A stretch of 48,203 nt of DNA from a virus. The notes beneath the pieces are model-generated. The model was given only the letters and a program-made list of their open reading frames with translations. It was not told the DNA's origin and did no database searches. This document shows positions 1-48,203 of the stretch, in pieces; position 1 is the stretch's first letter; every line of letters begins with the position of its first letter. The translations under genes were made by a program, and so were the position numbers. The stretch spans positions 1 to 48,203 of IMG/VR virus record IMGVR_UViG_3300019487_000038; one strand, written 5' to 3'.

Positions 1-1027
1 CCCTAGATGCGGTTTCAAATTCATTAAATGTAGAACCCGTCAAGAATCCAAAGCTCAATGAACCAGTTCCAATTCCAAACGATTGGATAGAACCTGTCAA
101 TACTTCATCAAACAATGAACCAGTGTAAAATGTAGCTGCCGCTGATCCGGTTTCTTTATTTGCCGATGAAGATACGACTTCATCGATCAATGAACCAGTG
201 TAAAATGCCAAAATATTAGAACCAGTTTCATCGACACTTGAAGTAATAATTCCCAACTGCAAGCTTCCAGTATAGAAAGCCGTGTAGTTAGCAGAGTTTT
301 CCTCTAAGTTACTAAAATCAGTTATCGATCCGAACAAGAAACCAATTGATGTTACTTTTGCCTCATCATATCCGTTCGTCGAAACATGTTCATTGAAACA
401 TTCAAAGCTGGATGTTCCAGACATAATTATATTGCCAAACGACCGAACTTCTTGAACTTTCGAGAATAAATTGGCAGTGGCAATAAGGTTTTGATAACCA
501 TCGTCTTGGATGTTTACATTGTCATCCAACGAGTTATCCATCAAACGAACCGTATTTTCTATGACCCGCTCACCAAAGATGTCTCTTGGGATGGTAAAAA
601 TGCGGGCAAAATCAGAAAGGTCTCGGAAGGTTCTACCTAACGGAAAATCAATATATTCCACCCCAAAAATTTGAGTGGGATTATTGAACTTATTATAAAA
701 GGTGGATTTGACTTGGGTATGTACCAACCGCTTGAAAGTTCCGTCTATGTTGGTAGCTTCGCTTTCGGGATAGAAGGTTCCCGAACCAGTTTGAGCTTCT
801 TGATATACAATTCGGTCATTGCCTTGTTGTTCAAGTGCAATGCTACATTCCGAATTTACAAAGGGAACGTTGGTGCTGTAATCTATGAATTCGAGGGCAA
901 CCGTGTCCTCGGAACCTGTGGGTTCAAGAATGACTAAATCATCACTTTCAGTATTGAATAGACGCCAATACTTAGCCGCAACGAAGGGCGTCGTCTGAAA
1001 GTTTTGATGATTTATGTGTTTGATCAT
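1..1027 (-). CDS. Virion structural protein, C-terminus off window
   Basis: This open frame starts at an ATG at 1027 (protein begins MIKHINHQNF) and runs without a stop past position 1, so about 342 residues of the N-terminal part are visible. I recognise no catalytic domain. The last hundred visible residues contain several short copies of an FYTGSL / TGSL motif spaced about 17-27 residues apart, which suggests a beta-rich fibrous region. Together with the neighbouring tail genes this points to a tail or baseplate-associated structural protein; that role is inferred from context. A TATTTATA motif lies 8 nt before the start codon. A homing endonuclease gene is inserted immediately upstream of that motif. 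Confidence 0.7.
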   Translation of the reverse strand, partial: MIKHINHQNFQTTPFVAAKYWRLFNTESDDLVILEPTGSEDTVALEFIDYSTNVPFVNSECSIALEQQGNDRIVYQEAQTGSGTFYPESEATNIDGTFKRLVHTQVKSTFYNKFNNPTQIFGVEYIDFPLGRTFRDLSDFARIFTIPRDIFGERVIENTVRLMDNSLDDNVNIQDDGYQNLIATANLFSKVQEVRSFGNIIMSGTSSFECFNEHVSTNGYDEAKVTSIGFLFGSITDFSNLEENSANYTAFYTGSLQLGIITSSVDETGSNILAFYTGSLIDEVVSSSANKETGSAAATFYTGSLFDEVLTGSIQSFGIGTGSLSFGFLTGSTFNEFETASR

Positions 1028-1035
1028 GGCACATC

Positions 1036-1043
1036 TATAAATA
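1036..1043 (-). promoter_or_regulatory. Late-promoter-like motif TATTTATA
   Basis: On the minus strand this reads GTGAGGATATTTATAG and sits 8 nt before the start at 1027. The same 15-nt string GTGAGGATATTTATA recurs before the gene starting at 18224. In both places it begins inside the TGA stop of the upstream gene. It probably acts as a -10-like late promoter for the gp55-like sigma factor (inference). Confidence 0.55.
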
Positions 1044-1046
1044 TCC

Positions 1047-2093
1047 TCACAATACGTATTTAAGGACTATTGACGGGTCTTTCTTGATGTCCGATTCCCA
1101 TAGACGAATAACCTGAAATCCTCTTTTTTTAGCTAACTCATCTTTAACCCTATCGTTTTCTCTAACTGTATCTGATTTATTATACGGATTGGGATGGTTA
1201 GGATTCCCATGCCAAAAATCTCCATCTACTTCAATAATAAGTGGCTTCCCATCAATTTTGAAATCATATGACTTACAAACTCCATTTTCATTTATGAAAT
1301 ACTGAAAATGATACGGTATAAATGCCTTATCAAATTGTTCGGCTACCAATGCCTCTAATTTATTCATCTTACGATGGGAAAATATCTTAGCAATCGCTTC
1401 AGGAGTATGTGTCTTTCCATACATAGGGTTATTTTTACCCTTCGACAATCCAAGTTCTATTCTCGTATGTGATATTTTTTCTTTGGACTCCTGCTTATGA
1501 TGTTTACCATAAAAAGGATGATTTTCTGGATTTATAAATCTTTTTATCTGAGAAACTGATATTTTTTCTTTGGTTTTATCAGATAATAACGCCCCATATC
1601 TTGCGGATTTTTCCCCCACTAATGTTTTTCTATATTCAGATAAACATTTTTCGGAACACGTAGTTTCTTGTTTATCTCCTTGTTTTTTAGTAACATTCCC
1701 ACAAATAACACAATTACACCATCCAAATTTCTTAAAATCATTCAGATTATCTTTTACATAAGTTCTAAACTCAATGTTATGATAAACTTTCAAATGTTGA
1801 GAAAACACCTTGGAATGAATTTTTTCTTGACAATTTTTACATTGAATATATTGATCTTCTTTTATTTTGTGATTTTTTGTATAACATTTACCACATTTAT
1901 CAGATGTTCCTTTGAATACTTCATTACATTCCAAACAATTCTTCCATCCTAAATGTCTAAAATCATGAAGATTATCTTTCACATAATCTTCATATTTTTG
2001 TTGATGAATTTTCCAAAGATGACGACCAAATTGCTTGATGCCCATCTCTTTACCACAATGCTTACAAATAAAAATGTCACTCATATACACCAT
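1047..2093 (-). CDS. Free-standing homing endonuclease, zinc fingers + NUMOD3 + EDxHD/Vsr-like nuclease
   Basis: The protein has 348 residues. Near the N-terminus are two C2H2-like units (CKHC...HLWKIH around residues 10-30 and CKNC...HLKVYH around 85-105) and further CxxC pairs. The middle carries NUMOD3-type DNA-binding repeats (GKNNPMYGKTHTPEA and a related NPFYGKHH unit). The C-terminal ~100 residues form a Vsr/DUF559-like nuclease with IIEVDGDFWHGN and a later RLWESDI. This is the domain order of EDxHD homing endonucleases of phages. The gene lies between two structural genes, its TGA stop abuts the promoter motif of the downstream gene, and its AT-rich codon use differs from its neighbours. 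It is a mobile gene, not part of the virion. Confidence 0.85.
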   Translation of the reverse strand: MVYMSDIFICKHCGKEMGIKQFGRHLWKIHQQKYEDYVKDNLHDFRHLGWKNCLECNEVFKGTSDKCGKCYTKNHKIKEDQYIQCKNCQEKIHSKVFSQHLKVYHNIEFRTYVKDNLNDFKKFGWCNCVICGNVTKKQGDKQETTCSEKCLSEYRKTLVGEKSARYGALLSDKTKEKISVSQIKRFINPENHPFYGKHHKQESKEKISHTRIELGLSKGKNNPMYGKTHTPEAIAKIFSHRKMNKLEALVAEQFDKAFIPYHFQYFINENGVCKSYDFKIDGKPLIIEVDGDFWHGNPNHPNPYNKSDTVRENDRVKDELAKKRGFQVIRLWESDIKKDPSIVLKYVL

Positions 2094-2193
2094 AAGTATT
2101 GAGTGACATCTTCAAACACTATCTATTTTCAGTTTTATGAGTATCTCATATTCAATATCATATTTTATACGAAGTTTGACAAACATCTCTGTG

Positions 2194-3330
2194 TCAAAAA
2201 TCAAGGCGAATTTTTATAAGTAATTCAGAATCAAATGACTTGACGGATGGTCGGCTCAATTTTGCTACAGCGACGAGTTCGTTGTTATCATTGTACAACC
2301 CGACTGTCGTGATGTAGGTTTTTGGATCGGTCACAAAGTCCGCATTGCGAATTGTGCCCTTGGCGTGAACGCCATCCGTACCATCAAACACGTAGGTTGG
2401 GTTATTGCTATAGTTGAAATCACGATTCTTGACACGAATGAAATAGTGTCTCGAAGGAACAAACTCACTCCTACGAACATTCATGGTCGTAGTCGTAAGC
2501 TTCATGGATTCTACCAGAGTCTTGTGGTTATAGGTAAATGAACTCGTGGACTCAAGACCCGGATTATAGGTCCATGAACCATCTGCTGCGGGACCACCAG
2601 AGCCGGGATTGACACCCACGGTCGAAGTAATGCCGAGCTTCCTTGCCAACAGTTCTGCGTTGAAAACGAGTACTCCGTTGGCTGGATAAAACAATCCAAG
2701 ACCTTCATAGGTTGGAGTCGCAGGAGGACTTGACAACGTTCCGGCAATCAATTGATATACCGTTTGGGTCTGGCTTAGATATGACGAGTTGTCAATGAAA
2801 GAGAAGCTTCCACTAGAGCCGCTGAACGAGAGTTCAATCAATCCTTCATCAATCTTGTCCTTCATCTTGAAGGCAGAAAACGACACAACCCAAATATCAG
2901 TAGCAGAAACCGTGGTGCTTCCACTTTGCATAGTAAACATACCATCAAGGTCCGAAGAACCAAGGAGCATGTTCTTATATTGGGTGTAAATTGCTTTGGT
3001 TGGGGAAGTCTGAATACTTGCAGATTCCAATGCAAACGAGCCGCTTCCCAAATTTCCCGCAATGTTTCCATAGGTCACGGAGAAATATGGATCATTGTTC
3101 AGGAAGAATGTGTTGTCGGGATAGACGTTGACGTAATACATTGTTCGACGAACGTCATAAACCGATGTTCCGTATGATGGAGTACCAACCGAGCCAGTCA
3201 AAGACCAGAAGTCATCTACGAAAAAGGATTCGCTGTGTGCCGTAAGTCCACTTGGCCAATAGCCGCTGGCGACACGAGTTGTGCGTCCTGCTACAATGTC
3301 TTGATTGGGGTCAAATTGGTTGAATATCAT
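2194..3330 (-). CDS. Tail-associated virion structural protein
   Basis: The protein has 378 residues, no signal peptide and no membrane segment. It is rich in Ser, Thr, Gly and Tyr with many short beta-type stretches. The C-terminus (GLYNDNNELVAVAKLS through LLIKIRLDF) is a pattern I associate with tail structural proteins of marine T4-like phages, but I cannot name a T4 counterpart. It starts 6 nt after the stop of the gene at 3337-3981, so the two are probably co-transcribed and used in the same substructure. It is followed by about 100 bp of AT-rich spacer and then a homing endonuclease gene. No catalytic motif is visible. Confidence 0.7.
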   Translation of the reverse strand: MIFNQFDPNQDIVAGRTTRVASGYWPSGLTAHSESFFVDDFWSLTGSVGTPSYGTSVYDVRRTMYYVNVYPDNTFFLNNDPYFSVTYGNIAGNLGSGSFALESASIQTSPTKAIYTQYKNMLLGSSDLDGMFTMQSGSTTVSATDIWVVSFSAFKMKDKIDEGLIELSFSGSSGSFSFIDNSSYLSQTQTVYQLIAGTLSSPPATPTYEGLGLFYPANGVLVFNAELLARKLGITSTVGVNPGSGGPAADGSWTYNPGLESTSSFTYNHKTLVESMKLTTTTMNVRRSEFVPSRHYFIRVKNRDFNYSNNPTYVFDGTDGVHAKGTIRNADFVTDPKTYITTVGLYNDNNELVAVAKLSRPSVKSFDSELLIKIRLDF

Positions 3331-3336
3331 ACGTTG

Positions 3337-3981
3337 TTATGCGGAAGAAGGTGGAACAGTTACGGTCACTTCAATAGAGATGCTTCCACCGGATTCATTT
3401 CCAATGATAGTCAGATTGGTCGTAGTTGTCTTTCCCAAGCTGCTGTTCGGAACGAATCGGAATGTATTACCAACAACTACTTGAGCACTCGTGGTGTTGA
3501 TGTCACCGGCGAAAGTTGGAATCGTGTTGGAAACAGCATTGATGGAATTCGTCTGTTGAACAATCAGTGTGCCCACATTTTTGTTGCCGAGAATTGCAGT
3601 GTAACCAGCTTGAAGATTATATGCTGGATTGGTCGATGGGCTGATGATAATGTCACCCGTGTAATCACGAGTAACCAAAATCTTGTCTTGAGCAATGCTG
3701 ATAACGGGAATGGACGTGACTCCTTGATTGAGTGTCACCAGCTTGTATTTCATGACTTGAGTTTCATCGGTCAATGGCTCAAAGACAGGCGTGTTACGAA
3801 GGGCGATGTCATAGAAGGCACTTCCGTTCGGATGATTTGGATCGTACAGGGTATAGTCGATCTCGTCATCTGCCAAGGAAAACGATGTGATGTTCAGATT
3901 GCCGGTTTTGGCAAGAAGTTCACGTCCTTTTCTTGTCAGAACTGCATCAACCGTGATGGTTTGATTGTCTATGTATGCCAT
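3337..3981 (-). CDS. Tail-associated virion structural protein
   Basis: The protein has 214 residues. The N-terminal half (VDAVLTRKGRELLAKTGNL, then FSLADDEIDYTLYDPNHPNG) is a recurring pattern in tail-region proteins of large myoviruses. The C-terminal half looks like a beta-sandwich (repeated TTTNLTIIGNESGG, ISIEVTVTVPP), possibly Ig-like. The upstream spacer has a weaker variant of the promoter motif (GATACTTATTAG) about 26 nt before the ATG, leaving room for a short 5' leader. It is followed directly by the 378-residue structural gene. Its structural role comes from context and composition; no enzyme motif is seen. Confidence 0.7.
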   Translation of the reverse strand: MAYIDNQTITVDAVLTRKGRELLAKTGNLNITSFSLADDEIDYTLYDPNHPNGSAFYDIALRNTPVFEPLTDETQVMKYKLVTLNQGVTSIPVISIAQDKILVTRDYTGDIIISPSTNPAYNLQAGYTAILGNKNVGTLIVQQTNSINAVSNTIPTFAGDINTTSAQVVVGNTFRFVPNSSLGKTTTTNLTIIGNESGGSISIEVTVTVPPSSA

Positions 3982-4032
3982 AAGTTTTTATAAAAGAGGC
4001 TCAACTAATAAGTATCACCGCCGAGTCCTTTT

Positions 4033-4701
4033 TTAGTGGTTTATTACGTTATCTGTTTGGATCAAGTTGAGATTTCCAACCTGCACCGATTGTACCGGCG
4101 GAGTACCGTCTGTCAGTCCATCCAGACCTACAGTTGAGTCAATTGTTTGTTGATTTCGTCTATATGACCCTGATGTAACTGCCCCATTACGTATTCCGTA
4201 CGTGACAAGGTTATACAGAGAAAACAGGTCTCTTTTGTGGGTAAAGTGATTTCGTGGGTATCCAGACGCAAGTTCAAAATACTCTGTAACTTCCGAGAAT
4301 ATCTTGGTGTCCACCGTAACATGCCGCAAACCATTGTAGGTGACTGGCATTGTATAATTATTCACGGTTGCATTTGGACTGTTCCTCCAAGTGTTTGCGT
4401 AATGCATCCAAAGGTCATCGGTGGAGCCGGTTTCAGAGCCGGGGCTTCCGATAGTTCCATCCACGAATGAAGCGGTATAGACGGACTCGTTGAACCAAGT
4501 GTCCGTTACCAAAACATAATCATACAAAAAAACAGATGCCGTGGCATAGAAGTTTGTATTGGGATTTTCGGTTCTATCCCACGATCCACTTTTTGAGTAG
4601 ATGCTGTACTTCTTCCACCGTTTGATCAAATAGTATGACTTAGAACCAGACGGATGTGTCTGAAGGTTCATATCAAACGGTATTTGTCCATTTGTTATCA
4701 T
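4033..4701 (-). CDS. Virion structural protein of unknown role
   Basis: The protein has 222 residues if it starts at the ATG at 4701 (MITNGQIPFD). An in-frame start 13 codons earlier would overlap the preceding giant gene. I chose 4701 because it lies 4 nt after that gene's stop. The sequence is rich in Tyr, Asn and Thr with no recognised domain. An aromatic beta-rich stretch (NFYATASVFLYDYVLV) and a TGSTDD segment suggest a tail accessory or fibre-type protein. It follows the 1635-residue structural gene in the same operon, so a shared assembly is plausible but unproven. Confidence 0.65.
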   Translation of the reverse strand: MITNGQIPFDMNLQTHPSGSKSYYLIKRWKKYSIYSKSGSWDRTENPNTNFYATASVFLYDYVLVTDTWFNESVYTASFVDGTIGSPGSETGSTDDLWMHYANTWRNSPNATVNNYTMPVTYNGLRHVTVDTKIFSEVTEYFELASGYPRNHFTHKRDLFSLYNLVTYGIRNGAVTSGSYRRNQQTIDSTVGLDGLTDGTPPVQSVQVGNLNLIQTDNVINH

Positions 4702-4705
4702 ATCA

Positions 4706-7700
4706 TTATGTCGGGCATGAAACACTGACTCCACCACCACTGCCGTTTGAAGCTGCGTAGATGGTCAAGCTTGCCGTTGGTGGGAATGCCGTATTTTTGA
4801 CAAAGATATAGCTTCCGGTTCCCGTATGGAATCCAGTGTTGATCATTGTCACACCATTCCACTTGATGACATACTTGTCTGCAATGCCGCCTGCGGCGTA
4901 ATTCAAAGTGACGATTCCCGTTCCAGTTCCGAGGATAATATCGTGTTCCAATGGGTCTCCAACATCAATTCCACTATAACTAGCTGACAATGCCACACAA
5001 GCAATTGTATTTGTTGGGCACTGAATCTGGAAGCTTCCTCCGCTTGCTCCACCCGTCGTGGTGCTCACGGTGATAGATGCAGTAATTGGATATGCAGAAG
5101 TCTTGTTGAAGTATGCACTTCCACTTCCAAGCTGCAATCCAGTATCAACCACGGTAATTCCGTTCCAATTGATTACGTATCTATCAGACACGCCGCCAGC
5201 AGCGTAAACCAATTTCACGATTCCAGTATCGGTGCCGAGGGTAACGAAATCTGTAACCGAGTGAGTGGTCGTATAGTTGTAAGACCTAGACAAAGACGTA
5301 CAAGCAATGGTTGGATCGCTTACCGTAATGAATGCATTTCTCGTCAGAGTGTCATATCCACCACTACCAGTAGCTCCGAGCCTAATGGTGTAAGAACCAG
5401 TGTTAGCAAAGACGTGAATTGGATTGACGGCTAGGCTTTGAGTTCCATCTCCGAAGTCCCAATTGTAGTCCGTTGCACCAATACTCAAATTGATAAACTC
5501 AACGTTCAGCGGCTTGATACCATCCAAAGGAGTTGCATCAAAGCTTGCCGATACAGGTCCGGGAGGAATAACCACAGGAGAACTCAATAGTTCCGACGAA
5601 CCATAATGACCGAGTTGAAACTGGTCAGGAACGTCGCTGACATAGGTTCCTTGTGGCAAATAATTGACTGGATATGTTGCACTTGGCAAATTGATGTATC
5701 TCACATCAACATCCATTGTCAGGTTATTTGGAAGACTTGAAGCATCAAACTGAGTCAGAGAAGAAGTGACCAAATTAAACTCTGTGTACTCAAGATTCAT
5801 GCTCAGTCGCACGAGTTTGGTGTTTGGGTCACGGAAATAGCGAGATGCTGTGATGTCTGCGTAAAACACCGAATCAGTATTTGTTTCTCCAAAAACTGGC
5901 TTGGATTGATACTTCGGACGTTCCAAAATAGTAGGTTCAACAATCACCCCCACAAGGGTATTGGAACGAGCCGGGGTCAAGTTCTTAATCGCTTCAAAGA
6001 TGGAACGATTGAAATAGAACTTATACAGAATCATCAACTCATTGAACAAGGTTCGGCTTCCGCTGTACTCATTTTTGCTGTTTGCATAGGTAGCACGGAA
6101 TGCACGAAGAGCATCATAACTTCCAGAAAACTGGTTGACAGGGTTTCCGATGGCATCCATGAAGTCATAGTTACCAAAGAAACGAACGATGTCTTTGTTC
6201 TTGAAATCTTGTGGGTCAACAAAGAATCCAACTTGGTTGGAATCTGGTGCCGTGCTGTTTCGTGGCACAAATGTTGAGCGAGCTTTGTCATCAAAGCGAG
6301 TTGCTACGGACTGAGAAACGTGACGAATCTTCTCGTTACGGAATTTGTTTGGACCATAACGAGATGTTCCAAGAGTGCTTGGGTAATCAATTACTTTGAA
6401 CTGGAAGGGGTATGTTGATTGTGAAACATATTCACAAGATTCAGACACATACACCAGTTTTTGTGCTCCATGCCAAGAATTTTGGCTCACGGCTATGTCA
6501 ACCGATGGGGCATACAAAAGTCCAAACACGTTGTCAAGCTTCGTGGAAGAGCTTATTGCATAGTAGGTGTTTGCGTTTCTCCACTCACCTAGCCATCCCA
6601 TAGCAGTTCCACTTAATCCGGGGTAATTTGATGGGATTGGAGAGCCAGATTCCACTTGACGCAGGTCAAATGGATAATCTGTATGCATACGGAACAACAA
6701 GGATTGTTCGGGCGAGCGAGACCCACTGAAGCTGTAGGAATTGATGTTGTTGACATAATCCTCAAAGTTTCCATTCGTAATAGGATCATACCACATCTGC
6801 CACTTGTCCATCGTTCCAGTATATCCTTGACCATTGTGGTAGGCAAACCAACCACCAATCATCATGTAGAAACTTGTTGGGCTTACATCAAACAGTTGGT
6901 TAACAGAAGCCGTGTAACATACCTTGCTTGAAGTAATAGAAACCGCTCGGCGACCGAACTCGTTTCGTTGAACATACAAGTCGTATCGGCATGGAACAGC
7001 GTCAACATTGCTTGAATCTTGGAATTCTTCCGAGGGAAGATTTCTCCTTAGCATGACGCTATACACGTTTCCATCAAAGAGAGGGAACTCGGAACTTGTT
7101 ATGGAAAACTGCTCCGCACCTTTATATCCAATTCGGAAAAATACCTTTGCTGAGTTCTGGCGGGGCACTCTTTGGAAGCCAACTGCCCAATCGCCCGACC
7201 CCGAAACCGATGAAGACACTGCCGATCCCGAAACACGTCCAAACAAGATTTGCTCTCTTCCATAGGTGTATGGCTCGGAGCTATCTATGGACAGCTTTGC
7301 CAAATAGGTCTTGGCATTGGACGGTGCGGGTACTCGAAATGTATCGTAAATGGACGACGTATCCCACTGATACATGTAAGTTCTCTCATATGTGGTGTAT
7401 GCTGCGGCGTCATCTGTATAGTTAACTCCACCATATTCACGCACACTCAAAAGCACCGATGGGATGCCATAGCAAGCCAACAACAACCTTACTGACTCTT
7501 CGGTTCCCTTCGTCTTGAAGATTTGTGGAAGGTTTGAAAAGATACGATTGCGAACGGTTTTTAGTCGTTCTTCCGCCGACATTTGACCCAATGACGAATC
7601 TTGTGCTTCGGTCAAGTAGTTGTTGATCAGGTTGGCTTGTTCCAACGAATCGTCCAGAGTCCATCCGAACGTTTCAAGCATGTAATCAACAACACGACGA

Positions 7701-9613
7701 GTGAACTCTTCTGTGGAAGATTGTCCAAACTTCTTTTCTGATGGAAGATTTGCGACATAGGCATAGATTCCATCAAAGAAATGACCCACCATACCCAAGA
7801 AAATGATATAGTCATCGTTCCTCGAATCGGTCAGAATGTGTTCGGGACAGTTGTTAATCAAACTGTCTCGGTTGTTCTTATCATATGCACTGGCGGATAC
7901 ATCATTCTCCGTCACATAGCTGGAACTAACGAATCCGCTGCCTGAATACTCGTAAAGACCACTCCTGTAGAGATAGGATTCATATCCATCAAACGACTTA
8001 ACGATGTCATCTATCTGTACTTGAATGTTCTCTCGTTCTTGGTTGTAGAAAGGATACGTGCTTCCACTGGCGATCAAGAACTGATCGTTTTTGACATCCA
8101 ACGACCTCACCGAAGAACTCATAGCCGTCAAGTTTATGGCTTTGTTCTTGAAGATTTTGAGGCGTAGCTCGGCAGAAGAAAACACCACGAAATTTTGGAA
8201 ATCGGTATAGTCAACATTCAACTCAGTCAGATTCTTACTGATGATCAACTCACGGTTGATTTCATCGTCGTGTTGCAAATCTGCTGCGGTGTAAGCAATG
8301 TTGGTGTTAGTTAAGCTAACATTCGGGATTGGGAGCGAGAAATTTGGGGCACCGATCTTATGAACCACCTTACTGTCGGGAGTTCTTACAATGGTGTTTA
8401 CAACATATGGTGCCAACGAAATGTTGGAGACCCAACAATGGGTCTGTGCCATAATGTCATTTGGAAGCTCATCTGGAAGCTTCGCCAACAACGTCAAAGG
8501 ATCGTTTGGAGATTGACGTTCATCCATCAATCCCGTGTCCAAAATCTGAAGAACTCGGTTGTTTCCAAAATTTAATCCGTTCTTCAGATACGAATAGTAT
8601 TTGTCGTTGTATGTCTGAGAAAGGGTGTCGGAGATTGGTTGGTAGAAGAACTTCGTAAAGAAGTCATACACAAACGCCTTGGCTTTGACATACTGCTCAG
8701 ATGGATGGGGACCGATTGGAGCAAACTTTCTTTCAATAGATGCCGACACAAATCCATTGAAATGAGTGTCAACATTTGAGAAGTCAAAGACATTGTTGGA
8801 GTTGGACAACAAGAAGTTATTGAAGTAGGTCTGGATACCTTGAATGCGAATCAGACGATCATTGCTACTTGTTACTTGATTTCCAACTACTCGTGGAACC
8901 GTGGTGAAAATGATGAAATCCTCATACAAATGCTTCAAAAAGGTAAGCATCGCTCCGTCTGTATTCAAGAAGAACACCGACTTGATTGTATTGATTTCGT
9001 TTACATATGAAGGAGCTACACGAGTGTAGATTTGTTCATATGGGCAACTCTTGACAGACTGTAAGTAAAGTGGGGATACATCCCTCAACAAGACTTTCTT
9101 TCGGCAGAATGCATCATATGCTGCCGTTGATCCGCTCAATGGAACGAGTTTGAGTTCTTTACGAGACGGAGAAATTTCCTTGATGATGAGAGGGCTATTG
9201 ATATTTCCCGCCATCTCTCGTGTGAAATTGTAAGCAAAGAAGAAACTTCCTTCTTCCAAGCCAGTGGCTTGTTTCAACTCTTCCGCAGGGTTTACAAGAA
9301 CCTTGGCGTTCTTATAGAGAGTGAAATCGCTGAGGAGTTCTTCGTAAGAATATGTAACTGGAAAGTCAAGAGTATTGAGATATGAAAGCGTGATGGCATT
9401 GAAGCTCTTTGATTGGTTGAGAACATTCCATCCAACGAAATTGTTTTCACGGTCCCAAACACCAAACTCAATCACGTCATTTGCGGAGAATCCGAACCAC
9501 AAATCTGGCACATATCCATTGACAAAGAGAGTGTACTGAGTTCTGTTAAGGTAAGAACCCGTATTCAAGCTCGAAGTGCTTTGTGCTACTAATGGATATG
9601 AATTGAATTCCAT
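4706..9613 (-). CDS. Giant tail structural protein with LamG-like and PKD domains and a duplicated C-terminal module
   Basis: This is the largest gene of the window, 1635 residues. The N-terminal ~700 residues show no named domain. Around residues 770-960 is a probable concanavalin/LamG-like sandwich (GGWFAYHNGQGYTGTMDKWQ). A clear PKD domain lies near 1355-1433 (DYNWDFGDGTQSLAVNPIHV, then GSYTIRLGATG). The last ~200 residues are two tandem copies of a ~100-residue unit, each opening with IACxxLS and containing YAAGGxxDxYVIxWNG. PKD and LamG domains in phage tails usually mediate binding to surface glycans or proteins. The gene starts 2 nt after the small gene at 9616-10074 and is followed closely by another structural gene. 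A baseplate or adhesin role is inferred. Confidence 0.75.
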   Translation of the reverse strand: MEFNSYPLVAQSTSSLNTGSYLNRTQYTLFVNGYVPDLWFGFSANDVIEFGVWDRENNFVGWNVLNQSKSFNAITLSYLNTLDFPVTYSYEELLSDFTLYKNAKVLVNPAEELKQATGLEEGSFFFAYNFTREMAGNINSPLIIKEISPSRKELKLVPLSGSTAAYDAFCRKKVLLRDVSPLYLQSVKSCPYEQIYTRVAPSYVNEINTIKSVFFLNTDGAMLTFLKHLYEDFIIFTTVPRVVGNQVTSSNDRLIRIQGIQTYFNNFLLSNSNNVFDFSNVDTHFNGFVSASIERKFAPIGPHPSEQYVKAKAFVYDFFTKFFYQPISDTLSQTYNDKYYSYLKNGLNFGNNRVLQILDTGLMDERQSPNDPLTLLAKLPDELPNDIMAQTHCWVSNISLAPYVVNTIVRTPDSKVVHKIGAPNFSLPIPNVSLTNTNIAYTAADLQHDDEINRELIISKNLTELNVDYTDFQNFVVFSSAELRLKIFKNKAINLTAMSSSVRSLDVKNDQFLIASGSTYPFYNQERENIQVQIDDIVKSFDGYESYLYRSGLYEYSGSGFVSSSYVTENDVSASAYDKNNRDSLINNCPEHILTDSRNDDYIIFLGMVGHFFDGIYAYVANLPSEKKFGQSSTEEFTRRVVDYMLETFGWTLDDSLEQANLINNYLTEAQDSSLGQMSAEERLKTVRNRIFSNLPQIFKTKGTEESVRLLLACYGIPSVLLSVREYGGVNYTDDAAAYTTYERTYMYQWDTSSIYDTFRVPAPSNAKTYLAKLSIDSSEPYTYGREQILFGRVSGSAVSSSVSGSGDWAVGFQRVPRQNSAKVFFRIGYKGAEQFSITSSEFPLFDGNVYSVMLRRNLPSEEFQDSSNVDAVPCRYDLYVQRNEFGRRAVSITSSKVCYTASVNQLFDVSPTSFYMMIGGWFAYHNGQGYTGTMDKWQMWYDPITNGNFEDYVNNINSYSFSGSRSPEQSLLFRMHTDYPFDLRQVESGSPIPSNYPGLSGTAMGWLGEWRNANTYYAISSSTKLDNVFGLLYAPSVDIAVSQNSWHGAQKLVYVSESCEYVSQSTYPFQFKVIDYPSTLGTSRYGPNKFRNEKIRHVSQSVATRFDDKARSTFVPRNSTAPDSNQVGFFVDPQDFKNKDIVRFFGNYDFMDAIGNPVNQFSGSYDALRAFRATYANSKNEYSGSRTLFNELMILYKFYFNRSIFEAIKNLTPARSNTLVGVIVEPTILERPKYQSKPVFGETNTDSVFYADITASRYFRDPNTKLVRLSMNLEYTEFNLVTSSLTQFDASSLPNNLTMDVDVRYINLPSATYPVNYLPQGTYVSDVPDQFQLGHYGSSELLSSPVVIPPGPVSASFDATPLDGIKPLNVEFINLSIGATDYNWDFGDGTQSLAVNPIHVFANTGSYTIRLGATGSGGYDTLTRNAFITVSDPTIACTSLSRSYNYTTTHSVTDFVTLGTDTGIVKLVYAAGGVSDRYVINWNGITVVDTGLQLGSGSAYFNKTSAYPITASITVSTTTGGASGGSFQIQCPTNTIACVALSASYSGIDVGDPLEHDIILGTGTGIVTLNYAAGGIADKYVIKWNGVTMINTGFHTGTGSYIFVKNTAFPPTASLTIYAASNGSGGGVSVSCPT

Positions 9614-9615
9614 GT

Positions 9616-10074
9616 TTACTTCTTAGGCTTTCTAATTGCAGTATAGGGGAACGTGTCCGAAAAGTCAGACTCAACACGTCCTTCACCCAATGCTTTCCTC
9701 AATTCAAAGATAACTTGCTTAATTGCCATTTGGTCGGCAACCGAACCGCTGTCTTCTGTTTGAGCAACCAGACTATCCAACTGTGTCTTCAACGTAATGT
9801 TTTCTTGTTGAATGTTCTGAAGTTGCTCTTGTAAAGCAACCGTGGTATCAACCGATGACGTTAGCGACTGAGGAACAAACTCCTCAAATTGGACGTTAAA
9901 AAATGTCTTGATTTTGTCGTTATTATAAAAGACATTGGAGAGTGGGAAAGCGAGATAGACTCGGCTGAAGTCCGTGGAGGAGCTATTGAAAGTCAGATTC
10001 CCAACGCTATCGAATTTGTATTCGTAATCCCCATACCTTTTGAAATCTTGAATTTCTTGTGAGAAGTTTGACAT
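9616..10074 (-). CDS. Small tail protein with coiled coil
   Basis: The protein has 152 residues from the ATG at 10074 (MSNFSQEIQDFK). GAGG before it serves as a Shine-Dalgarno site; an upstream in-frame ATG at 10110 lies inside the previous gene and is less likely. Residues ~85-135 form a heptad-rich helix (LQEQLQNIQQENITLKTQL) typical of a coiled coil. No enzyme motif is present. The stop of the upstream homing endonuclease gene lies 1 nt before this ATG. The first nine residues of that endonuclease (MSDFSQQIQ) resemble the first nine here (MSNFSQEIQ), which suggests how the mobile gene came to sit at this exact position. Probably a baseplate or neck accessory protein. Confidence 0.65.
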   Translation of the reverse strand: MSNFSQEIQDFKRYGDYEYKFDSVGNLTFNSSSTDFSRVYLAFPLSNVFYNNDKIKTFFNVQFEEFVPQSLTSSVDTTVALQEQLQNIQQENITLKTQLDSLVAQTEDSGSVADQMAIKQVIFELRKALGEGRVESDFSDTFPYTAIRKPKK

Positions 10075-10075
10075 A

Positions 10076-10840
10076 TTATTTAACCTCATATAGTTTGTTG
10101 TTTTTCTCATCGTATCTAAGAAATAACGATGGTGTCACTTCTCTTAAAAGATTTTCTTGACGAATTAAGTCCCGGCGGTGTTTATATCCCCGATAATGTT
10201 CTGGCTCGTCATACTCAAATATGATATTTCGTTGTTTATCATATCCATCAACAAAATATCCATACAGTTCAACTTCTCCACCATTTTGTGCATGTTGAAG
10301 ATTCCATCCATTTATTTTGTTTAATTCATCAATAAATTTACATGCAATTGGATTATGATTTTTTGAAACTCCAACTATTCCTTTTCTTTGTAAATCAGCA
10401 ATTGTGGCAAGTCTAATTTTATATTTAGTATAGTCGCTTCGAGTCTTTCCTGAATTAGATACTGATAATTTTAATTTATGTTCATTTGAAAATTTTCTTC
10501 CCTTAAATGACTCCGACATCTTTTTCTTTGTTTCCAATGAAACACTTCTATTTTTCCAAGCCTCGGATAATTTTCTCCGTGTTTCATTAGAAACGGGAGG
10601 TTTATTTTTTGCTGCTAAACTCATTTTCATTCGAGTTTCCAATGTATATTTTTTACCTAATCTACCATTTGGAAGTCCTTTTTTGGAACATGAGCGACAT
10701 TCTCGATTGTTTCGGATTGAATTGGATAACGAATCCGACGAAGAATATATCATAGTTGAATTGCATTTTGGGCAATTTTTATGATGCTGGATTGTATCCA
10801 CTATTTCGGAATTCTGAATCTGCTGCGAAAAATCGCTCAT
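10076..10840 (-). CDS. Free-standing homing endonuclease, zinc ribbon + NUMOD repeats + EDxHD-like nuclease
   Basis: The protein has 254 residues. The N-terminus has a CPKC...CRSC zinc ribbon (residues ~24-50), followed by NUMOD-type units (SNETRRKLSEAWKNRSVSLE, FSNEHKLKLSVSN). The C-terminal ~80 residues form a Vsr/EDxHD-type nuclease core (NIIFEYDEPEHYRG, then LFLRYDEKNNKLYEV). This matches free-standing phage homing endonucleases. It sits precisely between two tail genes, 1 nt from the downstream start and 1 nt from the upstream stop. Its first residues copy the start of the downstream gene product with many synonymous differences, so it was probably acquired with a foreign version of that N-terminus. 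Confidence 0.82.
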   Translation of the reverse strand: MSDFSQQIQNSEIVDTIQHHKNCPKCNSTMIYSSSDSLSNSIRNNRECRSCSKKGLPNGRLGKKYTLETRMKMSLAAKNKPPVSNETRRKLSEAWKNRSVSLETKKKMSESFKGRKFSNEHKLKLSVSNSGKTRSDYTKYKIRLATIADLQRKGIVGVSKNHNPIACKFIDELNKINGWNLQHAQNGGEVELYGYFVDGYDKQRNIIFEYDEPEHYRGYKHRRDLIRQENLLREVTPSLFLRYDEKNNKLYEVK

Positions 10841-10841
10841 A

Positions 10842-13010
10842 TTACCTTACCACTTTGAATGTCTTGCCAGTGTCAATTGTGTAAATTGACTGACCGTCAT
10901 CTACACGAATAAGTACTCTGTAGTACCTCTCTTGTGGCAAACTTGTTGTATCAATTACAAAATAGTTGCCTTCTGGGTACTTACAGCCTATCCGAGTATA
11001 ATTATCAAAGTTCATGATAATTTCGCCGGTCTCGTTGTCTTTCAGGGCATAATAAGACGACGTTGGCAAGACTTCGGGAATAAGGTATTGCTCTTGTTGA
11101 GTCGATTTTCCGAAGTATTTGAGTGGGAATTGCTTTCGTCCGAACACGTTGAACTGAGCAATGTCTCCCGCCTTGTAGGTTGGATGGACGTTGAAAAGCG
11201 TCACTGTGAATGGGCGTCCGGTGTTCAATCCGTTGAAGAAGCTGGATGAAATTTCAACGCTGCTCGTGTATGAAAACGATGAACTGTAAACGCTTCCGCT
11301 GAGTTGGAGATTCAACACTCCACCAACCAGATTTCCGTCAATGAATTGTCCACTGAAACTTGCACTGGTTGAACCAGAAAGTTGATAGGTTCCCAAGGCG
11401 GTTCCATTGACATACAATCCGCTCACATGGGCATAAGCATATGGGTCAATTCCCGATGGAATTGCAATGAGGACTTGTGCTCCATACAAAGCTTCGGGAG
11501 TCCAAGAACCAGTAAGGAAAGCGTTTTCAAATTTGTGGTCAACATAGTATGCCCAAAACATGCTTCCACTCCAGATTCCATCATAGAAAGAACCCGACGA
11601 AGCCTGAGCATAAAACGAATTTCCGCACGGTCCTGTAACCAAAGAAGCAGACCCCGACACAGATGCAGAAACAAATCCAAAGACAGGAAGATGGTTAATG
11701 TTGCCCGACAGTCCCGCCCCGGCAACAAATCCACTTGCCGAAAGTTCCGGCCAAAGAACGCTTGCCGAGAAGTTTTGAGTAAAGGTCAATATAGCACTTG
11801 CGGAGAAACTTCCACTAATGCCTCCCGCAATCCAGAAGGTTGATCCACTTTGAACAGACGCCGTGATTCCTGAATTGATTGTCGTGATGGTGACACTGGA
11901 AGTCGTGAAGCTTCCGGTGGAATACGTTCCAGACACATCGTCCCACATCACATCAAGGTGAGGAGAATAGATGGTGTTGGTGTCTTTGCTGAAGAACTTC
12001 AGAGTGAATCCCGAACCCGTTGATTGCATTTCATCCGAATGGACGAGCAACAATCCTTGGTTTGGAATACTTCCGCTCAACCATGCCAATACCATTGGGG
12101 TGACATCCATGTTGATGTCGGATGTTTCATAGTTGAAGCTTTGAGAGCACCAGCTAGAGGTATAGAATGTTCCGCCGCCATATCCAAATGAAGCAGTTAC
12201 CAGCGTTGGGTCTGCGATAAAGTTGATTGCTGGGCGAACTCCGCTGACCGAAGCCGTGTACCATTCCGTTCCTTCATTGTTGTCACGGAACAACCAGCTT
12301 ACGCCGGTATCAGAACCTCCATCTGAGAGGTATCCATTACCCATGTTCCAACTCTGACTTACCGGGAGAGCATAGACGTGGTAAGTGATTGGAAGCTCAA
12401 ATTCGTTGCAGACCTTGAGTCGCAGGAAAAATTGTGGAGAGCCGATAGCTCCGTTCGCAATAGATGCCGAAATTGCATCCAAATCAAACTGAAGCAAGGA
12501 GCGATCAACAAACTTGGCATCGGCTGTAATCCAGTTTGGAGTGTTCCTTATATCAATTCCCGACCCCGTTCCGTATAGGCATCCAATCGAACCAGTCATT
12601 GTTCCCGTAAACAATCCGACCGAATCCACGGCAATAAACGAGCCAGAAATCACTCCAATAATGGCACTTCCAGAGGCGGGGCCTCCAAAACTTCCACTTC
12701 CTACCGATCCCGTTCCATCTACTGAACCACTGAAGAAAGATGCACTGAATGCGATTCCACTTCCCGAAATGCTTCCGTTGATGTCGGCTACTGTGCCCGT
12801 GAATGAACCAGTAAAGAACCCCGTAAAGTAAGTTACGCTCTGATTGAAAATGGCGTTGGTGTAGGAAAAGGTCTGCGTCTCGCTGCGGGTTCTTACAGCA
12901 ACGTTGGAAGTTCCAACCTGAAGAATTTCGTCAATACCAAAATTCTTATCATCCAATCCTTCCCGATTGGTTATGTAGGTGTCTTTGGCTGGATAGATAA
13001 AGTGATGCAT
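10842..13010 (-). CDS. DNRLRE-domain virion protein
   Basis: The protein has 722 residues. It opens with MHHFIYPAKDTYITNREG, and residues ~165-345 show the DNRLRE pattern: RSLLQFDL, a YHVYALPVSQSW strand, then INMDVTPMVLAWLSG, QGLLLVHSDE, and a closing SPHLDVMWDD. DNRLRE domains are beta-sandwich modules of secreted or structural surface proteins. Before and after it come long Ser/Gly/Thr segments dense in SGS, TGS and SAS tripeptides, typical of fibre shafts. The last ~120 residues (FNVHPTYKAGDIAQFNVFGR) are more globular. Position among tail genes supports a tail-fibre or baseplate decoration role. The start is 5 nt after the HNH gene. Confidence 0.75.
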   Translation of the reverse strand: MHHFIYPAKDTYITNREGLDDKNFGIDEILQVGTSNVAVRTRSETQTFSYTNAIFNQSVTYFTGFFTGSFTGTVADINGSISGSGIAFSASFFSGSVDGTGSVGSGSFGGPASGSAIIGVISGSFIAVDSVGLFTGTMTGSIGCLYGTGSGIDIRNTPNWITADAKFVDRSLLQFDLDAISASIANGAIGSPQFFLRLKVCNEFELPITYHVYALPVSQSWNMGNGYLSDGGSDTGVSWLFRDNNEGTEWYTASVSGVRPAINFIADPTLVTASFGYGGGTFYTSSWCSQSFNYETSDINMDVTPMVLAWLSGSIPNQGLLLVHSDEMQSTGSGFTLKFFSKDTNTIYSPHLDVMWDDVSGTYSTGSFTTSSVTITTINSGITASVQSGSTFWIAGGISGSFSASAILTFTQNFSASVLWPELSASGFVAGAGLSGNINHLPVFGFVSASVSGSASLVTGPCGNSFYAQASSGSFYDGIWSGSMFWAYYVDHKFENAFLTGSWTPEALYGAQVLIAIPSGIDPYAYAHVSGLYVNGTALGTYQLSGSTSASFSGQFIDGNLVGGVLNLQLSGSVYSSSFSYTSSVEISSSFFNGLNTGRPFTVTLFNVHPTYKAGDIAQFNVFGRKQFPLKYFGKSTQQEQYLIPEVLPTSSYYALKDNETGEIIMNFDNYTRIGCKYPEGNYFVIDTTSLPQERYYRVLIRVDDGQSIYTIDTGKTFKVVR

Positions 13011-13014
13011 CGTC

Positions 13015-13647
13015 TTAATCCTCTTGAAAGTAATTATGTTTTCTAAGATTATCTTCTTTTGACAACGGTTGTAAATTTGTATAATGAAATGCCTTTTTCT
13101 GTTCTATTTCATTAGTCAGATCAAATTTACTAAGCGGTTTTATGTGGTCGATATGCCACAATATCCCGTGGGTTTCCCATGTCCACTCCGGTTTCAGTTG
13201 ATTCTCAATATGAAATTTTAATTCGGACGGATTACATCCAAATAATTCTACGGAATGATTTACTAATTTTTTCGCCGACTGAGATTTCAAAGCATAGCGT
13301 AATCGTGTTCTATGCAAAGACATTATCTTGTAGATAGGGTCTGTATGATATTTGTTTTTTGTATATTGTTTATGGTAATTTCTATACTTAATACTTCCAT
13401 ATCTTTTCAAATATCTATTACGAACCTCTGCTTCATTTACAATTCTGTATTTCCGACAGGTTTCCAAGATGTGTTCTTTTTTCTTAGAATATCTATCGGC
13501 ATTATAAATAGAAATACTGTTCTTATTTTTATCTTGCCACTTTTTACAAGACATAAGAACTCGTTTTTTATTCCGTTGATAATAAAGACGTTTACGTTCT
13601 TTTTCACGCTCTTTATTATTCTGATAATATAATTGATACCTATTCAT
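13015..13647 (-). CDS. HNH homing endonuclease
   Basis: The protein has 210 residues. The basic N-terminal ~120 residues (NKEREKERKRLYYQRNKKR) probably bind DNA. The C-terminal HNH core reads LWHIDHIKPLSKFDL followed by AFHYTNLQPLSKEDNLRKHN, giving the paired histidines and the asparagine of the beta-beta-alpha metal fold. This subfamily is common as free-standing genes in large phages. The gene is AT-rich relative to its neighbours and fits between the GNAT gene and the DNRLRE gene with only 1 and 4 nt to spare. Confidence 0.88.
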   Translation of the reverse strand: MNRYQLYYQNNKEREKERKRLYYQRNKKRVLMSCKKWQDKNKNSISIYNADRYSKKKEHILETCRKYRIVNEAEVRNRYLKRYGSIKYRNYHKQYTKNKYHTDPIYKIMSLHRTRLRYALKSQSAKKLVNHSVELFGCNPSELKFHIENQLKPEWTWETHGILWHIDHIKPLSKFDLTNEIEQKKAFHYTNLQPLSKEDNLRKHNYFQED

Positions 13648-13648
13648 A

Positions 13649-14158
13649 TTAAAGTTTCTTTGGCAAACGAGTCATGATATTTGCATCTTTTGATTTCTCA
13701 AACCCATATTTAGAATACCATTTTTGTAGTTGAGACTGAGACATTTTCTTTTCTCCTTTTTTTATAAAATCCTTCATAGGAACTGGCTCTAACTTCAATA
13801 AAACCCCCGCTTCATCTGCCGCTGCAAGCATGGATTTCAGTGCTTCTTTTGCTTTTCCTTTTCCACGGTGTTCGGGGTCAGTTACAATTGCTTGAATAAC
13901 ATACCCATTTAATATAGGACGGCTTGGGTCTCCGACCCATACATTACCCTCTCTTCCAAATATATCAGTTCTATCCAATCCAACTTTTACAGTATGAGAG
14001 GTATCTGTCACGGTCGGGTATATTGATCCCCTCCATTCAAACGAATGTTTGGACTCTAATGGAGCATGGTATTCCAATCCATATTTCGGAAGTAATGATA
14101 TAAACTTCTCAATAATAGGATCGTCCCCCTCCAAGAGAAGTGACTTTAACTTAATCAT
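13649..14158 (-). CDS. GNAT-family N-acetyltransferase
   Basis: The protein has 169 residues. The acetyl-CoA-binding motif A is visible as AIVTDPEHRGKGKAKEALKS near residues 90-109 (the R-x-x-G-x-G/A signature is RGKGKA). It is followed by LEPVP and a C-terminal YSKYGFEKSKDANIMTRLP, as expected for the last strands of the fold. The substrate is unknown. The gene lies inside the tail cluster, which is unusual for a host-modifying enzyme. Its first residues, MIKLKSLLLEGDD, resemble the short cleaved capsid-targeting leaders of T4 internal proteins, so it might be packaged (inference). A TATTTATA motif 5 nt before the ATG gives it its own promoter. Confidence 0.78.
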   Translation of the reverse strand: MIKLKSLLLEGDDPIIEKFISLLPKYGLEYHAPLESKHSFEWRGSIYPTVTDTSHTVKVGLDRTDIFGREGNVWVGDPSRPILNGYVIQAIVTDPEHRGKGKAKEALKSMLAAADEAGVLLKLEPVPMKDFIKKGEKKMSQSQLQKWYSKYGFEKSKDANIMTRLPKKL

Positions 14159-14163
14159 ATGTC

Positions 14164-14171
14164 TATAAATA
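14164..14171 (-). promoter_or_regulatory. Late-promoter-like motif TATTTATA
   Basis: Minus strand GGCATATTTATAGACATATG. The motif ends 5 nt before the GNAT start at 14158, and there is no Shine-Dalgarno site in the gap. Confidence 0.55.
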
Positions 14172-14197
14172 TGCCAAGTTTGCTTTGTTAGGATATT

Positions 14198-16177
14198 TCA
14201 CATCACACTGGCTTTGATGTCGCTGTCAGGATACTTCACTTCAAAGATGGAAGGATCAACCGATGGGTAGATAATTCCATTCTTAGTTGCGGATTCAATG
14301 TCATATTCCACGGAGGAATAATTGCCTGCCAGTGCGGTCTTGTTTGAGATAGTCAAAGAAATTACAGACTGAACTCCATCCACCTTGGCAATTTCAAGTT
14401 GCAATTGGCTCAGATTGATGGGCTGAGAGAAGTTCCAATTGTCAATGTTGAAGAAATTCTGCACGGCTTGGATACACGTAAGCAATACGTCCTTCTTGTT
14501 GAATCCCTTATACACCGTGATTGTAAAGTCCACTCCAATGTTGATGATGTATCCGTCAATGACGTTGATACCATCGGTCATGATTTTGGACTGTTTGAGA
14601 TAAGTCATCAAATTGGAAATCAACGCTTCGTTTGGCTGAATAAGCTTCTTATCTGCATCAAATGATAGCAAATAGACATTGATTGCAAATGGATTGGTAA
14701 CATCAAACGCAAGCTTGCGGAAGTAGTTATTATTGCTGTTGTCAATGACCGTTCCCACGTTGTTCTGGTCAACCGTTCCAACCAAAATCTTGTTGACTCC
14801 AACTTCCAAGCTTGTGTCGGCAATGACTTGTGCCTTGGCAATGGAACCAAATCGTCCCGGCAAAGAATAGACACGAACCAGATAATCGTTCTGAGTCACG
14901 GTTCTATTTTGTGCGGCGAAGTTTGCCATCGCATTCAGCTTAATCTCTTCATCGGTCTCACTGTCCTTTCCTCCCACACATGTAGATGGATTAGATACTT
15001 GCAAAGAGTTCTTTACAGTATTCAGCAAGTCCACCTGTTCGGGGAGCAATCCTTCCGATGGGTTGTCGAAATCTGCCGACACTACCGAACGAATTTCGTT
15101 TGATTGACAGTTGGATTGAAGTCCTCCACCAATCACATAACGAATTTTCAGCGTAGTGCTGTATGGAGCAATTCCATAGTTCTCATTCTTCAAGAAGTTA
15201 CTTGGATCGAGCGGAACGTTGACTCGGCTTGCATTTGTAAGACCAATTCCAATCAGAGTGGAATCAAACGTGACAATCTCGTCGTCAATGCCATTTGTTC
15301 CTGCCCCAAACTGAATTGTGGTGTCGTTGTTCTCGTCCACCAAAGTAATGAATCTCCTTGAAGTCTTCAAATACTTCAAAATGTATGGCACCGAATCCTT
15401 GAACTGATTGAGAGAACCTTCAAACTCTGCGTCATTTGGGATTGCGATAGGAACGAGTTCCTGTGCCAAGAAATCTACTTCATACCACTTATTGTTGTCG
15501 GAGTCCACAATGTCCAATACGTTTAGAACATTTGGTTCATCCAATGTGATTTGAAAGAACGGAGTTGGAGTGGTAACAACAACTTCCTTAGTCACAATCT
15601 GTCCCGAAGAAACCATTCCTCCCTTTTGCAAAAGGAAAAATTCTGGAGTGCCATCCACATTTCGTGAATAGACACTTTCAATTCTAGGAGAGACCGAGGA
15701 ACTGATAGCAAAATCTACGGCTTGGTTAAGAACGTAATACGAACCTGCATTGTTGGAGAACTGAGTGTTCTCTTTGACCAACAACATGTAGTTTGTATCT
15801 GGAAAGTAACTTCCCGCTCCATCAGTTGTGGACGGACAAAGTTGATAGAGATTAACCGCACCAGTTGATGCTCGTGATGGTTTTACTTTGTATCCCAAGT
15901 AACGAGCCATGTTGATAATGTTTCGGCGTTCCGTGGCACTGGTCAAAATACTTTCCTTAAAAGCATAGTCAGTGTAATATCCAAGCACGTCACCAACATA
16001 AGCGGCTTGTTCAATGAACATCATGCCGGGAGCGGCAGGAGAAAAGTCCTTATAGGTGTTTGGGAAGTAAGTCTTCGAGAAATTGATCAGAGCCTCCTTC
16101 AATTGGGAGAAGTCTCTGTTCAAATATCTGATTTCTTTGCTGTTTGGAGCAAAACTTTTCTGTGTAGTTGTCGCCAT
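14198..16177 (-). CDS. gp6: Baseplate wedge protein, gp6/baseplate-J family
   Basis: The protein has 659 residues, as expected for T4 gp6 (660). The N-terminus (EIRYLNRDFSQLKEALINFS, then SPAAPGMMFIEQAAYVGDVL and ERRNIINMARYLGYKVKPS) is the conserved start of gp6 and baseplate-J proteins in myoviruses. The C-terminal region (VNFTITVYKGF-like strands, QLQLEIAKVDGVQSVISL) also matches the family. gp6 dimers tie the wedges into the ring around the hub and drive contraction triggering. It lies downstream of gp25 as in T4-like phages, but a homing endonuclease and a small gene have been inserted between them. Confidence 0.92.
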   Translation of the reverse strand: MATTTQKSFAPNSKEIRYLNRDFSQLKEALINFSKTYFPNTYKDFSPAAPGMMFIEQAAYVGDVLGYYTDYAFKESILTSATERRNIINMARYLGYKVKPSRASTGAVNLYQLCPSTTDGAGSYFPDTNYMLLVKENTQFSNNAGSYYVLNQAVDFAISSSVSPRIESVYSRNVDGTPEFFLLQKGGMVSSGQIVTKEVVVTTPTPFFQITLDEPNVLNVLDIVDSDNNKWYEVDFLAQELVPIAIPNDAEFEGSLNQFKDSVPYILKYLKTSRRFITLVDENNDTTIQFGAGTNGIDDEIVTFDSTLIGIGLTNASRVNVPLDPSNFLKNENYGIAPYSTTLKIRYVIGGGLQSNCQSNEIRSVVSADFDNPSEGLLPEQVDLLNTVKNSLQVSNPSTCVGGKDSETDEEIKLNAMANFAAQNRTVTQNDYLVRVYSLPGRFGSIAKAQVIADTSLEVGVNKILVGTVDQNNVGTVIDNSNNNYFRKLAFDVTNPFAINVYLLSFDADKKLIQPNEALISNLMTYLKQSKIMTDGINVIDGYIINIGVDFTITVYKGFNKKDVLLTCIQAVQNFFNIDNWNFSQPINLSQLQLEIAKVDGVQSVISLTISNKTALAGNYSSVEYDIESATKNGIIYPSVDPSIFEVKYPDSDIKASVM

Positions 16178-16180
16178 ATT

Positions 16181-16798
16181 TCAAATTACGTTTGACCATC
16201 GTTTGTTGACCGCATCATATCTCCAAAACATCTTCGGCTTTAGAATGTTAATAATCGTTTTTTGACGAGCCAAATCTCGTATTTTTTGACTTGGTTTTTG
16301 ATGATACTTTCCATCATATTCCAAAACAACCTTATTCACGGGATCATAGCCATCAACATATCCCAAAAAATCATCGGTATGAAGTTGATAGTTCGGTTGG
16401 AATTGAAACCCCAACTTGTTCCACTTTTCCAAAAGTTCTAATTGACCATTATCGAATGATTTGCCTAGCCAACGTGTCCGAGACAATGCAATAATATGTT
16501 TTTTACGAATGTCAGGAGACCGAAGGGCTTTTTTAGTTGCAATTGAAATCTTTTTTCTCTCTAACTTGGATGAAAATCTTAGTATTTGAGCGTCGGAATT
16601 ATGTTTAACATGTTCGACCGTATGTTTAACTCCAACTTTATTCATTTTCAATTTTTGCTTATGTTCCTCGGAAAATTGTTTTCCAATTTTACAACAGGAT
16701 TTACATACCCTATTCTCCTTCATAGCAGTGTACAGTCCGTTATAACTTGCATATGTTTGCAATTTATTACACGCAGAACAGTTTTTTTGCCATTTCAT
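16181..16798 (-). CDS. Free-standing homing endonuclease, zinc ribbon + EDxHD-like nuclease
   Basis: The protein has 205 residues. An N-terminal zinc ribbon (CSACNK...CKSCCK, residues ~7-37) is followed by NUMOD-like basic helices. The C-terminal nuclease core has KVVLEYDGKYHQKPSQKIRD and ends MFWRYDAVNKRWSNVI. The layout matches the endonuclease at 10076. It overlaps the upstream small gene by 4 nt (ATGA) and ends 3 nt before the gp6 start, so it is inserted without harming either gene. Cleavage of the gp25-gp6 junction in related phages would be the expected homing target (inference). Confidence 0.82.
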   Translation of the reverse strand: MKWQKNCSACNKLQTYASYNGLYTAMKENRVCKSCCKIGKQFSEEHKQKLKMNKVGVKHTVEHVKHNSDAQILRFSSKLERKKISIATKKALRSPDIRKKHIIALSRTRWLGKSFDNGQLELLEKWNKLGFQFQPNYQLHTDDFLGYVDGYDPVNKVVLEYDGKYHQKPSQKIRDLARQKTIINILKPKMFWRYDAVNKRWSNVI

Positions 16799-17097
16799 AT
16801 CAATGAAATATGTACGGATTTATTGAGATCAAAATCATAAAAAGAAATTCTTGTAAACCTTAAAAACTTGCCACTCTCATCTGTGGTACATTTTTCAAAC
16901 CCAAATTTACTTGCTTCGATTTCTTTTAGTCGTTCATATGATGGATTACGCAATGATCCTTTATGTTGTCCATGTACCATTTCAAAAGTTAATGGATCGT
17001 AATACTTACCAATAGCATCATATCCGACAAGACAGACAGAATTCAAAGGAACTTTTTCCTTGATTTTTTCAGCAATATATTTTGCGTTTATGCTCAT
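16795..17097 (-). CDS. Small protein of unknown function
   Basis: The protein has 100 residues and I do not recognise it. It is charged and soluble, with an N-terminal amphipathic helix (AKYIAEKIKEKV). It carries a conserved-looking segment LVGYDAIGKYYDPLTFEMVHG and then HKGSLRNPSYERLKEIE. It is placed between gp25 (2 nt upstream) and a homing endonuclease. It may have entered together with that mobile gene, or it may be an old accessory gene of the baseplate operon. Confidence 0.55.
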   Translation of the reverse strand: MSINAKYIAEKIKEKVPLNSVCLVGYDAIGKYYDPLTFEMVHGQHKGSLRNPSYERLKEIEASKFGFEKCTTDESGKFLRFTRISFYDFDLNKSVHISLI

Positions 17098-17099
17098 AG

Positions 17100-17519
17100 T
17101 TAAACCTTGTTCGTATCAAGGACAATTTCCACGACATCGGACTGGTTGATAGCTTCGACCGTGAATTTGACCACAATGTACAGTTTATAAATATCTTTCA
17201 AGTTAGTACTTTGGTCATTTTCAAAGTATTTCACGTCAACTGAATTAACTGTTACGCCCGGAATCCATCTTGCAATGTCTTCTCTGATGATTTTACCCAC
17301 CTTTTCGGGCAAAAAGTCGTCATTGGGTTCAAATACAACGTTCCACAGTCGGCAACCAAACGTCGGATTCATACGACGTTCCCCCGGATTTGTGCGAATG
17401 AGGTTGATTATATTCATTCGGAAAGCCGTAAAACTGTCCGTTGACTGATCAAAATACCCACTGTTTCCCGCTTGAATGGGGAGATTCATTCCGATGGGAG
17501 TATTTTTAATGACAGCCAT
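17100..17519 (-). CDS. gp25: Baseplate wedge protein, gp25-like
   Basis: The protein has 139 residues, near the usual size of T4 gp25 (132). The family signature is clear: INLIRTNPGERRMNPTFGCR followed by LWNVVFEPND and IREDIARWIPGVTV. gp25 is the conserved sheath-nucleating wedge component of contractile injection machines, related in fold to lysozyme but inactive as an enzyme. It is the first of the recognisable wedge genes here, upstream of gp6, the order of T4-like genomes. Confidence 0.93.
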   Translation of the reverse strand: MAVIKNTPIGMNLPIQAGNSGYFDQSTDSFTAFRMNIINLIRTNPGERRMNPTFGCRLWNVVFEPNDDFLPEKVGKIIREDIARWIPGVTVNSVDVKYFENDQSTNLKDIYKLYIVVKFTVEAINQSDVVEIVLDTNKV

Positions 17520-17522
17520 AGC

Positions 17523-18224
17523 TTACGTTCCAAATGGTTTATTTTGCTTTTTGTTGTCAATTGCCTTCATCAAAGCCGAGTAATTCTTAGTCAAAGCTTT
17601 CGTTACGGGTGCAGCTAATGGCACTTGTCGGGCAACATCCAATGCTGATATACCTTCTGGAATCGCTCCTGCGGGCACATGGCTGCTTTCTTGACCTTCA
17701 ATCATTGGAGGAGGGGTTCCCATAGGAATTGATGCTCCACTTGGTCCCGGCATTACGGGGACTCCTTTCATGAAACCTGCATCAGATTCAGGCATCATTT
17801 CTCCCGGACCCATAGCGGGCATCATAGAATACCCGCCTGCCATAGCTGCGGCACCAACCATTCGTTCACGACTACGCAAATTGCCAGTCGTCTCATTCAA
17901 AATTTGATTCAATACAGGATTCTTCGTGTATTGCTTTGTGGTTCTTACTGCCGGTGAAGGATGACCTACCACTGGCTCTGGAACATGAAGTCCCGTAGGA
18001 GTTGCACCGGCAAACAGTTCTTTCAAAGATGCTCTGAAATCTTCTGGCTCGGATTCCTCGTTAACAGGAGCAGGAGTTCCGGGTGCTTTTACTTCATTGA
18101 TAACGGGCTTGTTAGTACCGTTCTGGAAAATCTCGGCAATGACACCGGGAAGCTGCTTACGCACTTCACGGGCGACCAAGTGTTCGATTATCTGTGTGAG
18201 TTGTGTGAGTTCTGACTTTTTCAT
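17523..18224 (-). CDS. Pro/Met/Gly-rich protein in baseplate operon
   Basis: The protein has 233 residues from the ATG at 18224 (MKKSELTQLTQII). An in-frame codon six triplets upstream overlaps the promoter motif and is rejected. The N-terminal 35 residues form a helix (LTQIIEHLVAREVRKQLPGV). The rest is low-complexity, with proline, methionine and glycine (GYSMMPAMGPGEMMPE). No domain is recognised. Position between gp25 and the gp5-like gene suggests a virion or assembly role. The TATTTATA motif ends 3 nt before the ATG, so the message would be leaderless. Confidence 0.65.
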   Translation of the reverse strand: MKKSELTQLTQIIEHLVAREVRKQLPGVIAEIFQNGTNKPVINEVKAPGTPAPVNEESEPEDFRASLKELFAGATPTGLHVPEPVVGHPSPAVRTTKQYTKNPVLNQILNETTGNLRSRERMVGAAAMAGGYSMMPAMGPGEMMPESDAGFMKGVPVMPGPSGASIPMGTPPPMIEGQESSHVPAGAIPEGISALDVARQVPLAAPVTKALTKNYSALMKAIDNKKQNKPFGT

Positions 18225-18227
18225 AGG

Positions 18228-18235
18228 TATAAATA
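18228..18235 (-). promoter_or_regulatory. Late-promoter-like motif TATTTATA
   Basis: Minus strand GTGAGGATATTTATACC; the motif ends 3 nt before the start at 18224. The 15 nt GTGAGGATATTTATA are identical to the copy at 1036. Confidence 0.58.
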
Positions 18236-18238
18236 TCC

Positions 18239-19807
18239 TCACGAGCCTCGGAAGTTCTCACCTTTCCATCCTCCCGGCACCCCCGCACCGTTTCCGGTAC
18301 TTATTTTAACAGGTGCCGTTCCATCAATGATTGTGCCTCCGTTCTGTCCGGGAGCAAGACCCCCGCCAGTAACAAAGACTCGTCGGCTCATTAGTGTGTG
18401 TAGTTTGTCTCTTAATGCAATCAATTGTTGAACTTGGACTGGTAACTGAGTAGTGGATGGAGACTCCTTACCCGCATCAACATGCGAGTGTTTGTACCAG
18501 TGCGTGTGAGCAAGTAACCAATTGCAAAGCTCATACATCCAACTGACCGTAGTTTGTCCCAAAAGGACTGGTTCGTTGGTTTGGTCAATCTCGCCAAGAT
18601 AAATGGCTGGTGAATTGATGACTGCTTTGGTATTGGTCGTAAGAACGATTTGTTGGTGAGCATCCACCGTGTATTCGTTGTCGGTCACAATACCATAACG
18701 CTTTTTTGAATAGTGAAGCGTCTCTCCATAACGTGAGGAAAGAACCAATCTGTCAGTATTGATAACAATCTGATCTCCGTTAAACGTTGGAGTCTTAAAA
18801 TCTGTTTTGCCTTGAAACTTTGGAGTCTCTTCACCGTCACCAAACATCTTTTTGTAACAAGTAGTGACATATTGACTGATGGTCTGCCCCGAAGTTATGG
18901 CAATGGTTGACCCATCATGGTTCACATTCTCTTCCAATACCCCGCCCACATTCTTCTCTTGGTCAGTTCCAACAATGGCTGGCAGGCGTTTGTGAGGAAT
19001 CAATCGTTGTCCAGATTTTACCAATGGACGCTGACGATTGCGGATGATAATCATAGGATTACCGCCGTCTAAATAGTCTCTATTCCTTGGGTCTCCACCA
19101 TCATTAGCACGGTTCGCATCATACGCCGTAAAATGAATGCTTTGTCCATGACGACTTTCAATCGCCATGTCTCCTTCAAATCGTTTGATGGATCGAATTT
19201 TGTTGTTGGCTACAAAGTACTGACCAGCATAGCCATGAAATCCACTATCGGCTTTAGCATTGGTTTTGGACTCTTTTCTTCCCGTGAGAGGCTTGTCCGT
19301 AAACAATTCGTTATTGCTTCTTCCTGATGCAGCCGTTTCGACCGAGAAGTCCAAATTGTTGTTTGGCCAGTTATGATAGTTAACTTTACGGGTATAGTAA
19401 AGTTGTCCATCGTGATTTTCAAGTACCACCGTTTCGTTAATAAGAGGATACTCAGAAACATTTGACTCCAATGGGTATGCCCAAAGTAGTTGATCTTTAT
19501 CGGTCAACTTCTCGGAAACCAACGGACGAACCAATGCTCGTCCAATCCAAGACAAATCTTTATCGGTTGGAAGAGCAGGTTTATCTTCCAAATCACCCGG
19601 CCAACGGTCGGAATCAATTTGAGTTTGAAGCTTGCCTACTGCTTGATACAACGGATGTTTGTCATCCAAAATAATGTCCAACACCACGCCTAATTCCCGC
19701 TCATAAAATTCAGTTGACGACCCACCACTCCCTTTGGTATGACTGGTTGCCAGCCCGAAGTTGTCTAAGGTTCTGGTATTCTTTGCGTTGTTCTTCCAAT
19801 AAGACAT
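18239..19807 (-). CDS. gp5-like baseplate hub / spike protein
   Basis: The protein has 522 residues. The N-terminal part (GSSTEFYERELGVVLDIILD) and the middle (IIIRNRQRPLVKSG, DGSTIAITSGQTISQYVTTC, GDQIVINTDRLVLSSRYGET) resemble the OB-fold and beta-helical parts of gp5/VgrG-like spike proteins in T4-like marine phages. The C-terminal ~130 residues carry a His-rich segment (LAHTHWYKHSHVD), possibly metal binding as in spike tips, and a Gly-rich tail. No lysozyme domain like that of T4 gp5 is seen. The identification rests on overall pattern and on position beside gp25 and gp6. Confidence 0.65.
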   Translation of the reverse strand: MSYWKNNAKNTRTLDNFGLATSHTKGSGGSSTEFYERELGVVLDIILDDKHPLYQAVGKLQTQIDSDRWPGDLEDKPALPTDKDLSWIGRALVRPLVSEKLTDKDQLLWAYPLESNVSEYPLINETVVLENHDGQLYYTRKVNYHNWPNNNLDFSVETAASGRSNNELFTDKPLTGRKESKTNAKADSGFHGYAGQYFVANNKIRSIKRFEGDMAIESRHGQSIHFTAYDANRANDGGDPRNRDYLDGGNPMIIIRNRQRPLVKSGQRLIPHKRLPAIVGTDQEKNVGGVLEENVNHDGSTIAITSGQTISQYVTTCYKKMFGDGEETPKFQGKTDFKTPTFNGDQIVINTDRLVLSSRYGETLHYSKKRYGIVTDNEYTVDAHQQIVLTTNTKAVINSPAIYLGEIDQTNEPVLLGQTTVSWMYELCNWLLAHTHWYKHSHVDAGKESPSTTQLPVQVQQLIALRDKLHTLMSRRVFVTGGGLAPGQNGGTIIDGTAPVKISTGNGAGVPGGWKGENFRGS

Positions 19808-19812
19808 AGGAA

Positions 19813-20202
19813 TTAGGCAATGATGTTGGGCTTAGGAATATCCGAAGTCTCTACGGTTTTCTTGATGTCCCGCATGTGCTCTTTGGCAACATTTTGCAAT
19901 AGCTGTTCTTTTTCTGCATCGGACAATGTTCCATCGTCACTACCAGTTTCAATTTGGGTGGATTGTAGCTTTTGAAGAATGCCGGTGAGCTTGATAATTT
20001 GCTCGTCATTTTTGATTCCAACTTCCAGAAGTTCCTTGAGACGAGGAAGAAACACAGCGGCATCGTTGACGTTTTTGATGTGACCACGAACGTCCGAAAA
20101 CAGAATATCGAGTTGGTCTTTTTTTGATTCCGACCGAGTGATAATGTCTTTACAAAGATCACGAAATGTTTTTCCATCTGCTACTTCAAAATCAAGATTC
20201 AT
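19813..20202 (-). CDS. Small helical protein next to gp5-like gene
   Basis: The protein has 129 residues and is nearly all helical (FLPRLKELLEVGIKNDEQII, DAEKEQLLQNVAKEH). A similar small protein occurs beside baseplate genes in T4-like cyanophages as I remember it, but without a named function. Its ATG overlaps the stop of the upstream homing endonuclease (ATGA) and its own stop lies 5 nt before the gp5-like start. It could be a hub or chaperone-like factor; this is only a suggestion. Confidence 0.65.
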   Translation of the reverse strand: MNLDFEVADGKTFRDLCKDIITRSESKKDQLDILFSDVRGHIKNVNDAAVFLPRLKELLEVGIKNDEQIIKLTGILQKLQSTQIETGSDDGTLSDAEKEQLLQNVAKEHMRDIKKTVETSDIPKPNIIA

Positions 20203-20939
20203 TTTAGTTTTTCCTCCAATATAATCGGAATGTTTTTGAATTCATAATAGGGAATTCGGATAAGTTGAAGTCCCACCTGTTTTGCATATTCATCTTTTAT
20301 TTTATCTCTCTTTTGAGTTTCAATCAAATCCCCTATACTTTTGTGATTCTTTCCTAGGTACATTTTGCGAAAATGCTGTTCACCATCGTACTCTATAAGT
20401 ATCTGCTTACTTAAAATATAAAAATCAAACTTGAGTGGGTAATCTGTTTTTGGATTTCGGCAGGCCGGAAATGTTTTTTGTTCTTGGAACGGAACAGCAT
20501 GGGTTTCAAGCCACTGACGAATGACTATTTCTCCACGAGAGGAATTACATTTGGGACATCCATGTTTATTATTGATATGCCAACTGGGGGTTTGTTCAAA
20601 AATACCATGCTTTTTGCAGATAATTGAAATTTTTTGTTTGGCATTTTTATATTTTACTAACGAATAGTCATAAACGTTCCCATGAATTTTAATGGCGTCT
20701 AAAATAAAGTTTTCCGTAGATTTTATGCGATTACACCCCGAACGCAAATAACGGCATTTCGGACATCCTTGTCCTTTTAGGTGAGCATATGCGGCTTGAA
20801 AAAACTTTCCATGTAATAAACATTCAATTTTGACTTTATTATAACATCCCAAATAAATTGTGGAAGAATAGTCATATTTTTGTCCATGTATAAAAATAGA
20901 ACGTTTAACAAATTCTTCATTTGATAGTTTATGATTCAC
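20199..20939 (-). CDS. Free-standing endonuclease, DUF723-like repeats + Vsr/EDxHD nuclease
   Basis: The protein has 246 residues with a GTG start. Two repeated DNA-binding units of the DUF723 type are visible (FIHGQKYDYSSTIY...CLLHGKFFQ and KIHGNVYDYSLVKY...CKKHGIFEQ), each ending in a GCPKC zinc motif. The C-terminal nuclease core is ILIEYDGEQHF followed by QKRDKIKDEYAKQVGLQLIR. Such proteins are widespread in large phages and giant viruses as free-standing homing genes. It lies between the gp55-like gene and a small baseplate-region gene, with its own TATTTATT motif 3 nt before the GTG. Confidence 0.85.
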   Translation of the reverse strand: MNHKLSNEEFVKRSIFIHGQKYDYSSTIYLGCYNKVKIECLLHGKFFQAAYAHLKGQGCPKCRYLRSGCNRIKSTENFILDAIKIHGNVYDYSLVKYKNAKQKISIICKKHGIFEQTPSWHINNKHGCPKCNSSRGEIVIRQWLETHAVPFQEQKTFPACRNPKTDYPLKFDFYILSKQILIEYDGEQHFRKMYLGKNHKSIGDLIETQKRDKIKDEYAKQVGLQLIRIPYYEFKNIPIILEEKLK

Positions 20940-20942
20940 ATA

Positions 20943-20950
20943 AATAAATA
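20943..20950 (-). promoter_or_regulatory. Late-promoter-like motif TATTTATT
   Basis: Minus strand CCCATATTTATTTATGTG; the motif ends 3 nt before the GTG start at 20939. Confidence 0.45.
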
Positions 20951-20989
20951 TGGGTCAATACTTCAAAATCAAGTTTATTTAACAATCCT

Positions 20990-21928
20990 TCAGGAAAGGG
21001 ATGTGCGGTCTGTATTGATACAGCCGTTCTCCAAGTAGGCTTTTTGGATGTTGTCGTGATACTGCTTCATCCTGTTGATGACCTTTGTGATTTGTTGGGT
21101 CTTACACATAGCCATCTCCCTTATGTAAAGGTAAAGAGCTTTCTTGTTGAAGGCATCAATACGGTCGGAGTTTCGGAACAACTCAATGACAGCATTTGCA
21201 ATGTTCAAATCCCTCTGCTTAGTGAAAATCTTATTGACGTTCTTTTCCCAAAACTCAATGACAAGTCGTATGAAATCCGACATTTCTTGTTGGGCATAAT
21301 ACTTGTCGTCTTGTTGTAACTGAACCGTATTCTCGTCCCGGTCCTCGCTTATCTCCACGTTCTGATTGAACTTCTTGTAATTTGTGTTATTCAAAAGAAT
21401 CAAATAGTGTTTGGCAATGATGGAGAAGTAGGAATATGCTTTGGTCTTCTTGGTGGGGTCGGTTTTGCTAACACGACTTGGATCAAATTTGTGCATATTG
21501 GCAACAAGATGAGTCAAACATTCTTTTTGAACATCTTGTGGTCCAGTTTCAAAGTAAGAAAACTTGAAGGTGTTGAAAACGTTTTCTACCAGCTTTTGAA
21601 ATGGTTGTAGAATCTTATCACGGAAGATTTGCTCACGAATATCCGAATTGTCTTGAGCGTTGTACGCAACAATTGCGTCTTCGGTCTCTTGGGTGAAATA
21701 CATTCGTGTGACATTGGTTCCTCTGCGGTGACGCTGCCTTGGCTTTGGTTGTGGAACTTCTGGCACAGAAACAGCAACGACAGGAACGACTTTTGGATGT
21801 CGCTTTTGCTTGGGAGACTTTCGTGCGACAGTCTTCTTCGCTCTTGTCTTTACTTTTTGTTGTGCGGCTTTTTTGCGAGATGTAACTTTTTTTGCTTTCC
21901 TCATAGAGTAATCACTGAGTTCGCTCAT
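20990..21928 (-). CDS. gp55: Late sigma factor, T4 gp55-like
   Basis: The protein has 312 residues. The core (about residues 75-230) matches gp55-type sigma factors of T4-like phages: YFTQETEDAIVAYNAQDN, then FRDKILQPFQKLVENVFNTF, and the sigma-region-2-like FDPSR...KAYSYFSIIAKHYLI. Such factors replace sigma70 on host RNA polymerase and recognise only a -10-type late motif. The ~75-residue N-terminal extension is extremely Lys/Arg-rich and then Pro-rich, absent from T4 gp55 (185 residues), and may bind nucleic acid. The C-terminal part is long and helical. It likely reads the TATTTATA motifs of this window (inference). It overlaps the upstream gene by 17 nt. Confidence 0.75.
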   Translation of the reverse strand: MSELSDYSMRKAKKVTSRKKAAQQKVKTRAKKTVARKSPKQKRHPKVVPVVAVSVPEVPQPKPRQRHRRGTNVTRMYFTQETEDAIVAYNAQDNSDIREQIFRDKILQPFQKLVENVFNTFKFSYFETGPQDVQKECLTHLVANMHKFDPSRVSKTDPTKKTKAYSYFSIIAKHYLILLNNTNYKKFNQNVEISEDRDENTVQLQQDDKYYAQQEMSDFIRLVIEFWEKNVNKIFTKQRDLNIANAVIELFRNSDRIDAFNKKALYLYIREMAMCKTQQITKVINRMKQYHDNIQKAYLENGCINTDRTSLS

Positions 21929-22202
21929 TTAATTTCTCAATGACTTCTGTTAGCTCTTTGAAGACTTGCCCCACTTGATCGTCCGATTCAAAAACTCCTT
22001 GCTCATTCACCGATGTAGAAAAAACACCTTGTTGGTCAATGGCTCGCATCAATGCGAGAGAATCTATGACTTCCTGTTTGAACTCTACTATCCATTTCTC
22101 ATAGACTGAGATTTTCTTCAGGAGGTTTCGGACAAGTATGAAAGCGGCGACGTTCAGTCCTAAAGAGATAACTAGACCTGTAATCAAGAGAAATGTAAGC
22201 AT
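21912..22202 (-). CDS. Small membrane-anchored protein
   Basis: The protein has 96 residues. One N-terminal transmembrane helix (residues ~2-27, LLITGLVISLGLNVAAFILV) is followed by a cytoplasmic-type helical tail. That tail includes GVFSTSVNEQGVFESDDQVG and ends in a possible coiled coil (LTEVIEKLNERTQ). I recall similar small proteins in T4-like marine phages, without known function. It overlaps the gp55-like gene by 17 nt, so the two are translationally linked. Confidence 0.65.
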   Translation of the reverse strand: MLTFLLITGLVISLGLNVAAFILVRNLLKKISVYEKWIVEFKQEVIDSLALMRAIDQQGVFSTSVNEQGVFESDDQVGQVFKELTEVIEKLNERTQ

Positions 22203-22205
22203 GGT

Positions 22206-22343
22206 TTATTCTTTCTCGGAAGGTGCGTCAACATCCAAAAATTCTTTCAATGTCTCCCGCACTTCTTCCACGGTGTCCCAATTCTTTTCTGTAATTGCAT
22301 CATTGAGAAGGTCCAGAACGTATTTTATGTCTGATTGATCCAT
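22206..22343 (-). CDS. Very small acidic protein
   Basis: The protein has 45 residues from the ATG at 22343 (MDQSDIKYVLDLLNDA). An open frame extends 18 codons further upstream to a TTG, but that part looks non-coding. The sequence is an amphipathic helix followed by an acidic tail. Function unknown. It is the first gene of the short operon leading to the gp55-like factor. Confidence 0.5.
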   Translation of the reverse strand: MDQSDIKYVLDLLNDAITEKNWDTVEEVRETLKEFLDVDAPSEKE

Positions 22344-22402
22344 ATTTGTGGTCACTTTTTCTAAAAGACTAGCCGACCATACATATAGATTCCTCAATGA
22401 AA

Positions 22403-22419
22403 GTGAAAACTTTTTTCAC
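22403..22419 (-). terminator. Possible weak intrinsic terminator
   Basis: GTGAAAA / TTTTCAC stem with a 3-nt loop, followed on the minus strand by TTTCATT. It lies between the membrane gene ending at 22464 and the small gene at 22343. The AT-rich stem makes strong termination doubtful. Confidence 0.3.
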
Positions 22420-22463
22420 CTTATTGGGTAAGGATATACTAATCGAATCGTTCTGTCAACTTA

Positions 22464-23441
22464 TTATATCTTGAACCACTTCTTAACATCTGCATCGACA
22501 GGATTTTCTGACGTAGTAGATTCGTCGGTTGGAGGCGTATCTACCGCAGGAGTCGAGGGTTCAGGTGATGGTTGGACATCATTGGTAATAAGTTGACGTT
22601 TCTGAACAGGAGCTTGTTTAATTGGTTCTTCCTCTTCTTTTTGCTTTTTATATGCAGCGACATTGTATGCCAATATCAAAGCTACAGCAAGAGGGTCAAA
22701 GACAAATATCAAAGTAAGAATGAACCATTTGGCTACTTTGTCCAAGGTAGTACCAAACTGGTCTGCCACAAACTGAAAGGTTCGAATGTCTTTCTTTCCC
22801 GCCGATGCAAATCTCATTTCATTGACTTGCTGGTCAATCTTCTGCATTTCATCGGTGGTATCCTGAATGCGTTTCTGTTCGGTCTTGATATTATCGTCTG
22901 CCGACTTAATCATCTCAACCGTTTGCTCTTGGAGTTGTTTTAACTGAAGAGGATTGCGAGTCAAATAAGAATTGGTCAATGCCGTGTTCAAACGGGCTTC
23001 CTGTTGAGCACGCATGTCATTCAAAGTCTTGATACGTGATTGGGATTGGGTAATCTTGTCCGTCAGATAAGTCTTTTGACCTTCAATCAAAGCAATCTTT
23101 TCTTGTCCCGCCTTGAATTCAATTGCCGACTTTTGATATGCAGCACTAAGGTATCCAAAAATACCAAGGGAAGTTACAAGCATGAGAACAAGCGTCGCCA
23201 CGCTGAGATAGAACTTCAAGAAGCCTTTGGTCTTGGTCCAGTAACGGTATAAAAACGTTACGCTGACCAATTTTCCAACCTCCAATGCCGATGCCATAAT
23301 CGTGGTAAGCACGAATGCACCCGCAAAGAGAGTAGCAATACCATATACGGAAAAGAATGCTGCTACAAGAGCAATGGTAAATGCCGTCAATCCAAGTAAT
23401 TTGTCGAAGCTGATAACCTTGTCAATCAATTTGTCTTTCAT
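22464..23441 (-). CDS. Multi-pass membrane protein with coiled coil
   Basis: The protein has 325 residues from the ATG at 23441 (MKDKLIDKVISF). It shows transmembrane segments near 12-35 and 36-56 (LGLTAFTIALVAAFFSVY, ATLFAGAFVLTTIMASALEV), one near 72-98, and one near 235-262 (WFILTLIFVFDPLAVALILA). Residues ~110-215 form a long coiled coil. The C-terminal ~60 residues are Pro/Thr/Glu-rich. Proteins with the VFDPLAVALILAYN motif are common in marine myoviruses; their function is unknown. The gene has its own TATTTATA motif, also carrying AAGGA, 5 nt before the ATG and directly after a terminator. Confidence 0.7.
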   Translation of the reverse strand: MKDKLIDKVISFDKLLGLTAFTIALVAAFFSVYGIATLFAGAFVLTTIMASALEVGKLVSVTFLYRYWTKTKGFLKFYLSVATLVLMLVTSLGIFGYLSAAYQKSAIEFKAGQEKIALIEGQKTYLTDKITQSQSRIKTLNDMRAQQEARLNTALTNSYLTRNPLQLKQLQEQTVEMIKSADDNIKTEQKRIQDTTDEMQKIDQQVNEMRFASAGKKDIRTFQFVADQFGTTLDKVAKWFILTLIFVFDPLAVALILAYNVAAYKKQKEEEEPIKQAPVQKRQLITNDVQPSPEPSTPAVDTPPTDESTTSENPVDADVKKWFKI

Positions 23442-23446
23442 ATCCT

Positions 23447-23454
23447 TATAAATA
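23447..23454 (-). promoter_or_regulatory. Late-promoter-like motif TATTTATA
   Basis: Minus strand GGTATATTTATAAGGATATG; 5 nt before the start at 23441, directly downstream of the terminator at 23468-23495, as expected for a new transcription unit. Confidence 0.58.
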
Positions 23455-23467
23455 TACCACGTACACG

Positions 23468-23495
23468 AAAAAGACCACAAAACTTGGGGTCTTTT
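23468..23495 (-). terminator. Intrinsic terminator after tail-fibre operon
   Basis: On the minus strand an AAAGACC / GGTCTTT stem closes an 11-nt loop and runs into TTTTT. It follows the stop of the collar-fibre gene at 23517 and precedes the promoter motif at 23447. Confidence 0.7.
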
Positions 23496-23516
23496 ACGTA
23501 AATACTTGAGTACTTA

Positions 23517-25514
23517 TTATGACTCTGGCCAATAGATGTAGGTGACACATCCCGACAAATTTTGGTTTCCACGACGAACGAAACAAATGCCTCGCTCCTC
23601 ACCCGTATCTGGATTCCAATCAACCGTAATCTTTTCGGTATCAGTATCGGACCATGCTTCACCATTGATCAATGGCACCGCAATAGTCTTGAGATAGCTG
23701 ATGTAAGTTCCAGCAAAATGCGTGTCAATATCTCCCGTGTCTTGGGTGAAGATATGCATGTATCCGGTGCGGGTATCCATCAAGTAATAACGCTTCTTGA
23801 TTTGATTGTAGTCCCACATGAGAGTGTTACCGGCAGTGCTTGGGTTAGTTGATGAATTGGTAAACTTCAAATACTCAGTTCCATTTTGAACAGTACGAAT
23901 GTCAAGTGGAGTAGAAACATATGCTGACACCCAGCTTGCACCATTCCATGAAGTCTTTCTCCAATTAAGCGTAGGAGTATCTCCGTTTGATCCTGCGGCA
24001 TATCCACCATACAGTGCCCAAATAGTTGGTCTCAAAGACCCCGATGCCCAACTGACTTTGACGGGAAGATCGTAATAGATTGCTCCCGAACCAGTAATAC
24101 GAGTTACGATTTTATTGTCAATATCATAATCGTACAGGTTGACTGTGCTATTAGCAATGAAATGCAACAAACTGTCGGTTGTTTTTCGGAAGACGTGTCC
24201 GGACAAATTCCACGCATCCTGTGGCCATTGCACTTGATATGTAGCTTCATTGGTTGCGGGGTCAATTGCCACAAGATTACGACGGGTGCTGTGTCGGTCG
24301 TAATTATAGACATAGAGAATGTCTTCTGCGACGAACATGCAGCCGGGGTTTGTTACAAAATAAGACCTACCAGAAACACCGGCAGCAATCGGAGAAGATG
24401 GATACCAAACGTTAGACCCGCTGTCATACTTCAATATGTCTCCATGAGTAGGAGCCGATGAAGTAACGGGAATGTTTTGAATCTTAATGACATTGGATGC
24501 CGAAAGAGTTCCTACGACATCTCCGGAAATGGTTGCACCAGATGATGCAAAATTGGTTGCGTTGGTGTACTTAATACAAACCATGACAGCCACGTTACGT
24601 GGACGAGTTTCCTCTCCACCACGAGTTACGGTTTTACCATATTGGTTAGTACTACCACCCGCCCAATCTACTTCTTCACTACCACCCGTACGAAGATTTC
24701 CGGCTGTAGAACCAGAACTAATTCCGCTTCCTTCCACACCGACGTTATGATCGTGGCTTTGGAATACGTGGTTTTGAGACGTTCCAAAAATACGACTATT
24801 GTCAATACCACGGTTATGATCCCATCCACGAATAAATTCACCACGGAAGTCTGGAATTTTGAAATATCCACCCGATGAATTTCGGTTTCCAAATTGGTCT
24901 GAAAGATAACCGAATGATGCAGTTCCGTCGTTATTTTGAATTGCAGTATAGAGTTCTGCAAAAGATGCTGTGGACTTAGCGTCACCATTACATTCCAACC
25001 AATTGTTAGGAACAGTGGTGCTTGCAAATGACATGATTGTTCCAATTGGAACAGTATCTCCTACGGTTGGAGAAAACGAAGCAGAAACCGCATAACTTGA
25101 ACTAAGCGATTGAGATGCCCACGAAGCCGACGCTTGAAATGCTTGGCTGAATGGAGCATATGATGCACTGATAGCTTGTGATGCAAATGACGATGAAAGA
25201 GTCTGTTCGGAACGTGACGATGACCGAGCATAGCTTGCAGAAATAGAACTTGATGCCCACGATGCCGAGATGGTTTGAATGGAATCAATAGAACTTGATG
25301 CCCACGATGCCGAGATGGTTTGAGTAGAGTCGAGTGAGCGTGATGCCCATGATGCCGACAGAGCCGAACCACTAATTCGGAACCAATCATTTAGGGTTGT
25401 GACACTGACTCGAAAAGTCGTTAGCGAACCACTTTGAACTACAGGGAAAAAGTCTCTCCCAAGCACTGTTGTCAGTGCGTCCAATTCGCTAATCTTGATG
25501 CTTCCAGTAAACAT
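23517..25514 (-). CDS. Tail fibre with phage tail-collar domain
   Basis: The protein has 665 residues. The N-terminal anchor (KISELDALTTVLGRDFFPVV) resembles the anchor of the next upstream fibre. Residues ~48-160 are a shaft of repeated ASWASxS / ISASYA units. A tail-collar domain follows near 160-320: VPIGTIMSFASTTVPNNWLE, YFKIPDFRGEFIRGWDHNRG, QNHVFQSHDHN and the closing ETRPRNVAVMVCIKY. The C-terminal ~330 residues look like a beta-propeller-like or lectin-like receptor-binding part with repeated Trp/Tyr strands. It is co-transcribed with the other fibre (6 nt gap). Role: host recognition at the tail tip. Confidence 0.88.
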   Translation of the reverse strand: MFTGSIKISELDALTTVLGRDFFPVVQSGSLTTFRVSVTTLNDWFRISGSALSASWASRSLDSTQTISASWASSSIDSIQTISASWASSSISASYARSSSRSEQTLSSSFASQAISASYAPFSQAFQASASWASQSLSSSYAVSASFSPTVGDTVPIGTIMSFASTTVPNNWLECNGDAKSTASFAELYTAIQNNDGTASFGYLSDQFGNRNSSGGYFKIPDFRGEFIRGWDHNRGIDNSRIFGTSQNHVFQSHDHNVGVEGSGISSGSTAGNLRTGGSEEVDWAGGSTNQYGKTVTRGGEETRPRNVAVMVCIKYTNATNFASSGATISGDVVGTLSASNVIKIQNIPVTSSAPTHGDILKYDSGSNVWYPSSPIAAGVSGRSYFVTNPGCMFVAEDILYVYNYDRHSTRRNLVAIDPATNEATYQVQWPQDAWNLSGHVFRKTTDSLLHFIANSTVNLYDYDIDNKIVTRITGSGAIYYDLPVKVSWASGSLRPTIWALYGGYAAGSNGDTPTLNWRKTSWNGASWVSAYVSTPLDIRTVQNGTEYLKFTNSSTNPSTAGNTLMWDYNQIKKRYYLMDTRTGYMHIFTQDTGDIDTHFAGTYISYLKTIAVPLINGEAWSDTDTEKITVDWNPDTGEERGICFVRRGNQNLSGCVTYIYWPES

Positions 25515-25520
25515 AAGCTA

Positions 25521-27839
25521 TTAGTAAGAGACCGTCCACGCTCTTGATTGCAGCGTGGAAATTCTTGTTAATGTAACTGGCAAGAGACTTGCATTACCAA
25601 GCAAGTTCAAGGAGCCTGAGAGAAGTCCATTGCTCACGAGATTTGCACAAATGTTGTCTTGAGCAACATCGGTCAATCCATCGCTGCTGACATTCAAGTA
25701 TCTCACGTTTGCCGGAATTGTTGGCAATGCAGTCAAAGACGGACAAGTTGATACTTCAAATGAAGACAAAGACGTAGGCAATGTAGTCAACCATAGGTTC
25801 AAACTTGGGTTGCTGTTGAAAGACATAGACACAATCTGACTGTTGAAATTGTCTGGCGGCGAGGCGATAGCCAGTGAGTTACAATAGAGTTGTGTTACTC
25901 CGTACGGAATGTCGGGCAGAGTCAGAATTGGATTTGTCGATACGTTGATGTAAGACATCGTTGCGGGCAAATCTCCTAGAACCGTCAATTGGTTATTGGA
26001 AACATTCAAAATAGATGCCGACGTTGCCGACAAATCATACAATGTGCTAAGAACACCATTTTGCAACGACATCGTTACAATAGATGCAGGCATACCTTGA
26101 ACGTCGTTCAAGAAAATGTTTCCGTTGGAATATAGGTATTGCAAATTCGTGCAAGTCCACACATAACGAATAGCACCCACGGAGCTAATATCCATGAAAA
26201 TTACATCACTTGATCCAGATGCTACGATATTAGTTGCAGTATCTATGAACGGACCACCATTCAAGGAAGAACTGAATGTAATCAAGTCAGCCGGATTTGT
26301 CGTAGTCAATTGAATGACTTCACCCGATGTAATTCCAAATTGACCTATGTTACTTGCAACACTGAACCGTGTCGTGCGAGTTGGTTCAATGAATATCTTA
26401 CTGGTTGACGCAGTAATGAAGAACATGTAAGAACCCGTTGGCAAATAAAGTTGTCCCATCAACGAGAATGGAATCTTCATTGCACCAGACAAGAATGTTT
26501 GTACTGAACCAGAAATTGAACCTGTGATAATACCGTTGTAGCTGGCACTGATTGAACTTGTCAGAGAGCCGGTGTAATTTCCGGTCATCGTTCCTGCCAA
26601 CGATGCTGTCAAAATTGCATTATAGGATGCAGTGACCGAACCAGTAATATCCCCTTGAGCGGGTGAACCAGAGATTGAACCCGTGAATCCTCCAACAAGA
26701 GAACCGGAGATTGATCCCGATGCTGCACCCGAAATTGTAGATGCGACTGTTCCTGCAATCGATCCTTGGGTCGAACCAGTAATAGAACCCGTCAATTGTC
26801 CTTGCAAAGATGCTTGAACAGATGCCGAAATACTTCCAAATTGACCTTGGATATTGACGTAAATTGGAGTCGCATCAATGGTATAAAGGATACCAGTTTC
26901 ACGTCCCAATGCATACAAAGTAACAGTTTCGTTGAGAAGAATCGACGATGTATATGGAGCGACGATTGTTCCAACTGCTTCAACGGACGTTGTTGCTGGT
27001 CCAGAGAAAAATGGCTCAATGTTAACCTTGTCAAGTTGGCTTCGGTAGTTTGACTGACTGATTGCAAGGAATATACCTTCTTGTTGTAACGAAAGGTCCG
27101 GCAACACATATGACGCAGTTATGGCGAACTGAGCGTCAACGGCATTGTCGGCAACAGATGCACTCAAAGAACGAGATGCCCAAGAAGCACTTGTCTGTAC
27201 ATTGGTCGTAATTCCAATAGATGCCGTCTGTGCATATGATGCAAATGACGAAGATGTTGCCGTAAGAGCGGTAGTAGCTACCTGAGCAACAGCAGCAATA
27301 GAAGAAGACAGAGCATAAGACGCTGTATTTGATGTGGAGGCAAAGGATGCACTGGTAGAATTCGTGGCATTGACTGCATTTATGGCGTTTGTAATCGTTC
27401 CATTGTTACCACCAGTGTAAATGACGAACGAGGCTGAATCGGAAAATCGTGAAGACGTGGCAAAACTTGCTGTCGCAGCATTAGCTACAGAAACGAACGA
27501 AGCAGTTCTTGCATACGATGAACTGATCGATGCAGAGGCAAAAGATGCGGAGATTGCCGAACCACCCGTTCCACCATTCAACGCAAAAGATGCAGTAAGG
27601 GAGTACGAAGCGGTTACAGTATTGGTTGCTAAAGAAGCAGTTTGAGCGTTGTTTGCCCAAGAAGCTGTTCCATAGAAAGAGCCTGTGAGATTTCCACCCG
27701 TGAGGATGTAGGTATTTAGATCGCCGAGCGTGAGTTTCTTCGACTCATTCGTAGAAACGTCTGACAAAAGGAATAAATCCGCCGAGTTTAGCTCGCCGGT
27801 AGTGATTTGCGTCAGTTCTGATACACGCTTGTTCGCCAT
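25521..27839 (-). CDS. Tail fibre with Ser/Ala repeat shaft and C-terminal leucine-rich repeats
   Basis: The protein has 772 residues. The N-terminus (RVSELTQITTGELNSADLFL, KKLTLGDLNTYI) is a typical fibre attachment segment. Residues ~55-240 repeat ASWA/ASYA/ASFA units; residues ~340-445 repeat GSITGS/GSISGS units. The C-terminal ~230 residues show a leucine-rich-repeat-like pattern (LSATSASILNVSNNQLTVLG, SYINVSTNPILTLPDIP, LTALPTIPANVRYLNVS). LRR-like tips are known receptor-binding solutions in some viruses and bacterial adhesins. It starts just after the PhoH gene and is followed by the collar fibre. Probably the long host-range fibre. Confidence 0.8.
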   Translation of the reverse strand: MANKRVSELTQITTGELNSADLFLLSDVSTNESKKLTLGDLNTYILTGGNLTGSFYGTASWANNAQTASLATNTVTASYSLTASFALNGGTGGSAISASFASASISSSYARTASFVSVANAATASFATSSRFSDSASFVIYTGGNNGTITNAINAVNATNSTSASFASTSNTASYALSSSIAAVAQVATTALTATSSSFASYAQTASIGITTNVQTSASWASRSLSASVADNAVDAQFAITASYVLPDLSLQQEGIFLAISQSNYRSQLDKVNIEPFFSGPATTSVEAVGTIVAPYTSSILLNETVTLYALGRETGILYTIDATPIYVNIQGQFGSISASVQASLQGQLTGSITGSTQGSIAGTVASTISGAASGSISGSLVGGFTGSISGSPAQGDITGSVTASYNAILTASLAGTMTGNYTGSLTSSISASYNGIITGSISGSVQTFLSGAMKIPFSLMGQLYLPTGSYMFFITASTSKIFIEPTRTTRFSVASNIGQFGITSGEVIQLTTTNPADLITFSSSLNGGPFIDTATNIVASGSSDVIFMDISSVGAIRYVWTCTNLQYLYSNGNIFLNDVQGMPASIVTMSLQNGVLSTLYDLSATSASILNVSNNQLTVLGDLPATMSYINVSTNPILTLPDIPYGVTQLYCNSLAIASPPDNFNSQIVSMSFNSNPSLNLWLTTLPTSLSSFEVSTCPSLTALPTIPANVRYLNVSSDGLTDVAQDNICANLVSNGLLSGSLNLLGNASLLPVTLTRISTLQSRAWTVSY

Positions 27840-27858
27840 AATACACTATACATAGCGA

Positions 27859-28629
27859 TCACTGAGCTTTTTTCACCTTTTTGATTATAAATTGCACGAG
27901 ACCACTTCGGACAATATCGTCCTCGGTAAAATGGAAAACATGGATGCCATTCTGACGGCTTTCTTCGTTGTCAAAATGACTGATCATTTTTATAAACCCA
28001 CTCTTTCCGTTGATGTCGCTTTGCTCAGGATCACCCAATATAAATACTTTGGAGAACTCTCCAATGCGTGTAATAAGTGTGAAAAGTTCCTTGAACGTCA
28101 TGTTCTGAGCTTCGTCGGCTATAATAACCTTGGCGTTCCAGCTTAATCCACGAAGAAATCCTACGGGTACGCCCGCAACACGTTCTTCTTTCAAAAGTGT
28201 ATCAATGTCCGTTTTTGGAAGCATTTCTACAAGTTTATCGAGCAGAGGTTGAATGTATGGAGCAAGTTTTTGGTCTGCTTCACCGGGAAGAAATCCAAGT
28301 TTAGCATCCGCACTTTCCACGGCACTTCGGATATACACCAAGTCGCTGACTCGTTTTTCCGAGATCATTTTGAGAGAATGCAAGACCGAAAGAAAGGTTT
28401 TGCTTGTTCCAGCGGGACCAGTGACAAAGATGATTTTTGTTTCTTTGTCAGCGGCGAGTTCCAAAAATTGTTGTTGCTTTGGAGTAAGTGGTCGTTGGTA
28501 TATGTTTAGGGGTGATTTGAGTTTGGAACGCTGAGGAATGACAGGACTGCGGTCTGTATGAGCAACTGTTTCATTAGTCGTCTGGGAAGTCAGTTCCGCT
28601 ACCATCCGTTTCTGGTTTTTCTTTTTCAT
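27859..28629 (-). CDS. phoH: PhoH-like ATPase
   Basis: The protein has 256 residues. The Walker A motif is GPAGTSKT (residues 71-78) and the Walker B region is VIIADEAQN (168-176). The PhoH-typical RSAVESADAKLGFLPGEADQ segment follows strand 2, and GDPEQSDI gives the sensor region. PhoH proteins are RNA-associated P-loop ATPases very frequent in marine phages; their role in infection is unsettled. The annotated start overlaps the upstream gene by 56 nt; an in-frame ATG at 28605 (MVAELTSQ) would shorten the overlap. Confidence 0.9.
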   Translation of the reverse strand: MKKKNQKRMVAELTSQTTNETVAHTDRSPVIPQRSKLKSPLNIYQRPLTPKQQQFLELAADKETKIIFVTGPAGTSKTFLSVLHSLKMISEKRVSDLVYIRSAVESADAKLGFLPGEADQKLAPYIQPLLDKLVEMLPKTDIDTLLKEERVAGVPVGFLRGLSWNAKVIIADEAQNMTFKELFTLITRIGEFSKVFILGDPEQSDINGKSGFIKMISHFDNEESRQNGIHVFHFTEDDIVRSGLVQFIIKKVKKAQ

Positions 28630-28954
28630 CGTTCTTCTTTTTGAGGAGTTGTCGTAACCCTTCTACCTTGGGACACAATTCATACATCTCGTTTTCGAGA
28701 TAGAATTTGTTGATGTGTTCCAAATTGGGTTCAAATTCTCTCTCAGCAATGGTGACTACAAAGGGAGAATTCTTGAACTGAAATACTTCTACAATTGGGA
28801 GTTTGTGTTCGATTGCAAATTTAATCGAAGATACGATGTGTTCCATCATGTCAACACGAAATTTGTTGACGAAGATTTTCATTTCTTCGCTCGGCGATGG
28901 AAGAATGTATAACTCGTTATCTTTCATACTGGTCTGTTTGCTCTTTCTGACCAT
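28574..28954 (-). CDS. Conserved phage protein upstream of phoH
   Basis: The protein has 126 residues and is soluble. The segment DNELYILPSPSEEMKIFVNK followed by MEHIVSSIKFAIEHKLPIVE and VEVFQFKNSPFVV is shared with a small protein I associate with phoH in T4-like marine phages; its function is not known. The C-terminus is highly charged. It has a TATTTATT motif 3 nt before the ATG, so it and phoH form one unit. Confidence 0.7.
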   Translation of the reverse strand: MVRKSKQTSMKDNELYILPSPSEEMKIFVNKFRVDMMEHIVSSIKFAIEHKLPIVEVFQFKNSPFVVTIAEREFEPNLEHINKFYLENEMYELCPKVEGLRQLLKKKNDEKEKPETDGSGTDFPDD

Positions 28955-28957
28955 ACT

Positions 28958-28965
28958 AATAAATA
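28958..28965 (-). promoter_or_regulatory. Late-promoter-like motif TATTTATT
   Basis: Minus strand CAGATATTTATTAGTATG; 3 nt before the start at 28954. Confidence 0.55.
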
Positions 28966-29002
28966 TCTGATAACATGACCATAATGATGAAATGAGTACA
29001 AT

Positions 29003-29032
29003 AAAAAAGCGAGAGCCTAAGTCGGCTCTCGC
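29003..29032 (-). terminator. Strong intrinsic terminator
   Basis: A perfect 9-bp stem GCGAGAGCC/GGCTCTCGC with a 6-nt loop is followed on the minus strand by TTTTTT. It ends the transcript of the three small genes at 29094-29942 and isolates the phoH unit. Confidence 0.88.
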
Positions 29033-29093
29033 TCACGTACTCACGTACGCTCACCACAACACATTTAACCCCACTGTTGCGGTGATCTCCTTG

Positions 29094-29351
29094 TCACCAT
29101 ACACGGTGTTTCTTTGATTCGTATTGAACAATCGCCACAGGCTCGCCGTGGGAATGAACATTCGCAATGCGGGTCCAGAATTCCTTCTCTGCGACTGCGA
29201 CTTCGGCATCTGCCGTTTCGTATTCCTTTTCGGAAACACGATACCCATCACGGACGACGACGAATTTGGTTGGTTTTGCTTCCAGTTTGACCGCTGTTCC
29301 CTGTGAAGCAACAGGGGCGGATTCAGTCTGATTAGACTTTTGCTTTTTCAT
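29094..29351 (-). CDS. Small unknown protein
   Basis: The protein has 85 residues from the ATG at 29351 (MKKQKSNQTESAP); the longer frame is rejected because it runs far into the preceding gene. After a polar N-terminus there is a compact alpha/beta region (PTKFVVVRDGYRVSEKEYET, then PVAIVQYESKKHRVW). No motif is recognised. It overlaps the upstream gene by 20 nt and is the last gene before the strong terminator. Confidence 0.6.
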   Translation of the reverse strand: MKKQKSNQTESAPVASQGTAVKLEAKPTKFVVVRDGYRVSEKEYETADAEVAVAEKEFWTRIANVHSHGEPVAIVQYESKKHRVW

Positions 29352-29661
29352 CGGATTCTTCGCTTGGAAGATTTTTGAGGATGAATATGGCAAGTCCACG
29401 GGCGTCTTTGTTAGTTGCGATGATGTCGTCTGCCCACGGACTTCCTGTTTTGAGGATGTTCCAACACCACCGAAATCTTTCTTTCCAAGTCATCACTTTT
29501 CCGTGACGCCCTCGGTTCCAAACCGTAAAATTGAAGCCAGTATCTTCCACGACCATCTTTCCTGTCTTTGGGTCCGTGTACGTGTATTCATACTTCTCTG
29601 CTTCAAGCATCTGACAAGTGCAAGTGCAGCGAACGAAATACGATGGAAATTCTTTGTCCAT
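29332..29661 (-). CDS. Small unknown protein with cysteine pair
   Basis: The protein has 109 residues. Near the N-terminus is RCTCTCQMLE, followed by YEYTYTDPKTGKMVVEDTGF, FTVWNRGRHGKVMTWKERFR and an acidic C-terminal tail. I do not recognise the family. It starts one base into the stop of the upstream membrane gene and overlaps the downstream gene. Confidence 0.6.
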   Translation of the reverse strand: MDKEFPSYFVRCTCTCQMLEAEKYEYTYTDPKTGKMVVEDTGFNFTVWNRGRHGKVMTWKERFRWCWNILKTGSPWADDIIATNKDARGLAIFILKNLPSEESDEKAKV

Positions 29662-29942
29662 TAACGGTTTCTTGACGCAGCCTTAATAATCCCGTTCAGA
29701 ATGCTCCATCCCCACACGAAGAAAAGAGCGACAAGATGAATCCAAAACCATCCTGACATGCCTTGAAGGTTGTAAATCCAAACAAGAATGAGGATACGAG
29801 GAACGAAGATGGTTGCGAAAAGATCGCCGAGGAAGGGAGTCGTATTGAAGGGAAGATTGCCGGTGATCCACCAAAAGAAAAGGGTACAACGAGGGAGCAC
29901 TAAGCTCAACAGCAGGAACCATGTTCCAATATCATTTTGCAT
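29661..29942 (-). CDS. Small three-helix membrane protein
   Basis: The protein has 93 residues with hydrophobic segments near 6-28 (GTWFLLLSLVLPRCTLFFWW), 43-58 and 62-86 (SGWFWIHLVALFFVWGWSIL). The size and topology would fit a holin-like or host-membrane protein, but there is no lysis gene beside it. It has a TTGACA-N17-TACTCT promoter whose -10 ends only 6 nt before the ATG. Confidence 0.65.
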   Translation of the reverse strand: MQNDIGTWFLLLSLVLPRCTLFFWWITGNLPFNTTPFLGDLFATIFVPRILILVWIYNLQGMSGWFWIHLVALFFVWGWSILNGIIKAASRNR

Positions 29943-29948
29943 TCGTGA

Positions 29949-29977
29949 AGAGTAACATGAAAGAAGAGAGTTGTCAA
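29949..29977 (-). promoter_or_regulatory. Sigma70-type promoter, near-leaderless
   Basis: TTGACA (29977-29972), 17-nt spacer, TACTCT (29954-29949), then 6 nt to the ATG at 29942. The -35 is perfect and the -10 is weak. Confidence 0.5.
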
Positions 29978-30001
29978 CTCTTTTTTGAAGAACAGGCGGG
30001 A

Positions 30002-30009
30002 TATTTATA
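30002..30009 (+). promoter_or_regulatory. Late-promoter-like motif TATTTATA, plus strand
   Basis: Plus strand GGGATATTTATAGAGCATG; 4 nt before the ATG at 30014. It shows that the motif orientation follows the gene, not the genome strand. Confidence 0.55.
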
Positions 30010-30013
30010 GAGC

Positions 30014-30175
30014 ATGAAACGAGAGTTCAATCCGTATCACGCTTGGTTGCATTTGAAGTGTATGGGGAAGATGGTGAGGGAGTACATTTTTGAAGGCAAA
30101 CATCACGGCAGTTTTTGGTGGCATGTCAGCTTCTATGGGCGGGGAATATGGAGAAGTTTCGGAGGGTCGCTGTAG
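30014..30175 (+). CDS. Small basic protein on the opposite strand
   Basis: The protein has 53 residues (MKREFNPYHAWLHLKCMG at the start) and is rich in Trp, His, Arg and Gly. No family is recognised. It is one of very few plus-strand genes and is supported by a well-formed promoter motif 4 nt upstream. It ends 3 nt from the stop of the convergent minus-strand gene at 30179. Confidence 0.5.
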   Translation: MKREFNPYHAWLHLKCMGKMVREYIFEGKHHGSFWWHVSFYGRGIWRSFGGSL

Positions 30176-30178
30176 CAA

Positions 30179-30349
30179 TCAATATCCTCCGCAATAGTTT
30201 TGTGGATCGAAATAATCACTCACTCCTTCATAACAACTACATTGACGATAATGTTGACCACATCTATCGCATACACTGTAATCTTTTTTAGGAGAAATTT
30301 TTTTGGTGGGTTTGTCCGAGGACTTTTTTGAAACTTTTTTCTTGGACAT
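30179..30349 (-). CDS. Small Lys-rich zinc-finger-like protein
   Basis: The protein has 56 residues. The N-terminal half is Lys/Ser-rich (MSKKKVSKKSSDKPTKK); the C-terminal half has SVCDRCGQHYRQCSC and a last Cys near the end, a possible zinc site. It may bind nucleic acid. It lies directly after the tRNA array on the same strand, 5 nt from the 3' end of tRNA-Ser(CGA), so it may be translated from the same primary transcript. Confidence 0.5.
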   Translation of the reverse strand: MSKKKVSKKSSDKPTKKISPKKDYSVCDRCGQHYRQCSCYEGVSDYFDPQNYCGGY

Positions 30350-30354
30350 AAAAG

Positions 30355-30443
30355 TGGCGGAAGGCAGAGGACTCGAACCCCACTCACACTAAAGGAGCAA
30401 TCTGTTTTCGAAACAGTTCCGACGCCTCGCCGGTTTACCTTCC
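30355..30443 (-). tRNA. tRNA-Ser (CGA)
   Basis: Acceptor GGAAGGT/GCCTTCC, discriminator G, encoded CCA. Anticodon loop TTCGAAA gives CGA (codon UCG). Long class II variable arm, T-loop TTCGAGT, D-loop GCGAGGCGT with G18G19. Confidence 0.85.
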
Positions 30444-30548
30444 ATATTCAAGATGCGGATATGTATTTGTCAACACATACCTCCGACGTGCGTTTCACTT
30501 TGCGGAGGAATTAAACCTCCATCGCTAGTCTCGGCTGCACCTTAAAAT
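30444..30548. other. Structured spacer between tRNA-Ser genes
   Basis: No gene is seen. On the minus strand GGAGG-TTTAATT-CCTCC forms a 5-bp hairpin, and the same CCTCCG can instead pair with a later CGGAGG. This gives two mutually exclusive stems, the last copy being followed by TATG. Function unknown. Confidence 0.35.
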
Positions 30549-30639
30549 TGGCGGAAGTGGTAGGATTCGAACCTACGGGGGCTTTTTAGACCCCGTTCGC
30601 TTTCCAAGCGAGTACCTTAATCCACTCGGTCACACTTCC
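30549..30639 (-). tRNA. tRNA-Ser (GGA)
   Basis: Acceptor GGAAGTG paired with CACTTCC, discriminator G, encoded CCA. Anticodon loop TTGGAAA gives GGA (codons UCC/UCU). Long variable arm and canonical T-loop TTCGAAT. Confidence 0.88.
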
Positions 30640-30810
30640 AATGACGCAATTGATGTCGACCACGGGCTTGCCGGTCTCACACAGCTACTCTTTAGGTTGT
30701 AGCCTCCTGTTACGATCTTCAGCACAACTAAAGTGCCTACTTTTTGCTCGTATTCGCCTCATGTGTCCCCACTATGAGGAATTTTAACAGACAGAGCAAC
30801 TACGTCAAAA
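30640..30810. other. Promoter plus structured non-coding stretch between tRNAs
   Basis: No protein gene is seen. After a TTGACG-N16-TAAAAT promoter the minus strand has a hairpin CCTCATAGTG/CACATGAGG, a GGCAC-TTTAGTT-GTGCT stem and a GCTAC/GTAGC stem. It could be a small RNA or a processed leader of tRNA-Ser(GGA). Confidence 0.4.
30781..30808 (-). promoter_or_regulatory. Sigma70-type promoter
   Basis: TTGACG (30808-30803), 16-nt spacer, TAAAAT (30786-30781). It abuts the 3' end of tRNA-Gln and would transcribe the structured spacer and the two tRNA-Ser genes. Confidence 0.5.
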
Positions 30811-30884
30811 TGGCTGGTGCTAAAGGAATCGAACCCTTACTTCTTCGTTCAGAGCGAAACGTGCTACCACTACACTAAGCACCA
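30811..30884 (-). tRNA. tRNA-Gln (CTG)
   Basis: Acceptor TGGTGCT/AGCACCA, discriminator G, encoded CCA. Anticodon loop CTCTGAA gives CTG (codon CAG). D-loop with GG and T-loop TTCGATT are canonical. Confidence 0.88.
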
Positions 30885-30894
30885 ATTCGTCGCT

Positions 30895-30923
30895 AGTTTA
30901 TACGTTACTAGCAAACGTGTCAA
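30895..30923 (-). promoter_or_regulatory. Sigma70-type promoter before tRNA-Gln
   Basis: TTGACA (30923-30918), 17-nt spacer, TAAACT (30900-30895), then 10 nt to the tRNA 5' end. A CTAGTTTATACGTTACTAG repeat overlaps the -10. Confidence 0.5.
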
Positions 30924-30932
30924 AACTTTTTC

Positions 30933-31061
30933 TTACAGCCTGTTGCCACTGATCTTCTTTGCCTGAGCCACAGCCGCTTCAACTTTGTTCTTGTTTCTGC
31001 GACCGAAGAGGACTCCGACTACGAAGCCAACAACAGCACCGATAAGCAATCCAATGATCAT
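30933..31061 (-). CDS. Small glycine-zipper membrane protein
   Basis: The protein has 42 residues from the ATG at 31061. A single transmembrane helix with glycine spacing (GLLIGAVVGFVVGVLFG) is followed by an RRNKNK stop-transfer signal and a basic tail. A strong Shine-Dalgarno site AAAGGAG lies 8 nt upstream. It has a true 5' leader, because the TATTTATA motif lies 36 nt before the ATG. Possibly a membrane-perturbing or holin-like peptide; function unknown. Confidence 0.65.
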   Translation of the reverse strand: MIIGLLIGAVVGFVVGVLFGRRNKNKVEAAVAQAKKISGNRL

Positions 31062-31097
31062 AGTTTCTCCTTTGGTTAATGGATTATTGCTGACAAA

Positions 31098-31105
31098 TAT
31101 AAATA
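31098..31105 (-). promoter_or_regulatory. Late-promoter-like motif TATTTATA with leader
   Basis: Minus strand GTCGATATTTATATTTG, 36 nt before the ATG at 31061. With a start site about 7 nt downstream, this transcript would carry a ~29-nt leader including AAAGGAG. This supports the motif being a promoter rather than a ribosome signal. Confidence 0.58.
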
Positions 31106-31146
31106 TCGACAACAACCATCAAACCACCGATTCTATTGATCAAATC

Positions 31147-31222
31147 TGGTGGAGCTTACGGGATTCGAACCCGTCACCTATTCTCTGCCAGAGAATCGCT
31201 CTACCAAATGAGCTAAAGCCCC
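31147..31222 (-). tRNA. tRNA-Ala (GGC)
   Basis: Acceptor GGGGCTT/AAGCTCC with the alanine identity pair G3:U70, discriminator A, encoded CCA. Anticodon arm ATTCT-CTGGCAG-AGAAT gives GGC. Canonical D- and T-loops. Confidence 0.92.
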
Positions 31223-31500
31223 GTCGTAAATTGGTGTTCCGTTTGGGAATTCAACCCACAGTTCCTTAATCCGTTCAATTTCTTCGGATTCAAACGCTCA
31301 CGTAACTACTGTCACGGATGACCCGGAGCTAATACAAGTCTTGCGACTCGGATCGTCTCTAATTAGCCGAGAGTCACCTTTTTCGTTTTGCGTTTCCTTT
31401 GAAACAACCGAACACTACATCAAACAGGCTGTGTTTCTCTAATACACCCAGCCGACACATTTAAGTGAACGGGGTGCTACAGGTTGTCACAGCCCAAACT
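31223..31500. other. Highly structured non-coding stretch inside tRNA array
   Basis: No protein gene is seen. On the minus strand, 31427-31494 is closed by a perfect 7-bp stem GGCTGTG/CACAGCC containing CACCC/GGGTG. Downstream are GTTTC-AAAG-GAAAC, an AGTC-GCAA-GACT stem with a GNRA tetraloop inside GCTAAT/ATTAGC, and a tRNA-3'-like end (T-loop TTGAATT, then ACACCA). I could not fold it as a standard tRNA. Confidence 0.45.
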
Positions 31501-31575
31501 TGGTGGAGCCACGGGGAATCGAACCCCGATTTGTAGCTTGCAAAGCTACCGTATTACCGTTATACAGATGGCCCC
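31501..31575 (-). tRNA. tRNA-Ala (TGC)
   Basis: Acceptor GGGGCCA/TGGCTCC with G3:U70, discriminator A, encoded CCA. Anticodon arm GTAGC-TTTGCAA-GCTAC gives TGC. Canonical D- and T-loops. Confidence 0.92.
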
Positions 31576-31577
31576 GT

Positions 31578-31661
31578 AGCAGAAATGGGAATCGAACCCA
31601 ACATAGCACAATTAAGTGCAGCGGTTATGAGCCGCTTCAGCGTCCCTTGGCTTGTTCCTGC
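31578..31661 (-). tRNA. tRNA with CAT anticodon and long variable arm
   Basis: Anticodon arm AGCGG-CTCATAA-CCGCT gives CAT. Acceptor GCAGGAA pairs with TTTCTGC including one G-U. There is no encoded CCA, unlike most tRNAs here. A 4-bp stem GCAC/GTGC forms a class II variable arm, not normal for Met or Ile2 tRNAs. T-loop TTCGATT. Confidence 0.65.
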
Positions 31662-31672
31662 AAATACTAAAT

Positions 31673-31756
31673 TGGTTGCGGATCACGGGAGTTGAACCCG
31701 GTATCTCTCAGCTTATGAAACTGGAATGGTTTACGTATCCGTTCCACTCACCCGCA
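31673..31756 (-). tRNA. tRNA-Met (CAT)
   Basis: Acceptor TGCGGGT/ATCCGCA, discriminator A, encoded CCA. Anticodon loop TTCATAA gives CAT; modification to an Ile2 tRNA cannot be excluded. T-arm CGGG-TTCAACT-CCCG. First gene of the array after its promoter. Confidence 0.8.
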
Positions 31757-31783
31757 ATTCAAAGATCAACTATCTTGCCAATA

Positions 31784-31811
31784 AATATAGCAGCATGGGC
31801 GAAAATGTCAA
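31784..31811 (-). promoter_or_regulatory. Promoter of the tRNA array
   Basis: TTGACA (31811-31806), 16-nt spacer, TATATT (31789-31784) followed by TAT, giving TATATTTATT. The tRNA-Met 5' end is 27 nt downstream. The layout is nearly the same as the promoter at 41985. Confidence 0.68.
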
Positions 31812-31819
31812 GCTTTTTG

Positions 31820-32011
31820 TCAGTCAATTTTGACGGCTTGAATTTGGAACCCCGTGTGCGTGAAGCCATTGGCAGTCAACTTGGCGGAAATCTCCGATTT
31901 GTCCTTGACTTCCAGTTCAATGTTTTCCACAACATTACTTACGCCATAGGCATTGTAACCAGTGCTACGACGATCTCCCCACTCTTCCCAACATGTGACA
32001 GTGACTTTCAT
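31820..32011 (-). CDS. Small beta-rich unknown protein
   Basis: The protein has 63 residues (MKVTVTCWEEWGDRRSTGYN, ending GFQIQAVKID), with alternating beta-strand pattern and no known motif. It starts 5 nt after the CoaD-like gene stop and is the last gene before the tRNA array. Confidence 0.6.
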   Translation of the reverse strand: MKVTVTCWEEWGDRRSTGYNAYGVSNVVENIELEVKDKSEISAKLTANGFTHTGFQIQAVKID

Positions 32012-32016
32012 ATTGT

Positions 32017-32493
32017 TTATGAAACAACGTACTTACGATATTCCGATTCTGAAAAATGACGAATGTCTCGCAGAGCACTTGAACTAATGTGCCGGAAGGC
32101 GGGGTCACAATAGAACGCCACAACCTTTACTTGTGGATGCATTCCTCGGAAGAACGCCACAAGATTTTGCTCATATTCCAAATCAGCACCGTTGCGAAGA
32201 CCACGCACCAGAATGACGTTGTATTCCTCTTCCAACTTCTTGATATAATCAACCAAGAGGGTATCGTAGGTATCGGTCTTAATTTCAACGTCGTGCTTGA
32301 ACGTTGTCAGAAATTGTGTGGGCAATGGAAATCGCTCAACAACTTTCCCCGACACAATTTTGGAACTGTTGATGCCTTTGGCGACAATGATATTGGGAAA
32401 CAAATTCGCCGCTTGTTTAACAATGTCCAAATGACCGACGTGAAATGGATCAAAAGAGCCGGGATAGAGGCCGAGCAATGGTTTATCGCTCAT
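32017..32493 (-). CDS. coaD: Phosphopantetheine adenylyltransferase-like protein
   Basis: The protein has 158 residues, close to bacterial CoaD (~160). It shows the nucleotidyltransferase start GLYPGSFDPFHVGHLDIVKQ with the HxGH motif at 18-21. ILVRGLRNGADLEYEQNLVA corresponds to the RGLR.xxDFEYE motif, and a later HISSSALRDI to the ISSS motif. CoaD converts 4'-phosphopantetheine and ATP to dephospho-CoA, the penultimate step of CoA synthesis. No other CoA gene is seen here, though the GNAT gene at 13649 would use acetyl-CoA. A related nucleotidyltransferase activity, for example on nicotinamide mononucleotide, cannot be ruled out. Confidence 0.82.
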   Translation of the reverse strand: MSDKPLLGLYPGSFDPFHVGHLDIVKQAANLFPNIIVAKGINSSKIVSGKVVERFPLPTQFLTTFKHDVEIKTDTYDTLLVDYIKKLEEEYNVILVRGLRNGADLEYEQNLVAFFRGMHPQVKVVAFYCDPAFRHISSSALRDIRHFSESEYRKYVVS

Positions 32494-32779
32494 TTTGTTC
32501 CTTAATCATGTCTTTCCATTGTTGGCGAATAAACTCAGGTGCCTTCACCATAGCTATGGCAAACTTTTCATGGATAACGTCGTCCACGTTGTCGGAAATG
32601 TTTTCCATGTTATCTTTGAAATCAAATGTCATTGATTCCCAAAGCATCACTTCAGCACGTCCATTGAAAGAATCGTACACAAACCCAATGATAACGTCTC
32701 CGTCACAGATTGGGTGCCCGACTTCCAATAATTCTGGAGACTCAACTTCGACATAGTAATGCTGTGTCTTTTGTTTCAT
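32483..32779 (-). CDS. Small acidic unknown protein
   Basis: The protein has 98 residues (MKQKTQHYYVEVESPELLEV). The first half is beta-rich (DVIIGFVYDSFNGRAEVMLW); the second half is acidic and helical (NVDDVIHEKFAIAMVKAPEF). No known domain. It overlaps coaD by 11 nt and the upstream gene by 4 nt (ATGA), so these genes are translationally coupled. Confidence 0.6.
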   Translation of the reverse strand: MKQKTQHYYVEVESPELLEVGHPICDGDVIIGFVYDSFNGRAEVMLWESMTFDFKDNMENISDNVDDVIHEKFAIAMVKAPEFIRQQWKDMIKEQNER

Positions 32780-33027
32780 CGTGGCAATCGTTTGTATTCA
32801 ATGTCAAACTTCTTGTCCATCAGGTCTGCCGCCCACTTTATCTTTTGTCGGGCTTCTTCCATTGTGATGGTTTGGGTTGAGTAAAGATGCCAATCCAAGG
32901 CTTCCAAGAAGGTTGCCATTTTGAGCATCGCCATGCCCGTGGGGACGTGTTCGCTGGTCACGTCATACCCAAAATCGTTTTCGACCATTTCCAGCGATTC
33001 GTCAATGGCAGGGTCATAATCCGCCAT
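32776..33027 (-). CDS. Small helical unknown protein
   Basis: The protein has 83 residues from the ATG at 33027 (MADYDPAIDESLEMVEND); a longer frame extends upstream into the previous gene. Acidic and helical, with MAMLKMATFLEALDWHLYST and a basic end. No recognised motif. Overlaps the next gene by ATGA. Confidence 0.55.
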   Translation of the reverse strand: MADYDPAIDESLEMVENDFGYDVTSEHVPTGMAMLKMATFLEALDWHLYSTQTITMEEARQKIKWAADLMDKKFDIEYKRLPR

Positions 33028-33052
33028 GTTTCCCGACACTTGAAAGGGTGTC

Positions 33053-33439
33053 TTACCACCACAAGTGGTGGAACCATTTGGCGAAGAGTTGCATTCCTTC
33101 TTCATATTTTTCGTAGGCAGCATCAAATCCAAGTTTGTTGTCGGACCACTCGTCCCGAATCAAGTGAAATTCAAAGGCGAATATGATTTTGTCCACTATA
33201 ACATCCCAACTCTTTTCTGTCAAGCCCGCAGGAAATCCGTTTTGAACTTCCTTGAAACGCTTGAGGCGAGGAATGATAAATTCGGCTACCGTGGAGTCCA
33301 AAGACCAAGTTTCGGAGTCCGAAAATCCATTTTTCTTGAGTTGAGCCACATGGGATTTGTAACGCTTGTCCTTTTTCTCCAATAACATTGGAGTCTTCAG
33401 CGACCACCGGCTCGTTTGTTTTAGTTTCGGACGTTTCAT
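33053..33439 (-). CDS. Helical unknown protein
   Basis: The protein has 128 residues from the ATG at 33439, overlapping the stop of the kinase-like gene (ATGA). Basic N-terminus, then SWDVIVDKIIFAFEFHLIRD and FDAAYEKYEEGMQLFAKWFH, a helical pattern shared by many phage proteins of unknown function. No catalytic residues are recognised. Confidence 0.6.
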   Translation of the reverse strand: MKRPKLKQTSRWSLKTPMLLEKKDKRYKSHVAQLKKNGFSDSETWSLDSTVAEFIIPRLKRFKEVQNGFPAGLTEKSWDVIVDKIIFAFEFHLIRDEWSDNKLGFDAAYEKYEEGMQLFAKWFHHLWW

Positions 33440-33885
33440 AGTTTGTTCCACACAATTCGCAAGGCATCTTCTGGAGCCATGCCATTTGTATCAACAAAAA
33501 TAAATCGCTCCATCGGCTCTTCAAAGTCAGAGTACTTACGGTCTTCTCGAACATGAGGACCGGAATTGATAACGTAAATCTCCACGACGCTTTTGTTGCG
33601 GGTTTTCAATTCTTCCCGAATTGCTCTGTCACCGTTGACCGTGGAGACAATCACATTGATTCCCTGTGCTTCAATGTATTCCACAAAATTCTGGAGCTTA
33701 CGGGTGTTTGTATCCCGATATTCTTTGGTGAAATGCTCTTGCTTGTACGTGCCGCCAAAGATAACTCTCAAAGAATCTCCGTCAAGATGGATTGCTGGCG
33801 AACCCTTGGCATTAAGTTCTGCCTTCAAAAGTTTTGCCAATGTGGTCTTGCCACAGCCGGGCTGTCCGATGAACCAATAGATCAT
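33436..33885 (-). CDS. APS-kinase-like P-loop kinase
   Basis: The protein has 149 residues. The Walker A loop is GQPGCGKTT (residues 7-15), followed by the adenylylsulfate-kinase-type HLDGDSLR, a YRDTNTRKLQNFVEYIEAQG segment and VIVSTVNGDRAIREE. APS kinase phosphorylates adenylylsulfate to PAPS. The protein is shorter than CysC (~200), so the substrate may differ (polynucleotide or sugar kinases share this core). It is translationally coupled to a helical protein downstream and lies 3 nt before an HD hydrolase. Probably a small-molecule or nucleic-acid-end kinase. Confidence 0.72.
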   Translation of the reverse strand: MIYWFIGQPGCGKTTLAKLLKAELNAKGSPAIHLDGDSLRVIFGGTYKQEHFTKEYRDTNTRKLQNFVEYIEAQGINVIVSTVNGDRAIREELKTRNKSVVEIYVINSGPHVREDRKYSDFEEPMERFIFVDTNGMAPEDALRIVWNKL

Positions 33886-33888
33886 AAT

Positions 33889-34449
33889 TCAAAGTTTTAC
33901 AACATCCAATCGGTTGAAATCATCCATGCGGGCACTGATTCCGTCACACAAATGAAGCATCCATGCAACTTGTGTTTTGGGTGCCACGGGGCTTCCCCAT
34001 TCACGGTGTCCGTGGTGAGCCAAAATCGCATGAAGAACAGGGTCGTGCAAAGCTTTCGCAGGATTGATCAACCGTTGGTATGCGTTGGACCAAATGATTG
34101 CCGAGCGAGAAATATGATGAATCAATCGCTTGTGTTCGGTGCCTTGCCACACTCCATTGATCTTGGCATAATCATGAAACTTTCCCACATCATGATACAA
34201 TGCCGAGAGAAACAATTCTTCATCGTCGATGGCGTCAATCTTCAATGCTGCCTTGTTTACAAAACAAAGATTGACAACTTCCCATATGTGGCGAACCAGT
34301 CCACATTCTCCATAATGATGATGTTCTGGCTTGGCACTTCCAGACCAGTAAGGCAAACGGTCATCGCAAAGCACTTCATCCGCAAGTATGCGTGCCTGAA
34401 GACCAAGCTTTTCCTTGGCTAATTCTTTGAGATTTTCTAGGGGACTCAT
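33889..34449 (-). CDS. HD-domain phosphohydrolase, YhaM-like
   Basis: The protein has 186 residues from the ATG at 34449. Conserved metal-binding elements are visible: HHHYGECGLVRHIWEV, ALYHDVGKFHDYAK (the HD pair), and AILAHHGHREWGSPVAPKTQ followed by MLHLCDGISARMDD. The HGxxEWGSPV and HxxDxxxAR elements match the catalytic domain of YhaM-type 3'-5' exoribonucleases; the N-terminal OB domain of YhaM is missing. It could act in RNA turnover or nucleotide signalling. It is transcribed from a TTGACT-TAATAT promoter whose -10 is flanked by a perfect inverted repeat. Confidence 0.8.
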   Translation of the reverse strand: MSPLENLKELAKEKLGLQARILADEVLCDDRLPYWSGSAKPEHHHYGECGLVRHIWEVVNLCFVNKAALKIDAIDDEELFLSALYHDVGKFHDYAKINGVWQGTEHKRLIHHISRSAIIWSNAYQRLINPAKALHDPVLHAILAHHGHREWGSPVAPKTQVAWMLHLCDGISARMDDFNRLDVVKL

Positions 34450-34453
34450 ACTC

Positions 34454-34471
34454 GTGTGGATATTACCACAC
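34454..34471. repeat. Inverted repeat exactly flanking a -10 box
   Basis: GTGTGG-ATATTA-CCACAC: two perfect 6-bp arms with the 6-bp -10 element as spacer. Its placement suggests an operator for a repressor blocking the HD-gene promoter. Confidence 0.55.
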
Positions 34472-34487
34472 TTGTAAAAAAAGTCAA
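34460..34487 (-). promoter_or_regulatory. Sigma70-type promoter of the HD gene
   Basis: TTGACT (34487-34482), 16-nt spacer, TAATAT (34465-34460), then 10 nt to the ATG at 34449. The -35 overlaps the end of the upstream gene. Confidence 0.55.
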
Positions 34488-35113
34488 GAACCTTTTTCCA
34501 AGAGATTTGTGCAAACCGCTTGAAGTTCTTCCCATGTCTTTGGGACCGGCACCAATTTGTCGGCACCATAGAATGCCGTCTTCTTTCCATTATTGGCATT
34601 TTTGATCAAGCTGGTGCTGCTACATTCTTTTAGGACTTTGGGAGAAGCAATGCCGAGGAACCACACATTTCGGAAATCACTGACACAAATGATGTTTGGA
34701 CAAAGGTGTCGGACTCCATCAATGACCACAGATTTCAATTCTTTTTCAATCAATGGTGTGTTTCCGAAACGAGAACCTTTGACATCTGCCGGAATTCGTG
34801 GGTCGGGGAGTTGACGTTTGTGGCGGGGAGATTGCCACAAATCGGGCGTTGTGTAGTTGGTAGATTTTCCGATGGAATCGTCGAAGTAGGCTTCTTTGCG
34901 ATAAATAGCAAGAAGTGCATATTCACAAAGGCGACCAATAACATTTCGGTCAATGATGTTCTCCGCATCCCACGGGTACTCTGCAATTTTGGACTGCCAC
35001 AATCTGGCAACAAAGTCTCGGACGAGTTTGATTTGAGGATCGGTTAGACTTACCTTTGGGCAAGTCATCATGCGAGGTTCAAAGAAGTCCTCAAAGGCGG
35101 AATCATTTGTCAT
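34484..35113 (-). CDS. Unknown protein, possible PD-(D/E)xK nuclease
   Basis: The protein has 209 residues from the ATG at 35113 (MTNDSAFEDFFEP). The order GRLCEYALLAIYRK, then PDPRIPADVKGSRFGNTPL, then NIICVSDFRNVWFLGIAS resembles the E...D-x-K core of restriction-endonuclease-fold proteins, with Glu in a first helix and Asp/Lys in ADVKG. This is only a pattern match. The start was chosen from a TTGACA-N17-TAGTAT promoter ending 7 nt before this ATG. Confidence 0.6.
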   Translation of the reverse strand: MTNDSAFEDFFEPRMMTCPKVSLTDPQIKLVRDFVARLWQSKIAEYPWDAENIIDRNVIGRLCEYALLAIYRKEAYFDDSIGKSTNYTTPDLWQSPRHKRQLPDPRIPADVKGSRFGNTPLIEKELKSVVIDGVRHLCPNIICVSDFRNVWFLGIASPKVLKECSSTSLIKNANNGKKTAFYGADKLVPVPKTWEELQAVCTNLLEKGS

Positions 35114-35120
35114 GTGTCCC

Positions 35121-35149
35121 ATACTACACTAAGGGACCGCAAATGTCAA
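35121..35149 (-). promoter_or_regulatory. Sigma70-type promoter, near-leaderless
   Basis: TTGACA (35149-35144), 17-nt spacer, TAGTAT (35126-35121), 7 nt to the ATG at 35113. Confidence 0.6.
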
Positions 35150-35164
35150 GGAAGGATACTGAAA

Positions 35165-35238
35165 TGGTGGAGCTAAAGGGAATTGAACCCTTATCTTTGC
35201 TGTGCGAGAGCAACATCCTACCGTTGAACGACAGCCCC
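35165..35238 (-). tRNA. tRNA-Ala (CGC)
   Basis: Acceptor GGGGCTG/TAGCTCC with G3:U70, discriminator A, encoded CCA. Anticodon arm TTGCT-CTCGCAC-AGCAA gives CGC (codon GCG). T-loop TTCAATT. Third alanine tRNA of the window. Confidence 0.9.
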
Positions 35239-35735
35239 ATCGTAAGTAAATTCGTAGATGTTCATGACAGCTTGTCACTACGGGCTTTACTTGTGCCCAT
35301 ACAAGATGGTGACGGGTTTGGAAATCACCAAACTGATGGATTAGCTCCCCACCTTAGAAGGGCTTCGCAGCCGTTCATAGCTAATAGTGTTTTGTTTCCG
35401 TCAAAAAAGGAGAGCGGGGATGGTGCAAATAGGTTTTCACGGGTACAACACCATCCCGGCTCATATTGTCATAGCCATAGCCGCCGTTCTGTTCTATCTC
35501 TACATTTATCTCCGTATTGCTACGGGTTCCCCGTTAAAGGGAACTGCTCCAACCTTGTCTTTACATCGGTCAGCACTAACCTTTGACGCTTTAGGATTGC
35601 TGCTATTTTGTGGTATTAGCGGGCTATGAACCCTCCCAAACAACTGCTGTGCAGCGGCGAACTTCCTCTAACGTGTTGCCACGTCAGCGTAGAGTCACTT
35701 TTGACAAACGAACTATACCAAATTCCACCGAATTG
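35239..35735. other. Long stretch with a minus-strand promoter but no minus-strand gene
   Basis: A promoter at 35712-35739 points left, yet no minus-strand protein gene follows before tRNA-Ala(CGC). At 35666-35694 the minus strand forms CTCTA...TAGAG enclosing ACGTG-GCAA-CACGT with a GNRA loop. Further hairpins follow. Either a non-coding RNA or a long tRNA leader. A plus-strand ORF (35420-35629) lies inside. Confidence 0.4.
35420..35629 (+). CDS. Possible small membrane protein, plus strand
   Basis: The frame encodes 69 residues starting MVQIGFHGYNTIPAHIVIAI, with one good transmembrane segment (HIVIAIAAVLFYLYIYL) and a hydrophobic C-terminus (ALGLLLFCGISGL). AAGGAG lies 9 nt before the ATG, a good Shine-Dalgarno site. 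Against it, the stretch may instead be a minus-strand non-coding RNA, and no plus-strand promoter is clear. Confidence 0.35.
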   Translation: MVQIGFHGYNTIPAHIVIAIAAVLFYLYIYLRIATGSPLKGTAPTLSLHRSALTFDALGLLLFCGISGL

Positions 35736-35739
35736 TCAA
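35712..35739 (-). promoter_or_regulatory. Sigma70-type promoter
   Basis: TTGACA (35739-35734), 16-nt spacer, TATAGT (35717-35712). It is directly after the stop of the membrane gene at 35736 and leads toward tRNA-Ala(CGC), with no protein gene on this strand. Confidence 0.58.
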
Positions 35740-36005
35740 GGGACTTTCGGAGGAATGATTTCATTGGCTTTTGGAGCAAGGGTTTCAAGCTTACCATCCA
35801 AATAGCGTCTTACTGTGTACGTTCCACAAAACACCATAGTTAAATAAACATATGGCTGCGGAACGTCTGGCAATTTTCCATCATTCTTGTAGGTTGAATA
35901 CCCAATTAGCCCAACCAAAAATATAAACCACACCACGAATGCCAAGGCAGTTCGTGATACCTTTCCGTTCTTTCCTACGAACAAATCAGACCAATGAAGC
36001 TTCAT
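35736..36005 (-). CDS. Small two-helix membrane protein
   Basis: The protein has 89 residues. Two hydrophobic segments (TALAFVVWFIFLVGLIGYS near 20-38 and PYVYLTMVFCGTYTVRRYL near 51-69) flank a short polar loop; the tail is cytosolic-type. Size and topology would fit a holin or small channel. It is coupled by ATGA to a secreted Fn3 protein, making it the last gene of that operon. Confidence 0.65.
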   Translation of the reverse strand: MKLHWSDLFVGKNGKVSRTALAFVVWFIFLVGLIGYSTYKNDGKLPDVPQPYVYLTMVFCGTYTVRRYLDGKLETLAPKANEIIPPKVP

Positions 36006-36346
36006 TGGGGCGGATTAGTAAATTGGAAATCAAGCGGAGACGCAGGGGCATTCGTTGGAATTGTCAACACATTTGATGGCAACGAACGACCTGCACCATT
36101 TACAGCAACCAAACGAAACTTATATGAATTGTTTGCGTTAAGGTTACGAACTACCCAAGAATTTGTAGAGCCGGGAGCGGTCACGGCGTCCACGAAATTC
36201 GTGCTAGTGCCCGTGGCTTGTTGAATAAGATAGCCAGTCACCATGTCTGTGGTTGGGTTAAGAGTCCACTTAAACCACAGATCAACTGCGGAAGCGGAAC
36301 TAACCAATGACAGTACCAATAAAGATACGAGTATGAGTTTCTTCAT
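36002..36346 (-). CDS. Secreted fibronectin type III protein
   Basis: The protein has 114 residues from the ATG at 36346 (MKKLILVSLLVLS). It has a signal peptide with an AxA-type site (SSASA, residues ~16-20). The remainder is one Fn3 domain: LWFKWTLNPTTDMVTGYLIQ, WVVRNLNANNSYKFRLVAVN and GRSLPSNVLTIPT. It should be exported from the infected cell or lodged in the periplasm. The Fn3 style is typical of Verrucomicrobia-type bacteria (inference on host). It is a paralogue of the next upstream gene and has its own TATTTATG motif 3 nt before the ATG. Confidence 0.78.
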   Translation of the reverse strand: MKKLILVSLLVLSLVSSASAVDLWFKWTLNPTTDMVTGYLIQQATGTSTNFVDAVTAPGSTNSWVVRNLNANNSYKFRLVAVNGAGRSLPSNVLTIPTNAPASPLDFQFTNPPQ

Positions 36347-36349
36347 ACA

Positions 36350-36357
36350 CATAAATA
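36350..36357 (-). promoter_or_regulatory. Late-promoter-like motif TATTTATG
   Basis: Minus strand GTGATATTTATGTGTATG; 3 nt before the start at 36346, overlapping the stop codon of the upstream Fn3 gene. Confidence 0.5.
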
Positions 36358-36792
36358 TCACGGGGCAACGTTCAAAATCTGAAAGAATTGCGGGCGGCTT
36401 GGTGGGAAGTTTGTGACAGTAAATTCCACTTCGCTCGAAAAATCACTCTCAAGTCCGTTGGTGTCAACTGCGGTGACGGAGAAATAGTATGTCTTTCCCA
36501 CGATCAAATTGGAAACCGTTCCAGTTGTGTTGTTTGCACCGCTGACAAGAAGATTTGTGGTGTAGTTTCTGACCCACGGTCCACCGTTAGTTAGAACCGT
36601 TGGAGGGCAGTTTGTTCCATTTGCATAGACATCTGGCTTCCAATTTGGCACTTTGTTTGTGGCGACATAATACAGTTTGTATCCAGATACGCTTGCTTCG
36701 GGATTGGGGCACCATGCCAATTTGATAGACACAGCGAGGGCGGCACTGGTCATGAGAACCATTGCCAACAGTAAGGTAACTAACTTCTTCAT
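36358..36792 (-). CDS. Secreted fibronectin type III protein
   Basis: The protein has 144 residues. Signal peptide (MKKLVTLLLAMVLMTSAALA) followed by one Fn3 domain: IKLAWCPNPEASVSGYKLYY, a long central loop with two cysteines (C28 and one near residue 63), then TVSNLIVGKTYYFSVTAVDT and ESDFSSEVEFTV. It is exported, probably to the periplasm or surface. Fn3 domains on phage proteins usually bind carbohydrate or protein surfaces, but a free secreted form is uncommon. Its ATG overlaps the stop of the upstream gene (TAATG). Confidence 0.8.
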   Translation of the reverse strand: MKKLVTLLLAMVLMTSAALAVSIKLAWCPNPEASVSGYKLYYVATNKVPNWKPDVYANGTNCPPTVLTNGGPWVRNYTTNLLVSGANNTTGTVSNLIVGKTYYFSVTAVDTNGLESDFSSEVEFTVTNFPPSRPQFFQILNVAP

Positions 36793-37151
36793 TAGAATTC
36801 TCCGTTCTTTCTTTTTTCGTTGAATTTCTTCAGGCTATCCAAGAGTCCTTCTCGGTTATCCCTAAGTTGTGTGATGAAATGCCGAAATGCAGGACGATTC
36901 TCTTCCTCAACCATGTCATTCACAAAAAGTTCAATGTCCTCGTTGGAGGGTTTCCAATCAAACTCTTCGCAGACCGCTACGACAGCTTTTCCAGTTGGAG
37001 TCAAATCATGACTCGGCATGACCATTCCGTTGTCAGTCAAAATTCTTAGATAGCCAAAGATAACCATCATAGATATAGCTTCGGCTGTGTATTCGTCACC
37101 TAAAGTGGGGACTCGTTCACGAATTGCTTTGACCTTTTCCTCGGTATTCAT
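36792..37151 (-). CDS. Small acidic unknown protein, first gene of Fn3 operon
   Basis: The protein has 119 residues, acidic and helical (MNTEEKVKAIRERVPTLGDE, LTPTGKAVVAVCEEFDWKPS, EELFV-like helices to the end). The arrangement helix - LRILTDNGMVMPSHDLTPTG - helix could be a winged-helix-like fold, so a self-regulating role at the operator upstream is possible (speculative). The promoter's -10 is 8 nt before the ATG, so the message is nearly leaderless. Confidence 0.6.
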   Translation of the reverse strand: MNTEEKVKAIRERVPTLGDEYTAEAISMMVIFGYLRILTDNGMVMPSHDLTPTGKAVVAVCEEFDWKPSNEDIELFVNDMVEEENRPAFRHFITQLRDNREGLLDSLKKFNEKRKNGEF

Positions 37152-37184
37152 ACTAGGGCATTCTATTACAAATGCCCTAGTATG
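37149..37184. repeat. 14-bp perfect inverted repeat over promoter and start codon
   Basis: CATACTAGGGCATT and AATGCCCTAGTATG separated by 8 nt. The left arm includes the start codon of the gene at 37151 and overlaps the -10; the right arm fills the spacer and touches the -35. Likely operator, or an RNA hairpin at the very 5' end. Confidence 0.7.
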
Positions 37185-37188
37185 TCAA
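37160..37188 (-). promoter_or_regulatory. Sigma70-type promoter of the Fn3 operon
   Basis: TTGACA (37188-37183), 17-nt spacer, TAGAAT (37165-37160), 8 nt to the ATG at 37151; embedded in the 14-bp inverted repeat. Confidence 0.7.
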
Positions 37189-37190
37189 GG

Positions 37191-37547
37191 TCAAAACCAA
37201 AGCCAATCTGCATCTCGTTTGAATGTAGGGAATTCCAATTCGTGATCCCCACCACGAACACGAGCCATAATTGCCCGTTCTTTGGCTTTACGTTGCTTCC
37301 ACAACGTTTGGCGATAGTGCTTGGGAGCATGGAAGAAACTGCGGTGATGTCCACTTTCCATTGCACGAGCTTGCTCGTCAATCCATTCAAAGTGGTTTTT
37401 GATTTGTTCTTCTGCCGTGTAATTTCCTTCGGGGTAGTAGGAAAACCACGGCATGTACGTCTCATAAGGCTGAGAGCGACGACGAACGCTGTGCCAGTAT
37501 TTAGAACGAGCGTTCCGATTTCGGAGGTACTTGTTTTCGATTCTCAT
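37191..37547 (-). CDS. Basic, aromatic unknown protein
   Basis: The protein has 118 residues, rich in Arg, His, Tyr and Trp (MRIENKYLRNRNARSKYWHS, FFHAPKHYRQTLWKQRKAKE). No recognised domain; the composition suggests nucleic-acid binding. It is followed by the -35 element of the next operon. Confidence 0.6.
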   Translation of the reverse strand: MRIENKYLRNRNARSKYWHSVRRRSQPYETYMPWFSYYPEGNYTAEEQIKNHFEWIDEQARAMESGHHRSFFHAPKHYRQTLWKQRKAKERAIMARVRGGDHELEFPTFKRDADWLWF

Positions 37548-37618
37548 TTTGATATGTGAACCTACGCTTCATTGCGTAAGTCACATCTCAAAAAGAGTCA
37601 GTTGAGTAATAGTCATAG

Positions 37619-37909
37619 TTAAAGTGGTGCTAGGCACCAAGATTGTTTGTAATCACAAGTTGGACACATCCATCCGTCTCGTGTGGCGACAAGTTCTCGA
37701 TCAAGGCAAACGATTTTCTTCCAACCGTCGCCGCCTCTGTCATATCCCTTTGGTTCGGGGATTAGACTTCCATCGTCTTGTCGCAGAAACCAAATTCCTA
37801 ACTTGTCTCGGCAGTTGCCGCAAGTATAAGGATGAAAACGACCGTTGTGCTGGTTCTCATTCAATTTTTGAACGACTTCATCAGACCACGGTGGGTTTAT
37901 GGTTTCCAT
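37619..37909 (-). CDS. Zinc-ribbon-like unknown protein
   Basis: The protein has 96 residues from the ATG at 37909 (METINPPWSDEVV). Two cysteine pairs, CGNCRDKLGIW and CPTCDYKQSWC, could form a zinc ribbon around a GSLIPEPKGYDRGGDGWKKI segment. The start is fixed by the TATTTATA motif 4 nt upstream; the frame is open 30 codons further but without ATG. Confidence 0.62.
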   Translation of the reverse strand: METINPPWSDEVVQKLNENQHNGRFHPYTCGNCRDKLGIWFLRQDDGSLIPEPKGYDRGGDGWKKIVCLDRELVATRDGWMCPTCDYKQSWCLAPL

Positions 37910-37913
37910 ACAG

Positions 37914-37921
37914 TATAAATA
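37914..37921 (-). promoter_or_regulatory. Late-promoter-like motif TATTTATA
   Basis: Minus strand CGAGATATTTATACTGTATG; 4 nt before the start at 37909. Confidence 0.55.
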
Positions 37922-38054
37922 TCTCGGATTTTTTGCTTGTGCAGGTCCAACAAATTCTTGCGGAGGAAAAATTACCACATTGATGGCATTTGTCAACAAC
38001 GTTAAATATACATGAGATTCTCACCAATTTCAACTTTTTATATTCTTGAGCCTC

Positions 38055-38062
38055 TATTTATG
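38055..38062 (+). promoter_or_regulatory. Late-promoter-like motif TATTTATG, plus strand
   Basis: Plus strand CCTCTATTTATGCATCATG; 4 nt before the ATG at 38067, the second plus-strand gene with this arrangement. Confidence 0.45.
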
Positions 38063-38066
38063 CATC

Positions 38067-38561
38067 ATGAGCACAACATTAGCTAGAAGCCAAGGCACAG
38101 CCGCAATGGTCTTGAAGTATGCCACAATTCGTAAAGAAGCATATGATGTGGGACTTATGTCGTATCCCAAACACATTAAAAATCCATTTTTTCGTGATTT
38201 TCTGCTGGTGTATCTATGTGAAGGATACAAGCGAAGTCAAAACATGGTACAAGTGACAAACTCTGACCCGACAATTATTTCATTGTGTTATCCTATTGTG
38301 AAAGAACGTACCAAGAACAAGATGTCTTACTTCGTTCACATTCACCACGACGACAACGAACAATCAGTCGTTAAGTTTTGGAGTGAACTCATAAACATTG
38401 ACGCATCACAAATTAGAGTGTATCGTCGTCCACAAAAAATAACAAATCGAAAAGGAAAATTACCACATGGGATATTTACGTTTCGTGTCGGAGATACATC
38501 ATTACGAATGATGATTGAGGCTTGGATAGTTAGCTTGAAAAAAGAATGGTCGGGACGGTGA
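38067..38561 (+). CDS. LAGLIDADG-like endonuclease-fold protein
   Basis: The protein has 164 residues from the ATG at 38067 (MSTTLARSQGTAAMVLKY). After a basic N-terminus, FLLVYLCEGYKRSQNMVQVT NSDP is the LAGLIDADG-like helix and strand (acidic residue in LCEG). It continues IISLCYPIVKE, WSELINIDASQIRVYRRPQK and GIFTFRVGDTSLRMMIEAWI. This pattern occurs in a family seen in actinobacterial and phage proteins, related to homing endonucleases but possibly regulatory. It lies on the opposite strand to nearly everything else, and its last 15 nt overlap tRNA-Pro(TGG), a placement typical of mobile genes. Confidence 0.65.
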   Translation: MSTTLARSQGTAAMVLKYATIRKEAYDVGLMSYPKHIKNPFFRDFLLVYLCEGYKRSQNMVQVTNSDPTIISLCYPIVKERTKNKMSYFVHIHHDDNEQSVVKFWSELINIDASQIRVYRRPQKITNRKGKLPHGIFTFRVGDTSLRMMIEAWIVSLKKEWSGR

Positions 38562-38623
38562 GACTCGAACTCACAATTTCCTGAACCCAAATCAGGCGGA
38601 ATAACCAATTATCCTACGTCCCG
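38547..38623 (-). tRNA. tRNA-Pro (TGG)
   Basis: Acceptor CGGGACG/CGTCCCG, discriminator A, encoded CCA. Anticodon arm CCTGA-TTTGGGT-TCAGG gives TGG. Overlaps the 3' end of the convergent plus-strand gene by 15 nt. Confidence 0.92.
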
Positions 38624-38628
38624 AATTA

Positions 38629-38997
38629 TTACTGACCGCCATCTTTTGGATGGTCGGGCAATTCTGTTGGATGCTTCAAAACTTCTCCCCCACCATCGCT
38701 TTGAACCACGGATGGTTCTTCCACACATTGATTACACCCACACGGCTCTATGGTTGAGGGCTGTTCCAATCGTGCTTTGATTGCTGCATCTTCACGCTCG
38801 ATAGTTTCCTCAGCATCCTTGCGAATTTCGGGTCTCAAAGTTTCACCCGCAATTTTCAAAACGTCGGCAGCAAATTCAGCATCAACCTTTACTCGCTCGG
38901 CAACCATTTTCATGGCAAGCTCATGCTTCGCTCGTGCGGTTCGTTGTGCAAGGGCAACCCTATACGGGTCAAGTTTTCGTGCTGCTCTATTTCCCAT
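38629..38997 (-). CDS. Helical charged unknown protein
   Basis: The protein has 122 residues. Residues ~12-85 form a long Ala/Arg/Glu helix (AQRTARAKHELAMKMVAERV); the C-terminal part has CGCNQC and an acidic tail. Function unknown. It follows the KdsC-like gene by 2 nt. Confidence 0.55.
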   Translation of the reverse strand: MGNRAARKLDPYRVALAQRTARAKHELAMKMVAERVKVDAEFAADVLKIAGETLRPEIRKDAEETIEREDAAIKARLEQPSTIEPCGCNQCVEEPSVVQSDGGGEVLKHPTELPDHPKDGGQ

Positions 38998-38999
38998 AA

Positions 39000-39539
39000 C
39001 TATTTTCGTTTTTCTTTTTCAGTCTTGTCCACTTCAAGAAATTGTTGGAAAGTGCATTCCTTTACCAATCCCTCAAGAACAAGTTCGTCATACAACTCTG
39101 ACAGTACACCAGTTCCTCCGTTACGAGTCAAGATTTTCTTGACCACTCGGCGAACATCCAATGTAGCATCTGCCGGACAATAAGTATGTACCAACGCCTT
39201 GATTATTTCTACATCAATGTAATCGTCTCCAATGTAGAGCGTTGTATCTCTTTCAGCCCCATACTTTTCCAGCAACATGGGCAGAAAATCTTTTTTGCTC
39301 ATGTGACCGCTTGAAGTGTGGGCGTGATAAAAATCAATGCTTCGCTTTTTAGCTACAGCCTCATTGACATTTTTGTCGCCACTCAAGAAGCATACCGAAA
39401 CTCCCGACGCCTGTAGCTTTTTGATGGCTACAAAATCCTTGTCATTGAACTGTTTCGATATGGACTTCCCCTCAACGTCTGTGACTTTTCTACCGTCAGT
39501 CAGAACGCCGTCAACGTCCAGTATCGCTAATTTTATCAT
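39000..39539 (-). CDS. HAD phosphatase, KdsC-like
   Basis: The protein has 179 residues, the size of KdsC. HAD motif I is DVDGVLTDG (8-16), motif II CFLSGDKN, motif III a KKDFLPMLLEK lysine, motif IV GDDYIDVEIIK. KdsC removes phosphate from KDO-8-phosphate in LPS core synthesis; related proteins act on other sugar phosphates. In a phage it may alter sugar precursors for surface or virion glycans, or act on nucleotides. The C-terminal ~50 residues are helical and specific to this protein. It is downstream of the tRNA-Val/AlaRS-like block. Confidence 0.8.
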   Translation of the reverse strand: MIKLAILDVDGVLTDGRKVTDVEGKSISKQFNDKDFVAIKKLQASGVSVCFLSGDKNVNEAVAKKRSIDFYHAHTSSGHMSKKDFLPMLLEKYGAERDTTLYIGDDYIDVEIIKALVHTYCPADATLDVRRVVKKILTRNGGTGVLSELYDELVLEGLVKECTFQQFLEVDKTEKEKRK

Positions 39540-39550
39540 ACGTCTTAGAT

Positions 39551-39624
39551 TGGTAGGCGTGAATGGTAACGCTCCATTGCCTCATCAGTGTCAGTGATGT
39601 GTTCTACTTTTATACTACACGCCT
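39551..39624 (-). tRNA. tRNA-Val (GAC) with non-canonical elbow
   Basis: Acceptor AGGCGTG/CACGCCT, discriminator A, encoded CCA. Anticodon arm CATCA-CTGACAC-TGATG gives GAC (codon GUC). T-stem AATGG/CCATT closes the loop AGCGTTA instead of TTCRANT, the same loop as tRNA-Ser(TGA). The D-loop has AAGTA where GGTA is expected (A18 G19). Confidence 0.75.
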
Positions 39625-39629
39625 GTCAT

Positions 39630-39653
39630 CCCGTGTTTAAGCCGGTACACGGG
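39630..39653 (-). other. 7-bp hairpin before tRNA-Val
   Basis: CCCGTGT-ACCGGCTTAA-ACACGGG on the minus strand, between the AlaRS-like stop and tRNA-Val. No T-run follows, so it may be a processing signal rather than a terminator. Confidence 0.4.
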
Positions 39654-39686
39654 AAAAGAAACCACGATACAACCATAAGGTTGCGA

Positions 39687-40478
39687 TCAATCCAACTCGA
39701 TGCCATGTGTGGAATACCACCACTCCTTTGGCATGTTTGTATTTTTGGACAGCAGTTTGTTATACCTTTCGGTCATCCTATTCTGCCGCTCACACTCTTT
39801 TTCAAAGAACGGGTGAGACATCTGTCCACCCATTTTCCAAAGCGACTTCAACAGCCGCTTCAAAACGTATCCTTGACGTTTGTGGGAAGGAATATAGCCA
39901 CTTTGTATGATTTTGTCAATCAATTCCTTTAATGACTCTTCTCGTGTTTTTGGCTTGGTATTGTTGACAACCATATCCAACCGCTCCAATCCAAATCCTA
40001 CGTCAATGCAAGTTCCGAGCGGATTTACGATGTTTCCTATCTCTATGTCATTAACATAGAACTCCGTGCAGTAGCCGCCGATCTCTCCATCCGACCATTT
40101 ACATCCTTCGTCAAGTCGGACTTCGCCGGTGTGAAATGATTTCCACTCTGGCATGTCAGGATGAATGGTTGTGTAACCAACCTTCAATTCCAAATGCTTC
40201 GTCAAGAAGGTCATCCAGAAATCAATTGTTTGATGGACCGACCAATGACGAAATGAGAATGTTCCAATCATGTTGAACAATCCCAAATGAGTTCCGTCTC
40301 CAAGAGATTCTATATCATTCAACCGAATACACGATTGAATGTTACAGACAGTTTGCCCTACCAAAGAACAATCTACAAATTGAGTTTTGTATTTCTGCAT
40401 CCCCGATGGGCAAAACAACGTAGTATCGTCGTAAGGGGTTACAGAAGTAATCGTCTCAAACGGAAGCTTGTTTTCCAA
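39687..40478 (-). CDS. Compact alanyl-tRNA-synthetase-like protein
   Basis: About 263 residues are open from a TTG at 40478. The AlaRS class II catalytic core is visible: PYDDTTLFCPSGMQKYKTQF (motif 1 region), CNIQSCIRLNDIESLGDGTH and LFNMIGTFSFRHWS (motif 2), and GTCIDVGFGLERLDMVV (motif 3, like GMGLERI). The tRNA-recognition, editing and C-Ala domains are absent; AlaRS is normally ~875 residues. Alignment to the AlaRS N-terminus suggests the real protein begins upstream at the ATG at 40540, after GGAGG. That frame (MTQL...) connects only if one base is restored near 40526-40530. It could charge the three phage tRNA-Ala or act as an alanyl-transferring homologue. Neighbours: tRNA-Val(GAC) and KdsC-like. 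Confidence 0.72.
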   Translation of the reverse strand: MENKLPFETITSVTPYDDTTLFCPSGMQKYKTQFVDCSLVGQTVCNIQSCIRLNDIESLGDGTHLGLFNMIGTFSFRHWSVHQTIDFWMTFLTKHLELKVGYTTIHPDMPEWKSFHTGEVRLDEGCKWSDGEIGGYCTEFYVNDIEIGNIVNPLGTCIDVGFGLERLDMVVNNTKPKTREESLKELIDKIIQSGYIPSHKRQGYVLKRLLKSLWKMGGQMSHPFFEKECERQNRMTERYNKLLSKNTNMPKEWWYSTHGIELD

Positions 40479-40553
40479 GCAATACCGTTCATACGATTCA
40501 CCAACATTTAGCAGCCGCCAATTGCGTTTAGCTGTGTCATAGCATCCTCCGTC

Positions 40554-40736
40554 TTATTTTGTGTTTGAAGTCATGTGCCAACTCTTACAGTATTTGCATT
40601 TGTAAGGTCGTAAATCGACGACCCCACCGTAAGAATCAGCTATCCGAATTTGAATATCAATAAGAACATCCCGCTTACTTTCGTAACGATGTTTCCCACG
40701 ACACTCAAATTTTGATGACTTAGCTGTGGTTGACAT
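40554..40736 (-). CDS. Small zinc-ribbon protein
   Basis: The protein has 60 residues from the ATG at 40736 (MSTTAKSSKFECRGKHRYES). It has the pattern C-x-GKxxYxSK followed by YKCKYCKSWHMTS, a small Cys/His zinc motif family frequent in phages. It overlaps the upstream gene by 17 nt and ends just before the Shine-Dalgarno site of the AlaRS-like gene. Confidence 0.65.
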   Translation of the reverse strand: MSTTAKSSKFECRGKHRYESKRDVLIDIQIRIADSYGGVVDLRPYKCKYCKSWHMTSNTK

Positions 40737-41049
40737 GATACTTCCAATAAAATTCACCACCACCCGTTGCCAGTTGATCATGCAACCAATCAACGTTTTT
40801 GAAATACTTATCCAACAAGTCTTTTGCCTCTTTGCTTTCCATCGGAAAGACTTCAATTCCTTTTATGAAGTAATCACGGGCTTCTTGTCTGGACCCAACA
40901 AATCTATCCAAATGTTTTTGTTGAGCTTCGTCGGGAGTGTCGGTCATGGACAATAGAATCTCAAGTGTGAGTCCCTCGCCGGTGGCGAAGTATTCCATGT
41001 AAGTTAAGAACACTTTGTAGTATTCACTCTCTGTAACTTTTTCCGACAT
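40720..41049 (-). CDS. Acidic helical unknown protein
   Basis: The protein has 109 residues (MSEKVTESEYYKVFLTYMEY), acidic and helical, with no recognised motif. First gene of the small operon leading to the AlaRS-like gene. The preceding ~85 bp up to tRNA-Ser(GCT) contain no obvious strong promoter. Confidence 0.58.
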   Translation of the reverse strand: MSEKVTESEYYKVFLTYMEYFATGEGLTLEILLSMTDTPDEAQQKHLDRFVGSRQEARDYFIKGIEVFPMESKEAKDLLDKYFKNVDWLHDQLATGGGEFYWKYHVNHS

Positions 41050-41133
41050 AAACTGGTAGGCGATAAAGGAGTCGCACCTTTGTCTAATCTGTGTGAGAGA
41101 TTTATTCTTCTGTTAAACTAATCGCCCAAAAAT

Positions 41134-41222
41134 TGGCGGAAGGCAGTGGACTCGAACCACATCCCCGTTAAGGGGACAATCTGTTTAGCAAACAGTTACA
41201 ACGCCTCGCTGTTTTACCTTCC
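41134..41222 (-). tRNA. tRNA-Ser (GCT)
   Basis: Acceptor GGAAGGT/GCCTTCC, discriminator G, encoded CCA. Anticodon loop TTGCTAA gives GCT (codons AGC/AGU). Long variable arm TCCCC/GGGGA, D-loop GCGAGGCGT, T-loop TTCGAGT: all canonical. Confidence 0.9.
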
Positions 41223-41338
41223 CTCGGTTGTTTTACTATTGAAAACTCCAAAAGTCACGGATCAAGTTCGCCACAGTTTCTTGCCTATGGATTTAACCAC
41301 TTGGCTCATGGTCGGTGTTGACCGAGTACCCTAGATTC

Positions 41339-41689
41339 TTAATCTCTTAGACCGTCGTATTTGTCCATTGCTTCATGGAACAACCTCAGCGATTCATCCG
41401 TCTGATGTCTATCAAAGTAAGCGTGCCAACAATGATAACAATCGCTTTCGGGCGGACTCACCATGTCATACTCCTTGTGTTTTGGACAATGAGCATTTTC
41501 ACGACGGATTCGTTTACAAGCATCAAACTGAGCTTGCACTTGTTCAATGGTTGGGGGTGGTCGCTTTTTTATGGCTTCCATTTGATCCTTCAACCATTGA
41601 GGAGCGGTTGATACGGGCGGCTTAGACTTTGGAAGGTTGCAATGCTCTTCCAAGTATTCTATGGCGTCACGTAACAAATCTTTCTCCAT
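41339..41689 (-). CDS. Cysteine/histidine-rich unknown protein
   Basis: The protein has 116 residues from the ATG at 41689 (MEKDLLRDAIEYLEEHCN). A proline-rich middle (KPPVSTAPQWLK) is followed by a CPKH...CYHCWHAYFDRH segment that may bind zinc. The ATG lies 6 nt after the 3' end of tRNA-Val(TAC), so the tRNA forms the 5' part of the shared transcript. The open frame upstream runs through the tRNA and is rejected. Confidence 0.6.
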   Translation of the reverse strand: MEKDLLRDAIEYLEEHCNLPKSKPPVSTAPQWLKDQMEAIKKRPPPTIEQVQAQFDACKRIRRENAHCPKHKEYDMVSPPESDCYHCWHAYFDRHQTDESLRLFHEAMDKYDGLRD

Positions 41690-41695
41690 ACAAAG

Positions 41696-41770
41696 TGGTG
41701 CGGGATAGAGGAATCGAACCCCTTCTTTCTCCGTGTAAGGGAGACTCGCTACCGTTACAATCAATCCCGC
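41696..41770 (-). tRNA. tRNA-Val (TAC)
   Basis: Acceptor GCGGGAT/ATCCCGC, discriminator A, encoded CCA. Anticodon arm TCTCC-CTTACAC-GGAGA gives TAC. Canonical D- and T-loops. Confidence 0.92.
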
Positions 41771-41773
41771 AGA

Positions 41774-41878
41774 TGTTGCTTACGCAGATTTGAACCTGCC
41801 CCGAATGTCGCTTGCATTCTGTGATAATCGGCTACGACCTACCATTTTCATGGTTCTTTGCCGGACTCTATCAGCAAC
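41774..41878 (-). ncRNA. tRNA-like element or tRNA remnant
   Basis: The ends pair as GTTGCT/AGCAAC and a T-arm-like GCAG-GTTCAAAT-CTGC precedes the 3' strand. An arm GAATG-CAAGCGA-CATTC lacks U33, and an extra ACCAT-GAAA-ATGGT hairpin replaces a normal D-arm. At about 105 nt it is too long for this to be a standard tRNA. Either a decayed tRNA or a tRNA-mimicking RNA. Confidence 0.4.
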
Positions 41879-41885
41879 GTTAAAT

Positions 41886-41973
41886 TGGCGGTAGGCTGAG
41901 GTAACGCTCCCCACACCCCGAAGGGTGCAATCGGTTTTCAAGACCGTTCCGTGGCTTCCACAGTTAACCTACC
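41886..41973 (-). tRNA. tRNA-Ser (TGA) with non-canonical elbow
   Basis: Acceptor GGTAGGT/GCCTACC, discriminator G, encoded CCA. Anticodon loop CTTGAAA gives TGA. Long variable arm CACCC-TTCG-GGGTG. T-stem TGGGG/CCTCA closes loop AGCGTTA, not TTCRANT. The D-loop reads TGGAAGCCA where the other Ser tRNAs have GCGAGGCGT, so G18 becomes A18. Confidence 0.78.
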
Positions 41974-41976
41974 ATC

Positions 41977-41998
41977 TGCTCATAAATATACATGAGCA
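41977..41998. repeat. Inverted repeat around tRNA promoter -10
   Basis: TGCTCAT and ATGAGCA, perfect 7-bp arms separated by 8 nt that hold the TATATTT -10 region of the promoter at 41985. Possible operator. Confidence 0.5.
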
Positions 41999-42012
41999 GC
42001 CGAAAAAGTCAA
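41985..42012 (-). promoter_or_regulatory. Promoter of tRNA-Ser(TGA) and following genes
   Basis: TTGACT (42012-42007), 16-nt spacer, TATATT (41990-41985) followed by TATG; tRNA 5' end 11 nt downstream. It shares TTGACWTTTTCG with the tRNA-array promoter at 31784. Confidence 0.65.
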
Positions 42013-42014
42013 GA

Positions 42015-42653
42015 CTATTCTTTTTGACGGAAGTATCCGGGAGGAAGAATGTGGAATTGATACTCAGTTTCAAGGCTTTCCCCTCCATTTCCTTGACCTT
42101 TTCCACCTTTACCACCCTTTCCACCTTTGCCGCCACTTCCACGACCATTGCCTTCTCCGTCTCCATCGCCATCACCGTCACCCTCTCCTTGACCTTTCTT
42201 TCCTTTTCCCTTCATGAATTTGCCGGTGACTACTTGACCACGTTGAAGCCGAGGAACCACGTCCCGTTGAAGAGTTTCATGGAGTTCACGGTTGTATGGC
42301 AACTTGAACAAACGAGGCTCTGACTTGGACGTTTCGTGTCCGAAAAGCTGCAACCACCAAGCACTGTAACGTGTGGCGGGGTGCTCTGTCAATACACTGA
42401 TACTTCCCTCCGAACCCAACATTGGATTCGGCTCTTTGATTACGACTTGGTAAACCGTCACAATTCGTGGCAACTGACTGCCATCGGCAGACCATCCCAT
42501 GAATGTCTTCAAGGAAGTTCCGAAGATGACGCAGAAGGCACAAAAAGTAGAGATAACAAGAAGCTTTACCCACAGTCTGACATGTGACTCTTTGAGAATC
42601 CAAAAGGACAGCACGCAGATCAATAACAACAGAATCGAAAGTGCTACGAACAT
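42015..42653 (-). CDS. Membrane protein with Gly/Lys/Asp repeat, partner of ExbB/ExbD-like genes
   Basis: The protein has 212 residues. Two transmembrane helices lie in the first ~55 residues (LSILLLLICVLSFWIL and LLVISTFCAFCVIFGTSL), then a beta-rich domain (LPRIVTVYQVVIKEPNPMLG, WLQLFGHETSKSEPRLFKLP). Residues ~140-195 are low-complexity: GEGDGDGDGDGEGNG followed by KGGKGGKGGKG repeats, then a conserved-looking end YQFHILPPGYFRQKE. It is the third gene of the ExbB/ExbD-like operon, 3 nt after the ExbD-like stop, so a membrane complex of three proteins is likely (inference). Confidence 0.65.
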   Translation of the reverse strand: MFVALSILLLLICVLSFWILKESHVRLWVKLLVISTFCAFCVIFGTSLKTFMGWSADGSQLPRIVTVYQVVIKEPNPMLGSEGSISVLTEHPATRYSAWWLQLFGHETSKSEPRLFKLPYNRELHETLQRDVVPRLQRGQVVTGKFMKGKGKKGQGEGDGDGDGDGEGNGRGSGGKGGKGGKGGKGQGNGGESLETEYQFHILPPGYFRQKE

Positions 42654-42656
42654 AGG

Positions 42657-43307
42657 TTATGGCTGTTGAAGCGGTCCTTGAGGAAATTGTTCCTGTTGCG
42701 GACCATTGTTTTGTGAACGAAGGATTGACGTGGGCAGATCGTTTACGTCTGTCACGTTTCCTTTCCCATCCATTGTGAACCGAGCGAAGGTTACTTCATC
42801 GCCAGTCGCAAGGAATTCTTTCTCTTTGACAACAAATTCCTTGTAAGGCTTGATTTGAGTCACTTTGATAGTTGCTTTCACCGGCGGCGTGGAATTCTTC
42901 ATGTTGTAAGCATGAGCATTCACGATATATTCTCCCGTAACAGTGCCACGCAAAGATACAATCTCTTCGTTCACCGTATTTATAACTTCGCCCATTTCAT
43001 TGACTTCCGTGGTGCGAGCACCAAGACAGTCACGATTCAAAGACATCAAGCTTCCCTGTCCACCTTCCTTGGAATTGAAGCCTACAATGTGTCCCGCAGA
43101 ATCTTGAACCCACAAGTCAAGGTCGGCGTCTCCGGTCCAAGTCATCGTAATGACGTACTTGGATTCCATCTTGAGGGATTGGGCGGTTTCGTTGTCCGAC
43201 TTCACCTTGTTGATCAACATCATCATGCTGATAAAGACCAGCAAGAAAGTGAACAACACGTCAACGAACGGAACAACGCACTTGTGGTAGCTTGAATTAT
43301 TGCTCAT
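42657..43307 (-). CDS. ExbD/TolR-like membrane protein with YfaP/DUF2135-like domain
   Basis: The protein has 216 residues from the ATG at 43307. A single N-terminal transmembrane helix carries the ExbD/TolR/MotB-type motif VVPFVDVLFTFLLVFISMMM with Asp16 after a proline, the proton-pathway residue of the family. A periplasmic beta domain follows (MTWTGDADLDLWVQDSAGH, NEEIVSLRGTVTGEYIVNAH), resembling YfaP/DUF2135 sandwich domains, instead of a peptidoglycan-binding OmpA domain. The C-terminus is Gln/Pro-rich. It overlaps the ExbB-like gene by 11 nt. Role: presumably coupled to proton-driven movement of the ExbB-like partner. Confidence 0.72.
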   Translation of the reverse strand: MSNNSSYHKCVVPFVDVLFTFLLVFISMMMLINKVKSDNETAQSLKMESKYVITMTWTGDADLDLWVQDSAGHIVGFNSKEGGQGSLMSLNRDCLGARTTEVNEMGEVINTVNEEIVSLRGTVTGEYIVNAHAYNMKNSTPPVKATIKVTQIKPYKEFVVKEKEFLATGDEVTFARFTMDGKGNVTDVNDLPTSILRSQNNGPQQEQFPQGPLQQP

Positions 43308-43767
43308 TGGTGACACCATTCTTGATGATTAGCATTTGCAAACGAAGGAGAGCCGATGCAACGATACCAGAAAGAGTCACATACAACTTTGTGGATGACC
43401 CCGCCTTGAGTTTGGCGATGATAAGGTTTACGTCGGTGCCTTGAAGCGAGTCTTGCATCATGTAACAGAACCCAATGATGGTTCCCGCAAGACCAATCAA
43501 AAAGAATACGTCGGCGAGATATTCCAAGACATTCATTTGTTTCCTTTGCGTAAAGGTCAGAACGCCATGCTTAATTGTATAGCAAACTTTCCCTGCGAGC
43601 AAAGAACCAAAGAAAAAAAGAATCGCAATGACAGCACTCAGATGTGAAATATCACTTCTCCAAATCAAAGATAGAACACCCGTGAAGGATGCGATTACCA
43701 GAGACGTGAGAGTTGCTGCGAAGACGATGAACCACTTGACGAACAGAAGGTTTGATTTATTTCCCAT
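43297..43767 (-). CDS. MotA/TolQ/ExbB-like proton-channel protein
   Basis: The protein has 156 residues from the ATG at 43767. Four transmembrane segments are visible (about 10-35, 42-62, 84-104, 124-148). The third, FFLIGLAGTIIGFCYMM, and the fourth, STKLYVTLSGIVASALLRLQ, match the conserved GLLGTVxG...GI..AL pattern of TolQ/ExbB/MotA. It lacks the long cytoplasmic domains of full-length family members (~230 residues). It is immediately followed by an ExbD-like gene, the usual pairing. A TTGACA-N17-TATAGT promoter ends 9 nt before the ATG. Confidence 0.75.
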   Translation of the reverse strand: MGNKSNLLFVKWFIVFAATLTSLVIASFTGVLSLIWRSDISHLSAVIAILFFFGSLLAGKVCYTIKHGVLTFTQRKQMNVLEYLADVFFLIGLAGTIIGFCYMMQDSLQGTDVNLIIAKLKAGSSTKLYVTLSGIVASALLRLQMLIIKNGVTNEQ

Positions 43768-43776
43768 AGTATCTCC

Positions 43777-43805
43777 ACTATAGCCGAAAAATTGAATAAT
43801 GTCAA
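43777..43805 (-). promoter_or_regulatory. Sigma70-type promoter of the ExbB/ExbD-like operon
   Basis: TTGACA (43805-43800), 17-nt spacer, TATAGT (43782-43777), 9 nt to the ATG at 43767. A GGAGA lies between the -10 and the ATG and could be used only if transcription starts unusually early. Confidence 0.68.
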
Positions 43806-44092
43806 GTGCAATTAACGTCCTCAAGTTCCCACTCTTCCATCACGAACTTCCGAAGAACGTGACCTTTAACACGTTCGGAGTAGGGCAAGCTGGAATCTAT
43901 AATAACCTTGGTGTGGTCGTAGATGCCGTTGATATGCTTGCGGGGGTCGGTCCAGTAGATTTTTCCCTTCTTGCTGAGATTGGATTTCAAGTAATGGGAA
44001 TAGCCCGTTTTTGCTTCTTTGACTTGAACGGAGCGGCTAGGGCAGTAATACAAGCCCGTAACTTTGTCTCGGAGTCGGCAAGGCTTACTCAT
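43802..44092 (-). CDS. Small basic conserved phage protein
   Basis: The protein has 96 residues (MSKPCRLRDKVTGLYYCPSR). The LRDKxTGLYYCPSR start followed by KSNLSKKGKIYWTDPRKHIN recurs as a small protein in large phages, to my memory, without function. Its stop overlaps the -35 of the ExbB-like promoter. Confidence 0.62.
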   Translation of the reverse strand: MSKPCRLRDKVTGLYYCPSRSVQVKEAKTGYSHYLKSNLSKKGKIYWTDPRKHINGIYDHTKVIIDSSLPYSERVKGHVLRKFVMEEWELEDVNCT

Positions 44093-44225
44093 TGTCTATC
44101 TCTTGGAGGACTCGAAAGAAGAAATAGAAAAGGGAAATTGGAAAAAAGATGACAAAGAGAATGAACGTGAAAAGTCCACCATTGTCAACGACTTTCTTGG
44201 CTGCGGTCAATAACTTGTTTTCCAT
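44085..44225 (-). CDS. Very small membrane protein
   Basis: The protein has 46 residues with one central hydrophobic helix (LFTFILFVIFFPISLFYFFF) between a basic amphipathic N-terminus and an acidic end. It overlaps iscU by 19 nt upstream and the next gene by 8 nt downstream. Function unknown; the small size fits regulatory or lysis-related peptides. Confidence 0.5.
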   Translation of the reverse strand: MENKLLTAAKKVVDNGGLFTFILFVIFFPISLFYFFFRVLQEIDNE

Positions 44226-44629
44226 AAACTTGGCTGGTCATCAAGGACTCGAACCTTGACTAAGAGGTCCAAAGCCGCTTTTAGGGCTTCTTCAGCAAGA
44301 ACGGAACAGTGAATTTTAACGGGAGGGAGTCCGCCGAGTGCATCGACGACTTCTTGGTTGGAGAAATTGTTCAATTCTTCAAGCGTACGACCTTTGACAA
44401 GTTCCGTAGCCATTGAACTGGCGGCGATTGCCGAGCCACATCCAAATGTCTTGAATCGGGCATCAACGATCTTTCCGTCTTTGACTTTGATTGACATCTT
44501 CATGATGTCTCCACAAGCGGCGGCACCTACTTCTCCAATTCCATCGGCGTCTTTAATGTCGCCCATGTTCCTTGGATGCATAAAGTGATCCATCACTGTG
44601 TCATTGTAGAGAGTATATCCTTCACTCAT
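44207..44629 (-). CDS. iscU: Iron-sulfur cluster scaffold IscU/NifU-N
   Basis: The protein has 140 residues. The scaffold cysteines are present: C39 in AAACGDIM (with D41), C64 in FGCGSAIA and C108 in KIHCSV, with H107. The LPPVK motif (101-105) recognised by the HscA chaperone is also present. IscU builds [2Fe-2S]/[4Fe-4S] clusters from IscS sulfur and hands them to apo-proteins. No cysteine desulfurase is seen here, so host partners would be needed. The gene lies between tRNA-Arg and the small membrane protein. Confidence 0.92.
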   Translation of the reverse strand: MSEGYTLYNDTVMDHFMHPRNMGDIKDADGIGEVGAAACGDIMKMSIKVKDGKIVDARFKTFGCGSAIAASSMATELVKGRTLEELNNFSNQEVVDALGGLPPVKIHCSVLAEEALKAALDLLVKVRVLDDQPSLWKTSY

Positions 44630-44633
44630 AAAT

Positions 44634-44715
44634 TGGCGGGCAAGGAGGGAGTCGAACCCACATTTTCATTCCAATTATGCACGTTTCGCTTAGAAGGCGA
44701 TGCCATTACATGCCC
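44634..44715 (-). tRNA. tRNA-Arg (TCT)
   Basis: Acceptor GGGCATG/CTTGCCC, discriminator G, encoded CCA. Anticodon loop CTTCTAA gives TCT (codon AGA). T-loop TTCGACT. Its first 10 nt overlap the end of the upstream CDS, whose TAA is inside the tRNA. Confidence 0.88.
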
Positions 44716-45080
44716 ATAAATTTTTTCACCGGGAGAAAAGAAGTCATCTTCCAACTTTTATCCCAATTGACGGTTCCATCGGGAAGTCCGTTGATACCGT
44801 CATAAATCTTGTCTCCATCTACCACAACCCAATGCCAACCACTTTTTCGCTTCGGGTCAGTCAGCTTTGCAATGCCAAGTGGAGGACGAGGCATCCGCTT
44901 CAATCTGTCGGGACATTCATATCCCAACTTTCGCAACCCCTTTACAAGTTGCTTTGTGTTTATCGGACCATCTTTACCTATCTTTTCTGCTGCAAGAGCA
45001 ACGGAAATTTCGGCAATGACAGCGACCGCAATTACACCACAATTCTTCTTTTTAAGACTTTGTTCAATCCATTGTCTCAT
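44706..45080 (-). CDS. Papain-like/C39-like cysteine peptidase-type protein
   Basis: The protein has 124 residues. The order NCGVIAVAVIAE (C14 at the N-terminus of a helix) and later GWHWVVVDGDKIYDG (H83 with D88/D90 following) is the Cys-His-Asp layout of C39/papain-like folds, in a very compact form. Such phage proteins may be peptidases, amidases or inactive relatives. A TATTTATC motif lies 2 nt before the ATG, directly at the 3' end of tRNA-Glu. Its stop lies inside tRNA-Arg. Confidence 0.62.
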   Translation of the reverse strand: MRQWIEQSLKKKNCGVIAVAVIAEISVALAAEKIGKDGPINTKQLVKGLRKLGYECPDRLKRMPRPPLGIAKLTDPKRKSGWHWVVVDGDKIYDGINGLPDGTVNWDKSWKMTSFLPVKKFMGM

Positions 45081-45082
45081 AG

Positions 45083-45089
45083 ATAAATA
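45083..45089 (-). promoter_or_regulatory. Late-promoter-like motif TATTTAT
   Basis: Minus strand ACCATATTTATCTATGAG; 2 nt before the ATG at 45080 and immediately after the CCA of tRNA-Glu. Confidence 0.48.
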
Positions 45090-45164
45090 TGGTAGCCTAC
45101 AAGGGTTCCGACCCCTTTTCTCAAGCTTGAAAGGCTTGTGTCCTAGCCACTAGACGAGTAGGCC
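45090..45164 (-). tRNA. tRNA-Glu (TTC) with altered T-loop
   Basis: Acceptor GGCCTAC/GTAGGCT, discriminator A, encoded CCA. Anticodon arm CAAGC-CTTTCAA-GCTTG gives TTC. T-stem AAGGG/CCCTT closes loop GTCGGAA (G54 and G58 instead of T54 and A58). The D-loop keeps GG. Confidence 0.82.
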
Positions 45165-45171
45165 ATAAAAA

Positions 45172-45339
45172 TCATTTCTGTAAAACACGAAGAACAAGCT
45201 TTGCCTTCTTCAACTTCTTTTCGGTCTTCTCGTACTCTTCGGGAGAAGAGTTCTTTTTGAAGTTGGCACTAGCCAAGCGGCGTTCCAGAAACGCAATATA
45301 TTCCTCTTCGTGCTTGATCCGTTTTTCGTTTGAGTTCAT
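45172..45339 (-). CDS. Small charged helical protein
   Basis: The protein has 55 residues (MNSNEKRIKHEEEYIAFLER), strongly charged and helical, probably a coiled coil. Its ATG overlaps the stop of the previous gene (ATGA), part of a chain of small overlapping genes. Confidence 0.55.
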   Translation of the reverse strand: MNSNEKRIKHEEEYIAFLERRLASANFKKNSSPEEYEKTEKKLKKAKLVLRVLQK

Positions 45340-45494
45340 GGACAATCATTCCACCCATTGCGATATGCCCGATGCAAATCCCGTTCCTTTCGGGTTTTCC
45401 CAAATGGATTACTATATGGACGTTTGCTCCGCTTGTCGTGCTCGCCCATACGATAAGCATCAATGATTTTACTGACCTGTTTTACTTCGCTCAT
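45336..45494 (-). CDS. Small RMF-like protein
   Basis: The protein has 52 residues. The C-terminal half, NPFGKTRKERDLHRAYRNGW, resembles the NPY...W..GW pattern of ribosome modulation factor-type and related small phage proteins; basic and helical. ATGA overlaps on both sides support that it is real. A ribosome-binding role is only suggested. Confidence 0.5.
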   Translation of the reverse strand: MSEVKQVSKIIDAYRMGEHDKRSKRPYSNPFGKTRKERDLHRAYRNGWNDCP

Positions 45495-45661
45495 GACTTT
45501 CGTTTGAATTCATCAGGAATCACTGGTTTTGCTTCGGTCTCTTCGGAGTAAATAACATACCCCGCCTTCGCCAAATTTTCTTTGAACTCAGCGAATGACA
45601 CTTGTCGGCTATCGGTCGTCCACTTGTAAAACCGATAAGCTTCAATTTCGGGCATCATCAT
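45491..45661 (-). CDS. Small unknown protein
   Basis: The protein has 56 residues from the ATG at 45661 (MMMPEIEAYRFYKWTTDSRQ); an in-frame ATG at 45685 is also possible. The chosen start makes an ATGA overlap with the upstream gene's stop. A beta-alpha pattern (SFAEFKENLAKAGYVIYSEE) but no known motif. Confidence 0.5.
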   Translation of the reverse strand: MMMPEIEAYRFYKWTTDSRQVSFAEFKENLAKAGYVIYSEETEAKPVIPDEFKRKS

Positions 45662-45795
45662 AGTTTCACCAGTTCTCCGTTGCATAGTTCATTTAACCAC
45701 GGGTCTCCGTCATTTGTTTTGCCAGAAGGCAAATATGGTTTGTGAGCAATATACTTCTTGCCACAAATTTCACAAACTACATCTCCCACCCGCAC
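45658..45795 (-). CDS. Small zinc-ribbon-like protein, GTG start
   Basis: The frame encodes 45 residues from a GTG at 45795 (VRVGDVVCEICGKKYIAHKP), with CEIC and a later Cys as possible zinc ligands. There is no ATG in this frame. A TTGACA-N17-TATGCT promoter ends 11 nt before the GTG, which supports this start. ATGA overlap with the next gene. Confidence 0.45.
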   Translation of the reverse strand: MRVGDVVCEICGKKYIAHKPYLPSGKTNDGDPWLNELCNGELVKL

Positions 45796-45874
45796 GGTAA
45801 GATTGGAGCATACGGGTTTCTTCGTCTTTTGTCAATGGCGTATTCGCCAATTTTTCTCGTTCTTCCCAAAGCAT
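45770..45874 (-). CDS. Possible very small protein
   Basis: The frame encodes 34 residues (MLWEEREKLANTPLTKDEET) starting 8 nt after the 3' end of tRNA-Leu(CAG) and ending within the following GTG-started gene. It may be a leader or a real microprotein; evidence is only the codon pattern and position. Confidence 0.3.
   Translation of the reverse strand: MLWEEREKLANTPLTKDEETRMLQSYRAGGRCSL
45807..45835 (-). promoter_or_regulatory. Possible sigma70-type promoter
   Basis: TTGACA (45835-45830), 17-nt spacer, TATGCT (45812-45807), 11 nt before the GTG at 45795. It lies inside the small frame 45770-45874, so either the promoter or that frame may be false. Confidence 0.4.
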
Positions 45875-45881
45875 TGGAAAT

Positions 45882-45959
45882 TGGTAGTCACGGTGAGATT
45901 CGAACTCACACTACCTACTTTCTGAGAGTAGTGCCTCCTACCAGTTGGGCTACGTGACC
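45882..45959 (-). tRNA. tRNA with CAG (Leu) anticodon, short variable loop
   Basis: Acceptor GGTCACG/CGTGACT, discriminator A, encoded CCA. Anticodon arm CTACT-CTCAGAA-AGTAG gives CAG (codon CUG). The variable loop is only ~5 nt (class I), unlike bacterial tRNA-Leu. T-loop TTCGAAT. Confidence 0.85.
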
Positions 45960-45960
45960 G

Positions 45961-46254
45961 TTATTTGTTATCAAGTTGCGTTTTTGTGTAAAGATACCTA
46001 TACAATTCCTCAGCATCGACATGCCAAAGAAGTTCGGTATCTCCTGAAATGATATTGATCGAGCAGTCTTCGGAAACCATGAAACGAGTTTCACGGTCGG
46101 CTCGCAATTCACGCAAGGTTTCCGTTTGTTCGGGACCAGTCTTGCCGTAAATTTTGATGTCATCCCGAATGGTGTAAACCTTCTCACCAGTTTTCTTGGT
46201 AACTTTCCCACCCACGGGAATCTCACTCGCAGCAATCAAAACCTTCATTGTCAT
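45961..46254 (-). CDS. Small beta-rich unknown protein
   Basis: The protein has 97 residues (MTMKVLIAASEIPVGGKVTK, VYTIRDDIKIYGKTGPEQTE). Beta-rich N-terminal two thirds, helical end. No recognised motif. It lies between tRNA-Leu(CAG) and tRNA-Leu(TAG), 1 nt and 4 nt away respectively. Confidence 0.58.
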   Translation of the reverse strand: MTMKVLIAASEIPVGGKVTKKTGEKVYTIRDDIKIYGKTGPEQTETLRELRADRETRFMVSEDCSINIISGDTELLWHVDAEELYRYLYTKTQLDNK

Positions 46255-46258
46255 AAAT

Positions 46259-46343
46259 TGGTAGCACTGAACGGATTCGAACCGATAATGGATGACGAGT
46301 TCTAAGCTCGTTGCTTGTTCCTGCTTCGCTTATCCACAGTGCC
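46259..46343 (-). tRNA. tRNA-Leu (TAG), overlapping a CDS
   Basis: Acceptor GGCACTG/CAGTGCT with G1-U72, discriminator A, encoded CCA. Anticodon arm ACGAG-CTTAGAA-CTCGT gives TAG. T-loop TTCGAAT. The D-region is ~5 nt longer than normal. The anticodon TAG is also the stop codon of the CDS ending at 46302. Confidence 0.68.
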
Positions 46344-46538
46344 ATGTTTTTTGGCGGCTTTAATGATAGCATTGTAGAATTTGTCTTCCATATCTACAAC
46401 TATCTCACCGCACATTTCAGCCACATAAACCATTAGTTTAGCTGTGACTTCAATTTTCTCTCGCTTGACCTTAGCCTCACGATACAGTTGCTCACCATAC
46501 CTTTCTATAAGCTCTTTGTCAAACGAAAACTTTTTCAT
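46302..46538 (-). CDS. Small helical protein, paralogue of its neighbour
   Basis: The protein has 78 residues. LIERYGEQLYREAKVKREKI and AEMCGEIVVDMEDKFYNAII correspond to LVKEYGEQTYRDRKRHND and VAEGCGLIEEHEERAFLKAI in the upstream gene, so the two arose by duplication. The last 13 codons and the TAG stop overlap tRNA-Leu(TAG). ATGA overlap with the upstream copy. Confidence 0.6.
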   Translation of the reverse strand: MKKFSFDKELIERYGEQLYREAKVKREKIEVTAKLMVYVAEMCGEIVVDMEDKFYNAIIKAAKKHGTVDKRSRNKQRA

Positions 46539-46846
46539 AGGAAGTTGGGAGGAAACTTGGTGGTTTTGGCATATCGGACGATTGCCTTCAAAAATGCTCG
46601 TTCCTCATGTTCTTCAATTAAGCCACATCCTTCAGCGACCAGAACCGAGCACCAAGCCGCATCTTCATAGGTGCGGCGAGTGTTTGGGAAATTTCCGTTG
46701 CCTTTGCATGGACCGTACTTTTTGTACGCATCGTTGTGTCGCTTACGGTCACGGTAAGTTTGCTCACCGTACTCTTTCACCAATTCCGAAGGGAATCTAC
46801 GGCGGCTTACAACTTTTGAGTTTCGTCCACTTTTTCTTTTAGGCAT
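46535..46846 (-). CDS. Small basic protein, paralogue of its neighbour
   Basis: The protein has 103 residues. A basic N-terminus (MPKRKSGRNSKVVSRRRFPS) precedes the helical part shared with the downstream gene, separated by an insertion (YGPCKGNGNFPNTRRTYEDA). Function unknown. It overlaps the upstream zinc-ribbon gene by 40 nt. Confidence 0.6.
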   Translation of the reverse strand: MPKRKSGRNSKVVSRRRFPSELVKEYGEQTYRDRKRHNDAYKKYGPCKGNGNFPNTRRTYEDAAWCSVLVAEGCGLIEEHEERAFLKAIVRYAKTTKFPPNFL

Positions 46847-47130
46847 AAGTCAGTATGTCCACAGGTGCAACGAAAACGAATTGCATCTTTTTTCACAGTG
46901 GCAAAGGTTACGTCTCTACGACAGTCGGCACAAATGAGTCCTTTTTCGGGGTCATTTATACACATTTTGTTTGTGCAACGACACTGAAAAATGGGTTGTT
47001 TTCCACTTGTAGCAACCACATACCTACCACCATAGTACATAGGTTCGTCACACACAAAACAGCGTATGTGCGAATAGGTAAGTGTTTTTTGAAAAGCCCT
47101 CCATTGGAGTAGTTCGTCCATCGTATTCAT
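46807..47130 (-). CDS. Multi-cysteine zinc-binding protein
   Basis: The protein has 107 residues from the ATG at 47130 (MNTMDELLQWRAFQKTLT). Cysteines occur in pairs: RCFVCDEPM, CRCTNKMC, CADCRRDV and FRCTCGHTDLC, giving two or three probable zinc knuckles. It may bind nucleic acid or ribosomes. The longer frame upstream runs into the tRNA at 47139 and is rejected. Confidence 0.6.
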   Translation of the reverse strand: MNTMDELLQWRAFQKTLTYSHIRCFVCDEPMYYGGRYVVATSGKQPIFQCRCTNKMCINDPEKGLICADCRRDVTFATVKKDAIRFRCTCGHTDLCLKEKVDETQKL

Positions 47131-47138
47131 AATGAAAA

Positions 47139-47215
47139 TGGTGCTGGTAGAGGGACTTGAACCCATACTACTCTGTTTTTGAGACAGATGCCTCCTTCCG
47201 TTGGGCTAAGGTGCC
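47139..47215 (-). tRNA. tRNA-Leu-like (CAA), chimeric and probably broken
   Basis: Anticodon arm TCTGT-CTCAAAA-ACAGA gives CAA; D-arm GCC/GGC as in tRNA-Leu(CAG). But the 5' strand GGCACCT does not pair with the 3' strand TACCAGC, and the T-stem ATGGG/CCCTC has two mismatches. The 3' part fits a different tRNA (expected GCTGGTA...GAGGG). It overlaps the HNH gene by 48 nt. Confidence 0.55.
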
Positions 47216-47689
47216 GTGTTTGTTTCGTCCTGCAAATGTCGTCTGTTGACTATTACAATTGGGACAAAGTAAACGTAAATTCTCTATTCGGTTATCATTG
47301 TTGATACCATTTTTGTGGTCAAATACCATGACTAACTTTTGACCGTTCCATTCGGGAGGTTGATTGCAAATTGAACATTTGTTTTTCAACAACCCCGCAG
47401 ACATCATTCGTTTTTTCAACGAAGTTCGACATACATATGGTGAATTTTCAACCAGTATTTCGTTCCACGAATACTGTGCATTCCATGAATGTCGTTTTCC
47501 CTTCAGATGTCCTTGACCAGTAAAATGTGATATGTCAACTTTGAGTCGAACGCAATCCCGCTTTATTTGGTCATAACTTCCACCCCCTTGTTGGGACTTC
47601 CCCAATTTTCCTAACACTTCACGAATTGAAAGTGATGATTTGATTATTCCTTTCAATTCATCATCAGTATATTTTCTTTGTTTTGGCAT
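47168..47689 (-). CDS. HNH endonuclease
   Basis: The protein has 173 residues. An N-terminal helical DNA-binding part (YTDDELKGIIKSSLSIREVL) is followed by an HNH core: CSICNQPPEWNGQKLVMVFD HKNG and NDNRIENLRLLCPNCNSQQT, with two CxxC pairs, the DH and the N-R-I-E-N-L-R element. This is a common phage HNH subfamily that normally ends soon after this core. Here the last ~20 residues (KHGTLAQRKEASVSKTE) are encoded by the 5' half of a tRNA-Leu-like gene, so the gene has merged with tRNA sequence. Confidence 0.88.
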   Translation of the reverse strand: MPKQRKYTDDELKGIIKSSLSIREVLGKLGKSQQGGGSYDQIKRDCVRLKVDISHFTGQGHLKGKRHSWNAQYSWNEILVENSPYVCRTSLKKRMMSAGLLKNKCSICNQPPEWNGQKLVMVFDHKNGINNDNRIENLRLLCPNCNSQQTTFAGRNKHGTLAQRKEASVSKTE

Positions 47690-47767
47690 ACATACTTCCT
47701 CTCTACATCAATAAGTATGCCATAACATTTCAAAGAACAAATAAAATAACAGTATGCGATTTCCTAC

Positions 47768-47887
47768 TTATATTTCGTACTTTCTCGTCTGTTGCGTCCT
47801 GTTGGAGAAGGTGTCGTTGTCTCTCCCCGAAGGAAACCTACAACCAAAGCAGCAAGACACGCCCCAATGGTTTACCGACTTAACCAT
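47768..47887 (-). CDS. Possible very small basic protein
   Basis: The frame encodes 39 residues (MVKSVNHWGVSCCFGCRFPS, then an Asn/Arg/Gln-rich end) starting 9 nt after tRNA-Pro(CGG). There is a CCFGC cluster. Support is limited to the clean frame and position; about 80 bp after it up to the HNH gene are AT-rich and hold nothing else recognisable. Confidence 0.4.
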   Translation of the reverse strand: MVKSVNHWGVSCCFGCRFPSGRDNDTFSNRTQQTRKYEI

Positions 47888-47896
47888 ACTGTAAAA

Positions 47897-47972
47897 TGGT
47901 CAGGATAATGGGATTTGAACCCATGCCTCAACGCCCCGAACGTTGCACGCTACCAAGCTACGCTATATCCTG
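47897..47972 (-). tRNA. tRNA-Pro (CGG)
   Basis: Acceptor CAGGATA/TATCCTG, discriminator A, encoded CCA. Anticodon arm CAACG-TTCGGGG-CGTTG gives CGG. Canonical D-loop GG and T-loop TTCAAAT. Confidence 0.92.
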
Positions 47973-48008
47973 AAAATGTAGGTCGAGCACGGAGTTGAAC
48001 CGTAATAT

Positions 48009-48022
48009 CTAGCGTACGCTAG
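48009..48022. repeat. 14-bp perfect palindrome
   Basis: CTAGCGTACGCTAG, next to two TTGACA elements 3 nt apart (48023-48028 and 48032-48037) on the minus strand. It may be an operator for the rightmost tRNA unit. No clear gene is seen from 47973 to the window end; a 48-codon plus-strand frame at 48048 is not convincing. Confidence 0.5.
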
Positions 48023-48203
48023 TGTCAACCCTGTCAATGTCTAGATCATGAACAAGGACAAGAAAATTCCGCAATATCTTGCTTGCATCCACTATCGTCA
48101 AATGCTCCGGTGGCACATATTGTCGGGATGCGTTTTCCGACTTTTCTCAACCCAACGAGGAGGGTATCACAGGAGTCGGTTGTTGTCAAGATAGAAAAAG
48201 AAA

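Follow-up and report, generated by a model that had tools for sequence, protein, structure and literature searches.

Two tRNA genes in the sequence of a large phage, tRNA-Val(GAC) and tRNA-Ser(TGA), carry matched substitutions at the elbow. The best explanation, to which we give a probability of about two in three, is that both are decoding tRNAs whose compensated elbow pairs keep the L-shape, with independence from elbow modification as the most likely advantage. The window, that is the whole stretch of DNA analysed, comprises 48,203 nucleotides (IMG/VR record IMGVR_UViG_3300019487_000038).

tRNA genes with altered elbows in the window

The tRNA-Val(GAC) and tRNA-Ser(TGA) genes were found where the original prediction had placed them, with the T-loop AGCGTTA, A18 G19 and an encoded CCA, all on the minus strand (Table 1). 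In both, A18/G55 and A54/T58 stood in place of the canonical letters and only G19-C56 was retained. The T54 and pseudouridine 55 modification sites are thus lost, as had been predicted, this being a direct consequence of the AGCGTTA sequence.

Table 1. Positions of tRNA genes and elbow elements in the window
Feature	Position	Strand	Details
tRNA-Val(GAC), recoded elbow	39551..39624	minus	CCA encoded 39551-39553; Rfam, model R1, stems
tRNA-Val(GAC) T-loop AGCGTTA	39567..39573	minus	A54 G55 C56 G57 T58 T59 A60
tRNA-Val(GAC) D-loop AAAAGTA	39605..39611	minus	A18 G19
tRNA-Ser(TGA), recoded elbow	41886..41973	minus	UUCG tetraloop on long variable arm; CCA encoded; R1, fold, stem scan
tRNA-Ser(TGA) T-loop AGCGTTA	41902..41908	minus	
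tRNA-Ser(TGA) D-arm triloop AAG	41955..41957	minus	A18 G19 at tip of 6-bp D-stem
tRNA-Val(CAC)	41054..41127	minus	18/55 swap only: T-loop TGCGACT, D-loop AACAGAA; R1 55.7 bits
tRNA-Glu(TTC)	45090..45164	minus	54/58 variant only: GTCGGAA, G54/G58, G18 G19 kept; R1 59.8 bits
tRNA-Val(TAC)	41696..41770	minus	canonical elbow TTCGATT, GG; internal comparison
tRNA-Ser(GCT)	41134..41222	minus	6-bp D-stem, triloop AGG; corresponds to the Ser(TGA) D-arm, with G18 and canonical T55
tRNA-Ser(CGA)	30355..30443	minus	6-bp D-stem, triloop AGG; canonical T-loop TTCGAGT

Good acceptor, anticodon and T-stems had been claimed for both genes. In Val(GAC) all three were fully paired (acceptor AGGCGTG/CACGCCT 7/7, anticodon CATCA/TGATG 5/5, T-stem AATGG/CCATT 5/5). 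In Ser(TGA) the claim held for the acceptor (GGTAGGT/GCCTACC, 7/7 including one wobble) and the T-stem (TGGGG/CCTCA, 5/5 including one G-T) but not for the anticodon stem, which paired at 4/5 positions with an A27/A43 mismatch. The anticodon loops, CTGACAC in Val(GAC) and CTTGAAA in Ser(TGA), each had U33, a purine at 37 and a sense-codon anticodon. The predicted D-loop change likewise needed correction for Ser(TGA), since its A18 and G19 lie in a triloop on a 6-bp D-stem and not in a normal D-loop. The Ser tRNAs with this D-arm are not tRNA-Sec, their anticodons being TGA, GCT and CGA and not UCA; the best score of the window Ser tRNAs against RF01852 was 34.8 bits, with a family cut-off of 47.

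ARAGORN called neither gene. Val(GAC) was recognised by Rfam RF00005 (49.1 bits against a gathering score of 29) and Ser(TGA) was not; gene finders lean on the invariant elbow letters, and the latter was missed by both programs. We used a covariance model (R1) built from 54 mixed-elbow phage tRNAs, from which the window sequences were excluded. When the whole window was searched with this model, Val(GAC) was recovered with 57.1 bits (E 1.1e-17), and Ser(TGA) with 32.7 bits (E 3.8e-9). A strict stem scan gave no matches in 4 window shuffles, and in a looser scan Ser(TGA) scored 42 against a maximum of 35 in shuffles of 19 kb (n=3). The heptamer TAACGCT as such was rejected as evidence, occurring 5 times in the window against 3.2 expected; the significance of the AGCGTTA loops lies in their placement within tRNAs and in the coupling described below.

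Two variant tRNAs had been predicted. Both are real, but the set is larger: Val(CAC) has A18 and G55 with T54-A58 unchanged, and Glu(TTC) is also variant. The third Val isoacceptor, Val(TAC), has a canonical elbow, so that the window mixes swapped and canonical tRNAs, as other phages do. Absence from relatives would have counted against the prediction, yet several tRNAs of LR745206, a huge phage that is related, have A54/T58. The D-arm GTATAAAAGTAGAACA and AGCGTTA loop of Val(GAC) recur in a Val(GAC) on a different phage contig (L170). When Val(GAC) was compared with named phages by BLAST, the matches were all short and due to chance; a query with Ile(GAT) succeeded. No IMG/VR relatives were found through the AlaRS-like protein, and the nearest contig by NifU (L032) had a single tRNA above the cut-off.

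Coupling of elbow pairs in phage tRNAs

Statistics were taken from an elbow-blind scan, since GG and TTC had raised the score in the first scan, which was dropped for this purpose. The elbow-blind scan yielded 1,664 unique phage tRNAs from 183 contigs and no matches in 340 kb of shuffled sequence. Among the T55 tRNAs 1454 had GG and 5 had AG, and among the G55 tRNAs 133 had AG and 8 had GG. Single-changed intermediates, AG without GG, were thus very rare (5/1460 T55 tRNAs). G55C56 was consistent with A18 in 141 of 142 cases, against a permuted mean of 34 and a maximum of 46. T56 occurred with A19 in 38 of 38 (permuted mean 9, maximum 16), and G56 with C19 and A56 with U19 in five of five each, although classes of 2-5 are on their own too small for significance. 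At positions 54 and 58 the counts over the same 1,664 tRNAs were T-A 1338, A-T 184, A-A 37, G-G 24 and C-A 20, and A60 was usual when position 54 was A or G.

These coupled changes are compensated evolution of a retained fold and not decay, as the original prediction had held for its two unrelated isoacceptors. It had described the 18/55 and 54/58 swaps as fitting each other with G19-C56 kept. Coupling was found within each pair, but the pairs are separate modules. The ATCGTTA class has 54/58 swapped with T55 and G18 kept, the TGCRANT class has 18/55 swapped with T54-A58 kept, and the 19-56 position is switchable as well, all four Watson-Crick pairs occurring there in phage tRNAs. Some tRNAs share up to 96% identity outside the elbow and yet differ within it by whole switched pairs, for example AAAGGTA/ATCGTTA against AAAAGTA/AGCGTTA in Val(TAC).

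Decay of pseudo-tRNAs, or assembly error, would be compatible with the failure of ARAGORN on Val(GAC) and of both standard finders on Ser(TGA), and with the A27/A43 mismatch. Taken generally, this account is refuted, and for the two window genes its probability is very small. Neither gene showed the broken stems, lost CCA or uncoupled substitutions of a pseudogene, and their anticodon loops are intact. A model built without window sequences found both at small E-values, and the same coupled combination occurs in many phage tRNAs and is identical across SAR11 genomes.

Neutral drift, in which compensated pairs arise in phage tRNAs under weaker constraint through brief intermediates and bring no benefit, wherever synthetase and EF-Tu tolerate them, is a serious competitor, though we put it below even odds. 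All isosteric options have been sampled, including the four pairs at 19-56, and swapped and canonical tRNAs are mixed in phages and in this window. The dependence of the rates on amino acid may also mirror synthetase tolerance (Pro, Leu, Gln, Ser and Arg being low). Against drift stand the rarity of single-changed intermediates, the recurrence of the AGCGTTA combination with 22 anticodons and three contigs (L118, L167 and L191) in which nearly all tRNAs are switched.

Escape from tRNA nucleases had been suggested as a purpose of the altered elbow, which would conceal phage tRNAs from host nucleases or elbow-reading defence proteins. The letters that changed are the ones on which base-specific readers would depend. 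Phages commonly show the trait, and few cases came up in a small cellular sample. The classic targets of anticodon nucleases are Tyr, Lys, Arg and Leu tRNAs. Rates of 54/58 switching were high in Asp (0.35), His (0.33), and Glu and Ile (0.26), but low in those very targets (Tyr 0.03, Lys 0.09, Arg 0.03, Leu 0.01). This isoacceptor bias is not an artefact of the search seeds, as it remained with one seed per contig removed. Moreover, SAR11 chromosomal tRNAs share the swap, so that escape from phage defence is not an obvious reason there, and no elbow-specific nuclease was identified. The suggestion was thus not borne out, and we consider such escape improbable.

Swapped tRNAs in bacterial chromosomes

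The chromosomes of SAR11, a group of ocean bacteria, bear swapped tRNAs, and the Val(GAC) loop AGCGTAA was identical in 15 genomes. In one SAR11 genome (G005) the sole Phe and His tRNAs detected were A18/G55 and, being the only ones detected, would have to decode there. The count of AGCGTWA in alphaproteobacteria was not above that of a reversed-pattern control, and nine matches were kept solely on the ground that a complete tRNA could be read from each. The cellular cases come from two lineages only.

A charged tRNA with a job outside translation, such as an amino-acid donor that avoids EF-Tu, has a precedent in the staphylococcal tRNA-Gly of cell-wall synthesis, which has elbow changes. We regard this as highly improbable for the window genes, given that swapped tRNAs cover most amino acids and that the Phe and His tRNAs of G005 would have to decode.

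Modification enzymes

TruB requires the motif 53-GUUYRANYC-61 (PMC7912444), which both AGCGTTA and ATCGTTA break. TruB was missing in 29 of 32 SAR11 genomes and found in 58 of 60 alphaproteobacteria sampled class-wide. Each of the 29 genomes examined from the two swapped-tRNA bacterial groups lacked TrmFO, and 27 of them themselves bear a swapped tRNA; TruB was present in 7 genomes with swapped tRNAs. The comparison is confounded by small genomes. TrmFO was found in 6/6 and in 34/60 other alphaproteobacteria; its loss, seen in the remaining 26/60, also tracks genome reduction.

Loss of TruB as the sole cause of the swap was ruled out, since swapped tRNAs coexist with the enzyme: three genomes (G025, G042 and G050) have a swapped Val tRNA together with TruB, and four genomes with a swapped Thr(GGT) also have it. 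Conversely, two genomes (G107 and G111) were without TruB and TrmFO, yet their Val(GAC) was canonical. None of 15 phage records encoded TruB. Swapped tRNAs occur in named phages, some of which infect E. coli, Pseudomonas and mycobacteria, hosts in which TruB is expected; Pseudomonas phage 16Q and Mycobacterium phage MrMagoo are examples. On gene content, enzyme absence is suggestive of a modification-free elbow, and the link is not strict.

Comparison with known tRNAs

G18, G19, U54, U55, C56 and A58 are textbook invariant positions of tRNA. The variant tRNAs share with the canonical bacterial elongator tRNA (RF00005) the cloverleaf, stem lengths, U33, purine 37, encoded CCA, G19/C56 and purine 57. 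They differ in that G18, U54, U55, A58 and pyrimidine 60 have become A18, A54, G55, U58 and A60, in a coupled manner. The eukaryotic initiator tRNA-Met has an A54-A58 pair (PMC7912444); it thus shares A54 for U54, and the phage class ATCGAAA has its A54/A58. The phage tRNAs, in contrast, are elongators for many amino acids and not specific to initiation; A54/U58 predominates among them, often combined with A18/G55. Two further natural kinds, tRNA-Pyl and type II mitochondrial tRNAs (PMC7609411), also lack G18 G19 and U54 U55 C56, but they lose or replace the contact between D-loop and T-loop, whereas the phage tRNAs keep it by matched substitutions within a standard cloverleaf.

A single-pair case is tRNA-Ile1(GAU) of bacteriophage T5, with A19 matched to U56 and G18 kept. 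There 19-56 alone is switched and 18/55 and 54/58 are canonical; according to its GenBank record an anticodon-changed form is an amber suppressor. Some phage tRNAs evade host nucleases through changes in the anticodon loop. Conserved sites are altered in both kinds, in the elbow here and in the anticodon loop there. No published description of this elbow re-coding was found in a literature search whose coverage was thin for subscription journals.

Proposed mechanism and significance

Under the preferred reading of compensated, decoding tRNAs, the elbow would consist of three contacts. The first, 19-56, would be G-C or alternatively A-U, C-G or U-A. The second would join 18 with 55, as G with U or A with G, and the third would be the T-loop closing pair 54/58, as U-A or as A-U, G-G, A-A or C-A. 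Val(GAC) and Ser(TGA) would combine A18/G55 with A54/U58, contacts whose exact geometry we infer. Elbows rewritten in this way would be without the letters that the enzymes require, namely U54 (TrmA/TrmFO), U55 and its motif (TruB), A58 and G18. The most likely gain would be folding and function without waiting for, or relying on, elbow modifications, which we propose as the probable cause of the swaps. The swapped tRNAs are probably expressed and charged.

More broadly, and only tentatively, the elbow could be regarded as a rewritable three-pair code. Its alternatives in phages and SAR11 would free tRNAs from U54/U55 modification, and the universal letters would owe more to the modification machinery than to what translation requires.

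The tRNA sets of phages and of some bacteria may be under-counted. The compensated alternatives form a large natural set in which every elbow contact is backed by direct evidence from genetics, and the swapped tRNAs are ready material with which to probe the purpose of m5U54, of pseudouridine 55 and of elbow-reading enzymes. Since named phages of laboratory-type hosts have the variants, such questions can already be addressed. The findings suggest that the shape of tRNA can persist without letters and chemical marks that were supposed to be fixed.

Variant elbows in the window

The window, an IMG/VR virus record of 48,203 bases, carries about 20 dispersed tRNA genes on the minus strand. The tRNA-Val(GAC) and tRNA-Ser(TGA) genes, when read out, proved to share A18 and G19 in the D-loop and A54, G55, C56, G57, T58, T59 and A60 in the T-loop, as the original prediction had stated. 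Its description of a coordinated swap holds in that the paired positions change together, but 18/55 and 54/58 are separate modules, since mixed states occur within the one window: tRNA-Val(CAC) has A18/G55 yet an unchanged T54-A58, and tRNA-Glu(TTC) has G54/G58 yet an unchanged G18. The third valine isoacceptor, Val(TAC), has a canonical elbow.

Sequence segments and coordinates of features in the window and in one cellular contig
Feature	Position (strand)	Segments or content
tRNA-Val(GAC), 5′ half		AGGCGTG TA GTATAAAAGTAGAACA CATCA CTGACAC TGATG
tRNA-Val(GAC), 3′ half, after TGATG		AGGC AATGG [AGCGTTA] CCATT CACGCCT A CCA
tRNA-Ser(TGA), 5′ half		GGTAGGT TA ACTGTGGAAGCCACGGA ACGGT CTTGAAA ACCGA
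tRNA-Ser(TGA), 3′ half, after ACCGA		TTGCACCCTTCGGGGTG TGGGG [AGCGTTA] CCTCA GCCTACC G CCA
tRNA-Ser genes	30355-30443, 41134-41222, 41886-41973 (-)	D-arm tRNA-Sec-like; 30355-30443 matched the tRNA-Sec model below threshold only
tRNA-like stretches between tRNA genes	41773-41880, 41236-41335 (-)	T-arm-like GGTTCAAAT, terminal GTTGCT/AGCAAC, motif GCCAAGTGGTTAA
AlaRS-like protein, 263 aa	39687-40478 (-)	match confined to the first part of the alanyl-tRNA synthetase family (PF01411, residues 11-100)
NifU/IscU-type iron-sulfur scaffold gene	44207-44629 (-)	PF01592, E 3.7e-45
Dense tRNA island, cellular contig L434	87-1018	Arg tRNAs with T56 and G56 elbows (CCG TTTGACT, CCT TTGGATT)

In three serine tRNAs of the window the D-stem has 6 bp and its loop three bases: AAG in Ser(TGA), and AGG in both Ser(GCT) and Ser(CGA). 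As the two T55 serine tRNAs have xGG and the single G55 one has xAG, the 18/55 coupling persists in this compact arm. Contigs L141, L243 and L269 are among the other phage contigs with similar serine tRNAs.

The two tRNA-like stretches were scored by no model and are possibly interrupted or decayed tRNAs. The AlaRS-like protein has a relative in the huge phage LR745206 (57% identity), and all three tRNA-Ala genes of the window (GGC, TGC and CGC) have the G3-U70 pair. The NifU/IscU-type gene is 87% identical to the copy on viral contig L032, and genes of this type are widespread on viral contigs.

Val(GAC) and Ser(TGA) are the product of neither chance nor decay. A strict stem scan gave no matches in four shuffles of the window, and in a looser scan Ser(TGA) scored 42, and no score in three 19-kb shuffles exceeded 35. 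In the window, ARAGORN detected neither tRNA and Rfam did not detect Ser(TGA). A covariance model (R1), trained without any window sequence on 54 mixed-elbow phage tRNAs, recovered Val(GAC) at 57.1 bits (E 1.1e-17) and Ser(TGA) at 32.7 bits (E 3.8e-9).

Variant T-loops in other viruses

Relatives were checked, and several tRNAs with A54 T-loops were present in the related phage LR745206 (634,780 bases, 68 tRNA matches). ATCGTTA was found there in His, Phe, Ile(TAT) and Thr(TGT), and ATCGTAA in Asn and Ile(GAT). Its Ser(TGA) has ATCGATA with G18 G19, and a T-stem identical to that of the window Ser(TGA). In most tRNA genes of this phage (L112-L116) the discriminator base is followed by CAA, not CCA; their 3′ ends must therefore either be processed by trimming and rebuilding or be read in another way.

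Searched as patterns in IMG/VR, GG-AGCGTTA-CC-N11-CCA and GG-ATCGTTA-CC-N11-CCA gave at least 120 stretches apiece. In a first scan of the resulting contigs, 22 anticodons were represented among the AGCGTTA matches listed and 18 among those for ATCGTTA. Nearly all tRNAs in phage contigs L167, L191 and L118 had G55/A18, and some had C19-G56 or U19-A56.

Among named phages, Pseudomonas phage 16Q has AGCGTTA/AAAAGTA in Ile(GAT), AGCGTAA in Pro(TGG) and an A19-U56 switch in Ala and Cys. In Mycobacterium phage MrMagoo the His tRNA has ATCGTTA and the Glu tRNA ATCGTAA, and in Escherichia phage tuntematon the Met tRNA has ATCGAAA. The T5 tRNA-Ile1(GAU) has G18 A19 with U56. The T5 record annotates this tRNA with a replaced anticodon as an amber suppressor. 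On the strength of that annotation, there is experimental evidence for a switched 19-56 pair being functional in translation.

Coupling of the elbow pairs

Because bias was to be avoided, the contigs were rescanned reading only stems, U33 and CCA and ignoring D-loop and T-loop letters. This recovered 1,664 unique tRNAs from 183 contigs, in which variant frequencies, but not coupling, are inflated by contig selection through two variant T-loops; 340 kb of shuffled sequence gave no matches. T55 was partnered in the D-loop by GG in 1454 tRNAs and by AG in 5, and G55 by AG in 133 and by GG in 8; three or more of these eight read AGG. G55C56 tRNAs were consistent in 141 of 142 cases (maximum 46 with permuted D-loops), and all 38 T55T56 tRNAs had G18 A19 (maximum 16). 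C19 accompanied G56 in 5/5 tRNAs and U19 accompanied A56 in 5/5; neither class is significant alone, and together they complete the Watson-Crick set at 19-56.

At 54/58, T-A was found 1338 times, A-T 184, A-A 37, G-G 24 and C-A 20, with few others. Where position 54 was A or G, position 60 was mostly A, and purine 57 was retained with almost no exceptions. Some tRNAs with as much as 96% identity to one another beyond the elbow differed by whole switched pairs, as in Glu(TTC) with TCTGGTGA/ATCGTAA versus TCTAGTGA/GGCAGAA, and switching has thus occurred repeatedly. An elbow-blind Met seed found variants in 6 of 241 phage and 3 of 112 cellular tRNAs.

Partial precedents are known, namely A54-A58 in eukaryotic initiator tRNA (PMC7912444) and missing conserved elbow letters in tRNA-Pyl and mitochondrial tRNAs (PMC7609411). 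For phages and SAR11, a compensated elbow code was not described anywhere in the literature searched, which included few subscription papers.

Swapped tRNAs in cellular genomes

One elbow-blind cellular match was a tRNA-Val(GAC) with AGCGTAA adjoining a sigma-70 gene in a Pelagibacteraceae genome. Of the 118 family genomes, 15 carried the identical gene and others carried variants of it; the AGCGTTA variant was found in genomes G042, G018 and G029, and Val(GAC) was canonical in G107 and G111. In genome G005, the sole Phe (TGCGAAT) and sole His (AGCGTAA) tRNAs found have A18/G55. Because this bacterium needs both, we infer that its tRNAs must be able to decode with the swapped elbow. Across 385 alphaproteobacteria, AGCGTWA in a full tRNA was restricted to the Pelagibacteraceae cases and to the Thr(GGT) tRNA, as AGCGTAA, of four genomes of about 1.4 Mb. 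The tRNA island of contig L434 is perhaps a mobile element.

Modification enzymes and a possible cause of switching

Escape from host nucleases had been proposed as an advantage of the variant elbow. With seeds removed, switch rates were high for Asp (0.35), His (0.33), Glu and Ile (0.26) and Phe (0.25), and low for Leu (0.01), Pro and Gln (0) and Ser, Arg and Tyr (0.03). Constraints from synthetases or recognition account for these rates better than would escape from anticodon nucleases, whose classic targets are Tyr, Lys, Arg and Leu.

The predicted loss of the T54/psi55 modification sites agrees with the loop sequences. A54 removes the m5U54 site, and AGCGTTA and ATCGTTA both break the motif on which TruB acts, 53-GUUYRANYC-61 (PMC7912444). 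TruB was absent from 29 of 32 SAR11-family genomes versus 2 of 60 alphaproteobacteria sampled across the class, and no TruB gene was found in the 15 phage records checked. TrmFO was absent from all 29 tested genomes of the two cellular groups, 27 of them with a swapped tRNA; among other alphaproteobacteria it was absent from 26 of 60, and from none of 6 with large genomes. Within the SAR11 family (G002-G115) TrmFO was absent in 25/25 tested genomes, though the conserved T-loop is the target of both TruB and TrmFO. The association has exceptions: in seven genomes swapped tRNAs coexist with TruB, and G107 and G111 lack both TruB and TrmFO, yet their Val(GAC) is canonical. Both cellular lineages also have small genomes. 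The absences suggest that rewritten elbows arise where modification has been lost or is unreliable, and a phage making many tRNAs fast would be a case of unreliable modification.
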